A DNA stretch of 64,000 bases from Mycosarcoma maydis (Eukaryota; Basidiomycota; Ustilaginomycetes; Ustilaginales), in NCBI RefSeq assembly GCF_000328475.2, contig NC_026479.1:1116001-1180000 (forward strand). Direction: 5' to 3'. How positions within the stretch are numbered: the stretch's first letter is position 1; each line of letters starts with the position of its first letter. Shown piece by piece: positions 1 through 64,000 of the stretch. The translations under genes were made by a program, and so were the position numbers. Under the pieces are notes generated by a model, which was given only the letters and a program-made list of their open reading frames with translations, was not told the origin of the DNA and made no database searches.

Positions 1-18
1 AAATATGTGTAATACAGC

Positions 19-1983
19 TCAGTACTGGCGCTTGAAGGGGGGAACGGGCTTGCACTCGGCCTCATCGAGGGTCGTGCTAATGACACCTCGGTAGTCGAGC
101 TTGACCTTGTCGCCGGTGCCCTCGTGCTGCCAGGACAGAGTGTGACGCATCCATTGCTCGTCATCTCGGTCAGGGTAGTCCTCACGAGCATGAGCACCCC
201 TTGACTCCTTTCGGGCAGCAGCCGAGTGCATGGTCTGAGTTGCGCAGGTCAGCAGGTTCTTGAGCTCGAGCGTTTCAACCAGATCCGAGTTCCAGATCAT
301 GGAGCGGTCCTGAATCGAGACATCGGGGAAGGTCGAGTACACCTTGTCGATCTTCTCGACACCCTCGTCGAGCGTCTTCTGCGTACGGAACACAGCGGCG
401 TCAGACTGCATGACACGCTGCATGTCGTTGCGGATATCAGCGGTGGTCTTGGTGCCGTTGGCGTTTCGCACCCAGTCGAGGTCGTTGATTGACTTGGCAC
501 CCGCGTCACCCTTGAGCTCCTTGTGCGGCTTACCGGGATCGAGGTTCTCCTTGATGTGGTTGGCACAAGCACGACCAAAGACGACAATGTCAAGCAACGA
601 GTTGGCACCCAGACGGTTAGCGCCATGCACCGACACACATGCAGTCTCACCGGCGGCATAGAGACCAGGAACGATCTTGTCCTCGCCGTTGGGGCCCTTG
701 GTGATCACCTCACCGGTGTACTTGGTGGGGATACCACCCATGTTGTAGTGCACCGTAGGAAGCACAGGAATAGGCTCCTTGGTGACATCAACACCGGCAA
801 AGATGGCGGCGGTCTCCGAGATACCAGGGAGACGCTCGTGGAGAACCTCGGGCGGCAAGTGCGAGAGCTGCAGGTAGATGTGATCCTTCTCGGGGCCAAC
901 ACCACGGCCCTCACGGATCTCGATAGTCATGGAACGCGAGACAACGTCACGCGAGGCAAGATCCTTGGCGGTAGGAGCATATCGCTCCATGAATCGCTCA
1001 CCCTCCGAGTTGAGCAGGTAACCACCCTCACCACGCGAACCCTCGGTGATCAAGCAACCAGCACCGTAGATACCGGTAGGGTGGAACTGAACGAACTCGA
1101 GATCTTGCAGGGGAAGCCCAGCACGCGAGACCATAGCCATACCGTCACCAGTGCACGTGTGAGCCGAAGTGGCAGAGAAGTAAGCACGTCCGTAACCACC
1201 GGTGGCAAGAACGGTCTTGTGAGCACGGAAGCGGTGAATGGTGCCGTCCTCCATGTTGAGTGCAGTAACACCGACGCACTCGCCGTCCTCCATGATCAAG
1301 TCGAGGGCAAAGTACTCGATAAAGAAGTTTGTGTTGTGTCGAAGCGACTGACCATACAGGGTGTGCAGCATGGCGTGACCAGTTCGGTCAGCGGCAGCGG
1401 CACATCGGTACGCCTGACCACCCTTGCCGTAGTTGAGCGACTGACCACCGAAAGCTCGCTGGTAGATCTTGCCGTCCTTGGTTCGGGAGAAGGGGAGACC
1501 GAAGTGCTCGAGCTCAATAACAGTACGCGGAGCCTCACGACACATGTAGTGAATGGCGTCCTGGTCACCGAGCCAGTCGGAGCCCTTGACAGTGTCGTAC
1601 ATGTGCCACCGCCAGTCATCCTCGGTCATGTTTCCAAGCGCGGCGTTGATACCGCCCTGGGCGGCAACGGTGTGCGAACGGGTAGGGAAGAGCTTGGTGA
1701 TACAAGCAGTGTTGAGACCGGCCTCAGCAAGACCGAAGGCGGCACGGAGACCAGAGCCACCGGCACCGACAACGATAGCATCGTACTCATGGTCAATGAC
1801 AGGGTAACCCTTGGCGGCGTCAAGTGGGGTGGCGGCCTCCTTAGCACGGAGAGGCTGAGAAGCAATGATGCGCGATGCCTTGGGGGTGGAGTGGAAGCCA
1901 GCGACTCGGTGCGAAGGGGTGACAAGGCTAGAGGAAGAAGGCGCACGCGCAACGGCGCGCGAGAGCGACCTTGCGAAGATCAT
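19..1983 (-). CDS. SDH1: Succinate dehydrogenase flavoprotein subunit, mitochondrial
   Basis: This is the FAD subunit of respiratory complex II, oxidising succinate to fumarate in the mitochondrial matrix (TCA cycle and electron transport). The 654-residue product starts at the ATG at 1983; the open frame upstream begins only at a TTG. Residues 1-50 are rich in Arg, Ser and Ala with almost no acidic residues, as expected for a mitochondrial presequence. The dinucleotide-binding motif GAGGSG is at 73-78. The segment [10 protein letters not shown] (102-111) holds the His that carries covalent FAD in this family. The substrate-site segment HPTGIYG and the C-terminal end [10 protein letters not shown] are also typical. 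The length matches fungal SDH1. It is divergent from KTI12 across 917 bases. Identity is secure; only the presequence cleavage site is unknown. Confidence 0.97.
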
Positions 1984-2900
1984 GGTGATGTGGTTCGACG
2001 ACTGCAATCAGACGGGTGCGTAGAATGCGTCCCAGATGCAGATGGTACTACAAGAGGGAGTTGTACGAGATCGAGGATAATTAGGGATGGGGATGGTATG
2101 AGAGGAAGGCGTGTCAACAGTGGACAAGGTGCATTGACATTTGTGCAAGATGTTTCTTGCCATCGGAAGGCGATGGATGAGCTAACAACCCTACGGCTGG
2201 GCGTGTCAACCACTTGCGGGGCGAACACAAATTACTCACCTGCCCTTGCACACACACAGACACGCAACAGCCGAAGAAGCAGTCAGCAGTCTCTACAGGT
2301 CTCCAACCACGGCTCTTGAAACGCACTTTTGAAAATCACTCACCGTCTTAACCAATGCGATGGCGCTGATTCGTGGACAATGTTCGCAGCCTTCCCAGCC
2401 GGAATGGCCCTTCTTCCCCGTTCGCCGCGTCACAGTTGTAATTGAATTTTATATAATAAACCGCGTGCCGTTTCTCTTAGCCTTTCAAACTAGCGAAACG
2501 AGATTTCCTTTTTTTTTTTTTTTTTCTCTCTTTCTTTCTGAGCGGAAAAAAGTAGCGCGCCAGCATGCGAGCCTTCCAACGGCAAGCTTTGGTAAGCCCC
2601 GCAAAATGGGTCTTTGTGTGATTTCCGTTCAATTCCGCAGCGTCGCTGAACCGCAGTCCGACTTGTACCGAAGTGTGACAGTGTTAGAGTTTTCAAACGT
2701 AATCAAACTTCTGATGACCACAGATGACTAAACCAGACTAGCGAGAAGAGAGAGAGAGAGAGAGCAAGGGTCCAACGCTCCAATCACGAATCACGAATGT
2801 GCAAGAAAGCTGCAGAGCTTCAGCTGGAAGCACAAAGGTTACCTTGTCGTTGCTATCCTCACATGCACACTCGGTCCAGCCGCACTGCCAGCACCTTGCC
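1984..2900. other. Divergent intergenic region SDH1/KTI12
   Basis: This 917-base spacer should hold both promoters. An A/T stretch TTATATAATAAA lies at 2449-2460, about mid-way between the two start codons. A run of about 17 T is at 2509-2525, a GA repeat at 2748-2764, and two tandem copies of the heptamer AATCACG at 2782-2798, about 100 bases before the KTI12 start. Long open frames on the + strand that enter this region are the antisense shadow of SDH1. Confidence 0.6.
2748..2764. repeat. (GA)n microsatellite
   Basis: Uninterrupted GA dinucleotides in the presumed KTI12 promoter or leader. Purine tracts are common in fungal promoters; no function can be assigned. Confidence 0.8.
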
Positions 2901-3998
2901 ATGGCGCTGATTATCGTATCAGGTCTAGCCAGCTCTGGCCGCTCGACCTGTTCTGCGCTCATCAAAGAGGAACTGGAGCGCCGCATCAAGGACTCAGGAG
3001 CTGGATCGTCCTCGCCCGCACAAGTTCAAGCACCGAACAGGGTGGTCATCGTCTCGGATCATGACGTTCACATCACACGCTCGGCTTATGCATCACAGCG
3101 CACTGAGAAGCCTGCACGAGCATCTTACCTCTCTGCTGTTACACGTGCATTGGGCAAAGATACTCTTGTCATTGCCGATGGTGGAGCTGGGCTGAACATC
3201 AAGGGCTTCCGGTACCAGCTCTGGTGTGCTGCACGAGAAGTCGGCGTGCGCTGTCTATCTATCCACGTCCATGCACCGCCTCAAGTCTGCAGATACTGGA
3301 ACGGCAAACGAAGGATAGAACAAAGTGAAGAGGCGAGCTATGATGATGAGACGCTCGACAGCCTCCTCATGCGTTTCGAAGAGCCCAACGCGATGACACG
3401 GTGGGATTCGCCGCTCATCATTGTTCCGACCATCCTGAACACGCCCACAGATCAAGATCAAGACGCGAGCTCGTCCCTGATAAATGACAACTGCATCAGC
3501 GTCGAGCCAATTCCCTTCGACGATATCTGGGACGCAGCTACCAAGGGCTCGATTAATAAGGCGCCAGAAGTGGTCGCTCCGACACGTTCGACCACGGCCA
3601 ACTATCTCTCAATCCTCGAATCCTCCACCCAGACCGTCGTCTCGTGCATTTTACAACATCAATCATCGCTCGGTTTGCAACCAGGCGCGGATATCCCGAT
3701 AACCCATCCAAGCTTGACAGGGGGCCCTTCCCTCGCGTTCTCACTGCCAGCTGACAAGCCAGTGACCATGGCTTCATTACAGCGGATCCGACGTCAATTT
3801 GTCCGCATGCACAGCTCTGGTTCTGCTCAGATCAACGAACTTGGATCTGCCGCCAGGTCCGAAGGTGTGCACTTTTCTCTCACTTCCCAGGTAGCGCTGA
3901 ACGGCTCAAAGTCGGCGGCGTTCAATGCGGCTCAGCCGGCCTCGACTGAATATGCCATCGCCAAGCGCTTCCTCGCCTTCCTCGAGGGTGCGCTATAA
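2901..3998 (+). CDS. KTI12: KTI12-family Elongator-associated protein
   Basis: Kti12 proteins are P-loop ATPases that work with Elongator in wobble-uridine modification of tRNA. The ATG at 2901, in good context (gccATGg), gives 365 residues; the open frame upstream starts only at a GTG. The P-loop lies at residues 8-16 as GLASSGRST, and an SDHD segment follows near 50. The family block EKPARASYLSAV, then the conserved IKGFRYQLWCAAR and the C-terminal RRQFVRMHSSG segment are all present. The usual Walker A lysine is replaced by arginine (CGC codon), which is unusual. The gene ends 155 bases from the 3' end of PRP5, convergent. Family assignment is strong; retention of ATPase activity is uncertain. 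Confidence 0.9.
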   Translation: MALIIVSGLASSGRSTCSALIKEELERRIKDSGAGSSSPAQVQAPNRVVIVSDHDVHITRSAYASQRTEKPARASYLSAVTRALGKDTLVIADGGAGLNIKGFRYQLWCAAREVGVRCLSIHVHAPPQVCRYWNGKRRIEQSEEASYDDETLDSLLMRFEEPNAMTRWDSPLIIVPTILNTPTDQDQDASSSLINDNCISVEPIPFDDIWDAATKGSINKAPEVVAPTRSTTANYLSILESSTQTVVSCILQHQSSLGLQPGADIPITHPSLTGGPSLAFSLPADKPVTMASLQRIRRQFVRMHSSGSAQINELGSAARSEGVHFSLTSQVALNGSKSAAFNAAQPASTEYAIAKRFLAFLEGAL

Positions 3999-4153
3999 CA
4001 TACAGGCATGCAAGCCTCTGCTTCCTTGTCATCTCGCTGTTTGTATTTGTATCTGCTCAGCTTCTCTCATAGACAACCAAAGGCATTAAAGCATTCATCA
4101 CATGCCAAAATAATCGGGGTGGCATCTTTTGGCTTGCCATCGTGAATCGCGAA

Positions 4154-7100
4154 TCACACCACAGTGTATCGGCCCGTTGTGCCAGGGTTCCTTGCTTCGG
4201 CCTCGAGCACGGCCTGCGTCGCTTCCACCAGCAGACGCTGAATCTCGCGCACCGCATCCTCCACCATCGACTTGGTGTTTGACTCGATCAGCAGCTGCAG
4301 CTTTGGCGGCTCGCCTGGTTGCGGCTCTGTGCCCTCCTTGTAGAAGACGCCCTTGTTGGTGATCGATGCTCCCGTAGATTCGATCAAGTGTCTCATCGTC
4401 TCCTTATTGGTGACTCTCCATCGCGCTCGCTGCGGGAAGTCGTTGATCGGCACGATCGCGTGGTAGTCGGTCGCATCCGGGTCGCGAGCTTTGCGATCCT
4501 TGTGCTTGTCTAGCTCAGAGTTCTTAGCTGCCTCCTTTCGGGCATTGGCCTGCCTGCGGATGTTTTCCAGCACAGCGGCGAGCTTGGTCGTATCTGCACC
4601 GTGTGCCTTGGCAGCTTCGAGCGCCGCTTCTTGAGCTTTGAGCTGTGCTGCCTCTTTCAACTCTTGCTCCGGTTCCGCTTTGCTTCTGGCAGCGGCAGCA
4701 GCAGCAGCAGCAGCGGATGCCTCTTGACTTGCCGAGAGTGTTTTGTTGTCCCGCACAGACTCGGGTGCCGCGCCTTGCATAATCTCAATCTTCATGCCCT
4801 GGATCTTGCTCAGCTGGTCCTCACTACTCGATGCTCCAGGTGGCGCGCCTGTTTTGGCTTTGTCCTCGCTCGAATCGCCCGCCGCGGCTGCCTTGGCGTC
4901 ATCATCCGCTTCGCCGTAGGCCGACTTTTGCGCTTTGAGTGTCTTTTCGCGATCTAGTTCAAACCGATCCAAACCCTTGCCACCAAAACCGGACCCAGCC
5001 GCCTTGGCCTTGCCGGCCGCAAGCTTCTCTTTGAAGGATGCTGCCATAGCCTCGAGTTCTGGCGGAACATGTGCTGCACTGGCTTTGAGTGCTGCGATAA
5101 TGTCTCGTGCGTATCGGTCCTGCTCGGGCGTAATAAAGGTGATGCATGTTCCCTTTTGACCTGCACGACCGGTTCGTCCAGCGCGGTGCACATAGTCCTC
5201 CATGTGGTTGGGTACGTCGTAATTGATGACCAGTTTGAGCTGCTTCACGTCGAGGCCACGCGCAGCGACCGAAGTGGCTGTGACAATGGGCACATTGCCC
5301 GCTTTGAAGTCAGAGATGGTTTCGTCGCGATCCACTTGATCCTTGCCACCGTGTAGCGACATAGTTACATATCCTTTGCGAATCAAGTCCTTGAGCAAGT
5401 CGTCGGCAGCCTCTTGACGATCAACAAAGATGAGTGTACGTGCATCCTTTTCTCGGTTGTATAGCTCGCCGAGGATCTCGAGGAGACGATGGAACTTGGT
5501 GTCTTCGGAGCGCACCTCGACGATCTGCTCAATCTCAGCAGCTACTACGCTGCGACCACCGACAGTGATTTCAAGCGGCTTGTTCTTCAGTACCTTGCGC
5601 GCCAGCGATTCCATTTGTTTTGGAAACGTGGCGGAAAACAGCACCGTCTGACGATCTGGGCGAATGTTGTTGAGGATCTTCATGACCTGCGGCTCGAATC
5701 CCATGTCGAACATACGGTCGGCTTCGTCGAGCACAAGGTAAGTGACACGATAAAGGTTGGTGACGCGGCCTGAGTTAGCTGTCAACAGATCGATCAGCCG
5801 GCCCGGGGTTGCCACCACAATGTCAGCCGTCTTTTTCATCTCGGCAATCTGCTCTGAGATGGGTGCTCCTCCGTACACGCAAGCGGCGCGAAGGCCGAGA
5901 GCCTTGATGAAAGGTCGCATCTCGCGGTAGATCTGGACGGCAAGCTCGCGAGTGGGCGTCATGATGATGCCGACAGGACCCTCAGAAGGCTCGACAGGAC
6001 GTTGATCTTTGATGTGCCGGAACATGGGCAGAAGAAAAGCCATGGTCTTGCCCGAGCCTGTCTTTGCCACGCCGATAATGTCTCGGCCGGACATGATCGC
6101 CGGCATTGCCTGGCTCTGAATCGGAGTGGGAGCAGAGTAACCGAGACGCTTAATCACATCCAAACAGCTTGCAGGTAACCCGCAATGTGACCACTTGGTG
6201 AGAGGCTTGGGGCAGTCCCTGCCACGCACTGTGATGGCGTCCATCTCAAGGCGGATCTGATTGGCCAGCTCTTCCGACATGTCTTGAATCTCGGCAGGAG
6301 GGTGATAGAAAGCTTTGTTGAATGGTTCGTAGTCGATGGCGGAATGATCAACGGTGACAAGATCCTTCTTCTTGACCTTTTTGGCTGCTAGCGCCAAGAG
6401 GTCCTCTGTCGCCATACCAACGCGGTCGAGCTCGTCGAGCTCCTCGTATTGGTCTTCGGCTTCGCCGTCACTATCATCTCGTCCTAGCACAACCGCTTTC
6501 GATTTGGCTTGTGTCCGTTCGTGGCCGCCGCTGGCGCTAGCCTTACGTCGATCGTCGTCGTTGACCTGTGCCACTTGGCTCTTGACAGTTAACATGAACG
6601 CGTCTAGGGGGTCTTCCTCTTCGTCGTCATCGTCCACATCCATGGCAGCAGCGCTGGAGCCTTGGGTAGGTGGCGCAACTCCGAGCTGGTGATCATCATC
6701 CTCGGCATCAACGCTAGTTGTAGCTATGTGAGCCGTGTCGATAGATGGATCCAGAGGGGGCAAATCACCGAGACGACTGAGATGTATCCGCTTTGACGAC
6801 TCCGAAGCGTCGTCCATCATGGTGCGCGACCGGTTCTGCGCTGTGGTCCTAGATGGATCCGTTCGTAAAGACAGCGTTCGCAAGCCAGCAGCATTGATAG
6901 AGGTTGGAGCGGTTTGTGGCGTCGATGAGGAAGAGAAACTTTCTGTGCGCTGTGAGGAAGGCGCTACAGCACTGGCGATGGACCGAGCTCGCTGCCTGGC
7001 TTCCTCGAGCGCCTTTTTAGCAGCTTGCTCCTTGCGCCACGCTTCCAGTCGCGCCTTTTTTGCAAGCTTTGCTTGCTCTTCGGGCGAGATGGAGATACCG

Positions 7101-7624
7101 GTGGACGGAACGATTGGAGTAGAAGATGGTAGCGAGGGCGGCGGTCCAGGCGCCATACCAGGTGGAGCGACGATTGGTCTGGATGGAAGCTGCGTATTCA
7201 AGCTCGATCGCGTCGGATCAGATACATGAACAGGCGCTGCAGCGGTTGGAGGGGTTGGTGCACCCTCATCCCACCGCCTTCTGCCGCCTTGTCTGGGCGC
7301 CCCTTCTACATGAAAGCGCCGGCCATCGGGGGAAGGTGCGGCTTCGATAGGGGAGTCGTGATCACGCCTGTCCCGTTCTCGGTTGCGATCACGGTCGTGC
7401 CGCCTATCATGGCCAGAACCATTCGGGTAAGGATCCGTGGTGTGATCACGATGACTGCGCGAAGAGGAGTGATACGAAGAAGGAGAACGAGAACGGCGTC
7501 TAGTTGGCGCGTATCCATGGCTTCTGTACGACGAGGACGAGGAATCATGCTTACTGTTACGAGATCGATGGTGAGAAGAAGAGGAAGAGTGACGGTAGTC
7601 GTCGCGATTATCGTAGCCGCTCAT
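4154..7624 (-). CDS. PRP5: PRP5-type DEAD-box RNA helicase (spliceosome assembly)
   Basis: Prp5 uses ATP to promote stable U2 snRNP binding to the intron branch site. The 1,156-residue ORF starts at ATG 7624. Residues 1-120 are Arg/Ser-rich (RS-like). A Lys/Glu/Ala-rich helical segment lies near 180-220. An acidic stretch leads into DPLDAF at 338-343, the DPLD motif by which Prp5 contacts SF3B1/Hsh155. The helicase core spans roughly 480-850: Q-motif phenylalanine region, AKTGSGKT near 520, PTRELAVQ, VLDEADRMFDMGF near 635, SAT near 661, ARGLDVK, and HRAGRTGRAG near 812. The C-terminal 300 residues contain an alanine run and a predicted helical/KH-like end. It is divergent from TRF4. The DPLD motif makes PRP5 much more likely than other DEAD-box members. 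Confidence 0.95.
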   Translation of the reverse strand: MSGYDNRDDYRHSSSSSHHRSRNSKHDSSSSSYRSHGYAPTRRRSRSPSSYHSSSRSHRDHTTDPYPNGSGHDRRHDRDRNRERDRRDHDSPIEAAPSPDGRRFHVEGAPRQGGRRRWDEGAPTPPTAAAPVHVSDPTRSSLNTQLPSRPIVAPPGMAPGPPPSLPSSTPIVPSTGISISPEEQAKLAKKARLEAWRKEQAAKKALEEARQRARSIASAVAPSSQRTESFSSSSTPQTAPTSINAAGLRTLSLRTDPSRTTAQNRSRTMMDDASESSKRIHLSRLGDLPPLDPSIDTAHIATTSVDAEDDDHQLGVAPPTQGSSAAAMDVDDDDEEEDPLDAFMLTVKSQVAQVNDDDRRKASASGGHERTQAKSKAVVLGRDDSDGEAEDQYEELDELDRVGMATEDLLALAAKKVKKKDLVTVDHSAIDYEPFNKAFYHPPAEIQDMSEELANQIRLEMDAITVRGRDCPKPLTKWSHCGLPASCLDVIKRLGYSAPTPIQSQAMPAIMSGRDIIGVAKTGSGKTMAFLLPMFRHIKDQRPVEPSEGPVGIIMTPTRELAVQIYREMRPFIKALGLRAACVYGGAPISEQIAEMKKTADIVVATPGRLIDLLTANSGRVTNLYRVTYLVLDEADRMFDMGFEPQVMKILNNIRPDRQTVLFSATFPKQMESLARKVLKNKPLEITVGGRSVVAAEIEQIVEVRSEDTKFHRLLEILGELYNREKDARTLIFVDRQEAADDLLKDLIRKGYVTMSLHGGKDQVDRDETISDFKAGNVPIVTATSVAARGLDVKQLKLVINYDVPNHMEDYVHRAGRTGRAGQKGTCITFITPEQDRYARDIIAALKASAAHVPPELEAMAASFKEKLAAGKAKAAGSGFGGKGLDRFELDREKTLKAQKSAYGEADDDAKAAAAGDSSEDKAKTGAPPGASSSEDQLSKIQGMKIEIMQGAAPESVRDNKTLSASQEASAAAAAAAAARSKAEPEQELKEAAQLKAQEAALEAAKAHGADTTKLAAVLENIRRQANARKEAAKNSELDKHKDRKARDPDATDYHAIVPINDFPQRARWRVTNKETMRHLIESTGASITNKGVFYKEGTEPQPGEPPKLQLLIESNTKSMVEDAVREIQRLLVEATQAVLEAEARNPGTTGRYTVV
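4686..4716. repeat. GCA/CAG triplet run encoding polyalanine in PRP5
   Basis: About eight GCA/CAG triplets on the + strand, read on the minus strand as an alanine run in the C-terminal part of PRP5. It is likely length-variable between strains. Confidence 0.7.
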
Positions 7625-8006
7625 AGTTTGCAGGTGACGATGCCCTCACGGGTTTCGTAGGAAGATGAGCTTGCAGAAGAGCTTTTCAGCGACGCTGAGT
7701 TCAATTGCGAGACATGCCAGCGTTGTCGATACTTGATTCTTGATTCAACCGTGCTTGCTGATTGAAAAGCTGCGAATCAGCTTACCGATGGTGTCGAGAA
7801 GAAATGAAGTGGAGATGCAGACGACGCCAAAACGTGAAATGCTGGCTCAGGCCCCACACAAGACATGCGCGATAGTCTTCTCAAGGCGCACACACACACT
7901 CGCGTTTTTCACGTTTCTCAGCTCAGTCAGGTGTGAGTGAGAGGCACGAGGGTCCAACAGAAAACTGACTCCTGTTACGTCGTTGCTCCTTTTCTTTGGG
8001 ATGTGC

Positions 8007-8030
8007 ATTCACGATTCACGATTCGCGATT
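8007..8030. repeat. Heptamer repeat cluster (ATTCACG units)
   Basis: Three tandem heptamers, ATTCACG ATTCACG ATTCGCG, followed by ATT. They belong to the dispersed intergenic family described in the findings. Confidence 0.8.
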
Positions 8031-8180
8031 TCACAGATTCTCCACTTGACTTTTTCAAATTTCGCTGAGCACAAATCACGAATCATAGACGATGCGGCTC
8101 TGGGACAAAAAAAAATCTATAGAAAAATCACCGAGACCGGTGGAAAAAACCAGGGGCTTGCAAGCCAGTCAAAGTGAACC

Positions 8181-8197
8181 ATTCGTGATTCGTGATT
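8181..8197. repeat. Heptamer repeat cluster (ATTCGTG units)
   Basis: Two tandem ATTCGTG units plus ATT, about 245 bases before the TRF4 start codon. The sequence is the reverse complement of the 2782-2798 copy. Confidence 0.8.
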
Positions 8198-8440
8198 GTC
8201 GTATCAAGGCTAGCTTCTCTTGTCTCGCTCTTCTCTGTCATCACGACAAGCACGTTCACTCTACGACGAAGCCACATCTGTGGCTCAGAAAAGGTCCAAC
8301 GGTATCTAGCTCGCCCTAGCTAGACCGCACCATTCTAGTCCTGGCCAAGTGCATTGACCCAGCAAACCAAGCTGCTTCAGGTCCTGGCTTGTAGCGACAC
8401 ACCTGCGAAGTTCAAGGCCGAGAACTCACTTTGATTCACG

Positions 8441-10633
8441 ATGCCCGTCTCGACCAATGAAAAGGAGTTTGGCGCTCAGGACTTTATCGCCTTCGACTTC
8501 GGCGCAGATCAAGACGACGCTGGTGTCGCCCCTGAATCATCAACGCAATCGAAAGCAAGTCGTGTGCCCAAGGAAGCTAAGGACGGAAGCGTATCGCAAA
8601 AGGGCAAGAAGCGCAAGGCAGACGAGCGTGAAGACGATGGACGCTCTAAAAAGGAGCGAGAGATGGCTCGCTCGCGCCATACACCATGGTCCGCAGATGT
8701 AGAATGGAACAAATGCCAGAACGGTGCAGAAGCGTTGCATCGCGAGCTCATCGCATTCGATTACTGGATGACCCCCACCGCCGCAGAGCACGAGACTCGC
8801 TGTATGGTCATCGAGCTCATCAGTCGCGCCATCAAGTCTCAATTCCGTGACGCAGAGGTGTACCCTTTCGGAAGCCAGGAAACCAAGCTTTACCTGCCTC
8901 AAGGCGATCTCGACCTGGTCGTCGTCAGCAACTCCATGGCCAACTTGCGCGTACAGTCGGCGCTTCGCACTATGGCTGCCTGTTTGCGACGCCACAACCT
9001 TGCCACTGACGTTCAAGTGATTGCCAAGGCCAAGGTGCCCATCATCAAATTTGTCACCACCTACGCCCGTTTGAAGGTCGACATTTCGCTCAACCACACC
9101 AACGGTCTCACCACGGCCAGCTACGTCAACAGTTGGCTGCGCAAGTGGCCTCACATCCGACCGCTCATCCTGGTTGTAAAGTATCTGCTCATGCAGCGAG
9201 GCATGAGCGAAGTTTTTTCGGGAGGTCTGGGAAGCTACAGCGTAATCATCATGGTCATTAGCTTTCTGCAGCTCCATCCAAAAGTGCAAAGGGGCGAGAT
9301 CGATGCCGACAGAAGCTTGGGCGTCCTCCTCCTCGAGTTCTTGGAACTCTACGGCAAAAACTTTGGCTACGATAACTGCGGCATTTCCATCCGTGGTCGT
9401 GGCGGCTATTTCAGCAAAGCTCGTCGTGGATGGAAGGATGAGAGGCGCCCCTTCATGCTCTGCATCGAGGATCCGCACGATCCCTCGAACGATATCTCGA
9501 AAGGTTCGTTCGGCATTATCAATGTAAGATCGACTCTAGCAGGTGCCTTCGACATCCTCACTGCTGCAATTTGTCAGCAAGCCAACGAGGGAAGCTCGTC
9601 ATTGCAGAATGGCACGGGCGCCAAGGGTCATGGCGATCCGTCGCGTAGCAAGCACCGCCGTTTCTCTGTTGATTCCGATTCCGATTCCGATGCTGAAGCG
9701 AGGCGGGCGCTGGTGCGCGACTCGACCGCTCAAGGCGGCAAGGACGACAAGGACCCTAATAGCCTCCTCGGCACCATCCTTGGCATCTCAAACCCAGTTG
9801 TCCGGCAGAGAAAGGAGATGGAGGAGCTCTACTACTCTGGCTCGCTTCAGTTCAAATTGGGGAGACCAGCACCTCCACGTAGTCCGCCTCCAGCGCGACC
9901 CTCCACTTATTCCCGGGAACAACCTCTAGAGTCCCGTGCTTCTGCGTCCGCCTCTTTGACAGCAAACGACCGATCCTCTGGCAAGGCCAAAGTCCGAAGC
10001 GACACTGGCGTGGTCTCGATCGATGATGTTAGAGGCACAGCCGGGCGCGGCCAGATGCCCATTTTGTCCATCCGCGGAGCTGCTTCTGCAGCGAACAAGT
10101 CTAGCGGTGCGTCGGCCACGACGAATGGACGAGAGGCAAGGCGTCGGCAGGAAGCCAGTATTGCAGTCCCGCAAGGTGTAAGCCAAGATGCTTCCAATCA
10201 TGTCAGTTCGAAGAAAGCAAGGCGCGAAGCGGATAGCGACGAAGAGGACTCTCGGTACAGCGCAGGCCGATCGGCGAAAGCCAACGCAAATGGTTCTGCA
10301 AGCAAACGCGCGCGCAGGGTTCACTCCGAGATCACGCAGGCCGACCTGGAAGACTTGTCCCAAGCTGCGCCATCCACATTCGTGTCTGAAGAAGACTCGG
10401 ACGACCAGATGGCGCGTGACGACGACAAGATGCAACTGCCCACGCTCTCTGGCACCAGCAGCGCCAAGTCGTCGCCAAAGCTGGGCACCGCGCCAGCGAG
10501 AGCCCTGTCCCGCATCTCATCGCGCACCAAGAATGATTTCTGGACCGCGAAAGGTGTTGATCACAAGTCCAACGAATCTTCGCTCTCTCCGCCACCCTCG
10601 AGTAAGGCTGTGTCAGATCAACAACCCACTTGA
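8441..10633 (+). CDS. TRF4: TRF4/5-type non-canonical poly(A) polymerase (TRAMP complex)
   Basis: Trf4/5 enzymes add short oligo(A) tails to aberrant nuclear RNAs for exosome decay, acting within TRAMP beside an Air zinc-knuckle protein and the Mtr4 helicase. The 730-residue product starts at ATG 8441. The nucleotidyltransferase core shows FGS at 143-145, a GDLDLVV segment with catalytic Asp156 and Asp158, and the third carboxylate near 214 in LKVDISLN. The PAP-associated segment with YLLMQRGMSEVFSGGLGSYS follows, and the core ends near residue 380. The remaining 350 residues are low-complexity, charged and Ser-rich, with nuclear-localisation-like clusters such as KKARRE and SKRARR. The N-terminus also has a basic KKRKADE patch. 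The gene is convergent with the next one. Family call is strong; TRF4 versus a TRF5 paralogue cannot be decided here. Confidence 0.93.
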   Translation: MPVSTNEKEFGAQDFIAFDFGADQDDAGVAPESSTQSKASRVPKEAKDGSVSQKGKKRKADEREDDGRSKKEREMARSRHTPWSADVEWNKCQNGAEALHRELIAFDYWMTPTAAEHETRCMVIELISRAIKSQFRDAEVYPFGSQETKLYLPQGDLDLVVVSNSMANLRVQSALRTMAACLRRHNLATDVQVIAKAKVPIIKFVTTYARLKVDISLNHTNGLTTASYVNSWLRKWPHIRPLILVVKYLLMQRGMSEVFSGGLGSYSVIIMVISFLQLHPKVQRGEIDADRSLGVLLLEFLELYGKNFGYDNCGISIRGRGGYFSKARRGWKDERRPFMLCIEDPHDPSNDISKGSFGIINVRSTLAGAFDILTAAICQQANEGSSSLQNGTGAKGHGDPSRSKHRRFSVDSDSDSDAEARRALVRDSTAQGGKDDKDPNSLLGTILGISNPVVRQRKEMEELYYSGSLQFKLGRPAPPRSPPPARPSTYSREQPLESRASASASLTANDRSSGKAKVRSDTGVVSIDDVRGTAGRGQMPILSIRGAASAANKSSGASATTNGREARRRQEASIAVPQGVSQDASNHVSSKKARREADSDEEDSRYSAGRSAKANANGSASKRARRVHSEITQADLEDLSQAAPSTFVSEEDSDDQMARDDDKMQLPTLSGTSSAKSSPKLGTAPARALSRISSRTKNDFWTAKGVDHKSNESSLSPPPSSKAVSDQQPT

Positions 10634-10759
10634 ACTCAATTGTAGCTCTTATGCTCTTTCAATCCACATTCAGGGTTGTTGCTACAATTATGCATGTGTG
10701 AGCATGACCAGGGGACATTGGGTGAGAACACGAAACGTTGTTCAATCCGACCGTTGAGA

Positions 10760-11926
10760 TCACTCCCAATCGGAATCCTCTTCAGACTCCTCGTTTTTGG
10801 CCTGGACTGTTTCGGCTTGCTTGACTGCCGGAGTAGTGGGCATGGACAATTGCTCCGCCGCTTTTCCTGTCGAGGATGTGGTTGAAACAGCGATTTCGGA
10901 GCGAACAGCTGCAGCTTCCTCGTCGTCTTCGTCCCACGCAAAGTCTTCCTCCTCCGACGTGGCGTCAGTTGCAGCGACTGTCTGTGTCTTTGCATCCGTA
11001 CTACCTGGTCTGGCTTTTCCAGACGGTTGGGATTGATTATCCGCGGCAATCGGCGGGGCTGTCTTTTCGGCAACGTCCGACCCACTGTAAGTCGAATCGG
11101 ACTTGGCAGCTGTCGACTCGGCTTCTGCACCTCGTTCCTCTGGCGGCACAATACGTACCAATTCGCCAACGAATTCCTTCATGTCCGACTGCACCTCCCG
11201 CGCAAAGCTCTCGGTAGCCTGCAGATAACGATTGGCCAGCTGCTGGGATTCTTTGAGATCCAGGTGCGGAAGGTGGGACTGAATGGTCAGCGAGAGCTTC
11301 GAGAGCGACTCCTGCAGCTTGATCGGGTTGGTAGTTCTAGTGGCATCATTGGGCTCGTTTGAGGTTACAGGTGATGACACGGATTGCAGCGTTGATGTCA
11401 AGGAGTGTTGGAGCTGAACCAGGCGCGGGTCAGAGGTGAGTTTGGAAAAGAGTGATGACATCGAAGCGCCGAGAGTAGGACTCTGATTCGCGCCTTCTGC
11501 ATCATCGGAAGGCGCCACTGCTGATGTGTGGTTATCGATGGCCCTCTGCTTTCCTTTGCTGACCTCAGAGCGACTCGCCGAGTCCGTCGACGAGGACTCA
11601 GCACTGAGGTCCTCTTTGGCTCCTTGTGGCTGCTGACTGTGGTCTCGCGCCTTCTTTTGCGCTTCACCAATCGAAGATTCGAGCTTCGCATATTCGCTCT
11701 TGGCATAGTTGACAATACCACCTCGGGTTTCCATCTCCTTTCGTGCCTGTGTGATCGAGTCTTGCGACTTTTTGGCAAAGCCAGACCACCAGCTTGAGAT
11801 GTTGCCAACCAGCTTTTCCACATTCTGGTCAAGTTCAGTTTTATTCACTGATTCGTTGCCTGTAGGAGTGCTGCTTCCATCGACGCTGCCATTTGCAGCC
11901 ATAAGACCGGGATCGTAAATGTCCAT
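10760..11926 (-). CDS. Unrecognised acidic protein with Trp-containing N- and C-terminal motifs
   Basis: The product is 388 residues from the ATG at 11926; the frame extends 18 codons further to a TTG, not preferred. Near residue 40 is a SSWWSGFAKKSQDSI segment followed by a predicted amphipathic helix. The middle has LPHLDLKESQQLANRYL and a second helical stretch. The C-terminus is acidic, with DFAWDEDDEE and a terminal DSDWE. The WW-plus-helix start and acidic DxW end recall fungal BSD-domain (DOS2/BSDC1-like) proteins, but the diagnostic FW pair of a BSD domain was not found, so this is only a weak resemblance. It shares a 234-base divergent spacer with MSF1 and is convergent with TRF4. 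Intracellular; no signal peptide or membrane segment seen. Function unknown. Confidence 0.75.
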   Translation of the reverse strand: MDIYDPGLMAANGSVDGSSTPTGNESVNKTELDQNVEKLVGNISSWWSGFAKKSQDSITQARKEMETRGGIVNYAKSEYAKLESSIGEAQKKARDHSQQPQGAKEDLSAESSSTDSASRSEVSKGKQRAIDNHTSAVAPSDDAEGANQSPTLGASMSSLFSKLTSDPRLVQLQHSLTSTLQSVSSPVTSNEPNDATRTTNPIKLQESLSKLSLTIQSHLPHLDLKESQQLANRYLQATESFAREVQSDMKEFVGELVRIVPPEERGAEAESTAAKSDSTYSGSDVAEKTAPPIAADNQSQPSGKARPGSTDAKTQTVAATDATSEEEDFAWDEDDEEAAAVRSEIAVSTTSSTGKAAEQLSMPTTPAVKQAETVQAKNEESEEDSDWE

Positions 11927-12160
11927 TTTGTCGTATCGAGAGAAGACAGTGGCGATGATAAGGTTGATGATTAGAATCAAGTCAGGTCATCCGACTCGTG
12001 ACTGCTGAGCACAAAGGCGCTTGCGGGGCTGCGTTGAAAGTCCGAGTTCCGAGCAGATTGAAAGTAAAAGAAGGAACAGAACGCAATCACGACTCTGCTT
12101 TGGAAGAAGAACGGTGAATAGACGTGTCATACACCAGCTACTCGAAGCAGATCTGCCAGA

Positions 12161-13729
12161 ATGATCAAGCTGCCATCGCAGGCAGCGTGTAGAGCCTGTT
12201 TTGGTACCAGACGGGCGGCGCGACCAGCTCAAATCCATGCAAGGGTGCAGCATCTCACCTCCCAGGTAAACTTTGTGAGACGATGTATCGTCGACTCATC
12301 GTTCGCCTTAGCCACGAGTATTGTCCATGCGAGACCAGACTCTCAATCCTTTTCGACGTCAATCGCTGTCAAGCTTGGTGCTACCGCTGCGAGCCGATTT
12401 CCAGCAACCATCAGCATACTGGGAAAAGAATACCCGACCGACGATTACACCAATATCCCAGCCTCGATCCTGTCGCGCCTTTCCACCACGCCTCAGCTTC
12501 CTTACACCAAGAATCACCCTCTAGCTCTTCTACGTGATCAGCTCGAGGCTTCAGTCGGACCAAAATACACGGCTATTCACGCAGCATCACCCGTGGTCAC
12601 TACCGAACTTAATTTTGAGGATCTCGGCATCGCCGCGGATCACCCTGGCCGCAGCCCTACCGATACCTACTATGTGAACCGTAACACGTGCTTACGCACC
12701 CACACATCAGCACACGAAGTCGAGACGTTCCGCAACAAGCACGAAAGATGGCTGCTCACGGCCGACGTGTATCGCCGCGATGAAATCGATGCTTCGCACT
12801 ACCCCATCTTTCACCAGGTGGAAGGTGCGGCCATCTTTGCTCACGAGGACTACGCGATCGGCGGCAAGGTAGAGGCAGAATGTCAAGAGATGGAGGCCAA
12901 ACTGGCCAAGGCGAATTTCGAGATCCAAGACCATGTAGGTCTGTTGGAGGCCGGAGGATACCAGAGCCATCACGATCCTCGTGAAGCGGCGCTCGCCGTA
13001 CGTCACCTGAAGGCAACACTCAACGGTCTTGTCTTGGACTTGTTTGCCGATCGACATGCTTTTGAGACGGCGCAAAAGGGAGGTTCGTCAACCGACCCGC
13101 TGCGCGTCCGCTGGATCCCGGCGTTCTTCCCGTTCACGTCGCCGTCTTACGAGGTGGAAGTGTGGTTCCGAGGCAAATGGCTCGAGATCTTAGGATGCGG
13201 TGTGGTGCAGCAAAGGACGCTAGACAAGGCAGGTGTGCCGGATCGACTCGGTTGGGCATTTGGTCTCGGTCTGGAACGCATCGCCATGGTGCTCTACTCG
13301 ATCCCGGACATTCGACTTTTTTGGACGCAGGACCCGCGCTTCTTGGGTCAATTCGCTAGCACAAGCAGCAACGAGGTCTCAGCAGCTGGAGGTCAAGCCA
13401 AGCGCAGTTCTGGAAAGCCAAAGTTGTTGACGTTCAAGCCGTACTCCAAGTATCCACCGTGCTACAAGGATGTCTCTTTCTGGTTGCCACAAGAGCGTGC
13501 ATTCCACGAAAACGACCTGTTCGAGATCGTTCGCGACCGAGTGGGCGATCTGGTTGAGGATGTGGTCAAGATCGATGACTTTGTGCATCCCAAGACGAAG
13601 AAGCAAAGTCTGTGCTACCGCATCAACTACCGGTCCATGGATCGATCGCTCGAGAATGACGAGGTGAACCAGCTTCACTCGGACGTCCTGAAGAAGCTCG
13701 TGGATCAGCTTTCCATCGAAATTCGATAG
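12161..13729 (+). CDS. MSF1: Phenylalanyl-tRNA synthetase, mitochondrial
   Basis: This monomeric class II synthetase charges mitochondrial tRNA-Phe. The 522-residue product begins at ATG 12161. The first 70 residues are Arg/Ala/Ser-rich with few acidic residues, consistent with mitochondrial import. Class II signatures are visible: CLRTHTSAHE with the TADVYRRDEIDASHYPIFHQVEG segment (motif 2 region, about 185-230), and GWAFGLGLERIAMVLY with the following DIRLFW (motif 3, about 364-390). A C-terminal ferredoxin-fold anticodon-binding domain begins at KYPPCYKDVSFWLP and ends at the stop (about 430-522). Length is close to fungal MSF1. The cytosolic enzyme is a two-gene heterotetramer, so the single-chain layout supports the mitochondrial form. 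Confidence 0.96.
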   Translation: MIKLPSQAACRACFGTRRAARPAQIHARVQHLTSQVNFVRRCIVDSSFALATSIVHARPDSQSFSTSIAVKLGATAASRFPATISILGKEYPTDDYTNIPASILSRLSTTPQLPYTKNHPLALLRDQLEASVGPKYTAIHAASPVVTTELNFEDLGIAADHPGRSPTDTYYVNRNTCLRTHTSAHEVETFRNKHERWLLTADVYRRDEIDASHYPIFHQVEGAAIFAHEDYAIGGKVEAECQEMEAKLAKANFEIQDHVGLLEAGGYQSHHDPREAALAVRHLKATLNGLVLDLFADRHAFETAQKGGSSTDPLRVRWIPAFFPFTSPSYEVEVWFRGKWLEILGCGVVQQRTLDKAGVPDRLGWAFGLGLERIAMVLYSIPDIRLFWTQDPRFLGQFASTSSNEVSAAGGQAKRSSGKPKLLTFKPYSKYPPCYKDVSFWLPQERAFHENDLFEIVRDRVGDLVEDVVKIDDFVHPKTKKQSLCYRINYRSMDRSLENDEVNQLHSDVLKKLVDQLSIEIR

Positions 13730-14053
13730 TCAATTTGTCATGGAAGGCTTTGTTGCACATTGTACTGTACTGTGTGACTGTAATTCCAACATCACCTCTC
13801 ACTCTCTCTGTGTGTCTCTCTCTATCCCCCTCTGACCTTGTGCATTGGCCGTTGGGATTGGCGTCGTTGAAAGGCAAGAAGTGAAGCAGGGTCCAGAGTC
13901 AAGTAAGAGTTGCCATCTCGCTCAACGCCTAAGCAGCATCAAGGTTGTCTCACACTCAAAATGCTACACAAACTAACGAATCGTGAATCGAGCTTAGCAT
14001 GTTATAAGTCACGAGGATGGGAAGCTAGCTCTCTAGCAACGCTCACGATTCTG

Positions 14054-14080
14054 CCCGTGCCCCGTGCCCCGTGCCCCGTA
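14054..14080. repeat. (CCCGTGC)n short tandem repeat
   Basis: Three complete heptamers plus CCCGTA. The unit has the same length (7) as the AATCACG family but a different sequence. Confidence 0.8.
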
Positions 14081-14099
14081 GCCGCCTCTCTGTTTCTTT

Positions 14100-14125
14100 C
14101 CTTTTCCTTTTCCTTTTCCTTTTCC
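14100..14125. repeat. (CTTTTC)n pyrimidine tract
   Basis: About four hexamers of CTTTTC in the upstream region of the DOCK gene, followed by T/G-rich sequence. Confidence 0.75.
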
Positions 14126-14714
14126 GTTTGTTTTTGTTTTTGATTTTCTTCTTCTCAAAAGACAAATCGTGAATAACATTGATGGGCGTTGGCGTTGAAT
14201 CAGCCGAAAAGCAAGCGAGGATGCCATGCGTGAGCGACCAACACGTCCGTTTCCGGAAAGCGGAAATCCAGAGTAAGCATGAGTATCAATAAAAATGCGA
14301 GTCGAGGGTGAAAGAGACAGAGTGCAAAACGCGGGGCGAGGCCCACACACAGAACAGCACGGCGGCCACTGTTATAGAATATATTGCTCGCCGACATCGT
14401 TGTGATTCGCCATATTCACGTTCACCAAGACCTTCTCGACGCTTTGTCAACTTGCTCTAGACTATTTATCATTCACAGTTGTCATTCTTTTGACCGCGTT
14501 GCTTGACCATACGACTCTCCACATTCCTTTCGTCTTGCCATTCACATTCAGCACCGTCGCATCACCCTGCAAAAGTCGTCGAGCGCAACTTTCTCCGCGT
14601 CCTGTCCTCGGCGCAGGTGACCAAACATTGATCTTGGTCTTTGCCACTGTACAATAACATTGCTTCAGCCGGACAACCGACATCTCGATCACTCTCTCTC
14701 CAGAGGTAACCGCC

Positions 14715-17700
14715 ATGGCTAGCACAAGCTCCTACCGCAGGTGGGAGCCACTTCCCAAACTCCTCTATGGCCTCGCCACCCATCCTTTCTCGCCAGAGAC
14801 GGACGCGCTCGAATCGTCGACTCTCCCGCTCGAGTCGCTTCCAGCAGACGTCGTCCAGGACCTGTACGAGAACCTCATTGCTCTCGAGCTTGGTGACGAA
14901 GTCTATGTATTTGAGCAGTTCGGCCATACTGACGTCAACTGGTACCGAGGTTATGTCGTATCCACCAATCGTCTCCCCGCCGTCGCCACCAGCGCCAGCA
15001 GTCTCAGCGACTATAGCACAATCCATGCGCTCGGTCAGCAGTCAAGCCCTTTTGCCAACGAAGAGCCGCAAGTCTACGTCGGTGTATTCCCCAAAACACA
15101 TGTCCACATCCGTGAGCAGCTCGACGACGCAGAGATGCGACTGGCTTCCGTTTACGAGCACGCACAGCAGCTCGGTGTGATCGGTGCCACTGCACCTCTA
15201 CCGCGTCAGAGAAGGAACATGGACACTTTGCCCGAGTTGGACGAATCCACATCCCAACCTTCCAGTCCCAACCAGCCGCCAAGAGCGCAACTGCCTTCCA
15301 TTGATGTCGTCGGTCAGGAGATCGGAACAGACGGCCAGCTCGTTGAGCGTCCACCACCGCCACTTCCGAGTCTCAAATGCGGCGATGAAACGCTCGCCGG
15401 CGTGTACGAACCCTTGGTCGATGAGATCGCATGCGCTTTGCGCGAATGGTCAGCGCTGACATATAAATACCTTGGCCAACGCGACTATGAGCTTCTCAAC
15501 ACAATCAAGCATCACATTGACGTCCTCTTTGTGGCACGCAAACAGCTTCTTGCCCAGACGCTTTCCGCCGAAGAAGTAGCCAAGCTCAGAAGGGAATGTG
15601 TCGCGCGTCTGGTCAAGGCCAACGTCGCCCAAGGTCTCGACGTCATCGTACGCCATCCTGGTCGCGGCGGTCTCGTCGATTTTGACATCAACACCAAGGA
15701 CGCTGATCCCGACAGCTGGGTCAGCGGCATCCGTCTCTCGGCTCTTCAGGCTGCGCTCGCCTATGTCGATCAACAAGACGACGCTGCATCCACTGCTACG
15801 CCCGGTGGCATGGATTTGTCCGCCTCTAGCGCGTTTGGCATCACAGCGCCTACAACCACAAGTGCAGGTGTGCTCGCCGGCATTTCCGACGACTCTTCGC
15901 GCCACCCAGCAACCGCAACGCGGAAGGGCTCCATCTCGAACCCACAACGCGCTCGATACGGCTCCCTCGCTTCCACCAACCCACGCGGCAATGACAGCGC
16001 CGCGGCCAAGTACTTTCATGTGCTGATCGACCTCCGCGCGTTTGTTGCAACCCCATGCACCGCCGGTGAGGTGGTGGAGCTCTACTTTTCGCTTTACAAT
16101 CGAGCCGAATCGCGTTTTCTCACCGAAGAGTTTTGCATCATGCTCAACCACCGTGGTGTTCCCGTCCGCGACTCGGCGGGAGCGTCTAGCAAGATGCATG
16201 CTCTCTTCACCGAACTAAGCGCCAGCGACATGCAGGACCTCAATGTGGTCTGCCGCATCATAAGGAACGGAGGCATGCGTGTGGGTGACATCAAAGCCAC
16301 GCCGCTCGGCGCCGCAGGCCAGGATCAGCCACACGATCGCGCCGACGCCTTTGCTGATCCTTCACTAGCCAATACCCCCTCGTTCCGCCCTAAACGCATG
16401 GCCGGCGATCACTCGTTCCGTCGGCCGTTCGGATGCGCCGTCGTCGAGCTCGGCCAGCACCACAATTTTCAAACCGATGTCGCCTCTTGCTCCACGATGA
16501 AGGAACATGTCATGCCCATCTTTGTTCCTGTCAACGAAGCCGCCTTCAGCACGCTTCATCAGGACATCATCGCATCCAGAACACGCGAATTCGAAAAGTC
16601 GTCGCGAGCCGACATGCTAGCCATCAACGTGAAGGTTTTCCATGGAGAGACGTCTGCCGTGATCCGCGAGAACCCATCGCTGCTTCAGGATGTAGCTCAG
16701 GCGGCTCGTCTTGGCTTCCCGGACGTCGTCTTTCCTGGCGACCAACGCAACGAAGCCTACATCAAGCTTTGGAGTGGCGAGTTCTACCCTTCGAGCAACA
16801 AGATGGCTGGCAATTCGCTCAGAAACATCCAGGTCTCGGTTGAAGTGCGCACCCGGGACGGTCGTGTGGTTGAAGATGTCATCTCCCGCGGCGCAGGCGA
16901 GCCCTTACTGACACAATTCGACAGTCTCGTCTTTTACCATCAAAATGCTCCCACGTGGGGCGAATTGGTCAAGCTGCAGTTACCGCGCGATATCATGGAA
17001 GACTGTCACCTCTTCTTCTCGTTCCGCCATCGAAGCACCAAGGAGGAGCGTGGTTTGGCTGCAGCTAGCAATGTCACGCATGGTAGTCCCGCTCCGCAGT
17101 CGTCCTCTTCTGTGGCCATATCGCGTCCCTTTGCCTATGGTTATCTTCCTTTGTTCGAGTCGAGCCGTGCCTTCATCCCGGATGGCAGCCATACACTCTT
17201 TCTTTGGCGCACAAACAGACCTCCCGCTCAGATCGGTCCCGATCTCTACTTCAATCTGCCACCCGTCACACCTGCCGGGCGCAACATCAACGACGTTGTG
17301 CCTACCAATCTTGCGTCCACAGTGCAGCCTCTTCGTGATATCCTCACCTTGCGCACTTTCCTAGTCTCGACCAAATACTCGCAGAACGACGTCCTGTTAA
17401 AGCTGCTCAATTGGGAGCATCTGCTCGCTGATGACTTTGAGGAGCTGAGAAGCGTCCTCAACCAATTCACCTTTGTCGGAGAGGTCGAGATCGTCAAGTT
17501 CTTGCGAGACATTTTCGATTCGCTGTTTGGCATTGCTACCAGTAGTCGCAACAGCCGCGGCGAGCTTGACGATCTGGTCTTCAACAGTCTCGTCACCGTG
17601 CTCGGCATCGTGCAGGACCGTCGGTTCACCAACTTCCGCGCCACGCTTGACGTCTATATCGAACGCCACTTCAAATTTACCACAGCGCACAACAAGTTGA

Positions 17701-20700
17701 TCGCCTCCATGTCCAAGCTTATGGCCGATCCATGTCGACCTGAGACATCCAAGGACCTTCGTGCGGCTATCAAGGTGTGGCCGTATCTGTTCAAATTTGC
17801 GATTCAAAGCCGCGAGAACCAGAGGGGCGACCGTGATGTTGGCGGAGGGGCCGTCCTAGATCATCTCGAGGCTGGCTTCAAACGCGAGCTCGAAGGGCTG
17901 CTGCGCAGCATCAATCAGCTCATGAGTGCTACTAAGCCCTCTTCGATTATTGGCACCCAGACGCTCGCGCTTCAACATTTTGCAGGCATCCTCCCCGATT
18001 TGGCTCGCATTTTCACCACCGATGAGCTGGTTCGCGTCGCCTCCGCTTTCGCAGACAGCGTGTTCATCACCAAGGGCAAGATGGCCATCTGGAAACTGCT
18101 TCACATTCTGCAGGTGACCCAAGGCTCACTCTTTGAAGAGCAAGCATCGCGTTCACAGCTGATCCCGAGCGTAGTCCGATGGATCCGTCCGCATCTCGGA
18201 CCCTACGACGAAGCTGCGCATGTTGCAGTCAATGCTCATGAAAATGCTCGTGACGCTGCCAGAGTGTCGTGGCTTGAGGCGGCACGCCTCGCTGTCACCA
18301 TTCTGGCTGTCATCCTGGATCGTCTGCAGGTATCTTTGGCTTCCGATCCAGCAGATGGGTCACATGGCACACGAGGAAATGGGCGCATCAAGACTCGCCA
18401 GGAGCAGGACGATGTGGATTATCTACTCACCATGATGCCCAAGCTGCTCGAGACCTACCGTGAGATGTCGAGTCGAGCCACAATCCGGACGCTCGAGCGA
18501 CACCGCGCGCCATCTACTACGCCGTCGCCCGTACCAGTCGTCTTCCCTTCCAGCTATCCTTTTCCGCTCGTCGCCAAGCGACCGCAGGGAGGTGCGTCCG
18601 TGGTCAATGGACCCTCGTCGCGTCGGAACCGCCGACGCGATCGTACCGAATTTCTCAACTGTGGTCTTGTCGAGATCAGCGCTGTACTCATGGTGCTGAT
18701 CGTATTAAGCCCGAGAAAGCATCTTTCGAGCTTCCTCGACGAGGAAAGAGATCTCGGCGGCGCAGAGCGAACGTCCAAGGTACTGCTAGACTTCTTCGAG
18801 GTGGCGACCTCGGTCCTATCGTATGAGGCTTTCCCTAACACATGGCTCAACCTGAACATCTTCAGTCATCAAATGGTGCTCAAGATGGCCGATCCGATTG
18901 CATCGATCATGGTGCGTCACTACATTCCTTCCGCTGAACAAAGCGATAAGTTCGACACCACGCTCTGGCGGTCGTGCCTGACCATGGTGCTGACATTGCT
19001 GTCGAGCGACCAGCTGGTGATTGAGCAGTTCAAACCACAGAGGCGTAGGGCCGTGTGGAGACTAGCGGGCGACATTCGAGGCGAGGGGGCCCAGATCTTT
19101 GCCAAGCTGTGGACTTCGATCGGATGGCCTGAAAAGGCAGTTGAAGAGGTCGGTGGAGACGAAACGAGCCAAGCCGACGAGCGCATGAACACAGGCGGTT
19201 TCCAGGTGCAATTTGTTCCGTCCCTGGTGGAACCCGTGCTCGAGCTGTGCCTGTCGCACCACGACGAGCTCAGGACATGCGCGGTGCGTGTCTTGGCTAC
19301 CATGATCACCTCCGAGTGGCACCTGAACGGCAACTTCACCGTGATCGAGGCAGAAATCATCGACAAGCTCGACATTCTCTTCATGACGCGCACCAAGGGT
19401 GACGAGATCTCGCGTGCCTTTTTCATCGGACAACTGCGCGCGCTGTTTGACAATCCGAACGTCGATGCTGGTCTACGTGATCAGGTCAATGCTTGCTTGG
19501 TGTCGGTGAACCGCTTCCTTGATTTGCTGCTCAGTGTACGAAGCTTGCCTTTAGAGGAAGGCTACGAAGATGACCGCGTCGCTGGCACGCTCAAGTTGCT
19601 TGGATTCTTGCGGCAAACCAATAGGGTTTCGGCCTTCTCTACTCACGTGTTGCGCCTGGTCAACCTGCATTTGGAAAACTTCAATTATGTCGAAGCAGCA
19701 CTCACGCTGAAACTGCATGCCGATCTTCATTCGTGGGATATGGACAGCTTTGTCGAGCCAATCGCCGATCTGGATCTGCCACGTCAGTCGCACTTTGCCC
19801 GCAAGGAGACGCTCTACATGCTCATCCTCGACTATTTGGGCAAAGGCAAGGCGTGGGAGATCTCGGTCGATATCTGCCGCGAGCTTGCACAGCAGTACGA
19901 ATACCGCTCGGTCGACTATGTTCGTCTGGCCGAAGTGCTTCAGCACCAAGCCAAGCTGTACCAGATGATCGCCAGCGAGGAACGTGCGTTCTCGGCGTAT
20001 TTCCGCGTCGCCTACTACGGGCAGCAGTGGCCGGCGTCGCTGCAGGATAAGATGTTCGTCTACCGCGGACACGACTGGGAAAAGTTTGGCGCCTTCTGCG
20101 ACCGCCTGCACGCCAAGCACCCCAGTGCCACACTCATCAAGAGCGCCGCCTTGCCCGACGACGAGGTGCGCTTGTCCGAGGGCCAATTTGTGCAGGTGAC
20201 GGCGGTGCAGCCAGAACCTGATCGTTCCAAGGACATCTTCACAAATGCTGAAGTACCGCCAACCGTACGGGCCTACTATGAGAACAACGGCACCGACCTT
20301 TTCTCGTTTGTGCGACCGCTCGACAAGCCGGGCGGCGTGGCGTCGGAGCAGTGGACGGAAAAGACGTATCTGCGCTGCGAAGACGCATTTCCTACGGTGC
20401 TTCGACGCAGTGAGGTGGCCGAGGTGTACGTGGTGGAGATCAGTCCATTGGAAAAGGCAGTGGAGGATGTCAAGGCCAAGACAGCCGAGCTCGCTATGCT
20501 GGAGAACAAGTATACGTCGATCCGCAAGGTGTCGACGGGTAAGATCAACACAAATCGACTGTCGATGGCGCTCAACAGCGCGGTCGATGTTCCAGCGGAA
20601 AGTGGTGTACCCATGTACAAGAGCACGTTCTTCGCTCCCGAGTACGTTGCAAGGCACGAGAATCAGCAAGAAGCGGTGGCCGAACTGAGACAGGCTGTCG

Positions 20701-21569
20701 ATGTGCAAGCCATGGTGTTGTTCCGCTGCATCCGACTGCACGCCCAACTATGCCCGCCGGAGATGAAGCCGTTCCACGAAACATTGGAGCGCTTCTTCCT
20801 GCAAAACTTTAGCGAAGAGATCCAGCGACTAGAACTAGATGTGCGACAGCTAGGCGAGGCAGGATCCACGTCGCTGGACCGTGGCAGGGCGGTGGGCGCA
20901 AGTTTAGAGGACGACGCAAGGAGGTCGCCCGAGCGAACGATGAGCCGAGGCTTTACGATGGGTATGGGTGCGATGGATCGTGCTGTTAATGGCTCTGGCT
21001 TTTCGGCGGCTGAGGAAGGCAGACAGGACCTGCAGACAAGTGCAAAGGCCAACCGCGGCGGTGGCGTGGTTCAGTCGCCCCTGCAGCGACACATTGCTTC
21101 TTTGACGAGGCAAATTGACTATCTCGCGGTCAGCGAGGAAGAGCCAAGAGCACCGGCGATGCCTAGCAACAATGCTATGAGTCGATCCGAGTCCAACACC
21201 TCACTCACGCATGGCGGCACCGGCTCGTCTGTCACCGACCGATCTGCGACTGTACATGCGCTTGCGAGCAAGGGTCTGCCATCTATCACGGAAAACTCGG
21301 TAGGTGATACTGCTGTTATGCCCGTTGCTGCTCCAGCTGTCTCTGGTGGTGCTATTGTGAGTGCTGGACATGCACAGGACAGCACGATCCACAGCAGCAG
21401 CAGCAAGCAATCCATCTCTCGATATGAGTCGAACCATTCGATTGCGAACATGGGCGCGACAAAAGGGGCAATCACATCTGGAACAAAGCAAGCCAGTGCC
21501 ACCGGGCCTGGGAATCGCCTTAGCAAGCTCATGGGCGGCGTTGGCCGAAGAAAGGCCTCCAATCCGTAG
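14715..21569 (+). CDS. DOCK-family guanine nucleotide exchange factor (Dck1-like)
   Basis: DOCK proteins activate Rac/Cdc42-type GTPases, usually with an ELMO partner; fungal Dck1 homologues act in polarity, hyphal growth and stress responses. The intronless ORF encodes 2,284 residues from ATG 14715 (context ccgccATGg). An SH3-like segment (EVYVFEQFGHTDVNWYRGYVV) lies at about 60-85. A DHR-1/C2 domain starts near 636 (LAINVKVFHG), with SGEFYPSS and LFFSFRHRSTKE inside. The DHR-2 catalytic domain runs from about 1640 to 2045, shown by HLENFNYVEAALTLKLHADL, KGKAWEISVDICRELA, AYFRVAYYG and the YVRLAEVL region. The last 240 residues are Ser-rich, disordered and basic at the end. Length exceeds Dck1 of budding yeast (about 1,930), mostly through the tail. 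Family call is strong; the GTPase target is not visible. Confidence 0.94.
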   Translation: MASTSSYRRWEPLPKLLYGLATHPFSPETDALESSTLPLESLPADVVQDLYENLIALELGDEVYVFEQFGHTDVNWYRGYVVSTNRLPAVATSASSLSDYSTIHALGQQSSPFANEEPQVYVGVFPKTHVHIREQLDDAEMRLASVYEHAQQLGVIGATAPLPRQRRNMDTLPELDESTSQPSSPNQPPRAQLPSIDVVGQEIGTDGQLVERPPPPLPSLKCGDETLAGVYEPLVDEIACALREWSALTYKYLGQRDYELLNTIKHHIDVLFVARKQLLAQTLSAEEVAKLRRECVARLVKANVAQGLDVIVRHPGRGGLVDFDINTKDADPDSWVSGIRLSALQAALAYVDQQDDAASTATPGGMDLSASSAFGITAPTTTSAGVLAGISDDSSRHPATATRKGSISNPQRARYGSLASTNPRGNDSAAAKYFHVLIDLRAFVATPCTAGEVVELYFSLYNRAESRFLTEEFCIMLNHRGVPVRDSAGASSKMHALFTELSASDMQDLNVVCRIIRNGGMRVGDIKATPLGAAGQDQPHDRADAFADPSLANTPSFRPKRMAGDHSFRRPFGCAVVELGQHHNFQTDVASCSTMKEHVMPIFVPVNEAAFSTLHQDIIASRTREFEKSSRADMLAINVKVFHGETSAVIRENPSLLQDVAQAARLGFPDVVFPGDQRNEAYIKLWSGEFYPSSNKMAGNSLRNIQVSVEVRTRDGRVVEDVISRGAGEPLLTQFDSLVFYHQNAPTWGELVKLQLPRDIMEDCHLFFSFRHRSTKEERGLAAASNVTHGSPAPQSSSSVAISRPFAYGYLPLFESSRAFIPDGSHTLFLWRTNRPPAQIGPDLYFNLPPVTPAGRNINDVVPTNLASTVQPLRDILTLRTFLVSTKYSQNDVLLKLLNWEHLLADDFEELRSVLNQFTFVGEVEIVKFLRDIFDSLFGIATSSRNSRGELDDLVFNSLVTVLGIVQDRRFTNFRATLDVYIERHFKFTTAHNKLIASMSKLMADPCRPETSKDLRAAIKVWPYLFKFAIQSRENQRGDRDVGGGAVLDHLEAGFKRELEGLLRSINQLMSATKPSSIIGTQTLALQHFAGILPDLARIFTTDELVRVASAFADSVFITKGKMAIWKLLHILQVTQGSLFEEQASRSQLIPSVVRWIRPHLGPYDEAAHVAVNAHENARDAARVSWLEAARLAVTILAVILDRLQVSLASDPADGSHGTRGNGRIKTRQEQDDVDYLLTMMPKLLETYREMSSRATIRTLERHRAPSTTPSPVPVVFPSSYPFPLVAKRPQGGASVVNGPSSRRNRRRDRTEFLNCGLVEISAVLMVLIVLSPRKHLSSFLDEERDLGGAERTSKVLLDFFEVATSVLSYEAFPNTWLNLNIFSHQMVLKMADPIASIMVRHYIPSAEQSDKFDTTLWRSCLTMVLTLLSSDQLVIEQFKPQRRRAVWRLAGDIRGEGAQIFAKLWTSIGWPEKAVEEVGGDETSQADERMNTGGFQVQFVPSLVEPVLELCLSHHDELRTCAVRVLATMITSEWHLNGNFTVIEAEIIDKLDILFMTRTKGDEISRAFFIGQLRALFDNPNVDAGLRDQVNACLVSVNRFLDLLLSVRSLPLEEGYEDDRVAGTLKLLGFLRQTNRVSAFSTHVLRLVNLHLENFNYVEAALTLKLHADLHSWDMDSFVEPIADLDLPRQSHFARKETLYMLILDYLGKGKAWEISVDICRELAQQYEYRSVDYVRLAEVLQHQAKLYQMIASEERAFSAYFRVAYYGQQWPASLQDKMFVYRGHDWEKFGAFCDRLHAKHPSATLIKSAALPDDEVRLSEGQFVQVTAVQPEPDRSKDIFTNAEVPPTVRAYYENNGTDLFSFVRPLDKPGGVASEQWTEKTYLRCEDAFPTVLRRSEVAEVYVVEISPLEKAVEDVKAKTAELAMLENKYTSIRKVSTGKINTNRLSMALNSAVDVPAESGVPMYKSTFFAPEYVARHENQQEAVAELRQAVDVQAMVLFRCIRLHAQLCPPEMKPFHETLERFFLQNFSEEIQRLELDVRQLGEAGSTSLDRGRAVGASLEDDARRSPERTMSRGFTMGMGAMDRAVNGSGFSAAEEGRQDLQTSAKANRGGGVVQSPLQRHIASLTRQIDYLAVSEEEPRAPAMPSNNAMSRSESNTSLTHGGTGSSVTDRSATVHALASKGLPSITENSVGDTAVMPVAAPAVSGGAIVSAGHAQDSTIHSSSSKQSISRYESNHSIANMGATKGAITSGTKQASATGPGNRLSKLMGGVGRRKASNP

Positions 21570-24134
21570 TGCTGCTGGGCGCTCGACAGGCGCGAATGTT
21601 GGGATTGTTACACATTAAAAGACATGATTTCCGTTCACAACCTGATCGTTTGGGAGTGTATCTTTTGATGAGATCGAGCGATCTACATTCAAAGAGCAAA
21701 AGAAGCACGTGAGCAGCGATATCTGACGAAGAGGCATGTGTGTGCCAAGCATGGGATCAAAGGAACAGCCTTTTCATAAAAGACGGGGATGGAGCGTCCG
21801 TGAAGATTCGTGATTCGTGTACCGCTGTGGTCGTTGCGCTAACTTGGACTGGCTGTCGTCTCTGGAAGGGTGGCTCTAGCTATTCAGATTCAAGCGAGAC
21901 CAAAAGCTGCGCAGCTGCGCCACGATGTGACGAGCGCGACATTCGTGATTTTTCTTGTTTCTCACGCCTGACGTGGCCCAGGTGGGGAGACCTGTCAGAT
22001 GGGATGGAGAGATCTCTCGGCTTCGTGCTGGCCCGTGGGAAGTCGAGTATTTGGAGCGTCAGAAAGACACACGCTACGCTCTTGACCTTTCGACCTTTCG
22101 ACTCTCGCTTGTCACCCGAAACTGTGCTAGCATCGCCCGCTTAGCTTGTGTTTAGGTCAGTTCAAAGTCACACGCGCGAGACGCAATTGCCGCGGTTCTG
22201 AAATGAAGCGTCTCGCACGACCCCTTTCTGTCCCTCGTGTCGATAGCTGCTTGGTCGTTGATGGACAAAGACCTTCGACAACGGAACCGAAAAATTAGGC
22301 AGCCTCAGGAAGAATGAAGAGGCACAGCTCGGCATCGGTGGGGAGAGGGCAAGATCGCCTGAAACAAATAATAGTTAGGCAAAAGACATGTACACACAGC
22401 TGCACGCCATCGGTAGGCAGGCTCACCACTGCCTGCAGTCTGAGTCGTGAGTGTTTAGAACAAGCATGGGGCGTACGCTGGACCCTGCCCTAGTGGATGC
22501 ATGTCTGTGCATACTGCAGCAGAGATGTTGGAATGTCAAAAATACAACTAAAATAATCTTGGTGATTAATTTACTGTACAAGCCAAACAAGCACGCGACC
22601 CTGCGACTTTTGCAAAGACCAAGACCAACCAACGTCGAAATCCTCCTGTATGAACTCAAACACTCTTCCAGGGCACATTTCGTGGATTTGAACAGCGCTC
22701 GTTACAGGAAGATCGAAAAGCCCGAACAAGCGTGGGAGAGTTGACTGAGCCTGGCAAGAGAGCAGAAGAGCATGCAAGTCCTGGGTACCCACAACACCGT
22801 CCGTTCTTTCTTTTCTTCTCACGCTTCGGAAGGCCCGGTTGAGGTGGTCATGCAATTATGATTAACTTAGCATGCCGTGGCTGCATACTGCGATGAAAAG
22901 GCTGGTGTTGGCTGGCTTGTGTGATTTATTGCCACTGCATTGCAGGCACCACAGGCAGTTTGTGGTTTTGCGCTACAGAGCGAATCAATGATGTTGGTGT
23001 GCTGCTGCACCAAGACGCATCAAGACGAAGGCGTGCGTCGAGATTGCAGTGCCGTGCAGCTTCCATGGAGCGATCACAGAAGCGAAATGCGATTTCATTT
23101 CAATCAAGCGAGCGTGGCAAATCTTGTCTCGAATCGTCTGGGCTCTCTGCTTTTCATGATCAAGCTCAAACTCGCTCCCGACAAGTGAGAAATGGGCGCA
23201 GAATTTTGCCTTGTATGTTTGCTCGGCATATACGCATTGGTGGACCTGCCTCAAAGTGTAGACCGCACGAGATAGCCGTGCCAGGCCAGACGAAATACTT
23301 ACCCACAGGAACGAGCCACACAAATGAACGCCGAATCGTGAATCACGAATGTACAGTATGTTGTAAAACCAATTTGCAAGTAAAGCCGGCCCAAGACAAG
23401 CTGCGGATCACGAAAAAGCCAAATCGTGAATTCGTGACGTCCTAAAAGACCTCTAAACTACTTCGACTCGTCTATTTTCCAACTAGCGAGATGATGCAAG
23501 TCACAATCGAGCAGCACGAGCACGGTGTCTTGGGCTCGACGGACATATCTGTTTTGCGTCGAATCAATCATCTTACGTTCAACCAGTAGTCCTTTGCCCG
23601 TCGAGAATCGTCTTCTCTTCATGCTCGTGGTGAGCAAGCCGAAGAACCACTCTGTGGTAAAACCAACGTAGGTTATGCCGGATCAAGTTGGGCCTAGCTC
23701 GCTTGGCTGGATTTTCTCGCTGCGTTCCTTCCGCTTCGCTTTTCTTTCGCGTCCAGCTGGTTGCCTCTGCCAGATTAGAGCGTTCTTGCAAGCTGTGCCG
23801 TGCGGTGTTCAATCTGATAGAATCTATAAGTTAGCAGTCACGAGTCATTTTCTTTGCAAAAACGTGGCGCCTCTGCATCCCAGCGAGATCAGAAGAGCGC
23901 CACTCGTGACTTGGAAGCGTGAGACACTCACGACTGGAGACCAAGCTCAGGAGGCCCGTTCGCTTCTGCTTTCCAACTTTAGTCCGTCCTAACAGACCAG
24001 ACCAAGCGTCCAGGTGGTGCGTGTGACCGCAACATGGACCTCGACGTTTAGCTCCTTCTCCTGACATTTGTGATTCGCGTAGCACTCGACAATCAAGAAT
24101 GGCCACCTCGCATCATCCAGCCCCACTTTCCAAG

Positions 24135-24158
24135 ATTCGTGATTTATGATTCGTGATT
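24135..24158. repeat. Heptamer-family copy, spaced pair
   Basis: Two ATTCGTGATT decamers separated by TATG within 24 bases, in the gene-free region. Confidence 0.8.
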
Positions 24159-24822
24159 GCGAGCAAAGCCGTGTCGCGCCAACCCTCTTTCTTGCATGTC
24201 TCGAGACGCATCAGACGTTGAGATCTGGTCGTCATGCACCCTTTGATATCTCTCTTCCCCTGCGCTGCACTCAGCCACAAGTCGTTCAGTGTTGGTCGGC
24301 TTCGCTGAGACCCATTGCACAGCTAGACCTGGCACGGTAAGCCCCTTTTTGGGCGCTCCTTTCTGGACTCTACACATCTCTGCAGGCTTGGACAAAATCG
24401 TAATTGAGTAGCCCAGATATCAGAAGCCGACTTAGCACGACTTTCGTGCAAAGGCTAATAACGATTCGGCATTCATGTTTCGACCCAGACTCGCCTTTTC
24501 GCGATCTGCACAGCGTCGAGCGTGCCGGTGGCGCGTGTAGAGTAGTCGTGAGGCGATCGGCGTCGTGTGCGTCGCCTAATCGCTGCAAGAATATTATTGC
24601 TTTGCAAGCTGCACATACGAGTTAAGTCCACGCCTGCACGATTCGTGATTCTTTCTTCTCGGCTCGCCTGGTCTAGCTACGCCCGCCTCCGGCTCTCGTC
24701 CTCGCTCTCGCCCTCTCTTCCCCTCCTTGCTCTTTGCCGTTTCTCTCTCTACGCTAGCTGTGCAGCATGTCGCTGTCAAGCAAGACTCGTGACTAGCAAT
24801 CACCTGGCACGGCTGTCTCCCT

Positions 24823-24851
24823 TCCCCTCCCCTCCCCTCCCCTCCCCTCCC
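24823..24851. repeat. (CCCCT)n tract
   Basis: Five to six CCCCT units in a long pyrimidine-rich stretch about 450 bases before the ATG at 25295. Confidence 0.8.
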
Positions 24852-25294
24852 TCACTCCACCGTTGCCACTCCTGGTCCCTCGCTCTGCACACACGTTGCA
24901 GTATCCTACGCACCTTGTTATCTCTGATCGCTCCCTCTTCGTCTTGCAGCATCCGACAGAAAAGCTCTGCTCCTGTCTTCCATACGTACTGTTGCTCTCC
25001 TCCGTTGATCTCGTTCCCTTTCCTCCGCCTCGACGACACTAGAGGTGAGGGTGACCTACACTGCTTGCTTGGCTTCTACTCTTGTTGCTTGTCCTCGCCG
25101 TCACTTTCCAGCTCGTGTCGCCATCATTGCCTGCCTTTTGGGTGCCTTCTCCTTGCGTCACCATCCAACTCGACTTGCTCTCATCAACCTCATCTATGAA
25201 GAGCACTCTCTCTTAAGTCACTGTACTAGCTCTCTGAAGCCTGTGGTTCTTTCCGGCCCAGGCGACACGCCGGCGTACCTGCACCCACAGCATC

Positions 25295-27583
25295 ATGCCT
25301 CGCACCCGCACACCCAAGACCACCACCGAATCCAGAGATGCTAGCGCAGATGAAAGCGATACTACCCTAGATCGAACTTCTTCCACTCAGAACAGACGCA
25401 CTCGCAAGCGTCCTGCCCAGCCCGCACAGGAAATCTCAACAGACAGGCCTAGCTCCCGCGCTGCTTCCCGATCTCAGTCAGAGGCTGCGGAAAGACCGGC
25501 CAGCACGACTGACTCAGATCCTGCAGAGCGCCATTCTCTTGCAGCTCGCCATCGTCATGGCGAACGAGGCACCGCCGGCGATGCCGCTCTCGCAACCTCG
25601 TTGACGTTCGAAACACCTGATGAGGCGCGGGATCGGCTTAGCTCGATGCGGTCCAATTCGTCTAATAGCGCCACTTCTGTGCGCTCTGCTCCTTCCCACC
25701 GCTCCGTACGCAACACGCGCTCCAGCACCGAGCTCCGCCCTTCAGCGGACCAACTTGCTCAGGATGGCTATGGAACATCTTCTGCCATGAGGCAGGGTTC
25801 TCCCAACCGATCCTTTTCGACCCGTTACATTGACGACTTGACATCGCCAGATTCGACAAACGCTGACGACGTACCAATGATGCCACTGCAAACCCGCTCG
25901 CAACAGGCCGACGGCAACTCGTTTCGACCCCTGACGATAAGCACCCAAAATATGACTGTTCAGCCTCAGAACGTCTCTCCCTACTCTGCCACTACCCCTC
26001 TGGCTCGATCCAACAGCAACATGTCTCCTCCTCGACCCACCCGCTCTCTCCCTAGACGTCGAGCTTCCGCGCGCACTCAGAATCGGCCGTTACTTTCGAG
26101 CTCGAACCATGCTTCTTCTTCCTACCTGCTCCGATCGCGCTCGACGTCGAGCTCCAACATTCTCGCTCCGAGCAACTCCACCGCCAACATCCTCGCCTCC
26201 GGCCACAGCCGACAAAACTCGACTAACGGCTGCGTTCCGCCAGGCGGAGGCTTCGACCCTTCCTACCTTCCGCCGTCCGGGTCGTTGACGCCTCGAACGC
26301 CACTGGCTGAGATCCCCCTTTGGTTGGCAGACATGCGCAGCCTCAGCCGTAGGAGCAGCATCAGCTCGTCCAGCTTCATGGAGAGAGAAGACTTGTCCAA
26401 TGCATCCAGAACATTTCCCACGCGCCATGTCAGGACCGTATCCACCTCGTCTTCCTCCGGACCATCCAGTCCTGGCGCTACTCGCAATGGTTCCACCTCT
26501 CCTGCCGTATCTTTTCGCCGCTCGTTGCGCGGCAGCAGACCGCGCCAGAGCGATGAGAACGCTCGCATCAGCCCTTCGCCTTCCTACTTCGGCGAGTCTG
26601 ATGCGCTACCATCGCCTTCTCCCTCCTCGATCCGAGGCGAGATGACGCCCCTTGACGAGTCGTTGGATCCCAATGCAAGCCTCTCGTCTGGCGTTATTCA
26701 CCTGGGTACTTCGTCTCCTTCGACGCCCTCAGTGCACTTGCAGCAGGCATCGAGCCCAGCCATGTCGACGCGCAGTCGGACGCTCAACCGCACAGGCTCT
26801 ATTCGTGGTCGAAGACTCACCAATCCTCTCAACACGCCTGTTTCTGCAGATTCGCTTGGCTTTTCCCATGACGCTGTGAGAACACAGCAGTCAGACCCTC
26901 CATCCGCTTTTCATCAAGCAAGGTCCTCTGCACAGGAGCGACGTACGCGCAACAGCGTTGACCAGAGGGCCGGCACTCTGCTTGAACGCCGCGCGGCTAC
27001 TGCGGCTGCAGCTGGTGCTGCACCTTGTACTCCGGTCAATGCTGCTCGTGGGTCGAGCCGATCGAGCTCGAGGACGTCGTCGCCAGCACATGGCACACGT
27101 GCTTCTCGAAGAAGAAGCACTGCTGCAGAAGGTCAGAAAAGCTCGACATTGGAAGGTAGTGCCTCGGGACCTCGACCGGGCTATTTGCCGCCATTGCAGA
27201 TCCCCAGTATCCGTCTTGCCCGTAATTCTGGGCCGATGACGGCCGATGCATCGACGATTTCGTCGATGATTCCCGAGCGTGCCATCGAAGAGCAGGCTCA
27301 TGACCAACATGCTGCCCAGCTGGAACCCATCTCGCCCTCGGCGTTTTCCGAAATGACCAGTCTCACGCAAGGCTCGACCGCATCCGAAAGCATCAACAGC
27401 GCCAACGGCATGCCCGCCACGCCTTCGTCGAGCGTATCCACTCTCGATCCTCTCGCGCAATCGATCATGCACGACGCGAGTGTCATCGAGGCGGAAGCCT
27501 CGGATGTGAGCCGTCGGACGCCACGCAAAAACCCCCACGCATCCCGCGATGCAGAACTCGCCGAAGATGCTCTCGGCTTCTAG
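25295..27583 (+). CDS. Ser/Thr/Arg-rich disordered protein, unrecognised
   Basis: The intronless ORF encodes 762 residues from ATG 25295. Composition is dominated by Ser, Arg, Thr, Pro and Ala throughout, with many RxxS, SP and TP sites, so it is probably largely disordered and phosphorylated. The least repetitive segment is near 325-350 (TPRTPLAEIPLWLADMRSLSRR), which could be a short linear binding motif. No signal peptide, membrane segment, zinc finger or coiled coil is apparent. The ORF is long, opens at its first ATG and has coding-like third positions (C/G-rich), so it is likely real. It has a pyrimidine-rich leader upstream and the minus-strand tRNA-Lys about 340 bases downstream. Function unknown; a regulatory or scaffold role is only a guess. 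Confidence 0.75.
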   Translation: MPRTRTPKTTTESRDASADESDTTLDRTSSTQNRRTRKRPAQPAQEISTDRPSSRAASRSQSEAAERPASTTDSDPAERHSLAARHRHGERGTAGDAALATSLTFETPDEARDRLSSMRSNSSNSATSVRSAPSHRSVRNTRSSTELRPSADQLAQDGYGTSSAMRQGSPNRSFSTRYIDDLTSPDSTNADDVPMMPLQTRSQQADGNSFRPLTISTQNMTVQPQNVSPYSATTPLARSNSNMSPPRPTRSLPRRRASARTQNRPLLSSSNHASSSYLLRSRSTSSSNILAPSNSTANILASGHSRQNSTNGCVPPGGGFDPSYLPPSGSLTPRTPLAEIPLWLADMRSLSRRSSISSSSFMEREDLSNASRTFPTRHVRTVSTSSSSGPSSPGATRNGSTSPAVSFRRSLRGSRPRQSDENARISPSPSYFGESDALPSPSPSSIRGEMTPLDESLDPNASLSSGVIHLGTSSPSTPSVHLQQASSPAMSTRSRTLNRTGSIRGRRLTNPLNTPVSADSLGFSHDAVRTQQSDPPSAFHQARSSAQERRTRNSVDQRAGTLLERRAATAAAAGAAPCTPVNAARGSSRSSSRTSSPAHGTRASRRRSTAAEGQKSSTLEGSASGPRPGYLPPLQIPSIRLARNSGPMTADASTISSMIPERAIEEQAHDQHAAQLEPISPSAFSEMTSLTQGSTASESINSANGMPATPSSSVSTLDPLAQSIMHDASVIEAEASDVSRRTPRKNPHASRDAELAEDALGF

Positions 27584-27919
27584 TTCCGTTCCCGTTCGTA
27601 ACACTTCAAAAAGCATCGTATGCACTGTCAAACACCGCAAGAGCAAGTGACCTGATTTGTTTGCCGTCACTTTCACTTTCCTTCTCTGTCTTTCGCTCGA
27701 TCTTTTCGCATCTCGCAACATGTATTTGTACCTGTACCACAGCTCCTAATCTTCTACAAGCGCATATCATATTGGATCATACTCGACTTGCACCTTTCTC
27801 TTTGTGATGAATGTCTTCAGTATGTCTTGGTCTCGAAACCCAGAGGACGTCTCCGATATACTTGACATGGACTAAACAAAAGAAAAAGCTTGCAGAAAAG
27901 AAAATTTTCCTAAAAAGAT
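27584..27919. other. Intergenic spacer before tRNA-Lys
   Basis: 336 bases holding the 3' region of the Ser-rich gene and the 3' flank of the minus-strand tRNA. The A/T-rich run at about 27886-27918 lies just past the tRNA end; on the minus strand its T-rich complement at 27900-27918 is a plausible RNA polymerase III terminator. Nothing else seen. Confidence 0.55.
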
Positions 27920-28023
27920 CTCCCAACGTGGGGCTCGAACCCACGACATTCAGATGTACTCCGAGAAATCTCGGAAACCCTTGTAGTAAGAGTCTGACGC
28001 TCTACCGACTGAGCTAGCCGGGA
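27920..28023 (-). tRNA. tRNA-Lys (anticodon CUU) with a 31-nt intron
   Basis: Read on the minus strand this folds as a complete cloverleaf. The acceptor stem is TCCCGGC/GTTGGGA (five Watson-Crick and two G-U pairs). The D arm is GCTC-AGTCGGTA-GAGC, the anticodon stem TCAGA/TCTGA, the variable loop ATGTC, and the T arm GTGGG-TTCGAGC-CCCAC. The discriminator base is G. The anticodon loop is CT-CTT-A, interrupted after position 37 by an intron at 27956-27986, then A38. The intron contains AAG, able to pair with the CTT anticodon as in other eukaryotic pre-tRNAs. Mature length is 73 nt without CCA. The internal A and B boxes of the pol III promoter are the D and T arms. Confidence in amino-acid identity is high. 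Confidence 0.96.
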
Positions 28024-28863
28024 TGGATTACTGAAAGGAATTTTTGACATTGTATTTATATTTTGTTGTAGTAATGTTGCTCAAGGGTCACGATCACAGC
28101 AATGAATTTGCGATTGTGGTGCAGTATGATTATATTTAAGTTATGAAATTCAAGGAGCAGAATCGCGAATCGGCAGAGCTTTTGTCGCGTCTTTGTGCGT
28201 GTTGGCCTGACCGCTTCCGCGCTCAGTCGTGAGTCCAGAGCGGTTGACGAGAAGAATAATCACGAGCATCAGCATCAGCTCGTCCCTGGCTGCTATTATC
28301 GTGTCGGAACGCCAGCTAACTTGGCAAAAAAATAACCCTTTGAATATCAATTTTTTTCCGATCTCGTCGCATCGACCTGACCTTTCCTCACCTTCAATCC
28401 CGCACCTACATCCACCTAGTCTGCCAGGCGCACACTTCCTACGCCTCCTTCTTGCGTAACTGAGTGCCAACAACGCTGTCAGCCATCGCACCACCATCGA
28501 CTCAAGTAAGCGCTAGACCACGACCAAGGTTTCCCGGTCAACGACTCTTTCCCCAGGTTGCTGGCCTGCGCATTCACTCGTTTAACATCCGCAGATACTC
28601 GTAAAGACTCGCAATCGATTTGCAACTCCCAGCCAACAACCGCTACCGTGCTTGCTTTCCACTTCGAATCAATTACACGTGGACGCGCCTGAGAGCTGGA
28701 TCGTTACATCCCACCTCTCGACTTCGTTCAGCCGGTCTGTGGCTATCTTCTTCGAACTCTCTGAAGGATAGCTTCATTCGAACATACCTCTACGCTTCTC
28801 ATTCTCTGACACAGGCGAGCAGAGTAGCTTGAGCCCACAAATCAGCATCACATCGCAGCAACC
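28024..28863. other. Intergenic region upstream of CK2 alpha
   Basis: 840 bases between the tRNA and the CK2 alpha start. The first part (about 28024-28145) is A/T-rich flank of the tRNA. A possible 5'-UTR intron with donor GTAAGC at 28506 and acceptor CCCCAG ending at 28556 (51 nt) is visible, but transcript data would be needed. C/T-rich sequence before 28820 is typical of the promoter and leader of highly expressed fungal genes. No other gene seen. Confidence 0.5.
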
Positions 28864-29892
28864 ATGTCAGGTGGTCGCAGCTGCGCGAGGGTATACCCTG
28901 GTGCCAACGAAAAGTTTGGTCGACCCTGGTGGGACTACGACAATCTTGCAGTGCAATGGGGAACACAGGACAACTACGAGATCCTCCGAAAAGTAGGACG
29001 AGGCAAGTACTCGGAGGTGTTTGAAGGCGTGAACATTGCATCTGCGTCAGGCGTGCCGGAAAAGTGCATCATCAAGGTGCTCAAGCCGGTCAAGAAGAAG
29101 AAGATCAAACGAGAGATCAAGATCCTCCAAAATCTGGCGGGCGGTCCCAACGTTGTCGGCCTCTTGGATGTGGTGCGTGACCCGCAATCCAAGACACCGT
29201 CGATCATCACCGAATACATCAACAACACTGACTTCAAGGTACTCTACCCCAAGTTCACCGACTTTGACGTGCGCTTCTATATCTTTGAGCTGCTCAAGGC
29301 GCTCGACTTTTGCCACTCGCGTGGTATCATGCACCGCGACGTCAAGCCACACAATGTGATGATCGACCACGAGAAGCGCAAGTTGCGACTGATCGACTGG
29401 GGTCTTGCCGAGTTCTACCATCCATACACCGAGTACAACGTTCGTGTAGCGTCGCGTTACTTCAAGGGACCTGAACTGCTGGTCGACTTCCAAGAGTACG
29501 ACTATTCGCTCGATATGTGGAGTTTGGGATGCATGTTTGCCAGCATGATCTTCCGCAAGGAGCCTTTCTTCCACGGTCATGACAACTACGACCAGCTGGT
29601 CAAGATCTGCAAGGTGCTTGGAACGGATGAGCTGTATGCCTACCTGGAAAAGTACGACATCGATCTGGACCCACAGTACGACGATATCCTGGGACGATAC
29701 CAGCGCAAGCCGTGGAGCCGTTTCATCACGTCCGAGAACCAGCGATACATTTCGAACGATGCCATCGACTTTTTGGACAAGCTGCTGCGCTACGATCACC
29801 AGGAGCGCCTCACGGCAAAAGAGGCGCAAGACCACCCGTACTTTGAGCCCGTCAAGGCGGCCGCTGCTCGTGGCGAGGTGGTTGCTAGTTGA
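28864..29892 (+). CDS. CKA1: Casein kinase 2 catalytic (alpha) subunit
   Basis: CK2 alpha is a constitutively active acidophilic Ser/Thr kinase of nucleus and cytoplasm, normally bound to a CK2 beta dimer. The 342-residue product starts at ATG 28864 (context accATGt). The glycine-rich loop is [11 protein letters not shown] (45-55), with the ATP-anchoring Lys in IIKVLKP (71). The diagnostic basic cluster is KKKKIKRE (77-84), HRDVKPHN follows with catalytic Asp159, and the family-specific DWG replaces DFG at 178-180. GPE replaces APE (RYFKGPELL). The N-terminal segment [16 protein letters not shown] is the part that holds the activation loop open in CK2. Full length and intact. Paralogue numbering (CKA1 versus CKA2) cannot be judged. 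Confidence 0.98.
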
Positions 29893-30798
29893 TCTGCGGT
29901 GCTTCTGCAAGCGCATAAGGAGGGCGAGGTATTGCTGGCGTGTGAACGCCGGCGGTGGATCGATTCCTCCCTATGTCTGCCCAATGTTTTTTCATCCACA
30001 CGCCACCACACAGTAAATGCTACGTTCTTGTTCATGGTCGTTGCTTGTTGACAAACACACGATTGCAGCCGGTTGTATAGCGGTCGATTTGCTGAAAAGG
30101 CGACAAGATAAAACTTGAGCCTCACGAGAGTAGCCATCCAAGGATAAAGCAATCGGTCCTCGAGCCCAAAATTGTTGCCGCCAAGTACACAGTGATTGAA
30201 GAGGGATCGGTGAGAACGCGTGTTACAAATCGCGAGATGAGGTGTGCCTTGGGCGTTGTGTCTTTCAGCGGCAGAGCAAGTCTAAATCAGAACGGGTTGT
30301 AGCAATCACGAAGCTCATGCTGGTGTAGTCACGAGTATCGACTGAACCTCGACGTCGACTGATGTGCATTTCTTTCGGACTTTGTTGTCTGCTGCCTTTT
30401 GCATCCACCTTGGTGATTTCACGATTCGGATTTAACCTAATCACGAGTGAATCGCATTGGTTCACGGTTGCTTATGCACCATGTTGTGTGCGTGTTGTTT
30501 TCAAGACGTGCATGTGCTTGATCTGCATTCTACATGGCGCGCCCAACCCGCCAAAAAGTCGTAAGTGCAGCGTGAGTTTTGCACGTTGCACGTTGCGTGT
30601 TCGTAATAGTCGTGAGTGTTGGGATTCATGAATTTTGTTTAGTCACAGCCAGAGTTGTGAGTGCCGGCACGCCCGTCGCGCCGCTCGAACCCTTAAAAGC
30701 ATGACGTTCAGCTGCACATGTCATCCTAATTCTTGAAAGTAAGCAGTTCGCTCATTCTGTCCTGACCACCACTCACGACTATCGCGCGCTTGAACAAC
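29893..30798. other. Intergenic region CK2 alpha to membrane-protein gene
   Basis: 906 bases between two + strand genes. No tRNA or credible ORF seen. Heptamer-like fragments are sparse here. The DNA just before 30799 is presumed promoter. Confidence 0.5.
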
Positions 30799-32526
30799 AT
30801 GTCGGCAGAGTCGGTATCGCCGTATGAGATGGCCAAACGCACCAGTGTAGAGGAGGTGGCTGCTGCTCCTGCCATCTCGTCGACTCCGGCCGGTGCGTCA
30901 AGCTCCGACCAGATCCCCGCATATCTTGCATCCGATATTGTGCCGCCATCTGCAAGCACAGGTATTCTGAATTCTTCCGGGAGTGCTACCGCCGATGCGA
31001 GCAACTTTACGGCCACAGCAGCGACGTCGCGTCCAAGGGTTTCGCTGTCGTACGCTGCTGCGGAACGACCAAATCGCGACCGAAGCGGCCACGCATCCGT
31101 CGCCACAGATGACCACGATGATGATCTCGAAGAACCGATGCGGGTTTCACATTCACAATCCAAGACAAGGTCGCATCGTCGATCGCAATCGATCAAACGG
31201 AGCTTCAGCCAGAGCAGGACGAGTTTCGATGCGACAGTGACCAGAACAAGCGGAGCCATCCGTCGATCCCTCTCCATAGGCAGACCATCCCAGTCCGGAC
31301 CCATCGACCCGATGCAGGAACCACGTCGATCGATCAGCAAGCGCCGCGACGAACTGCACTTGGCTGAGCGCGATCCGCACAAAAACAGACACAACAAAGG
31401 AGAGCCGCACCGCAGAGCGATACCTTTTGCGGCGCCATATGCAAGGTCGGGCGTCATCATCGATCAAGCTGCTACTTTGCGAGATTGGATCGTTCCGGGA
31501 CCGCTAACGTTTGGACATGGTCAGTGGTGGTATCTGGTGTGTGGACAGAGCTTTGTGGCAGCAGTCATCTCGGGTGCTATCAACTTTGCGGTAGCCGTAG
31601 CACTGTATCGTTCGCAACCTACGATCAACATCTGGACCTTCAATCGTCAAACGGTAGCAGGTGATATGGGTGTGACGGTGATCATTCAGCAAATTGTCTC
31701 ATTCATCATCACGTCTTCCCTCACCCACCACGACTTGTACGCCGGACCCATTGGACCGCTTCGACGACCTTGGCCACCCTTGCTGCATCTGCCATCGACA
31801 CCAAAACCCGCAGGACACTGGCTCGGCACGCGTATGCCGGAAGACGTGGATCGCGATGGCCAAGAGTGTAGGATGGGTCGTTCCTCCGGCAAGTCCCGAC
31901 TCAACGGTTGGTGGTGGTGGTTTGTCCGTGCGGTGCTTACCGGCTCGGAGCGAAACGATCTGCTGGCCGTGGGCATCTCGTGGCGACAACGACTGGAGCG
32001 ATTGCTCTGGACGGCGGTGCAAGGATTCTTCCTCTGCTGTCTCACGTTCTGGTGGTACTGGCCTCTGGCCATTGCCATCGTAGCACCGATTTACGAGCAT
32101 CGCGAACTGGCACACACGTGGATCCCGATGATCATCAAATTGCTGTACGGTGCAATTCTGTCGCTGCTGACAAATCCGATCATAGCATTGATGGCGATGG
32201 GTGCTGAGTCATCGGTGAGGAGATGCTATCCCGAGCTGGAGATCTGGCAGCCGTTTGGAGGAAAGGAGGATTTTGAACAGTGGAAGGTCGAACATGGTGT
32301 CGAGGACGCTGCTGAGTTGGGAGAGGTTGGTGTCGGAGGTGTGCCAGATACACGAGATACTATGGGGAATACTCCATCAGGCAGTTCACCCGATGACCAG
32401 TCTGCAGCACCGGTAGCGTCTGAAAAGGTGGCCAACTATCGGTCTGCCAATCTGCTCGAAAGGAGGATCACGGAAGAGCCGAGCGCAGTTGTGACTCGCG
32501 AGCGTGTTTCCAATGAGAAGGCGTGA
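30799..32526 (+). CDS. Multi-pass membrane protein, DUF2456-like (tentative)
   Basis: The product is 575 residues from the ATG at 30799; three codons upstream the frame opens only at TTG. Residues 1-205 are hydrophilic, Ser/Arg-rich and disordered, with clusters such as SHRRSQSIKRSFSQSR. The conserved-looking body begins near DWIVPGPLTFGHGQWWYL. Four hydrophobic segments follow: about 243-268, 287-310, 405-434 (CCLTFWWYWPLAIAIVAPIY) and 440-468. Between the second and third lies a charged loop with GWWWWFVRAVLTGSERNDLL. The C-terminal 100 residues are hydrophilic. The arrangement resembles an uncharacterised fungal membrane family (DUF2456), recalled rather than verified. Topology, compartment and function are unknown. 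Confidence 0.8.
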   Translation: MSAESVSPYEMAKRTSVEEVAAAPAISSTPAGASSSDQIPAYLASDIVPPSASTGILNSSGSATADASNFTATAATSRPRVSLSYAAAERPNRDRSGHASVATDDHDDDLEEPMRVSHSQSKTRSHRRSQSIKRSFSQSRTSFDATVTRTSGAIRRSLSIGRPSQSGPIDPMQEPRRSISKRRDELHLAERDPHKNRHNKGEPHRRAIPFAAPYARSGVIIDQAATLRDWIVPGPLTFGHGQWWYLVCGQSFVAAVISGAINFAVAVALYRSQPTINIWTFNRQTVAGDMGVTVIIQQIVSFIITSSLTHHDLYAGPIGPLRRPWPPLLHLPSTPKPAGHWLGTRMPEDVDRDGQECRMGRSSGKSRLNGWWWWFVRAVLTGSERNDLLAVGISWRQRLERLLWTAVQGFFLCCLTFWWYWPLAIAIVAPIYEHRELAHTWIPMIIKLLYGAILSLLTNPIIALMAMGAESSVRRCYPELEIWQPFGGKEDFEQWKVEHGVEDAAELGEVGVGGVPDTRDTMGNTPSGSSPDDQSAAPVASEKVANYRSANLLERRITEEPSAVVTRERVSNEKA

Positions 32527-33345
32527 AAGTGCATTCGGGTGTACTACGTCGTGCGTTAGACTTGGCCAGCTTTGACGATCCTTAGACCAAGCATCTTTAG
32601 ACATGCGCGATTACTTCTGAACATAGCATGCGCAGCGAGATGAGCGACTCGAGCGAAACAACGCGTTGGCGTGCAGCTTCAAAGCCGGGCTCCGAGCCGA
32701 GTTTTCTGGGACAACTGCAACATAGTGAGTTCGGAAACGGCACCGACGCTCGCTTCACGCTGTTCCGTGCACGAAGAGCACGACTTTTTCCAAAGCTGTC
32801 ACCGGCCGTAAATCCGCAGGATGCACATTCACGATTATGTCGGACGATGAGTTTGGCCATGACAGAGATACTGTACCTTCAGAGGGACGCGGAGAAATAA
32901 TCATGTTGCTTTCCAGTCGACGTGCTACAGCCTCGACATACTAGGAGGGCACGGATGGCGATTGGCGGGTGGGTTGAACTTGTGCGAGCTCGGCTAAATT
33001 GGCAGCTCGTTGGACGATTTCAGGCTTATTGGCGCTGCTCGACCAACTTCACACCGACACAAGCACCAACGAGTGACGAGTGCGGCTCGATTTACGATTC
33101 GCGATTGTTGGCGTTCTGCTCACCGTTTGGCTGATTCGGTTGCTTTCGATCAGCCCATTAACCATTGAAAGTCACAAGAGTCACAAATGAGTAGTTAAGC
33201 GAAATCATGAATGTGAATCAATTCAATTTCAGGCTTGATCACGAGATTACGGATCCGCAGGCAATCACGAATGTATTATTAATATTACGGTACACAAAGC
33301 AAAAGCCTGCTTGCAACGAGTCGTGAGGACAGGCACGGGAGCGGC

Positions 33346-33365
33346 GCACGGCACGGCACGGCACG
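33346..33365. repeat. (GCACG)4 short tandem repeat
   Basis: Four GCACG pentamers in tandem within the gene-free region. Confidence 0.8.
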
Positions 33366-33644
33366 GCGGAAGACACAACAACTAGTGACTTGGTGCTTTA
33401 AGTTATTGGATTTTTTGTTTGTTTTTCCATCGTCATACACTAGGCGAGCACACGACCGGCATTTGGACGTTGAACGAAATTTAGAGCTCGTTTTTTTACG
33501 TTTTTTCCCGCATTTCGCTTCAAAGTCTTGTTCTGGCTGGCTTCGTAAGAGGAAAGCTAACTTTTTGGGGGGCGCCGTTTCGCCTGATGTTTTCAACGCC
33601 TGACCGCCGCCTGGGAGCAGGCATCTACTATCTTGCTTGCATGG

Positions 33645-33669
33645 CACGGGCCACGGGCCACGGGCCACG
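33645..33669. repeat. (CACGGGC)3 short tandem repeat
   Basis: Three heptamers followed by CACGC. It shares the CACG core with other local repeats. Confidence 0.75.
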
Positions 33670-34791
33670 CTAGAGGAGAGGGTGGGCTTGCTAGTGTGTG
33701 CAAAAATGCGGCCTCTGCGTCTGTGCGTTGGCATGTGGATCATAGATCTCGTCTTGGCTTGTTCGTCCTTGGAACTGCCCGAGAGAGCCGGCTCGCTTTG
33801 GTCTGTTGATCTGCTGCTCGACGAAGGTATACAGCTAACTTGCCCACCAGATGTACTGTATTATGGCCTTTGGTTCTGACCGTCTTACAGCCGAATAGCT
33901 GTGACGTATGCAGAAGAGTCTGCCCAGGCACCGAATTGAAGTAGTGCAGGTAGAGAGCTTCGGTCGGAGCGAGTACGGTTTCAGGTGCCACAGCTTTATC
34001 TTGTGCGCTCTTAGCCTCGCGAGCTGATGCACAGGCTCGCGTGCACATTCTGGCTCCGTCATTGTGCTGTTGTCGTTCGCCCTTTGCGGCATCTCCTGGC
34101 GATTCGCTTAGGACGCTTTTCAGTGGTACGACGCGCAGCTCGCCTCGATAGTCGCACCTGGTCTTGGCTCATCGCAGCCACAAAGCGCTCGCTCCGTGAT
34201 ATGCTGGTCTCTCGAACTACACAGAACCTTCCTCGCTAGACACGTATGCGCTCTACTTTGCATTCGTGCGTTCTTGGCTCTCCTCTGGTCTGATCGTCGA
34301 GGCTAACGCAACTCACTCAGCGCGAATGTCCGCTTCGATCGATCGATCGCTCGCTTGCTTTGCCGTGTATTTCGCCCCCGAGCAAACCGAGCCGAGGTAC
34401 AGGCCGAGGTGTCAGCAGTCCAGAGAACCCGACACTCGGGGCTTGACGACTGAGAACAGGCCAGCCTGGCTTTGTTCTGAACAATGACGAATGGCTTTGT
34501 ATTTAATTCACACCCACGACTCGGGCCGCCTTGGTGGTAGAAGAGCAATCATGAATGTCTGAAACTTACTTGCAACGTGCGTCACAAGAGTTGGAGCTCG
34601 CTTGAGTTGTCGTGCCGGTCAATGGATGCAAGACGAGGCTAATTCATTAGTCTGCTTCTCCATCTCGGCCTTGATGCCAAAAAGTCCGCGTTGCCTTGTG
34701 CACTCCTCGGGACGCCTACTCGGGACGTCCACGTCGAAAGCTGCATTCACAACAGACACATGCTGAGACAGCAGACACATTCATTCGCAAC

Positions 34792-34808
34792 ATTCACGAT
34801 TCGTGATT
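34792..34808. repeat. 17-bp quasi-palindrome of the heptamer family
   Basis: ATTCACGATTCGTGATT; the central CACGA-T-TCGTG is a perfect inverted repeat. The identical 17-mer recurs at 61216-61232. Confidence 0.85.
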
Positions 34809-35338
34809 GTATGTGGGTCTGCATCCATATCTGCACATCTTGACTGTCCGAGTGCAGCTTGGTGCAGCTACTTGTTCGCAGAGAGAATATCTCCATGCCA
34901 GCTAGCTAACAGGTCCACTATCGGTCCTTCCTTTCTTTTGGTTAGGCCGCTTTCCTCCGCTCCTCCATGTCTCGGCCGCTTACTTGCTCACCTGTCCCGC
35001 CTCCGCCTTTGCACAGAATCGCTTTGCCCTCTTTCCTTCTCGGAGGAGGGCTTGGTCGACGTGCTAGCTTTGATTCACCTCGCCTTCTCACTCATCCGTC
35101 ACGATTGGAAGCCATCATCGATAAACCAACTTACCTTGATTTGAGACGATAATTTTCACTTGTGTCCTGGCAGTCTAGCAGTCCCGTCTCTCAACTCGAC
35201 GTCGCCATTTCCATTCGAGCTCGACGACATAATCCTAGTCTTGCATTGACACTAGTCTGCTTGTTGAGGCTCGTTGAGTAGCATCCCCGTCTTTAGCAGC
35301 TGCTTAATACCGTCAGACGCAGATCTCGATATCGTAGC

Positions 35339-35797
35339 ATGGCAGAGCTTCGCAACCACATTTTTGGGTAAGTCGAACTAGACTCTGGTACGCGACTTGA
35401 CGCGACTTGACGGACGCCTGGCATCGAACACATTCATGGTATTCCATCATCCTTGAGATCCACATGACATGCATTCGCCGTTCATCGGCAAGCGTTCTAG
35501 AGGCATAAGGACGCTTCATGGCTCTACAGACGTTACAATACGCTCTCTCTTCCTCCTTTGCATTTGCATATAACGATACATTGCCAGTCGTCACCTTGTC
35601 CTTTGATACTTCCAAAGTCTTCGAAGACTTGGCATGTTCAGCGATGATTTCGCCAACCGTTTCGTGCTTCTCACATCGGCATGTGCATTCTCAGATTCGC
35701 TAATGTCAGCTATCTGATCCAACGTTACTCACTTCTGCCGTTTTGATTGACATCCAGCAGAGACGAATATCATCGATCGTCACAAGCGCAAGCATGA
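35339..35797 (+). promoter_or_regulatory. Candidate spliced upstream ORF in the leader of the RRM gene
   Basis: An ATG at 35339 opens a short frame that hits TAA inside the splice donor if unspliced (10 residues). If the intron from GT 35368 to either AG of CAGCAG (35757 or 35760) is removed, the frame runs 21-22 residues. It then ends at TGA 35795-35797, overlapping the presumed main ATG (35794) as ATGA. Both tandem acceptors keep the same frame. This is inferred from splice signals only; the transcription start is unknown. Confidence 0.35.
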
Positions 35798-37188
35798 CCA
35801 TGCCCAATGCTACGGGCTCGACTTGGCGCAGCGCGCATTCGTCGCCACGGCGTGTCAGCATGGCTACACCGATCCGAGCGCTGGTGCACGTTGCGAACCT
35901 GCCGGCGACGACAACGGAACGCGCGCTGCGTGAGATGTTTGGGTCGCTGGGGCAGATGCAGTCAGCCAGGGTGGTAGCGAGTCGGTCGGCTGGGGGGCTT
36001 GCGTACGGGTTCGTAGAGTACGTCGATGTTGCATCTGCGGAGCGCGCAATTCGCACCATGAATGGCTGGGTTTGGTTTGGTACACCCATCAAGGTGTGCT
36101 GGGCTAAGCACAGTATGCATCCGGACGCGGTGAACGAGTGGGTGGAAGTAGACAGACCTGTTGGTATGCGTAGTGGTGTGCATTCGCACCTGTTCGTCGG
36201 CGACCTCTCGCCCGACGTCGACGATGCGTTGCTGCAGTCGTTTTTCTCGAGATTCACCTCGTTGGCCGATGTACGCGTGATGTACGATGCAGCGACGGGC
36301 AAGTCACGTGGATTCGGATTCATCAACTTTCGTAGCAAACAGGATGCAGACGATTGCATCGCCACATGCCAGGGACAGTGGCTGCGCGGTCGACAGATCC
36401 GCGTCAATTGGGCCAACCAGAAGAACCAGCCGAGTCAAGCACCGGCGACGCTAACGCCAACCGCGACCGCGACCGCGACCGCGACGTGCTCAGCGTATTC
36501 TGACACGCCTCTCTCGTTATCACACGCGGGCAGCGGCGTGTCGACGAAAACATCGGCCACGCCCAGTGAACTTTCGTCGACTTCATCGCTCATTAATGAC
36601 GCATCGCTACAAGTTGCACTTCCACGGCGTCATACGACGCTTGGCTCTCAACCACAGCTGTCGACCATCACGAGGAATCCAGCCAACATACTGCGCTACA
36701 ACTACGACCGCGTTGTATCTGAAGCGCCCAGCTCACAGACCAGTGTGTATGTTGGCAATATCTCCCCGCTCACATCGCAGCAAGACCTCGTACGCATCTT
36801 TTCGCCATTTGCCCACGGCCACCACCTTGAAGCGCGCATCCCGCCCGGGCGAGGCTACGGCTTCGTCACGCTCAACACGCACGAACAAGCCGCCAGCGCC
36901 ATCTGCACATTGAGCATCCAAGGCGTCTTCATGCACAGTCGCTGGTTGCGCTTCGGCTGGCAGAAAAACCGTCCCTCCCCACTACCCATTCAACATCGCT
37001 CCGAAAGCGCCCCCGAACACATGCTCTACACCCTACACAACCAGCCCCGACAACACACCCCCAATCAATCATCACAATCCCTCCCATCCCAACAAAATAT
37101 CCTCTCAAGGACCCAGCCTCAGCCACATCAGCAAAAACCTCCCCCACCTTCCTCGTCGTCCTCTTCCAACGAGTTTCAACCTTTCTAG
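35794..37188 (+). CDS. Three-RRM RNA-binding protein (TIA-1/Nam8/Pub1-like)
   Basis: The 464-residue product starts at ATG 35794; a second ATG lies two codons later and a third at residue 23, so the exact start is open. RRM1 spans about 29-107 (VHVANLP, GLAYGFVEYV), RRM2 about 132-211 (LFVGDLS, SRGFGFINF) and RRM3 about 316-391 (VYVGNIS, RGYGFVTL). The two-plus-one spacing, with a Ser/Thr-rich linker of 100 residues and a Pro/Gln/Ser-rich tail, is that of TIA-1/Nam8/Pub1 proteins acting in splicing or mRNA stability. The linker encodes a Thr-Ala run from an imperfect ACCGCG repeat. The 3' end faces the SNF2-type gene at 189 bases. Nuclear or cytoplasmic role and true orthologue are not decidable here. 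Confidence 0.9.
   Translation: MTMPNATGSTWRSAHSSPRRVSMATPIRALVHVANLPATTTERALREMFGSLGQMQSARVVASRSAGGLAYGFVEYVDVASAERAIRTMNGWVWFGTPIKVCWAKHSMHPDAVNEWVEVDRPVGMRSGVHSHLFVGDLSPDVDDALLQSFFSRFTSLADVRVMYDAATGKSRGFGFINFRSKQDADDCIATCQGQWLRGRQIRVNWANQKNQPSQAPATLTPTATATATATCSAYSDTPLSLSHAGSGVSTKTSATPSELSSTSSLINDASLQVALPRRHTTLGSQPQLSTITRNPANILRYNYDRVVSEAPSSQTSVYVGNISPLTSQQDLVRIFSPFAHGHHLEARIPPGRGYGFVTLNTHEQAASAICTLSIQGVFMHSRWLRFGWQKNRPSPLPIQHRSESAPEHMLYTLHNQPRQHTPNQSSQSLPSQQNILSRTQPQPHQQKPPPPSSSSSSNEFQPF
36461..36486. repeat. (CGCGAC)n hexamer repeat encoding Thr-Ala
   Basis: About four hexamers in the linker between RRM2 and RRM3; in frame, so length changes would not break the protein. Confidence 0.75.
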
Positions 37189-37377
37189 CACACCTCGATT
37201 CCCACAAACCACTCCTTACGCCAAGCTTACCCTGTATACTTGCCACTTGCACCACACATTCACGCTTCGTCATTCAACACAATCACGGAATATAAAAGTC
37301 ACATTTTCAAGTTGTAAAAAAAGAAAAAACAAAAAGTTCGAAGACCGAAGTGAACAAAGCGGAAAGCTCAGCTGAGC

Positions 37378-40300
37378 TCATTCGTCATCATCAGATTCAT
37401 CGCGCTTGCCATTTTTCACAACCTTACTCCTCTTGCCCAACCTGATCTTGATGCCCCTCGGAGCTGCAGCGACCGGCTTGCCATCTTCGTCATCATCCTC
37501 TCCACCATCGTCATTATCGTCCTCGGCTTCATTCTGAGTATCGTTGACAGACGTATCGCCAGCCGCAGCCTCACCCTCGTTTTCAGAGCCTGGCAAACCG
37601 CTAAATCGACATAACATGTCGTAGGTCGTGTCAAATGCCTTTTGTAGCTCTACGGCGTCATTGTAGACCCACGATCCTTCCTGGTTGTACGTCTTTGCGT
37701 TGCGAACCATCAGGTGAAATTCGTCGCGACACGTATCGACACGCCGGAACGTGCGGTTGTCGATCCGGCGCTTGATCTGACGCATCGCAATGGGCTTTTC
37801 GATGATGACGTGGTAGTCCGGGTAGTCCGTCTTCTTCGGCACGTCCAGGAAGAGCAGGCATCGCTTGCGACCCGTCTCGGGCTCCAAGCACGTCTCGACC
37901 GCGCGGTAACACTGGTTAAGCGCGTACTTGATGCGGTCACGAACGTCGTCTTCGCCGCCCGTCTTGCGACGCTTGGGCTGCGCGATGCGCGCCGCGGAAG
38001 GGCTCTCTTCGTAGTCCGGCGATCCGTCCATGGAAACGCCTCCGAAACGTTTTCGCTTTCGAGCCGAGGGTCCAGGCGATGGCTCGGGTGTCTCACTGGC
38101 GCCACCGAGCCCGCGCCCCCGGCCAACACCCTTCTTGCGCCTGCCGCCCTCGACCTCGGGAGTGCCTTCGGTTGAATCCATCGACTGCATCATGGCCTTG
38201 GCTCGCCGCTTCTCGATACGTTCACGCTTGCGCTCGACGATATCGTTGAGATCCACATCGTCATCTTCGAGAGCGCGCAGGAACTGATCCTCGGTCAAGC
38301 CGTCGTCGTAGTGTACAACGTTCCTCTTTCGTGTAGCCGGCTGCTCCTCCTCGACCTCGTCTTCGAGCTTATCAGCGTCAAAGTCCTGTTGATAGACGGC
38401 AGGCAGCTCGCTCTCCTGCATGAGTCGCTCGGGCAGTTTGCCCTTGTAGCCCAGCGACTTCCAAAATTCGGTATCCGACGCCTGTCGCTCGTTGTCGATC
38501 TGCTGGAAGATGGGAACCTCGTGTTCGCCACGCGCCAACAGCTGGTTAAGCTCGTCATCGTTAAAGTCGCCGTCGTCATCGTCTTCGTCGTCATTGTCCG
38601 CCTCCAGCATAGCCCGAAGCAGCAGTTCTCGCTCGTCGGCGGTGGCCTGGTTATCGAACTTACCCGCCTGGATAACTTTGCCCTCGATTTCAAGCTTGTC
38701 CTGCGCTCGCGCAAGGATGGTCTCCTCGACCGACTTTTCGGTCACCAGACGCAAGATACGCACCTCCATCTTTTGACCGATACGATGCGCACGATCCTGC
38801 GCCTGCAGATCCTGGTGAGGGTTCCAATCCGAATCGTAGATGATGACGGTATCGGCCGACTGCAGATTCAGACCGAGACCTCCGGCTCGTGTGGAGAGGA
38901 TAAAGACAAAGTAGTCCGATCCTGGCGCATTGAAGAGCTTAAGCAGCTGCGAACGATCGTCGGGCTTGGTGGAACCATCGAGACGAAGGTACTTGAAGCC
39001 TCGGTATCTCAAAAAGTCTTCCATGATGTCCATAATGGCAGTCATCTGGAAGAAGATGAGCACACGATGCTTGGTAGCGAACAGCTTGGGCAGCAGTCTA
39101 TCTAGCAGCTCAAACTTGCCGGCAACTCGATACAAATCTGGACCGTTCTCCTTGGTCGGGTTGATGGCCAGCTCGACTTGTTCAAAGACATAAGGGTGGT
39201 TGCAGATCTTTCGCAGCTGCATGATAGCGTTTTGTAGACCTCGAATACCCTGCGGCTTGGCCTTCTTACCGGCGGTGCTGTTGTCCTCGCCTGACAAGAT
39301 CATCTTGTGCTTCTTCATCTGCTGGTAGAGCTTGAGCTGAAGCGCACTCATCTTACACTTGATCACCTTTTCCACCTTGTCAGGAAGCTCGGACGCCACA
39401 TCTTTCTTGAGACGACGCAGCAGGAAAGGTCGCAATACCTTGTGGAGACGCTTGATGATGAGCAGAGCCTCTTCTTCGTTGAGCATCATACCTCCTTCGC
39501 TACCAGTATTGGTGAAAGGCGTGTTGAACCATTCGTCGAAACTCTTGACCGAGTTGAAAATCCTGGGGAGTACAAAGTTGAGCAACGCCCACAGCTCTGG
39601 CAAGTTGTTCTGCAGCGGCGTTCCGGTCAAGAGAAGTCGATACCGGCTCGTGTAGAACTGGGTGAGAGTGATGGTGAGCTTGGACTGTGTGTTCTTCATA
39701 CGATGACCTTCGTCAATGATCATGTGGACCCATTTGATCTTGCCGAGCAGATGCTTGTCCTTGATGATGTACTCGTAGGTCGTCAACAGCACCTGGAAGT
39801 TCATCGAGCGAAGACGGCCGGTGAGCTGCTTTCGCACGTTGGGCGTACCCTTGTAGATGAGCGTCGAGACCGAGGGAGCCCACTTGTTGAACTCGTTGAC
39901 CCAGTTGGTGAGCGTCGACAAGGGCACGATGACGAGGAAAGGTCCGTTCTGCTTCTTGAACTCCATGAGGTAGGTGATGAGCGAGATGGTCTGGATCGTC
40001 TTACCGAGACCCATCTCATCAGCCAAGATGCCATTAAGCCTGTTGTTGTAGAGCGAGATCATCCACTGTAAACCCTTCATCTGGTATTCCTTCAGGGTAC
40101 CTCCAGAGAGGATGGAAGGCTGTTGGGTGATACGCTCCGTAATGCGGTGAGCGACCGAGTAGTAGTCTACCTTTCCGCGATCCTCGCTCGGGTCGTCTTG
40201 ACGAGTAGCACCGAACATGGTCTCGTCGACGGCGACGCCCACCTCCTGGTTGGCGCTTTCTTCGACGGCGCGCTCGGCTGCGATGGCGTCGGCGTGAACG

Positions 40301-41898
40301 TCGTCGTTCTGTTGCGCTTGAACGGCCTGGGCTAAGCTGTCGAGGTAGCCGTCAGTCTGGCGCAAGAGATGCGTGATACGTGTGTCCTTGGCGGTGTCGA
40401 TGAGTTTGAGGTAGGCTTCCTCGTCGTCGGCCTTAAGGGCATTGAGACGCTCTTTGGCGATCCTCTCGACTCGCTTCTGCTCTTCACGTTCTGAGTCGGC
40501 GTGGAATTTGAGCATGGCGCGACCGAAGCGGCGCGCCTGGTCGTTCATTCTTGTATGCGCTGCGACGAGGTCGCGGCCGTGGTTGCAAATGGTGCTGAGG
40601 TAGTCAATGTGCTTCTGTCTGGCGCGCTTCTCTCGCTCGACACGTTGCTTGCGTTCGAGTTGTTCGGTCATGCGTGCGTCGCGCAAGGTCTGCTTTTTGA
40701 CGCGTCGGAAGGCGACGCGGTCAAGACCGAGCGTGGTGGCAAGGTTGAGACTCTGGACGACCTGCTCTCGAAGCTGCTTCTGCTTTTCGAGGAGATGGAG
40801 AGACTTGAGCTCGATGAGCGCCTTGAGCTTGGCATTGTCGCCTTGAAGGTGGCTGCCGTGAAGTTGCGAGGTGAGGTCGTGCGCGTTTTCCTTGCCCTTG
40901 AGGCTGGCCATGGTGGGACTCTGCGACATGTCGGCGGGGAAGGACTCGAGTTCGCGGATTCGCTGGCGGATGCGCGCCTGGACGAAGCGGTCACGCTCTT
41001 CCAACAAGAGTCTGGGTTCGAGACCTGCAGGCATGAGGCTGGGTATCAAGAGTCGCTGCTGCTTTGTTGCAGTGTAGTCGTCGTCCTCGAGCAAAGGCTT
41101 GGAGATGTACGAGAAGGGGTGCACATAAGCGTTGTACGGATAGACTGAGCTAGTCGGGTCATCCTTTGGACTTGGCGGTCTTGGAATCTCGACGATCTTG
41201 TCGGAGGGAGCGGTCGAAGCAGTCGCATTTTCGGTTGAGGAGCTCACTTTAGGAGCGTCCTTGGCAGCTCCCACTTTGGAGGACGCAACGGCAGCAGCTG
41301 CGATGTGTGATGCGGTTGTGAGGATTCCATCCTTGGTGTCCTGAACTTCCGACTCGCGATCTGCGGCCAAAATGGCCTCTTGCAAATGTGATGGCAGAGG
41401 CTGGTTGCGCGAGATAAGCTTGAAGGCGATGATCTGGGTTTTGAGCGCATTTAGCTGATCGGGTGTGAGGTTGGCGGGGCTCAAGGAGCGCGAGATTTCT
41501 TCCTCGGTCTTGAGGACGACGCCGTTGGCGCTGGACGCGTCAAGAGCGGGTGTCGAAGCAATGGCAGGCTGCGATGGTGATGACGCGGACGAAGCTGGTT
41601 TAGTGGGTGTCGAGGGTGTAGTCTGTTGTTGTGTCGCTCGTGCTTGCATGGCGACGGCCTGTTGTTGACGCATAGCCTGGTATTGCTGAAACATTTTGAG
41701 CGTGTTGACGAGCGTAGCGTACTCGGAGCTTGTGGATTCATTGACGCCACTAGCCTTGAGCTGCTGCATGCGAGCGATCATGCCGTGCAGCCTCTCTTTG
41801 GTCATACCGGTCAACATCTGCTGTGCCTGAGCACTAAGCGCGGACGGCTGGCCGTTGGCTGATGAGCCATTGGTGGCTGCGTTGGCGATGGCTGACAT
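37378..41898 (-). CDS. SNF2-family chromatin-remodelling ATPase (SWI/SNF or RSC catalytic subunit)
   Basis: This is the catalytic subunit of a SWI/SNF- or RSC-type nucleosome remodeller in the nucleus. The 1,506-residue product starts at ATG 41898; the frame upstream opens only at TTG. A QLQ-type segment (LTPDQLNALKTQI, PLPSHLQEAI) is near 143-180. An HSA-like basic helical region that would bind actin-related proteins lies near 400-530. The ATPase core begins with LADEMGLGKTIQ near 628, then IIDEGHRMKN near 733 in place of DEAH. The second lobe (LSTRAGGLGLNLQSAD, QDRAHRIGQ) ends near 1110. A SnAC-like acidic/basic segment follows at 1180-1260, and a bromodomain at about 1370-1460 (PDYHVIIEKPIAM, YNDAVELQ). 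Presence of QLQ points to Snf2, while the modest length recalls Sth1; the choice is left open. Confidence 0.95.
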   Translation of the reverse strand: MSAIANAATNGSSANGQPSALSAQAQQMLTGMTKERLHGMIARMQQLKASGVNESTSSEYATLVNTLKMFQQYQAMRQQQAVAMQARATQQQTTPSTPTKPASSASSPSQPAIASTPALDASSANGVVLKTEEEISRSLSPANLTPDQLNALKTQIIAFKLISRNQPLPSHLQEAILAADRESEVQDTKDGILTTASHIAAAAVASSKVGAAKDAPKVSSSTENATASTAPSDKIVEIPRPPSPKDDPTSSVYPYNAYVHPFSYISKPLLEDDDYTATKQQRLLIPSLMPAGLEPRLLLEERDRFVQARIRQRIRELESFPADMSQSPTMASLKGKENAHDLTSQLHGSHLQGDNAKLKALIELKSLHLLEKQKQLREQVVQSLNLATTLGLDRVAFRRVKKQTLRDARMTEQLERKQRVEREKRARQKHIDYLSTICNHGRDLVAAHTRMNDQARRFGRAMLKFHADSEREEQKRVERIAKERLNALKADDEEAYLKLIDTAKDTRITHLLRQTDGYLDSLAQAVQAQQNDDVHADAIAAERAVEESANQEVGVAVDETMFGATRQDDPSEDRGKVDYYSVAHRITERITQQPSILSGGTLKEYQMKGLQWMISLYNNRLNGILADEMGLGKTIQTISLITYLMEFKKQNGPFLVIVPLSTLTNWVNEFNKWAPSVSTLIYKGTPNVRKQLTGRLRSMNFQVLLTTYEYIIKDKHLLGKIKWVHMIIDEGHRMKNTQSKLTITLTQFYTSRYRLLLTGTPLQNNLPELWALLNFVLPRIFNSVKSFDEWFNTPFTNTGSEGGMMLNEEEALLIIKRLHKVLRPFLLRRLKKDVASELPDKVEKVIKCKMSALQLKLYQQMKKHKMILSGEDNSTAGKKAKPQGIRGLQNAIMQLRKICNHPYVFEQVELAINPTKENGPDLYRVAGKFELLDRLLPKLFATKHRVLIFFQMTAIMDIMEDFLRYRGFKYLRLDGSTKPDDRSQLLKLFNAPGSDYFVFILSTRAGGLGLNLQSADTVIIYDSDWNPHQDLQAQDRAHRIGQKMEVRILRLVTEKSVEETILARAQDKLEIEGKVIQAGKFDNQATADERELLLRAMLEADNDDEDDDDGDFNDDELNQLLARGEHEVPIFQQIDNERQASDTEFWKSLGYKGKLPERLMQESELPAVYQQDFDADKLEDEVEEEQPATRKRNVVHYDDGLTEDQFLRALEDDDVDLNDIVERKRERIEKRRAKAMMQSMDSTEGTPEVEGGRRKKGVGRGRGLGGASETPEPSPGPSARKRKRFGGVSMDGSPDYEESPSAARIAQPKRRKTGGEDDVRDRIKYALNQCYRAVETCLEPETGRKRCLLFLDVPKKTDYPDYHVIIEKPIAMRQIKRRIDNRTFRRVDTCRDEFHLMVRNAKTYNQEGSWVYNDAVELQKAFDTTYDMLCRFSGLPGSENEGEAAAGDTSVNDTQNEAEDDNDDGGEDDDEDGKPVAAAPRGIKIRLGKRSKVVKNGKRDESDDDE

Positions 41899-43086
41899 GG
41901 TGCCGATTGGATGGAAGCGAGTGAGCAAGTGAGCGAGCGAGCTCGACGATCGTGGATGGTCGCTCTTGGAGAAGGTAGGGTATCGACGGACCTAATGGCT
42001 GTGACGGATGTCGAGGGAGTGTACTTGGCGAAGCCGAATGGTGATTGATCGAGGAACTTGCGAAGTTGGGAGAGGGAAGCGGCGGACGATATGCTCGGGT
42101 CGCGTTTGCTTTCCAAGGTAATCGCGCCTGTCTGCTCGATGTCGCTAAATGGGACGGGAAACGCGACGATGTGCACACGACGATATGAGCCAGAGCCGTC
42201 AAGGAGGTATGGCTGGGTCGAGGCACAGTATCCGAACAGGTGAAGTGGGATGGCCTGCAGCAATACGCGACGGGCGGCGACGGGCGGCGACGACACTCGT
42301 GACTGACAAAAGACCAGCACACGGATATGAGAAGGAATATCGGGAAGCGGTAGCTGCTCGTTGAAGCTGGCGTTGAGTGGTGGATGCGATTGCGATTGGA
42401 GTCGCGGATGCAATCATGAATCTCTGCGCTTGTCCTGATTCAAACGCTCGTCGATTAGCGGTTTCGATGGGCGATTTTCAGTAGAGCGGTGAGCCGTACA
42501 GTACAGTACAGTACAGTACAGTACAGAGATCAGAAAGGGGGTTTTTGGGCCTGCTTTGCTAGCGGTGTGGGAACCGCACGGAAAATCGCAGACAAGTGAA
42601 TAATAGCTGAGTCTCATTTTGACTGTCCTTTCGCCTTGCTCGTGGTTAAAGAAGCGCTGCGAAATTTGGCTCGGTGCTTCCGCCTGGTCTTTGCTCATCA
42701 CGACACGTCGAGCTGGGAGGAAAATCTGAATAACCACGATTTTAACTTGTGCGTGGTTCACCCTTCGTGCTTTGGTTCAGAGACTCGCGACTGCGCGTCC
42801 ACACAAAATCGCCCGTGGGTCGTCGTCGCCAATCACGAATCGCGACTTGTACGCGACCAGATCAAGCGGCGAAATGGAGGTGACAAACTGAACGAAATTT
42901 CACAAGACTGTTTCGTACGAATATGTCCTCATCGTTTCGATCTTTTACCCATTTTTGAGCTTCTCCACTCACGACTCACGACTCGAAAGAAAATTTCAGG
43001 TCAAGAAAGCTTCTTCGAGAGAGGCGCGCTTCTTCCCACCTCTCCTTGCTTTGTGAACCTCTTCCACCTTCCTAGATCCCAGCAAG
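41899..43086. other. Divergent intergenic region SNF2-type gene/RPC19
   Basis: 1,188 bases expected to hold both promoters. It includes a (GGCGAC)-like run near 42268-42293, (GTACA)6 at 42496-42525, and a heptamer-family copy near 42833. A C/T-rich stretch directly precedes the RPC19 ATG. Small frames have no recognisable content. Confidence 0.55.
42496..42525. repeat. (GTACA)6 pentanucleotide microsatellite
   Basis: Six uninterrupted GTACA units in the spacer between divergent genes; likely polymorphic. Confidence 0.9.
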
Positions 43087-44190
43087 ATGTCTAATCCGAA
43101 CCTTGCAGAGGTCATGGGCGATGGCCCTGCCTCAATAGCTGACAAGCTCACGCTGCTCCCAGGCTACGAGCCCGACTTCTCTGCCGTCACGTTCTGCCTC
43201 AAGGAAGAGGACCACACATTGGGCAATTCGCTTCGATACATCATCATGAAAGAGTAAGTACGCTCTCCTCAGCTTGTTGCTCAGCCCTCTCGCCTTTCAC
43301 AGGAGTTTTCCGAGATGATACTTTTAACTATTGTGCTTTACACGAATTGACCGAGTCGCATCGGGACATAGTAGTGGTGGGGGAAATACAATAATGGAAT
43401 TCTTCGTTGCTGAGATCCTTCCTGTTCCCAAGACGACAGACATGGGCCGACCGCAACACGTACAACAGCGCATCCTCATTGCAAGTGTGCTGACCGATCC
43501 GCTTTGCATCTCTTTGTTTCTTTTGCGTTTCTTTCAGCCCTCGCGTCGAGTTCTGCGGTTACAGCAACCCGCACCCTTCCGAGAACAAGATCCACCTTCG
43601 CATTCAGATGTATGGTAAGTTGATCCCCAACCACACACATCGACGGCGCACCATTGCAAAAGACATGCACACACCCGCCTTCCCCCCTGGCCGAGATGAG
43701 AAAAAGGGATCGTACGTGCCCGACAACCTGCCAGGTTGCTTGGAGCTTGACGAAGATTTTTTTAGATTCTTGTACAATCGTTCCTACTGAGCCATCACAT
43801 CAAGACGTGAGAGTGTCTAGATCATTTCAATGGTTTTGGTCGCTCCTGTCTACAACCCAAGTCGATCACAGCGCATGCCAATTCGATGATACTGACCACA
43901 AGTCGTTCGCTCGTTATTTTTGGCAATGACATGCTACAGATAACGCCTCAGCTCTCGACGCATTGCGAGATGCCATCGAAAACCTGGACCAGCTGTTCGC
44001 TGCGATTGGCGAAGCATACGATCGAAGCCTGAGCGCCGGTAACTATGAGACCTACGTCGAGCCTAAGCTAGATCACGAGCGTTTGGCACAGATGGCAGAA
44101 CAAGGCAAGAAGCGACGTGCCGAAGAAAAGGCCCGAGAAGCAGAGGCTCGCAAACAGGCTGCCCAAGCTGCTGCTGGTCGACCCATGTGA
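43087..44190 (+). CDS. RPC19: RNA polymerase I and III subunit AC19, three exons
   Basis: AC19 pairs with AC40 in the alpha-like assembly platform shared by RNA polymerases I and III. The 164-residue protein is split: exon 1 43087-43253, exon 2 43538-43614, exon 3 43940-44190. Donors are GA/GTAAGT and TATG/GTAAGT and acceptors TTTCAG and CTACAG; reading frame is kept across both joins. The family block EDHTLGNSLRYIIMK ends exon 1 and continues as DPRVEFCGYSNPHP in exon 2, then NKIHLRIQMY into exon 3, exactly in the expected order. The last 40 residues form a charged Lys/Glu/Ala helix ending in GRPM. Introns of 284 and 325 nt are long for this window. It is convergent with the TFIIS-domain gene, 191 bases away. 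Confidence 0.96.
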
Positions 44191-44381
44191 GCCTGCCCAT
44201 GCATACCGTTGCCTGTCACCCCGACTCTCCTTTCGTTCTGCTCGCATTCACTACACCTGTATTTGTACTTATACCATCGCATCCACACAGCTCGTGTCTG
44301 ACCTGTCAGCGGTCAATGTACTAGTATGACAATCCGATTGGCTTTGCGTGGTGCCTGCGCTTGAACCGTTCCGAGCATGAC

Positions 44382-44995
44382 TTAGATTCCGGTTTCGAAC
44401 TCGATTCCGCGCATCGCTTCACCCACCTTCGGTTGGGCTCTGGCCTTGAACTCGCCTTCGCCGCCACCGCCCATCGACGCTTCAACGGCTTCGCCGTAGG
44501 TTTCGATGTCGCCCTCGTGCATGCGCGAGATGCCTTGTTCGGACGTGACAATGGCGCCGCGCTCAGGATCCAAGTCATCGACGCCGACCGATGCCTCCAA
44601 GTTTTGTTGACGGAGGTGTTGGTCTTGCTTGGCCTGTTCTTCTGTCCTCATCTCCTGTTGTGCGCTCCGCGTCCAGAGAGCGGTGTCAGCTTCCGCTTCT
44701 GTATGCATCATCAAGTCGCATCTGAGCCTGAACGCACTTCACTAGACATGTTGACCAGTTGTTCTGGCGCCACACTACCTTGTACGAGATCTTGCGCAAG
44801 TTGTGGGTTGTCCTTTTTTAGCGTCAAGCCGATGTTTCGAATGTCGCCTCGATAGTCGTTGGAAGTTGATTGGCCGAACTTGTCAAATACAGCCTGCTCG
44901 ATTTGCGCAGCGGTCGAGCTTGTATCTTGCACGCCAGTAGCTGCTGCGATCGAATCCCCAAGAAATTTGGCACTTTTCGAGCGGATATCTGACAT
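44382..44995 (-). CDS. Small protein with a TFIIS central domain, two exons
   Basis: Two overlapping minus-strand frames join cleanly if an 83-nt intron is removed. Exon 1 is 44995-44738, the intron 44737-44655 (GTGCGT...CAACAG), and exon 2 44654-44382. The join restores MSSEEMRTEEQ, the expected end of a TFIIS central (TFS2M) domain, in frame. The 176-residue product has this domain at about 1-105 (RSKSAKFLGDSI, YRGDIRNIGLTLKKDNPQL, GSVAPEQLVNM) and a Gly/Glu-rich tail. It lacks both the N-terminal LW domain and the C-terminal zinc ribbon that stimulates transcript cleavage by RNA polymerase II in full TFIIS. It may therefore bind polymerase or act elsewhere. The ATG at 44995 is preferred because upstream codons show no domain. 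Function is inferred only from the fold. Confidence 0.82.
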
Positions 44996-45295
44996 GCTTA
45001 GGACGATCGGGCGTTGGAATGATGGGCGAAAGGCAGCATTGTGGCTTCGGAGGCATGCTATCGTATGGACAGCTGACTGAGGCAACTGTGCACATTCGTG
45101 ATTCACGAATCGATTGTATAAGCACCAATCACGAATGTGCAAGTCGTGAGTTGTGGAGGTGTGAACACGGAAATTCGCCAATTTTGTTGGTTGTGACATA
45201 CCTAACATGTTTTGCTGATTTTAAGGTAATTTCTGTACCAAAATTTCGCGAATCTATATCTAACCTATTCAGGAAAACCACATCCTGGAAACATG

Positions 45296-45326
45296 AATCA
45301 CGAATCACGAATCACGAATCACGAAT
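45296..45326. repeat. Four tandem AATCACG heptamers
   Basis: Perfect 7-bp tandem array of four copies plus AAT, the longest uninterrupted array of this family in the window. Confidence 0.9.
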
Positions 45327-45805
45327 GCTTGTGTGCTTCAAACTCACTATGAAGGAAATCACGAATGAGGTCCTAATACTATGCAAACCGGTACGTGCGT
45401 CTGGACTCGATCGAGAGGAGGGCTATAGCTGGACTGAGCCAGGCAGGTGGGTTGTAGCTTTGAACGGAATAGGCGTGAGTCGATAGGGTGCTAGACGCCG
45501 ATGGTCAATTGTATTCACGATTGTAGTTCAGATCGCCGGTCCATTGGTGCCCTACGGTCAAAGAAGCCGCCATATTTGCAGCACGCGAAACGAGTTTGAC
45601 GAGCGTGAAGACGAGCAGCTGCTCAGATGTCTCGTAAATCATGGATCCACGATTTCTGAACTTTCGGCGTGCATGACGGACGGTCTGCTAGAGAGCACAC
45701 AGCATGGCGACTCTGCCCTTTTTGACGCCAGTCTCAACTAGTCGAATCAAATCTGAGCTCGGCTGTGTTCTATGGCTAAACCTGTGCGCGGGCAGCGCGG
45801 AGTCG

Positions 45806-45881
45806 AATCGTAAATCGTAAATCGTGAGTGCTCGCACCAATGGTGAATAGTGAATCGTGAATCGTGAATTCTCGTGAATTC
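45806..45881. repeat. AATCGTG/AATCGTA heptamer cluster
   Basis: Imperfect repeats of AATCGTA and AATCGTG in two blocks, ending in GAATTCTCGTGAATTC; opposite orientation to the 45296 array. Confidence 0.8.
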
Positions 45882-46187
45882 AGAATTCCACCACAACCCA
45901 ACACCTAACACTCACGACCATCGACCCCATGATCGCTCTCGCAAACAACACGATCATTCACGATTCCATCCTTTCGCTCCTTCAGACGGCGATTAGCACA
46001 GCATCAATACAATCATTTTAAACAGGCAATCCGAACCACGCACTTCAAGGCTTACTTGACACCTTCCTCCTCGTCGCCTCGACGTGGAAACGCTTATTAC
46101 CACAACTGGCGCTCGGGAGTTGACGGACGGGCATATCTTACCGCATACACACCGCTTCTGCTGCTGCGATACGTAGACGATCTGATC

Positions 46188-47504
46188 ATGGTGCCAAAAG
46201 CTTCCGGATCGCTCCTGTCAGGGGCACGCAAGTCGGGCATCTCACTCGCTCTCAACGGTGGCTCAGGACAAGCTGGAGGTGTTTCGCTTCACGATCGCCT
46301 GTCGGCGAGATCCAGAGTCACTAATCTCGGCATCCTTCTACTTCTCGGCTTTGCTGGCTTCTCAGCGCTCTTGAATCTTCGCTTTATGCTCTTTCACCGC
46401 AATCCGCCTTCGATACCGCAAGGCTACATCGAGTTCAATGGCCGCACTCCTGAATTGCTCAGCGCCAGTGTACCGCCACCTCGCACGGGCACTAACCATC
46501 TTAACCATCTCGTCATCGTCACTGGACACGCCATCTGGGCGGGTTGTGATGTCAAGGGAAAGGACAACGACGAGAATTGGGTTCTCGAAGAATATCAGAA
46601 GGGCGGAAGCGTAAAAACCTTCTACAAGCACATTGAAAAGGGAATGCAGCTCACTGTTGAGGATCCCAATGCGCTTCTCGTATTCTCTGGTGGTCAAACC
46701 CGTCCTAATTCGCTTCAGACCGAAGCAGAGTCGTACTACTCGCTCGCCATGTCGGCCAATCTGGAAGTGCCGATGATTGCAGGCAGCCTGGTCAACCTGA
46801 CCTTGCCATCCTCTTCTTCTTCTTCTTCTCCTTCTTCGTCTTCGTCCTCCGCGTCTTCCTTCATTGGCTCTCTCGCTCACGCCAATGCAGCAGTGGCGAC
46901 TCGAAAAGGTTTGCAAGACGCTCGCATGACCACGGAGAACTATGCTCTCGACAGTTTTGAGAATCTGCTCTTCTCCATCGCCCGTTTTCGCGAATACACA
47001 GGTCATTATCCAGGACGTATCACGGTTGTCGGCTACGCCTTCAAGAAGGCGCGCTTCGAAGACCTGCACGCCAAAGCGGTGCGCTGGAACACGCGAGGTT
47101 TCCTGCACAATGGCGAAAGAACCTTCCAGTACGTCGGCATCGATGACGAAGGGCTCACGGACAGCGAGAACATTGCTCAGCGCAGAGGTGAAAAGCTCAA
47201 GGCGTACAATCTGTACGACAAGGATATGTACGGCTGTCATGGTAGGTTGAAGGAGAAGCGCATTGAGAGAAATCCTACGCGACGATTTCATCCGTACATG
47301 AGCTCGGCACCTGAGATTGCTGATTTGCTCAATTGGTGCCCTGCCCCGAATTCGGGCTTGCAGGGTTTGTATCCGGAGAATTTGCCATGGGATGCTAGGG
47401 TCACCGGTACGGGCTGGGGCCGAGGTGCTCTCGCCGTCAAGGCGAACAGTAAGGGCAACATCATTCCTGATACAAGGTGGTTGCAGATCGGACGCGAGCC
47501 TTGA
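46188..47504 (+). CDS. DUF218-like membrane-anchored protein
   Basis: The product is 438 residues from ATG 46188. A single hydrophobic segment at about 43-66 (LGILLLLGFAGFSALLNLRFML) suggests a type II membrane anchor with the bulk in a lumen or outside. The DUF218 (YdcF-like) fold is indicated by HLVIVTGHAIWAG, then LLVFSGGQTRPNSLQTEAESYY and, further on, TTENYALDSFENLLFSI and ITVVGYAFKKARFEDLHAKAV. A serine run of about 16 residues with two prolines lies around 208-223 between these halves, probably a surface loop. Fungal members are uncharacterised, and the catalytic activity of the family is not established. It is convergent with the universal stress protein gene. Confidence 0.85.
   Translation: MVPKASGSLLSGARKSGISLALNGGSGQAGGVSLHDRLSARSRVTNLGILLLLGFAGFSALLNLRFMLFHRNPPSIPQGYIEFNGRTPELLSASVPPPRTGTNHLNHLVIVTGHAIWAGCDVKGKDNDENWVLEEYQKGGSVKTFYKHIEKGMQLTVEDPNALLVFSGGQTRPNSLQTEAESYYSLAMSANLEVPMIAGSLVNLTLPSSSSSSSPSSSSSSASSFIGSLAHANAAVATRKGLQDARMTTENYALDSFENLLFSIARFREYTGHYPGRITVVGYAFKKARFEDLHAKAVRWNTRGFLHNGERTFQYVGIDDEGLTDSENIAQRRGEKLKAYNLYDKDMYGCHGRLKEKRIERNPTRRFHPYMSSAPEIADLLNWCPAPNSGLQGLYPENLPWDARVTGTGWGRGALAVKANSKGNIIPDTRWLQIGREP
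46812..46858. repeat. TCT/TCC triplet run encoding polyserine
   Basis: Imperfect trinucleotide repeat inside the DUF218-like gene; encodes Ser with two Pro. Confidence 0.75.
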
Positions 47505-47761
47505 TTGGGAATGGCCGAGTCATGTTCGCATGTAAGCAACTTTGTTGAATCTGCCAATCAGCGTGCCAAATGCGAAATATGGACTCTTGCGTTCTGTGAC
47601 GATTGCTTTTTCTTTCACGTTGTGTCCCAACTCGACAAGACAGATTCAGCGCTTGTTGTAGCAGGCTGCAGGCTACAATGAAGGATGTGAACACAAGAAT
47701 TTCCATCACTGAGAACTGAGAAAAGCGAAGATGGGGGGAATAAGACGCCGAAAGGGGTGTT

Positions 47762-48469
47762 CTATTTGATAACGAGAACAGGAGCGTTGGAGTGGGAGAC
47801 CAAATAGCTCGAAACGGTACCGGCAGTGGTGAGACCCTTCTTCCAATTCCTCTCTCTCTTTCCGACGAGGACAAGATCGACATGGTGGTAGTTTGCGACT
47901 CTCAACAAGCTTGCCCTAGCATCACCATGGAGGACGTGGATGGTGACGTTGAAGCCTTTCTGTTTGAGCTGAGCTTTGTATGGTTCCAATTTCTCGATTG
48001 CCTGAGCGCGAATCGTCTTCAACAGCTCGTTGTGGCGTTCCGTATCGATGGTGAGTGGGCCTGCAACCCAGGGAGTCGAAATCACGTTGGCTGGCAGCAC
48101 CGTGCACAGGAAAACATGGCTGTCGGTTTTCAGCAGCTTGTTCTCGAGCAGGTACTTGAACGCTTTGTCTCCCGCTTCGGTTCCGTCGAGTGCGATCAGG
48201 ATCTTGGCCGTGTCCGATTCAAGCTTGGCGCCTGGAACTCCTACGATCTGCTGCTCGCGAGCTTCAGCGGGCACCGAAGATTTTTCAAGAGGGTTCGACG
48301 ATTCCAGAATGGGCGTCTGCGCAATGTTGGTGACGTGTCCACCAGGCGTGGTCGCTCCGTCGGAGGACGAAGGCGTGTAGTTCTTCTTGGAGAGTCCCGG
48401 AATGTGGAAGAGCGATCGTCGTGGAGACGAGGGCACAGAGGAAGGCGGCGATGCAACTGGCGAAGTCAT
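47762..48469 (-). CDS. Universal stress protein family member
   Basis: The 235-residue product starts at ATG 48469; an in-frame ATG further upstream (48724) would add a Cys-rich, unconserved extension and is not preferred. Residues 1-70 are Ser/Pro-rich and disordered. The USP fold begins at KILIALDGTEAGDKAF, with the first strand and the Asp expected near the nucleotide. It ends with VDLVLVGKRERNWKKG...TVSSYLVSHSNAPVLVI, which matches the family's GxxG-(x9)-G(S/T) ATP-binding loop loosely. A HVLHGDARASLL segment precedes it, as usual. USPs are small cytoplasmic nucleotide-binding proteins induced by stress in many organisms; the specific role in fungi is unclear. The 3' end faces the DUF218-like gene. 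Confidence 0.88.
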   Translation of the reverse strand: MTSPVASPPSSVPSSPRRSLFHIPGLSKKNYTPSSSDGATTPGGHVTNIAQTPILESSNPLEKSSVPAEAREQQIVGVPGAKLESDTAKILIALDGTEAGDKAFKYLLENKLLKTDSHVFLCTVLPANVISTPWVAGPLTIDTERHNELLKTIRAQAIEKLEPYKAQLKQKGFNVTIHVLHGDARASLLRVANYHHVDLVLVGKRERNWKKGLTTAGTVSSYLVSHSNAPVLVIK

Positions 48470-49717
48470 GCTGAAGGACAAGAGAGTGGGTAGATCGTGA
48501 TGGAAGGGGGCAGCAAGGCGGTTACGAAGAAGAGGTAGCGCGCTATATATTGTCATAAGTGACAGAATGAGGCCCAACACATTCTGGATCGGACAACATC
48601 GGTGACAGCAAACGGGACAGCCTTCTAAGTTACTAGTCCCGCTACCGCTACAGAAGGTCTCGTGTCGGGACACCATGTACCAACCAGAGTGAGCGCTATC
48701 GCCCCAGCAACAACGAATCAACATGCGCGTCAGGTCGTTTCGATTCCTCGCTCACATGATCTCGGACGCCTCTGCATCATGCTATCGTGTTCCGCTTGGT
48801 CGTCTCTTTGCTGTTCCACGTCGAACCTAAGCGCAGAGCCTATTTGACAGGCGAAATTTTGCTCAGCCACTCGGCAAACTCCTGTCGAACAATCGTGAAT
48901 CGTGATTCTTAATTCCCGAATCGAGCGAAACTTGTTTTTGACTTTATTGCATGGGCCAGCACAAGTCACAAATCCAGCCTAGACACGATGATCCGTGATC
49001 CTTCATGCTTCGTGCTTGTTCTCGCTTGTAAGAGTCTCGAATCCAGATTCCCTGCACTCATGACTTGCGCAGGCCTGTTTGTGATTCGGCACTCTTGACT
49101 CCCGCCAGTGAACCAGAACCAGCGGCTCCTTGCATCTCTGAGAACAAAAGAACACCACAGCACTGAGATTCACAATCGCGAATCACGAATTAGTTTCCGT
49201 GATTCTTCGGCGTATTGATTTCGATTCGTGATTTGGTTGGGATTGCTCTTGGCCGCTCAGTGACGCCATCTGGCCACAGAAATCCCCCGAATATTCGCCG
49301 TGTGCTTCTTTCGCCCACGCACTCGTGACTCCACTCACGACCGCACGACTCACGACTCCGCTTCTGCAAACCAAATCTGCTCAGATCGGTGCTCACACAC
49401 GTATCTCCCGATTAGCACTCACTCCCGCAGTCCTCATTCAACTTACCGCACCGAGCTTTGGAGCGAATCGTGAATCTGCGCCGGTCACGGATCTGTATGA
49501 CATGTGGAAGAAAAGTCGCTGTAACAATGCCCACCAAGAGCCGTGAGCGTGGCAGAATCGTGAATCGTGAATCACAAAACCCAAATCGTGAATCGTGAAT
49601 GCATTTGTGAATCAGAGACAAACCTGATGACTAGCTGGCATATTGGACAGTGAGATGATATACAGCAAGAGACACTCCACAATCGCGGGAAAGGAAGCAA
49701 GAATCGTGAATCACAAA
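48470..49717. other. Intergenic region with heptamer repeats
   Basis: 1,248 bases between the start of the stress-protein gene and the 3' end of the ING gene. Heptamer-family copies are at 48891-48908, 49174-49190, 49223-49234, 49556-49614 and 49702-49714; the last ends four bases from the ING stop codon. No gene seen. Confidence 0.55.
49556..49600. repeat. AATCGTG heptamer cluster, two tandem pairs
   Basis: AATCGTG-AATCGTG-AATCAC, a 9-base A/C-rich spacer, then AATCGTG-AATCGTG-AAT; a further degenerate copy follows at 49607-49614. Confidence 0.85.
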
Positions 49718-51334
49718 TCAGCGACGAACTTTGCTCTTGCTTCCACCTGCACTCTTTGCCTTCTTCGCCTTGCTGCCCCGGCCATTAGCCGCTCTGCGCT
49801 CCAGACACGCTTCGCAGTACCAAGTGCCCTGTGGTGGCTTGGTCAAACCGACACAACCGAGATGGAACCACTCCCTCTCGCAATCGTCGTCGTCGCAACC
49901 GATCATGTCTCCGTACGACACATTGTTGCAGAAGCAGTAGCGAGCTTCGTCTGCATCGTCGCCTCCACCTCCTGTGTTGGATGCCGGACTATCAGCGCGG
50001 CTTGCAGATGTCGAACCGGTATGAGGAGAAGCAGCCGTGGCAACTGCGGCACCACGAGCGCGCGAATTCGACGCTCCTGCACGCCCACCAGCACGACCAC
50101 GACTTTTGGCGTTGGAACGAGTGTGCGTTTCCTCCTCTTCTTCCACATCGCCGTCATCCACATCTTCGTCCTCGTCGTCGCTGCGTTGAGCTGCAGCAGA
50201 GGCGCGTATGGCACGGCTGTTGCGATTGCGTGAGGAGGATTCGTCGTTATCGCCTGCAGCTCGTCTTGACGTAGCATCCTTGCGTCCGCTCGGCCCGTCC
50301 TCGTCGTCTTCGATGTATCCAATGTGTGCATGCGCTGCCCGTGGAAGACGCGTATTGCTGTTCGACTGACTGGCTTTGGATCCGCTTGCGCCAGTACAGT
50401 GCGAGCTGCTGTCAGTCTTCTTCTTGTGCGAGCTGGATCCGTTGGCGGCCGATTTGACGTCCTCGTCTCCCTTGCCTGCGCCAGAAGTCTTTGCCACCTT
50501 TGCACTGCCGCCTGACGATGATCCGCCGATAGCAGCGCCAGAGATTGCCTTACGCTTCTTGCTGTTTGAGGATCCGGCGGGAACTGCGGCGGATCCCATC
50601 GCCGAAGCCGCGTCGGCTGATTTGTGGCTCTTGCCGCCAGCAGCGCTCACCGCGGCGACGTGCGCAGCCACCTTTTTCTTCTTGGAGCCACTGACGCCGT
50701 TGGCATCGGCAGCACCTCCTGCAGAGCTGGTAGAAGTTTCGAGAGAAGAGATGAGCTTGCGATCCTTGAGCTGGCCTGGCACATAGTACTGATCGAGCTT
50801 GAGATGTTTGGTGGGGTTGAGGAGTGTCGAGATCTCGCCAAAGCGATCGAGCTGGGCATCCAACGCATCGATGTAGTCCGTGTGGCTGATGATGGTTTCT
50901 GCCGTGTTGAGCGCCACACGGATCTTGTCCTCGCCGCCCATCTTGTAGGCTCGCGCTTCCTCGGCCACCTCTTTGAGCGCGAGCAGACGCTGACCCTGGT
51001 CGATGTCAGGATCCTCGATGAGTGCAGTGAGATGATTCAGACGCGCGGTGAGGCTGTTGAGGTGTGAGCCAAGAACAGCATCCAGTTCGCGCAGGTCGGA
51101 GAAACTGCGTGTGAGATCGAGCGGGAGAGCGTCGAGCGCATCGGCGTAGGCGGCGAGCGTGACGAAAAAGTGCTCTGGGCCGGATGGATCGAGACCAGCA
51201 GCTTCTGGACCGACGACGCCACCTGGAAGGCCGCCGATTCCGGCATTCTTGCCACCAGTCTTGAGCCGTGTGGTGGATGGCTGAACGCGTGAAGGGCCCG
51301 CCGTAGCCGAGATAGCCATAGACTGCTGCTTCAT
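49718..51334 (-). CDS. ING-family PHD-finger protein (histone acetylation/deacetylation complex subunit)
   Basis: ING proteins target HAT or HDAC complexes (NuA3, NuA4, Rpd3L in yeast) to H3K4me3 chromatin. The 538-residue product starts at ATG 51334; the longer frame begins at TTG. The N-terminal ING helical domain spans about 48-170 (FFVTLAAYADALDALP, LARLNHL-type heptads, HTDYIDALDAQLDRF). A 290-residue Ser/Lys/Ala-rich linker follows, with basic patches such as KKKKVAAH. The C-terminal PHD finger runs from 466 to about 511: YCFCNNVSYGDMIGCDDDDC, EWFHLGC and WYCEAC supply the Cys4-His-Cys3 ligands and the aromatic Tyr/Trp for methyl-lysine. The tail is basic (KAKKAKSAGGSKSKVRR). Which of Yng1, Yng2 or Pho23 it matches cannot be told. 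It is divergent from eEF1B. Confidence 0.95.
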   Translation of the reverse strand: MKQQSMAISATAGPSRVQPSTTRLKTGGKNAGIGGLPGGVVGPEAAGLDPSGPEHFFVTLAAYADALDALPLDLTRSFSDLRELDAVLGSHLNSLTARLNHLTALIEDPDIDQGQRLLALKEVAEEARAYKMGGEDKIRVALNTAETIISHTDYIDALDAQLDRFGEISTLLNPTKHLKLDQYYVPGQLKDRKLISSLETSTSSAGGAADANGVSGSKKKKVAAHVAAVSAAGGKSHKSADAASAMGSAAVPAGSSNSKKRKAISGAAIGGSSSGGSAKVAKTSGAGKGDEDVKSAANGSSSHKKKTDSSSHCTGASGSKASQSNSNTRLPRAAHAHIGYIEDDEDGPSGRKDATSRRAAGDNDESSSRNRNSRAIRASAAAQRSDDEDEDVDDGDVEEEEETHTRSNAKSRGRAGGRAGASNSRARGAAVATAASPHTGSTSASRADSPASNTGGGGDDADEARYCFCNNVSYGDMIGCDDDDCEREWFHLGCVGLTKPPQGTWYCEACLERRAANGRGSKAKKAKSAGGSKSKVRR

Positions 51335-52461
51335 GGTGAGTATGTGACGTCTTTGTCGCGAAGCTATCGGCGTGAGACTTGGTGGAGCGGAAGGCGCGCG
51401 CAGCGATGGTGTCGTGTGATGAGGCGAGATTAGCACCAGTAGTGTCAAGCGATGCGTCCCTGAGGATGGTCCTCGCTGTGAAGCAAGCCGGAACTGATAG
51501 CGGGGCAGCGGCCGAGCGACCAGGAGAAAGAAGTAAGCGTCACGTGGAGAAAACTACCGGAGTGGCACGTTGCTGCTGGTCGAAGGTGGCGCATCAGATG
51601 ATGGTGGAGGAGCACGGAGTGTGCCACGGAGTGAGGCCGGTTCGGGTGACGCTGGTGACAAAGACGAGGCTCCTTCGCCTCAAGTGATTAGCTTGTTCTT
51701 CTTTTGCGTTGCTGCATGCCGGGATTTTGACGGTTGCTCCTGCCCGTTTGCTTGCTCACAGTTGCTGTATCCAAGCACGAAGCAGACCGAGCCAAGAGGA
51801 ACGACCCTTGTTCATCGTTCGCTTCTCCGCGTCACCGCGCCGGAATTCGGATATTTTATGAAAGCAAGTGTGTCAGATCAGATGAACTGAACATATTTCA
51901 AGTGTTTTCGTGTTTCTTGCTTTGTGCTTCTGTCTGCGTGTTGGTGCTCAAATTCTCGCACGTGCCTCAAGTGTCTGTGATCGGGCCCTTGCTTGCTCGC
52001 CTTACTTTGGCATCGAAATGGCATCGCGCTTTAAAAATGATTGCCATTGGCTTGCGCAGCGCGCGTAGTTCAGACAGTGGAAATTCAATTGAGTTTTTCG
52101 CTTTTCGAACCCATTCAAAAAAATGCGGAGCATCCTCTTCAGCACAATCATGAAGAATACAGAAAGCAGCACAGACCGCCACACACTCACGACTTAAGCG
52201 CAGCCTAAGGAAAGGATATCAACATCACAGCGCAGGCTCACTCGTGACTTTTTCCGTGCCTTTCTGCAAATTTAATTTTTTTCTCTCTTGCTCGCTTTTC
52301 TTCATGGCTGGGCGCATTTTTCTTCTCAAGGTGAGTGTTGGCCTGCGTACTGCCAGCGTATTGCCACAGTTGAGTGTGGCCAAGCCGCAATAGTATCAAC
52401 CTCGTTTTTGTGATCTTCTTTTCGTCGTCTTGATCCACCATATCACAGATCATCACCCAAA
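51335..52461. other. Divergent intergenic region ING gene/eEF1B
   Basis: 1,127 bases serving both genes. The eEF1B side, from about 52380, has C/T-rich sequence before the ATG, typical of a highly expressed translation factor. No credible ORF, and heptamer copies are nearly absent. Confidence 0.5.
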
Positions 52462-53570
52462 ATGTCTCTTCCCGACTTCTCTTCCGCTGCCAACCTCGCC
52501 AAGCTCGACGGCTTCCTTGCCGACAAGTCCTACGTTGACGGGTAAGCTTGTCCTCCAACCATCGCCTATCGAGTCTCTGCTAGCTCCTAATGGTCCATCG
52601 ACTCTCTATCAAGGGGGGCGAAGCGAGAACGAATACCAGGCGACAGCCGTAGCTCGTTCAAGGCTGCGCATTGAACTTGGAGGAGTGGGTGGATGAACCC
52701 CCCTTAGGTACTGGAAACAACATGATGAACTTTTTGCTTTGGTCCGTGTTTCTGAGCCCAGCGGCTTAAGACCCCGCGACCTTTTCTGCGTTGACGAAAC
52801 CCAACTATTTCCAAGCTATCTGATCTTTGTTTTCCATGCCGGTGGTTTAATTGAACAGGACCTATGGGAATTGCTAGAGAGACTCGGCAAAGCGAAGAAT
52901 GTTGCCTGTAGCACTAGTGCAGTGTTCCTGACCATTTTCCTTCTCTTGATCTTGCTCTCTGTGCCTCGACAGCCACTCAGCCTCGCAGGCCGACGTCGCC
53001 GTTTACGAGGCTATCGGTAAGGCCCCCGAGGCTGACAAGTACTCGCACGTTGCCCGCTGGTACGAACACATCGCCTCGTACGAGGCTGAGCACAAGGACT
53101 TGACTGGTGACAAGGCAAAGGCCGCATCGTTGCTCTCGTCCACCTTCGCCGCCCCCGCTGCGGCTGCCGGTGGTGACGACGACGACGATGTTGACCTTTT
53201 CGGTTCCGACGACGAGGTCGACGAGGAGGCTGAGCGTATCAAGGCCGAGCGTGTCGCCGAGTACAACAAGAAGAAGGCTGCCAAGGGTCCCGGCCCCGCT
53301 GCCAAGTCGCTCGTCACGCTCGACATCAAGCCCTGGGATGATGAGACCGACATGAAGGAGCTCGAGGCTTCGGTCCGTGCTATCGAGATGGACGGTCTCG
53401 TTTGGGGTTCCTCCAAGCTCGTCGCCATCGGCTACGGTGTTAGCAAGCTCCAGTGCTCGCTCGTTGTCGAGGACGCCAAGGTTTCGCTCGATGAGCTCCA
53501 GGAGCGCATCGCCGACGAGTGCGAGGACTACGTCCAGTCCACCGATGTCGCCGCCATGGCCAAGATCTAA
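52462..53570 (+). CDS. EFB1: Translation elongation factor eEF1B alpha (EF-1 beta), two exons
   Basis: This protein recharges eEF1A with GTP. Exon 1 is 52462-52541 and exon 2 52973-53570, joined across a 431-nt intron with donor GG/GTAAGC and acceptor CGACAG. The 225-residue product starts [27 protein letters not shown] at the ATG of 52462. The join gives [18 protein letters not shown], the conserved GST-C-like N-terminal region, then [15 protein letters not shown]. An acidic linker ([13 protein letters not shown]) contains the classic LFGSDDE casein kinase 2 site. The C-terminal exchange domain ([42 protein letters not shown]) covers about 135-225. The intron carries a U18 snoRNA. Reading frame continues across the splice and all landmarks are present. 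Confidence 0.97.
52713..52835 (+). ncRNA. SNR18: U18 box C/D snoRNA in the eEF1B intron
   Basis: Box C is ATGATGA (52722-52728), box D' CTGA (52752-52755), and the terminal box D CTGA (52820-52823). A weak C' (TTGACGA) lies at 52791-52797. Flanking GGAAACAA (52713-52720) pairs with TTGTTTTCC near 52827-52835 with one bulged T, giving the terminal stem. The guide directly before D', TTTGGTCCGTGTTT, is complementary to the large-subunit rRNA sequence AAACACGGACC. The D'+5 rule puts 2'-O-methylation on the A corresponding to yeast A649, with C650 next to it. U18/snR18 has this guide in yeast and human, and in budding yeast it lies in the intron of EFB1, the same host. Release would follow debranching and exonuclease trimming. 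Mature ends are estimates. Confidence 0.95.
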
Positions 53571-53801
53571 ATTCGTTTCTGCTCGCGTACTACTTCAACA
53601 TGACAGGATTTGGTTCAGATGTATACCGGGTTTTCAATACGCGCTTTCCTTTTTGTGAGACGAGCTGCTCGTCTCTTTGCAGGAATGCAGATTGCCTCTC
53701 TCATTGCTCATAATCTAGTGATCGTATTCGTCTGTGTCGAGGCCTGAGGAATGTGATCGTGTTGCCAAGGATCGAATGATGTGCAGGGTTGCCTGCTAGC
53801 A

Positions 53802-55970
53802 TCACAGATCCCTTTCTAGACCCCAAATTTGTTTGAGCCGGGGAAAGCGTAGGCTGTACACTTGCTTTCGAGAATCTGCTTTCTCTCCTTGTCCATCCTC
53901 TGATTGTAGCGGCTCTGCACTACCAGAAGTGCCTACAGTTGTCTTGGACTCATCAAAGTACTCCACCGTCACTATCTTGCCGACGATCTTGTCGGGATCG
54001 TTGGCAAACTCGACACGCTGATCCGGTGTAAATCCGGAGCCAACCGAGACGCGCGTTCCTTTATGTTCGATCTGAATGCTTGCCATCGCTTTGTGCTCTT
54101 GGAATCTGCCACCGATTGGTAAGCGCATGGTAGTGACGGTAATGGCCTGCACTGTGTACTCTGCGTCTTTCCACTCCTTGAACTTGCGAATGGCCGACGT
54201 ACGTTTACCTTCGTATGGCGCATCTTGACGTAAGACGAGGCCTTCCCAACCGCGCTGACTGGCAGTGGCAAGCATCTCTTCGACACAAGCTGTTGTCGAA
54301 ACGACGGTCTGCGAAAGCTTGCGTACGAGGCTTTGCCTCTTTTGCTCTCGTGCATCCGATTCGAAGAACGAGACGAGCGATTCGAGCGATTCTAGCCGTT
54401 TGGAAAAGGTGCGGTTCGCAGCTGCGTGTGCTTCTGCCGATCGCCAATTGGTGAATTCGTCCAGGGTGACAAGGTCAAACGGGAAGAATGCAGGTTCGCG
54501 TATGGTAAAGTTCTTGCGTTTGATCAGGCCGACAACGGCCGCAAAGTCTTCGACGACTGTCTGCTCTGTTTCGTCTTGGCTCGACTCAGTGCAGGCCGCA
54601 TCTAGCTGCTTAGCGGCAAGTTTCGATGCTCGCTCCGGAGGCTGAAGAATGCAGACTTCGCCGTCAAGAACAAGCGTCGCAGTCCGACGCATCTCGTTTT
54701 TGGGATCGTCACAGTCGCGCAAGGCGCTTGCTGAGCCAAGTAGATCCGGCAAGCCAGGATAGACTGTCAATTTCTTTGCCAGCTCTTTCTCCAAGACAGC
54801 CAATGTGGAAAAAGGCCTGCCGTTCCGCGAGAGAGCCTGGATGGAAGCGATCTTCCACATTGCTCGAGCATCGCCTTCCGCTTGCTCCGCTCGAAAATGC
54901 ACAATAAAAAGGCAGCGAACACCATCGAGCTTTCGACTGGCGTACCATCGCGGAGCAGCCTCGTTCGTGAAAAGCGAAGGGAGGTCTTGCCTCGTTATTG
55001 TTTTGCCCAATGCCACTTCGAACGACCCACGAAATGAGATTGGCGAATCCAAGGTGTTTTGTTGATGTCGCTCCAAGACCTTTCCTGTCGACCATGGATC
55101 GAGAGAGGAGTTTGAGGCAAATGCCTGATGCAAGATGCGCTCTCTGAAACCAGCCTTGAGGTTTCGATCCAAACATCGATAAAATATCTCGAGCGATGTA
55201 GGCCGGAGAAGACCGCGACGAAAGAGCTCCGTAGTCGACAAATCCGGATCATCGTGGCCACTCAAGGCGTATTGATGCTGTTCGATAATGCCGTGCTGGT
55301 TGAGAAAGTTGAAGATGACCGCCATAGCTTCATGGCCGGTGATTTGACGCGATGCTAGCAGCTGGAAAAGCTCGAGAAGGGTGCTGGGAGTCTGCTCTCG
55401 AACGTCTTGTTCCTGTTTAGCTCGAAGTGCAGCTGCTCGTGTCTTGTTTCGCGAGCTGTTGGAGGAACGGGTCACGAGAGGAGCTTGGTTGGTTTGCCAG
55501 TCGAGGTCTTTTTGCCTTTGACGGAGGTAGTTGTGCACAGTGGATGAGGTGACATGCAGGCGGGTGTAGGGGTCGTACAGAAAGGCGAGCAGGGGTATCA
55601 GGTCGCAGAACTCGGAGAGGATGCGTTCTTTGGAGAGCTTTGAGTTGGTTGCATTGACACGGTTGATGAGTTCGCGTAATCTGGTGATGTCGTCCAACGG
55701 TGTAGCTTTGCGAGCTGCAAGTTGGCTTGGACCTGGTCCGTAATCGTAAGGAGGGCCAAGATGAAAGCGGCGTATCTGCAGATTGACAGGCAAAACTTTG
55801 ACAAACGGTACAGCTGGACGAAATTGCCGCCATGAAGGGCAGACATAAGCGGGAGACAGTAGTACACCAGAGGAACGTGCCGTCCTGCCAGAGGTGTGCA
55901 ATGTAGAGCTCGCCGTCGAGGCAGATAGCCGTGCCGACCTCCACACTCGCTGCGGGGCTTGATCGAGCAT
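53802..55970 (-). CDS. ATP-dependent DNA ligase with presequence-like N-terminus
   Basis: The product is 722 residues from the first ATG, 55970; the frame opens upstream only at GTG. Residues 1-80 are rich in Arg, Ser and Ala with almost no acidic residues, and end in RRFHLGPP, which resembles a mitochondrial presequence and cleavage region. A helical region at about 90-300 includes LFQLLASRQITGHEAMAV. The adenylation motif is KLDGVR with the nucleophile Lys347, followed by LVLDGEV (motif III), FFPFDLVTLDEF, EGLVLR (motif IV) and KFKEWKDAE (motif V). The C-terminal OB domain has VGSGFTPDQR and GKIVTVEYF, as in small phage/bacterial-type ligases. It is separate from the LIG1/CDC9 type by sequence style. 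The substrate (DNA versus RNA) is inferred from motifs, and the mitochondrial location is a prediction. Confidence 0.87.
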   Translation of the reverse strand: MLDQAPQRVWRSARLSASTASSTLHTSGRTARSSGVLLSPAYVCPSWRQFRPAVPFVKVLPVNLQIRRFHLGPPYDYGPGPSQLAARKATPLDDITRLRELINRVNATNSKLSKERILSEFCDLIPLLAFLYDPYTRLHVTSSTVHNYLRQRQKDLDWQTNQAPLVTRSSNSSRNKTRAAALRAKQEQDVREQTPSTLLELFQLLASRQITGHEAMAVIFNFLNQHGIIEQHQYALSGHDDPDLSTTELFRRGLLRPTSLEIFYRCLDRNLKAGFRERILHQAFASNSSLDPWSTGKVLERHQQNTLDSPISFRGSFEVALGKTITRQDLPSLFTNEAAPRWYASRKLDGVRCLFIVHFRAEQAEGDARAMWKIASIQALSRNGRPFSTLAVLEKELAKKLTVYPGLPDLLGSASALRDCDDPKNEMRRTATLVLDGEVCILQPPERASKLAAKQLDAACTESSQDETEQTVVEDFAAVVGLIKRKNFTIREPAFFPFDLVTLDEFTNWRSAEAHAAANRTFSKRLESLESLVSFFESDAREQKRQSLVRKLSQTVVSTTACVEEMLATASQRGWEGLVLRQDAPYEGKRTSAIRKFKEWKDAEYTVQAITVTTMRLPIGGRFQEHKAMASIQIEHKGTRVSVGSGFTPDQRVEFANDPDKIVGKIVTVEYFDESKTTVGTSGSAEPLQSEDGQGEKADSRKQVYSLRFPRLKQIWGLERDL

Positions 55971-56505
55971 GTCGAGGTCAAAGAACTGGTGAAGGAACGC
56001 GGTCGATTCGCATCTTGATCTTTGAACTTGTCCCAGGCGGCGTTGCGCGGGTGATGTGATGTCGGAAGAAGACGAAGACGCAAGCGATGGCAGGCGTTCC
56101 AAGGTCAAAGTCACGAGTGGCTCTTGAATCCTGATAACTTAACTCGAAGAAAAATTTACTCAGGTTAAAGCAAAGAGTAACCAACACAACACCTCCACAA
56201 AGCCAAGCGTGGACGTGCTAAGTTATCACGAAACAGGTTCGAGCGTGGAGTCACGAGTCTGAGTTCGTCACGAGCGTCAGTCATGAGTCGTCACTCCGAC
56301 TTTAGCATCTCAGCTGTCCAATCGTGAATCCTGAACGCTTTTCACACGTCTGTGGCAGTCACGAGTCGCAAGCGTTTCCAGGGGGCCTGCCAACTCATAT
56401 CAACAGAGCAGCAACCCACGTCGTCGCACTTGCCACAATCACTCACGCGCCAACCATTTGACCCACGCTCCAACAGCATCACTTGGCGCGACTGGTATCG
56501 ACTCA
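55971..56505. other. Divergent intergenic region ligase/ORC5
   Basis: 535 bases containing both promoters. A heptamer-family copy (AATCGTGAATCC) is at about 56321. Part of the open frame toward 56114 belongs to the non-ATG upstream extension of the ligase. No gene seen. Confidence 0.5.
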
Positions 56506-58398
56506 ATGGCTGCGACCGCTTCCAGCTACGTTGGCAGATCCGATCAGGCCGTTACACTGAAGACCTTGTTAGGTCAACCAGACCAGCCTCTGCCATCAGC
56601 GCTGCTTCTTCATGACGCATGCAGTCCCAACACCACTGCTCGTCTCGTATCCGACATTCTCGACGCCTTGACGCATGGCGTCGATCACGATAGCACTCCG
56701 CTGAGCTGGTGTAGCGTGTCCCCTTTGACTTCGATCATCCCGGCGACCCTCTTTCACAACATTCTTACTTCCCTCGAACAACAAGCCGTGCAACGTCAGC
56801 GAAACGGCCCTGCTCACTTGACAAACGCTTTAGCTGGCGGATCTGGAGGAGAATATCGAAGGCCAGAGCCGTCCATCGACTACTTTCTATGGAAACTTGG
56901 AACGATCCTCGAGACCATCAATGGCTGCGTGGTCATTGTCATCAAGGATGCCGAACGAATTCGTGGTCTTTGGCCAGAACATATCTGGACCGCTTTCTGT
57001 CGACTCGCCGCCCTTGTCGGCAAGCCAGGTCGCGTGTCAACCGTGTTCATCTCAACACTTCCCTGGTCCCAGTATCGCACACCTAGTGGACTCACCGTGT
57101 CTCACCAGCCCATCACCATTCGCTTTCCGCGTCTTACCCGCCCAGACATGCTCGCCATCCTCGCGCTTGACTTTCCTTCGCTTTGGAAGTCGTACCAGGC
57201 GTCTGTCCATTCTGCTCAGATGCACGCACGTACATCGCCTGCACTTTGCGAGCCCTCTACACTGCTCAAGCTGAAAAAGCAACGCTCGGGCGAAGATGTC
57301 TCAAAGGACGCATTGGGCGCGCTCCATCACCAATTTGTCGGCGTATTCTACGACTCGGTGCGTTCCAATGTTAGGGATATAGAAGAGCTCAGAACGATGA
57401 GTGCTGCTGTATGGCATTCCTTTGTCGTTCCGATTCAGACGAGAGAGTGCACCACGTCCGAGCTGCAGCCGCTTTTGTTGGCTGCATCGCATCTGTTCAA
57501 GGATGTCATCCTGCGTTTGCAGACACGAGAACTAGGGCCCAGGGAATGGACGCAACAGGCGCGTATCAAGAGCATTCAAGCTAGCGTTGCACGACTTGGA
57601 ACAGCAAAGGTCCCCACTAACGCTCCCGTCGACTCAGCCGCACAAGCAAGCGACGACGTAAACATGGTCGACGAAGAACGCAGATTCGATCAAGAAGAGC
57701 AACTCGAGCGCGAGACTGCTGCACTTGACCGTTTGCGTTCAGCTTCTTCGCAGGCCACCGTGTCGCTCTTACCATCGCTGGCGCTCATCCCGACATTCTT
57801 GGTGATTGCATCGTTTCTTGCATCCTACAATCCTTCACGACTCGACTTGCGCTACTTTTTACGCGATGATTCACTGCTCAGCCTCTCGTCTGGTAAAGGC
57901 AAATCACTGAAAGGTGGACGAAAACTCGGACCGGGTCGCGGTCGCAAAGGTGCTGCTCGTGGACGACCGTCCAAAAGTGCATTGCGAGTTACTAACGAAG
58001 ACGGCCAGACGGAAAACCTCAATCGACAACAATTGCTCGGTCCAAAACCGTTCCCAATTGACCGTCTGCTATCCATCTTTCAAGCACTCATCACGGAGGC
58101 TGCACCGGAAACGTCGATGGTCTACTCGTCTCTCATCCCGGATTACGACGAATGCCAAGTTGATCGTTCCACCCTGTGGGAATTTCGCAGCAAGACGCTC
58201 TCGGTGTATTCGCAGATCAATGGGCTGGTAGCGAGGAGGATGCTGGTCAGGACTTCAGCCCCTGACAAGTTGGGTACGAGTATCAATTTCAGGACCAATG
58301 TGAGCTATAACGTCGTCGCCGTCTTGGCCAAGAGGGTCAAGTTTGATTTGGACGAATGGCTTTGGGATTGGGGATCTGGTGGGACGAATGGACTGTGA
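56506..58398 (+). CDS. ORC5: Origin recognition complex subunit 5
   Basis: ORC5 is an AAA-type subunit of the complex that marks replication origins and loads MCM helicase. The 630-residue product starts at ATG 56506; the longer frame begins at TTG. The AAA-like domain covers about 15-240: ALLLHDACSPNTTARLV at the P-loop position, then NGCVVIVIKDAERIRGLW as the Walker B region (DAE), and STLPWSQYRTPSG as the sensor 1 region. The winged-helix C-terminus has LLPSLALIPTFLVIASFLASYNPSRLDLRYFL, the best ORC5 signature, and ends with FRTNVSYNVVAVLAKRVKFDLDEWLWDW. A basic Gly/Arg/Lys stretch (RGRKGAARGRPSK) lies near 480-490. The Walker A GKT is missing, so nucleotide binding may be lost. It is convergent with the DUF3292 gene. 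Confidence 0.9.
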   Translation: MAATASSYVGRSDQAVTLKTLLGQPDQPLPSALLLHDACSPNTTARLVSDILDALTHGVDHDSTPLSWCSVSPLTSIIPATLFHNILTSLEQQAVQRQRNGPAHLTNALAGGSGGEYRRPEPSIDYFLWKLGTILETINGCVVIVIKDAERIRGLWPEHIWTAFCRLAALVGKPGRVSTVFISTLPWSQYRTPSGLTVSHQPITIRFPRLTRPDMLAILALDFPSLWKSYQASVHSAQMHARTSPALCEPSTLLKLKKQRSGEDVSKDALGALHHQFVGVFYDSVRSNVRDIEELRTMSAAVWHSFVVPIQTRECTTSELQPLLLAASHLFKDVILRLQTRELGPREWTQQARIKSIQASVARLGTAKVPTNAPVDSAAQASDDVNMVDEERRFDQEEQLERETAALDRLRSASSQATVSLLPSLALIPTFLVIASFLASYNPSRLDLRYFLRDDSLLSLSSGKGKSLKGGRKLGPGRGRKGAARGRPSKSALRVTNEDGQTENLNRQQLLGPKPFPIDRLLSIFQALITEAAPETSMVYSSLIPDYDECQVDRSTLWEFRSKTLSVYSQINGLVARRMLVRTSAPDKLGTSINFRTNVSYNVVAVLAKRVKFDLDEWLWDWGSGGTNGL

Positions 58399-58508
58399 AA
58401 AGAGCAAGCATCCGACGTTCAACTGCACCGCCAGAATTGTAGAGCGAAAACGGCGTCCCTCGCGTCGATCGTAGGGCAGGAACCTGCAATACCATACAAA
58501 AGCGTTGT

Positions 58509-60866
58509 TCAAAATGCCTCCCACTTCTGCTTACCGAGCGAAATGAGTCTGTTGAACACTTCGTCCCTCCTACCCATCGCGGTCAACTTGTACACGTTAT
58601 CCTGCTTATCCACAATCTCAATACCATCTGCAACTTCGCCACCCAAGGCCCAACCTACGACGAGCTTGCCCTTCCAGCCCAGTCCACCAACCTTGTGAAT
58701 CTCCTTGATCTCATCGATAGCGATGGAGAAAGCAGCTCCCTTTTGCTGCACCAACCTCTGCGCCGTTTCGGCGGCACTTGTGACTGAGCTGCCTTTGGTA
58801 GCAGCAGCAGCAGCAGCGTGCACGGGGCTGGCGTTTCCTTTGCGTTCGAAAGCGACATTGGGCGTGGCAGCGGTGGTGAGGATGTAGATGTGGCCTTTCT
58901 TGCCTTTGTACCTCGCTTGGAAGCGCACGGGACCGTCCGAGGCATATTTTTTCGACGCTTCTTCCGACTGAACTACGCCGAGCTTGGTTTTGGCGTGCAT
59001 GGATTGGATCGTGGTTGCTTTAACGCGGTTGACCCCGAGTGCCGTTTCGACGCCGACTTTGGTGACGCCTTTGAGGATACCAAGTACTTTGTTGCTCTTC
59101 TTGCCCGCATTGGGATCGGTGGCAGATGCATCTTCTCCCTCAGGTCGGCTCGACACGTCATCAGCTTGCGCATCGGCGAGCTGCTCTGCGTACTCGAGCG
59201 GGAGATCTGGGTGTTCGGCCATGTCGGACCCGTGCAGCGCAGTAGGTGGTGGAGCTACCACCGCGGGCGGCGGAGGTGGAAGCGGAGACTTGTTGGCCTC
59301 TCCAATCCTCAGAAGCGTCACTGTGAGCTGTGCATTCGTAGGCACGCCGCGAAGCAAGTAGTAGCGTAGCTCGACGTACTTTTTCCAATCCGGAATATTG
59401 CGATCCAACCAAACGATAACTTGTGGGAATTTGACCCGGTCGATCAGAGGCTGGCCAAACAGCGCGAAGCCCATACCGAATGTCGTGCCCTTGTAGATCA
59501 TCGTTTCGTTGACGTAGAACGAAGCCAACAACAGAGGCACAATAGCACCAGCGAGTCGAGCGCGTGGCATCCATCGTGAAAAAGGAGGCGTGGGAGAGAG
59601 CGCGTTTCCAAATCTCTCAAAGTCATCGCAGATGTTGTTGAGGATGTGCATAAACGGTGCAAGGCTGGCAAAGATTGCTTCCTCCATGGGCTTTTTGGTG
59701 TGATCGCCTTTGTCCGGGTTGCCTGCCTTTTCTCCTGCCGCCTTGCTCTGCGCAGCCTGTGAGAGAGCGGCGATATTGGTCGGGTCCGGGATCCTGTCCT
59801 CGGCATCCATTTTGGGCTTCTTCGAGGTCGATTTCGAAGTTTCGTCGCTAGAGTCACTATCCTCTCCATCACTGTCGGCCTGTGTGGAAGAACCGACGCC
59901 TTGGTTGGACGACTTTCCCGCAGCAGTGCTGAGTGCAACCGAGCCGAGCGCACCGACAAAGTTGGACGCTTCCTGTTCGACCGCTTCTCCCTCAAAGCTC
60001 TCTGCAGCACCGGTCAAGCTGTCTTTGCTACCGAGGTGACCAGCCAACGGTACCTTGGCCTGACCCGTCTTGGGATCAATAGCAGACAGCGGAGCTGAGG
60101 GAAAGAGGGTCAATCTGGCACGTGGTGACACAACAAGCACCAAGAGCAAAAGTAACGTTGAAGGAACCAGGAGATCAAAGAACCAAGCAGCAGCGTAGGC
60201 CACCATGAACCCAGCGGTTCTTTTTGGCTCGGACCAAGAACGAAGACGTGCAACGTGCTGGACAAAAGCCACAGTGCTGACTACGACGGTGACGTAGACA
60301 CGTTCAAAGGTAGCCTTGAGCTTGTCCGGTTGGAATTCCTCCTTGTTGCTGATGTACATGTCAAAGTCCTTGTTGGTGGTGTCTTGGATTGCTTTGACGC
60401 GGTACGTCTGCTTGTTGAATCGGCGCACCAACAACCAGAGCGATTCATTCTTCATGCCGTGAAGCACTGGGATAGGCACGGTCGGCTCGCTGCTCCATCC
60501 CAAGTCGTCGAGCTCGGGCTCAATAGCACGATTGGGGTCTCCTGGTGCGGGAGCTGGCACCTCCTGTTGCGTTCCGGCTAGCTCAGTAATCCGTTCCGGC
60601 GCGACTTTGGCTTTGGGCACTTTGTGGAGATGCGCTTCGTGGTCGAGAGCAGCCTCAGCAGGAGAGATGTCGTTCTTTTCTGCAAAGCGACCAGCTTCTT
60701 CTTTTTGAGCTTGACTGGATTTGAGTCTGGAGGGATCATCTGCGACAGGCTCTGCCGGGTCGGTTGGCTGCATCGTAGCAGCCGCAACGGCGGGTGCAGC
60801 GGTGCTTGCGGCCACCTGATCCGGATCCAGCACGGGAGCAATTTTGGGATCAGAGGAAGAGGGCAT
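58509..60866 (-). CDS. DUF3292-type membrane protein with C-terminal GRAM-like region
   Basis: The product has 785 residues from ATG 60866. Residues 1-160 are Ala/Pro/Glu-rich and disordered. A conserved-looking segment follows, LHGMKNESLWLLVRRFNKQTYRVKAI. Hydrophobic stretches lie at about 187-208 (VYVTVVVSTVAFVQHVARL), 218-248 (AAAWFFDLLVPSTLLLLLVLVV) and near 440-475 (LAGAIVPLLLASFYVNE). Between them is a Ser/Asp/Glu-rich loop. Residues from about 643 to the end look like a GRAM/PH fold (RYKGKKGHIYILTTAA, IDEIKEIHKVGGLGWKGKLVVGW, DEVFNRLISLGKQKW). The family is fungal and uncharacterised (DUF3292, recalled, not checked). A membrane-contact or lipid-binding role is a guess from the GRAM-like end. 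The 3' end is 110 bases from ORC5. Confidence 0.82.
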   Translation of the reverse strand: MPSSSDPKIAPVLDPDQVAASTAAPAVAAATMQPTDPAEPVADDPSRLKSSQAQKEEAGRFAEKNDISPAEAALDHEAHLHKVPKAKVAPERITELAGTQQEVPAPAPGDPNRAIEPELDDLGWSSEPTVPIPVLHGMKNESLWLLVRRFNKQTYRVKAIQDTTNKDFDMYISNKEEFQPDKLKATFERVYVTVVVSTVAFVQHVARLRSWSEPKRTAGFMVAYAAAWFFDLLVPSTLLLLLVLVVSPRARLTLFPSAPLSAIDPKTGQAKVPLAGHLGSKDSLTGAAESFEGEAVEQEASNFVGALGSVALSTAAGKSSNQGVGSSTQADSDGEDSDSSDETSKSTSKKPKMDAEDRIPDPTNIAALSQAAQSKAAGEKAGNPDKGDHTKKPMEEAIFASLAPFMHILNNICDDFERFGNALSPTPPFSRWMPRARLAGAIVPLLLASFYVNETMIYKGTTFGMGFALFGQPLIDRVKFPQVIVWLDRNIPDWKKYVELRYYLLRGVPTNAQLTVTLLRIGEANKSPLPPPPPAVVAPPPTALHGSDMAEHPDLPLEYAEQLADAQADDVSSRPEGEDASATDPNAGKKSNKVLGILKGVTKVGVETALGVNRVKATTIQSMHAKTKLGVVQSEEASKKYASDGPVRFQARYKGKKGHIYILTTAATPNVAFERKGNASPVHAAAAAATKGSSVTSAAETAQRLVQQKGAAFSIAIDEIKEIHKVGGLGWKGKLVVGWALGGEVADGIEIVDKQDNVYKLTAMGRRDEVFNRLISLGKQKWEAF

Positions 60867-62246
60867 CTTGTCGTGGGCTACGTGCGAAGCGAGGGTCTCC
60901 TCTCGATAGCAAGTGATCTGAACAACAAGGTATGGATGATGGTAAAGACGGTCAAGGTGGAGATGGAGAACTAAACAGAATGGGAATCGTTTAGATCTGC
61001 TTATCGCTCAGGAGAGAATGACAGCGATACAAGTCAAAGGTTCAGCCATGTAAGCGAGCAAGGGTGGAAGACACTTGACTGAAGAATCAGCACGGAAAAG
61101 GGTACAAGCAAGCCCGACGCCACGATGTAATCGAGCCGCATTTGCCCAGATGAAAAAGATCCCGACGTGCGAAGCTTGGCGGAATGTTCATCGAGGGCCT
61201 GTGAGCGTCAGCAACATTCACGATTCGTGATTCTAGATAACCTAGCTAGGTAGAGCGGAACAGGGTTTCGAGACCCTTAACTTCGGTGTGCTTTCATCTT
61301 TCTATCCTGGCTCTGAAGATCGTCGGCATCGTTTTACCGCCAAGTTTTTGACAACCCATCATCATCAGGCGTCATGGTGCATGAGCTGATAAAAGGTCTG
61401 CGAACGTAGTATTTTGACGCTTCACTTGGCAAATTGAAAATACGGCGTAACATTTTTGGGGGTGTTCCATCGTGCATGTTTGTGTTCTTATGTCTCTCTC
61501 ACGTCCATGCACGATGTGCCAGTCGTGAGTATCCCCACGCGACGAGCTGTGGTCACTGCAGCTTTTCTGAATATACGGGGAAAGCTGAGGACCAAGTCGG
61601 GAATATCATGAGTCGTGAGTTGTGAGTGACTGAGATTCCTGTTTACAATCCAAACTTAGCATGCACGGTCCAGAAGCCAAAACTCGATGCTAAGTTGAGC
61701 TTGGGGGGCGGAGCTTCTGCACAAGACTCGACGGCTGAGTCACTCTGGTCAGTCGTGAGTCTGGCTGGAATTTGGTTCAGTCGGGGCGGTTTGGTGAATG
61801 GGAACCACTCACACTTGTGACTTGCAAGCGTGTTGGATACAGTAGGTGAAATGGAATCGTGATTGCCTCCGCATCGACCGGCAATTGCGGTTACTCGATA
61901 TGCCGATCGAATGAGAAGGGGGTCGGAAGCGTTGTCCGTCGCATATCACACTCACGGCTATTCGCCAACGTTCTAAGTTAATGGAAATTCTTGCGTGACT
62001 CTGGAGCTGTCAAACATGAAAAATTGTGAGGGGTATGGTGTTCTTTTCCTGGGGTTAGGGTATTTGCCCCACATGGTCTGTCACTCTGTGACTGATCCGT
62101 GCGGCTTGCCCACAGTCGCGAATGTGTGTCCTTCCGCCTTGAAGAAGAGATCTTGTCTCGACTCTCGCTTCGTGTCAAAGTTCACTCTTGTCCACCATCT
62201 TTGTTCACTTGTCCTTTCCCTTGCTCTGGATGGATCGACGAAGAAA
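60867..62246. other. Intergenic region upstream of the arylesterase-like gene
   Basis: 1,380 bases between divergent genes. The 17-mer quasi-palindrome ATTCACGATTCGTGATT is at 61216-61232, and further heptamer-family pieces are near 61857. A frame continues upstream of 62247 but its earlier Met codons lie in unconserved sequence. No other gene seen. Confidence 0.55.
61216..61232. repeat. 17-bp quasi-palindrome of the heptamer family
   Basis: Identical to the copy at 34792-34808; CACGA-T-TCGTG is the inverted repeat core. Confidence 0.85.
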
Positions 62247-63449
62247 ATGCCGAGCCTGCTCACTTATGTTGGAATCCCCATCGCCCTTGCGGCTTTGGCC
62301 TACCAGTTCTTGTCCGGACCTGGTAGCAAAGCTCATGATGTATTTGGTCTAGGCCGTCAATTCAACTACACCTCTCACACCTGCACAAAGATCCCGGAAC
62401 TCGAAGCATGCGAAGACATGTGGCTCCACCGTCCGTCTGGCTTGCTCTACCTGGCATGTTCCGACATTCGCGGTCGACTTGCTTGGACCCCGGCGATTGA
62501 TAACCTTGATGTCTCTGGCCGTCCCAATAACGACTACGTTGCTATTCTCGACACCAAAGCGACGGGACCTATCGCAAAGAGGATCACCAAAGTCAAGCCG
62601 ACTTCGTTCAGTGGAACGCTCAACTTGCATGGAATTTCTGTGTACGAAGTACCTGCTAAATCGTCGGAACTCAAGCCGACGTTGAGGATCTTTTTGAACA
62701 ATCACCGACCACCTATCGATCCGGTTTCTAAGACCGTCATGGACGCATCCAAGGTTGGCGCCAACTCGACATTTGAGCTGTTCGAGGCTACGTTGGGCGA
62801 ATCGAGAATGCGACACATCCGTACCTATGTTGGCGATGCTATTCGTACACCCAACCGTCCTGCTGCGGTAGGACCGGACAGTTTCGTGTTTACCAACGAT
62901 CATCGTGTCAAAACGGGAGCTAGTCGATTGCTTGATTTCTTCGTACCTCGAAGCGATCTTGGCTTCTGCGACACCTCGGGTTGCAAGATCGCTGCTCCCG
63001 GTCCGTACCCTTATCCGAACGGAGTCGTGAGGTCGTCCAAACATCCAAACCGATTCTACGTGCCCGCTTCGGCCGATTCCAACATCCGCGTATTCGAACT
63101 TCAATCCGATAACTCGTTGACTCTGGTCGACGTCATCCACACCGGCTACCCCGCAGACAACCTGACTGTCGACGAACAAGACAACATCTACGCAGCGTGC
63201 TTCCCCAACGTCCCCAAACTCCTCGCCAAATTCAAAGATCCTTACAACAAACACAGCCCAAGCACCGTATTGAAGATCAGCAAGAACACGGGACAGGACG
63301 CCTTCTATGGCAAAAAGTGGAGCGTGCAAAAACTGCTCGAGGACGATGGATCTGGTATGAGCGGCGCTACTACCGCCTTGTGGGACCAAGACAACCAAGG
63401 CCTCTGGCTCGGTGGCGTTTCGAGCATCACCAGCTTTTGCAAGCTCTAA
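62247..63449 (+). CDS. Paraoxonase/arylesterase-like calcium-dependent hydrolase
   Basis: The 400-residue product starts at ATG 62247, followed at once by a hydrophobic anchor (LLTYVGIPIALAALAYQF), as in paraoxonases, which keep an uncleaved N-terminal signal. Then come ELEACEDMWLHRPSGLLYLACSD, LNLHGISVY, FVFTNDHRVKTG, a YPNGVVRSSKHPNRFYVP segment and YPADNLTVDEQDNIYAACFPN. These are the repeated blocks of the six-bladed beta-propeller with the Glu, Asn and Asp ligands of the calcium site. Such enzymes hydrolyse aryl esters, lactones or related compounds, and the true fungal substrate is unknown. Secretory pathway or membrane-anchored location is inferred from the anchor. Convergent with the partial protease gene, 321 bases away. 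Confidence 0.88.
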   Translation: MPSLLTYVGIPIALAALAYQFLSGPGSKAHDVFGLGRQFNYTSHTCTKIPELEACEDMWLHRPSGLLYLACSDIRGRLAWTPAIDNLDVSGRPNNDYVAILDTKATGPIAKRITKVKPTSFSGTLNLHGISVYEVPAKSSELKPTLRIFLNNHRPPIDPVSKTVMDASKVGANSTFELFEATLGESRMRHIRTYVGDAIRTPNRPAAVGPDSFVFTNDHRVKTGASRLLDFFVPRSDLGFCDTSGCKIAAPGPYPYPNGVVRSSKHPNRFYVPASADSNIRVFELQSDNSLTLVDVIHTGYPADNLTVDEQDNIYAACFPNVPKLLAKFKDPYNKHSPSTVLKISKNTGQDAFYGKKWSVQKLLEDDGSGMSGATTALWDQDNQGLWLGGVSSITSFCKL

Positions 63450-63770
63450 TCGTGAATCATGCTCATCTTTTCACGTCAAGCTAATTCAAGCCTCTGCCCT
63501 GCGTCGCATTCGTCATCTCACCTTGTTGAACTTCGCCCTCCTGTGCCTTGTACTCTGTACTCTTTTTGTACATCCTCGGCCTTGGCCAGTCTCTCGAATT
63601 CCGGATCGAAACAAGCGTCTGCGTTCACGGTTGTACATCCCGCATTCACGTTTGCAGTGTGAATGCAGCAGCTGAGCTTAATAGACTGAATGGACAAGAC
63701 TACCTCGTGTTTCTCGTGGTTGTGCTGAGGGATGAAAGACGAAAGCTGAAAGTTGAAAGCTTCACACACA
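63450..63770. other. Convergent intergenic spacer
   Basis: 321 bases between the 3' ends of the arylesterase-like gene and the partial protease gene; a heptamer-like AATCGTGAATC lies just after the arylesterase stop. No gene seen. Confidence 0.6.
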
Positions 63771-64000
63771 TCAATTCTTCCTGCCCAGTCCAGGAAGCGC
63801 AAAGAACTCGAAAACCTTCTCGGCAGGCACAGCATCACCTCTACGCCCCTCTAGTGCGCTCATCTTGTGTCCCCTGACAATGCCCACTACGCTGCCTGTC
63901 TCTACGTCCACCACGGGCCCACCAGACGATCCCGGCGGGGGAAAGTTGGGTAGGGGCTTGCGCGTCTGGCTCTGTATCACCTCAGTTCGCGCTTTCGACG
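63771..64000 (-). CDS. Trypsin-like serine protease, 3' end (cut by window edge)
   Basis: The reading frame is open to the window edge (position 64000) and ends at the stop at 63771, so only the last 75 or so residues are present. GSSGGPVVDVETGSVVGIVRG carries the serine nucleophile of a trypsin/DegP-type (S1-like) protease in GSSGGPV. The tail ends LPGLGRKN. The catalytic His and Asp, domain order and any signal lie outside the window. The GTG at 63980 is not a start; the frame runs through it from further upstream. The family cannot be refined (HtrA-like or other). Confidence 0.75.
   Translation of the reverse strand, partial: SKARTEVIQSQTRKPLPNFPPPGSSGGPVVDVETGSVVGIVRGHKMSALEGRRGDAVPAEKVFEFFALPGLGRKN

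What the first reader, a model, noticed from the sequence alone, without database searches (positions are those of the whole stretch)
52713..52835. U18 snoRNA retained in the eEF1B intron
Box C, D' and D, a terminal stem, and an 11-14 nt rRNA guide identify U18/snR18. In budding yeast the same snoRNA sits in the intron of EFB1 (established knowledge), and here a basidiomycete keeps it in the same host gene although it has lost most introns. This explains the unusually long 431-nt intron and implies strong selection for this pairing across the fungi, while human U18 lies in a different host (RPL4).
Basis: partly seen in the sequence, partly recalled or inferred. Interest (0 to 1): 0.75.

Follow-up and report, generated by a model that had tools for sequence, protein, structure and literature searches.

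The report
U18 guide RNA in eEF1B intron
A smut fungus carries the ordinary U18 guide RNA, which marks one ribosomal RNA site for methylation, inside the same intron of the same translation-factor gene as baker's yeast; a second guide RNA, and probably a third, also sit in the same host genes as in yeast, so the pairing is old but not unique.

Summary
It is the best-scoring U18 match in the 19.66-Mb genome (32.5 bits, E 0.003), though below Rfam's curated 41 bits. The C-box/guide/D' signature occurs once genome-wide. The intron lies at exactly the yeast EFB1 position (Gly27: GG|T in yeast, GG|C here), so shared descent is far likelier than re-insertion. Three claims need correction. 431 nt is not shown to be unusual. 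"Strong selection for this pairing" is not shown, and the pairing is not special: in the same genome snR38 sits in the eEF1B-gamma intron (yeast host TEF4) and a weak U24 match in a RACK1 intron. The D' box is canonical CUGA, not the yeast AUGA tied to double methylation, so mainly the A, not the A/C pair, should be methylated. Expression and methylation were not testable. New member of a known kind; moderate interest.

The parts
52462..52541 (+). eEF1B-alpha exon 1, coding part, 80 nt, ends GG of Gly27
   Evidence: translation and junction
52542..52972 (+). host intron, GTAAGC...CGACAG, 431 nt
   Evidence: spliced frame is intact, 225 aa
52973..53570 (+). eEF1B-alpha exon 2 with EF1_GNE domain
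   Evidence: Pfam PF00736 E 5.3e-32; one match in the genome search
52713..52835 (+). U18 box C/D snoRNA
   Evidence: RF00093 match 52717-52785, boxes
52712..52720 (+). 5' arm of terminal stem
52722..52728 (+). box C ATGATGA
52741..52751 (+). D' guide, 11 nt perfect to 25S rRNA (13-15 nt with recalled flank, from 52737); T52747 faces the A to be methylated
52752..52755 (+). box D' CTGA (canonical)
52767..52772 (+). possible accessory pairing TAAGAC with 25S GUCUUG next to the target; weak
   Evidence: 1338 of 20000 shuffles do as well
52791..52797 (+). box C' TTGACGA
52820..52823 (+). box D CTGA
52827..52836 (+). 3' arm of terminal stem
52928..52932 (+). likely branch site CTGAC, A 41 nt from the 3' splice site
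   Evidence: only CTRAY in the last 120 nt of the intron

Best explanation
52713-52835 is the U18 (SNORD18/snR18) box C/D snoRNA of this smut fungus. It is made from the excised intron of eEF1B-alpha: splicing, lariat debranching and exonuclease trimming should stop at the terminal stem bound by the snoRNP proteins (inferred). Its D' guide pairs with the conserved LSU rRNA sequence AAACACGGACC, and fibrillarin should methylate the A five nucleotides from D' (yeast A649 equivalent) (inferred). The intron and its snoRNA were inherited from the common ancestor with budding yeast and kept while most other introns were lost.
For: Rfam match with the complete guide, best of the genome. Signature unique in the genome. 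All four boxes and a stem. Guide antisense to the NL-4 site used on Ustilago and Sporisorium LSU. Intron position identical to yeast: the published primers that flank the yeast EFB1 intron read ...GAAGG|TACTGCT, the window reads ...GACGG|CCACTCA, both GG|N of the same Gly. Yeast and C. albicans U18 lie in EFB1. Intronic U18 in Fusarium falls when the debranching enzyme is deleted (PMC9606315 passage).
Against: Score below the Rfam gathering score. Stem, fold and accessory pairing are not significant alone. No LSU rRNA with this exact site was found in the assembly: the only other 14-mer hit (C23) is not rRNA, so the target is taken from a universal primer. No expression or methylation data. 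No relatives' DNA could be compared. A published Rfam screen of the basidiomycete Pleurotus ostreatus lists seven snoRNAs, none of them U18 (PMC5040776 passage).
Confidence: 0.94

Rival explanations
1. U18 re-entered the eEF1B gene independently in the smut lineage (convergent host choice), because highly expressed translation genes are favoured hosts.
For: snoRNAs are known to move between hosts (PMC3511168 title and abstract start; PMC8476143 section 10). Human U18 is in RPL4 (recalled).
Against: The intron is at the same nucleotide of the same codon as in yeast. A second snoRNA, snR38, also sits in its yeast host at the same codon boundary, and a weak U24 match sits in RACK1.
Confidence: 0.05
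2. A decayed U18 pseudogene, with the functional copy elsewhere.
For: Rfam score below the curated cut-off. Neurospora has two U18 copies.
Against: All boxes and the guide intact. No second copy of the guide signature in 19.66 Mb. The next RF00093 matches score 23.0, 20.1 and 18.8 bits.
Confidence: 0.02
3. A chance set of boxes in an ordinary intron.
For: CTGA and stems of this size are common.
Against: The box C + guide + D' combination is expected about 0.001 times per genome (arithmetic) and its reversed control occurs 0 times. It lies in the intron where yeast has U18.
Confidence: 0.01

Closest known systems
Yeast snR18/U18 in the EFB1 (TEF5) intron
   Same: Same host gene, same intron position and phase, same D' guide target. 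Yeast host stated in PMC2705663 and PMC3938493.
   Different: Yeast U18 has D' AUGA and C' AUGAGUGA and methylates two neighbouring nucleotides (PMC5389607). Here D' is CUGA and C' UUGACGA without the extra nucleotide.
Human SNORD18 / Rfam RF00093
   Same: Guide and D' identical to the family consensus UGGUCCGUGUUUCUGA.
   Different: Host gene RPL4 in human (recalled). The smut RNA is longer, about 123 nt against a 71-position model, and scores below the family's gathering score.
N. crassa CD46A/CD46B
   Same: Intronic U18 homologues targeting 26S Am635 with the D' guide.
   Different: Two copies, on chromosomes VII and I, 89 nt; hosts not stated in the passages I saw.

Membership tests
box C/D snoRNA | box C RUGAUGA and box D CUGA near the ends | tested here: met
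   52722 and 52820
box C/D snoRNA | terminal stem next to boxes C and D | tested here: met
   9 bp with one bulge; 106 of 5000 shuffles and 2 of 14 other box pairs as good
box C/D snoRNA | internal C' and D' boxes | tested here: met
   D' CTGA 52752, C' TTGACGA 52791
box C/D snoRNA | binds fibrillarin, Nop56, Nop58 and Snu13 | not testable with these tools
   none
U18 / SNORD18 | D' guide antisense to LSU AAACACGGACC | tested here: met
   11 nt without mismatch to the reverse complement of primer NL-4; own rRNA not available
U18 / SNORD18 | Rfam RF00093 gathering score of 41 bits (a detection threshold, not a biological criterion) | tested here: not met
   32.5 bits; still the best match of the genome, E 0.00275. 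In the 14 control genomes weak matches ring in 10 at E up to 10, in 0 over the cut-off
U18 / SNORD18 | 2'-O-methylation at the A649-equivalent | not testable with these tools
   needs RiboMeth-seq or primer extension
yeast-type U18-EFB1 pairing | intron at the same position in eEF1B-alpha | tested here: met
   GG|C against GG|T of the aligned Gly
yeast-type double-methylating U18 | suboptimal D' (AUGA) and C' with one extra nucleotide | tested here: not met
   CUGA and UUGACGA against PMC5389607 section 9

The most novel reading that the evidence does not exclude
A fixed set of host/snoRNA couples in genes of the translation machinery (eEF1B-alpha/U18, eEF1B-gamma/snR38, RACK1/U24) has stayed together since the ancestor of yeasts and smuts and resists intron loss as a set. 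Within it the smut U18 has the canonical D' box and makes only one of the two methyl groups that yeast U18 makes, so the second methylation would be a budding-yeast gain or a smut loss.
Probability: 0.35. Interest if true: 0.5.

Novelty: new member of a known kind. Interest (0 to 1): 0.36.

Why it matters
It ties one old snoRNA to one old intron at nucleotide precision across the ascomycete/basidiomycete split. It gives a clear reason why an intron-poor smut kept this intron. It also yields a sharp test of the D'-box rule: mainly one methylation here, two in budding yeast. It is not a new kind of system.

Tried and rejected
rRNA target in the same genome: the RF02543 search did not complete. 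A 14-mer search found only the snoRNA itself and a place on C23. I first took the latter for rDNA, but Rfam shows no rRNA there at gathering scores, so I dropped it as a chance hit. A viral-contig scan for the LSU 18-mer gave 5 contigs, 0 of 5 rRNA by Rfam. Scans of viral and prokaryote contigs for the snoRNA signature gave 0 and 0, as expected for a fungal RNA.

The D guide (upstream of 52820) has no known target: the test against L004 was not informative because L004 is not rDNA. The snR61 match overlapping the snoRNA (16.2 bits, cut-off 45, E 8.1) is rejected. A second structured RNA in the intron is not supported (the GRIK4 match is 19.6 bits against a cut-off of 38). The accessory pairing is not significant.

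Novelty check: 10 literature searches ran (one search was rejected for its wording). In their listings and in the passages I opened I saw no paper reporting U18 in eEF1B of a basidiomycete; listings were capped. The most relevant work, Canzler et al. 2018 'The fungal snoRNAome', is not held, so it may already list this gene. I opened 15 papers, as passages found by search terms (at most 12 each); whole sections were read only of PMC5389607 (section 9) and PMC8476143 (section 10). Opened without use for the question: PMC5033589 (its snR18 matches are prefix matches to snR189), PMC3596301, PMC3315463, PMC12309372, PMC8522698.

Full report
What is there. The window belongs to a 19,664,356-base, 27-contig genome. 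Of the 120 best homologues listed, the closest named eEF1B proteins over the full length are from Sporisorium (95 and 91% identity), so it is a smut fungus; size and contig number fit Ustilago maydis (recalled, not tested). The gene at 52462-53570 encodes eEF1B-alpha: Pfam EF1_GNE E 5.3e-32 and the central acidic region. It is the only EF1_GNE match in the genome search. Its coding sequence is split once, by 52542-52972 (431 nt, GTAAGC...CAG), with one CTRAY branch site 41 nt from the 3' end.

The snoRNA. Boxes C (52722), D' (52752), C' (52791) and D (52820) are all present and a 9-bp stem closes the ends. Rfam SNORD18 matches 52717-52785 with the full guide: 32.5 bits, below the curated 41, but the best match in the whole genome, E 0.00275, 9.5 bits over the next of four (59 of 1952 candidates scored). 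The joint signature box C + guide + D' occurs once in the genome and its reversed control never. Structure alone is weak evidence: stem 106 of 5000 shuffles and 2 of 14 other box pairs, 133-nt fold z -1.50, whole intron z -0.54, accessory pairing 1338 of 20000 shuffles.

Target. The guide GGTCCGTGTTT is the first 11 nt of the universal fungal LSU primer NL-4, which one study used on yeasts including Ustilago esculenta and Sporisorium reilianum (PMC4252105 passages). So it is antisense to AAACACGGACC in fungal 25S rRNA. The rRNA of this genome itself was not recovered: the RF02543 search did not complete, and the only other exact 14-mer hit is not rRNA. By the five-nucleotide rule the A opposite T52747 is the methylation site, which is yeast A649 (number recalled).

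One or two methyl groups. Yeast U18 methylates two adjacent nucleotides. Its D' is AUGA and its C' carries one extra nucleotide; in an artificial construct changing D' to CUGA reduced methylation at one of the two sites and left the other unchanged, while deleting the extra nucleotide alone had little effect (PMC5389607 section 9). The smut RNA has CUGA and a C' without insertion.

Same intron as in yeast. The primers used to delete the yeast TEF5/EFB1 intron (PMC2705663 Table 3) spell the yeast junction ACAAGTCATACATTGAAGG|TACTGCTGTTTCTCAAGCTGA. The window reads ACAAGTCCTACGTTGACGG|CCACTCAGCCTCGCAGGCCGA. Both break the same glycine codon after its second base. The same paper states that the TEF5 and TEF4 introns encode snR18 and snR38.

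Not a special pair. I therefore tested two further yeast host/snoRNA pairs in this genome. The eEF1B-gamma gene (PF00647, one match) has an intron with a snoR38 match, 35.4 bits (cut-off 45), the only RF00213 match of the genome at E up to 1 (E 0.0038; 62 of 675 candidates scored; the 14 control genomes ring in 4, none over the cut-off). The splice lies at the Tyr|Val boundary as in yeast TEF4, within one nucleotide, which the primers cannot resolve. The only RF00069 (U24) match at E up to 1, 29.7 bits and E 0.05 (cut-off 41; 59 of 3017 candidates scored; controls ring in 7 of 14, none over the cut-off), lies in an intron of a gene whose exon matches RACK1 structures; yeast U24 is in ASC1, its RACK1 (recalled). 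U24 is the weakest of the three: its E-value is near that of chance and Rfam's alignment shows no consensus box C. RPL7/snR59 and NOG2/snR191 intron positions are published as kept in eight intron-poor fungi including U. maydis. So retention of yeast host/snoRNA pairs looks like a general pattern in this lineage.

Limits of the evolutionary claim. Hosts of U18 are established in what I saw only for S. cerevisiae, C. albicans and, now by sequence, this smut. Neurospora has two intronic copies whose hosts I did not see. A Pleurotus ostreatus Rfam screen lists seven snoRNAs, none U18. PMC8476143 names only RPL7 and NOG2 as intron positions kept in all eight intron-poor fungi; none of the terms I searched for eEF1B or U18 occurs in its main text outside one reference title. 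Yeast without snR18 is viable (PMC3938493 passage). 'Strong selection for this pairing across the fungi' goes beyond the data. Length is also no argument: Pseudozyma hubeiensis introns average 426 bp, and the two other snoRNA introns read here are 428 and 379 nt.

Verdict. A real U18 snoRNA in an old, position-conserved intron; known kind; possibly already catalogued in Canzler et al. 2018, which I could not read.

Noticed in passing
L015 1912-1990 (-), genome C5:1200411-1200489: snR38 in a 428-nt intron of the eEF1B-gamma gene, as in yeast TEF4; only RF00213 match of the genome at E up to 1.
   Followed up: yes
L018 1501-1574 (-), genome C5:1096644-1096717: Weak U24 (SNORD24) match in a 379-nt intron of a RACK1 gene; yeast U24 is in ASC1 (recalled).
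   Followed up: partly
window 27920-28023 (-): tRNA gene (51.9 bits) with about 30 extra bases in the anticodon region, probably an intron; anticodon by eye CTT (Lys).
   Followed up: no
L004 6199, genome C23:219998-220011: Exact 14-mer of the LSU U18 target outside any recognised rRNA; taken as chance.
   Followed up: partly
L009-L013: Five of five IMG/VR contigs share the leader CGAAACACGGACCAAGGAG shortly before an ATGCCAAAAGGA; probably a phage gene leader, not rRNA.
   Followed up: no
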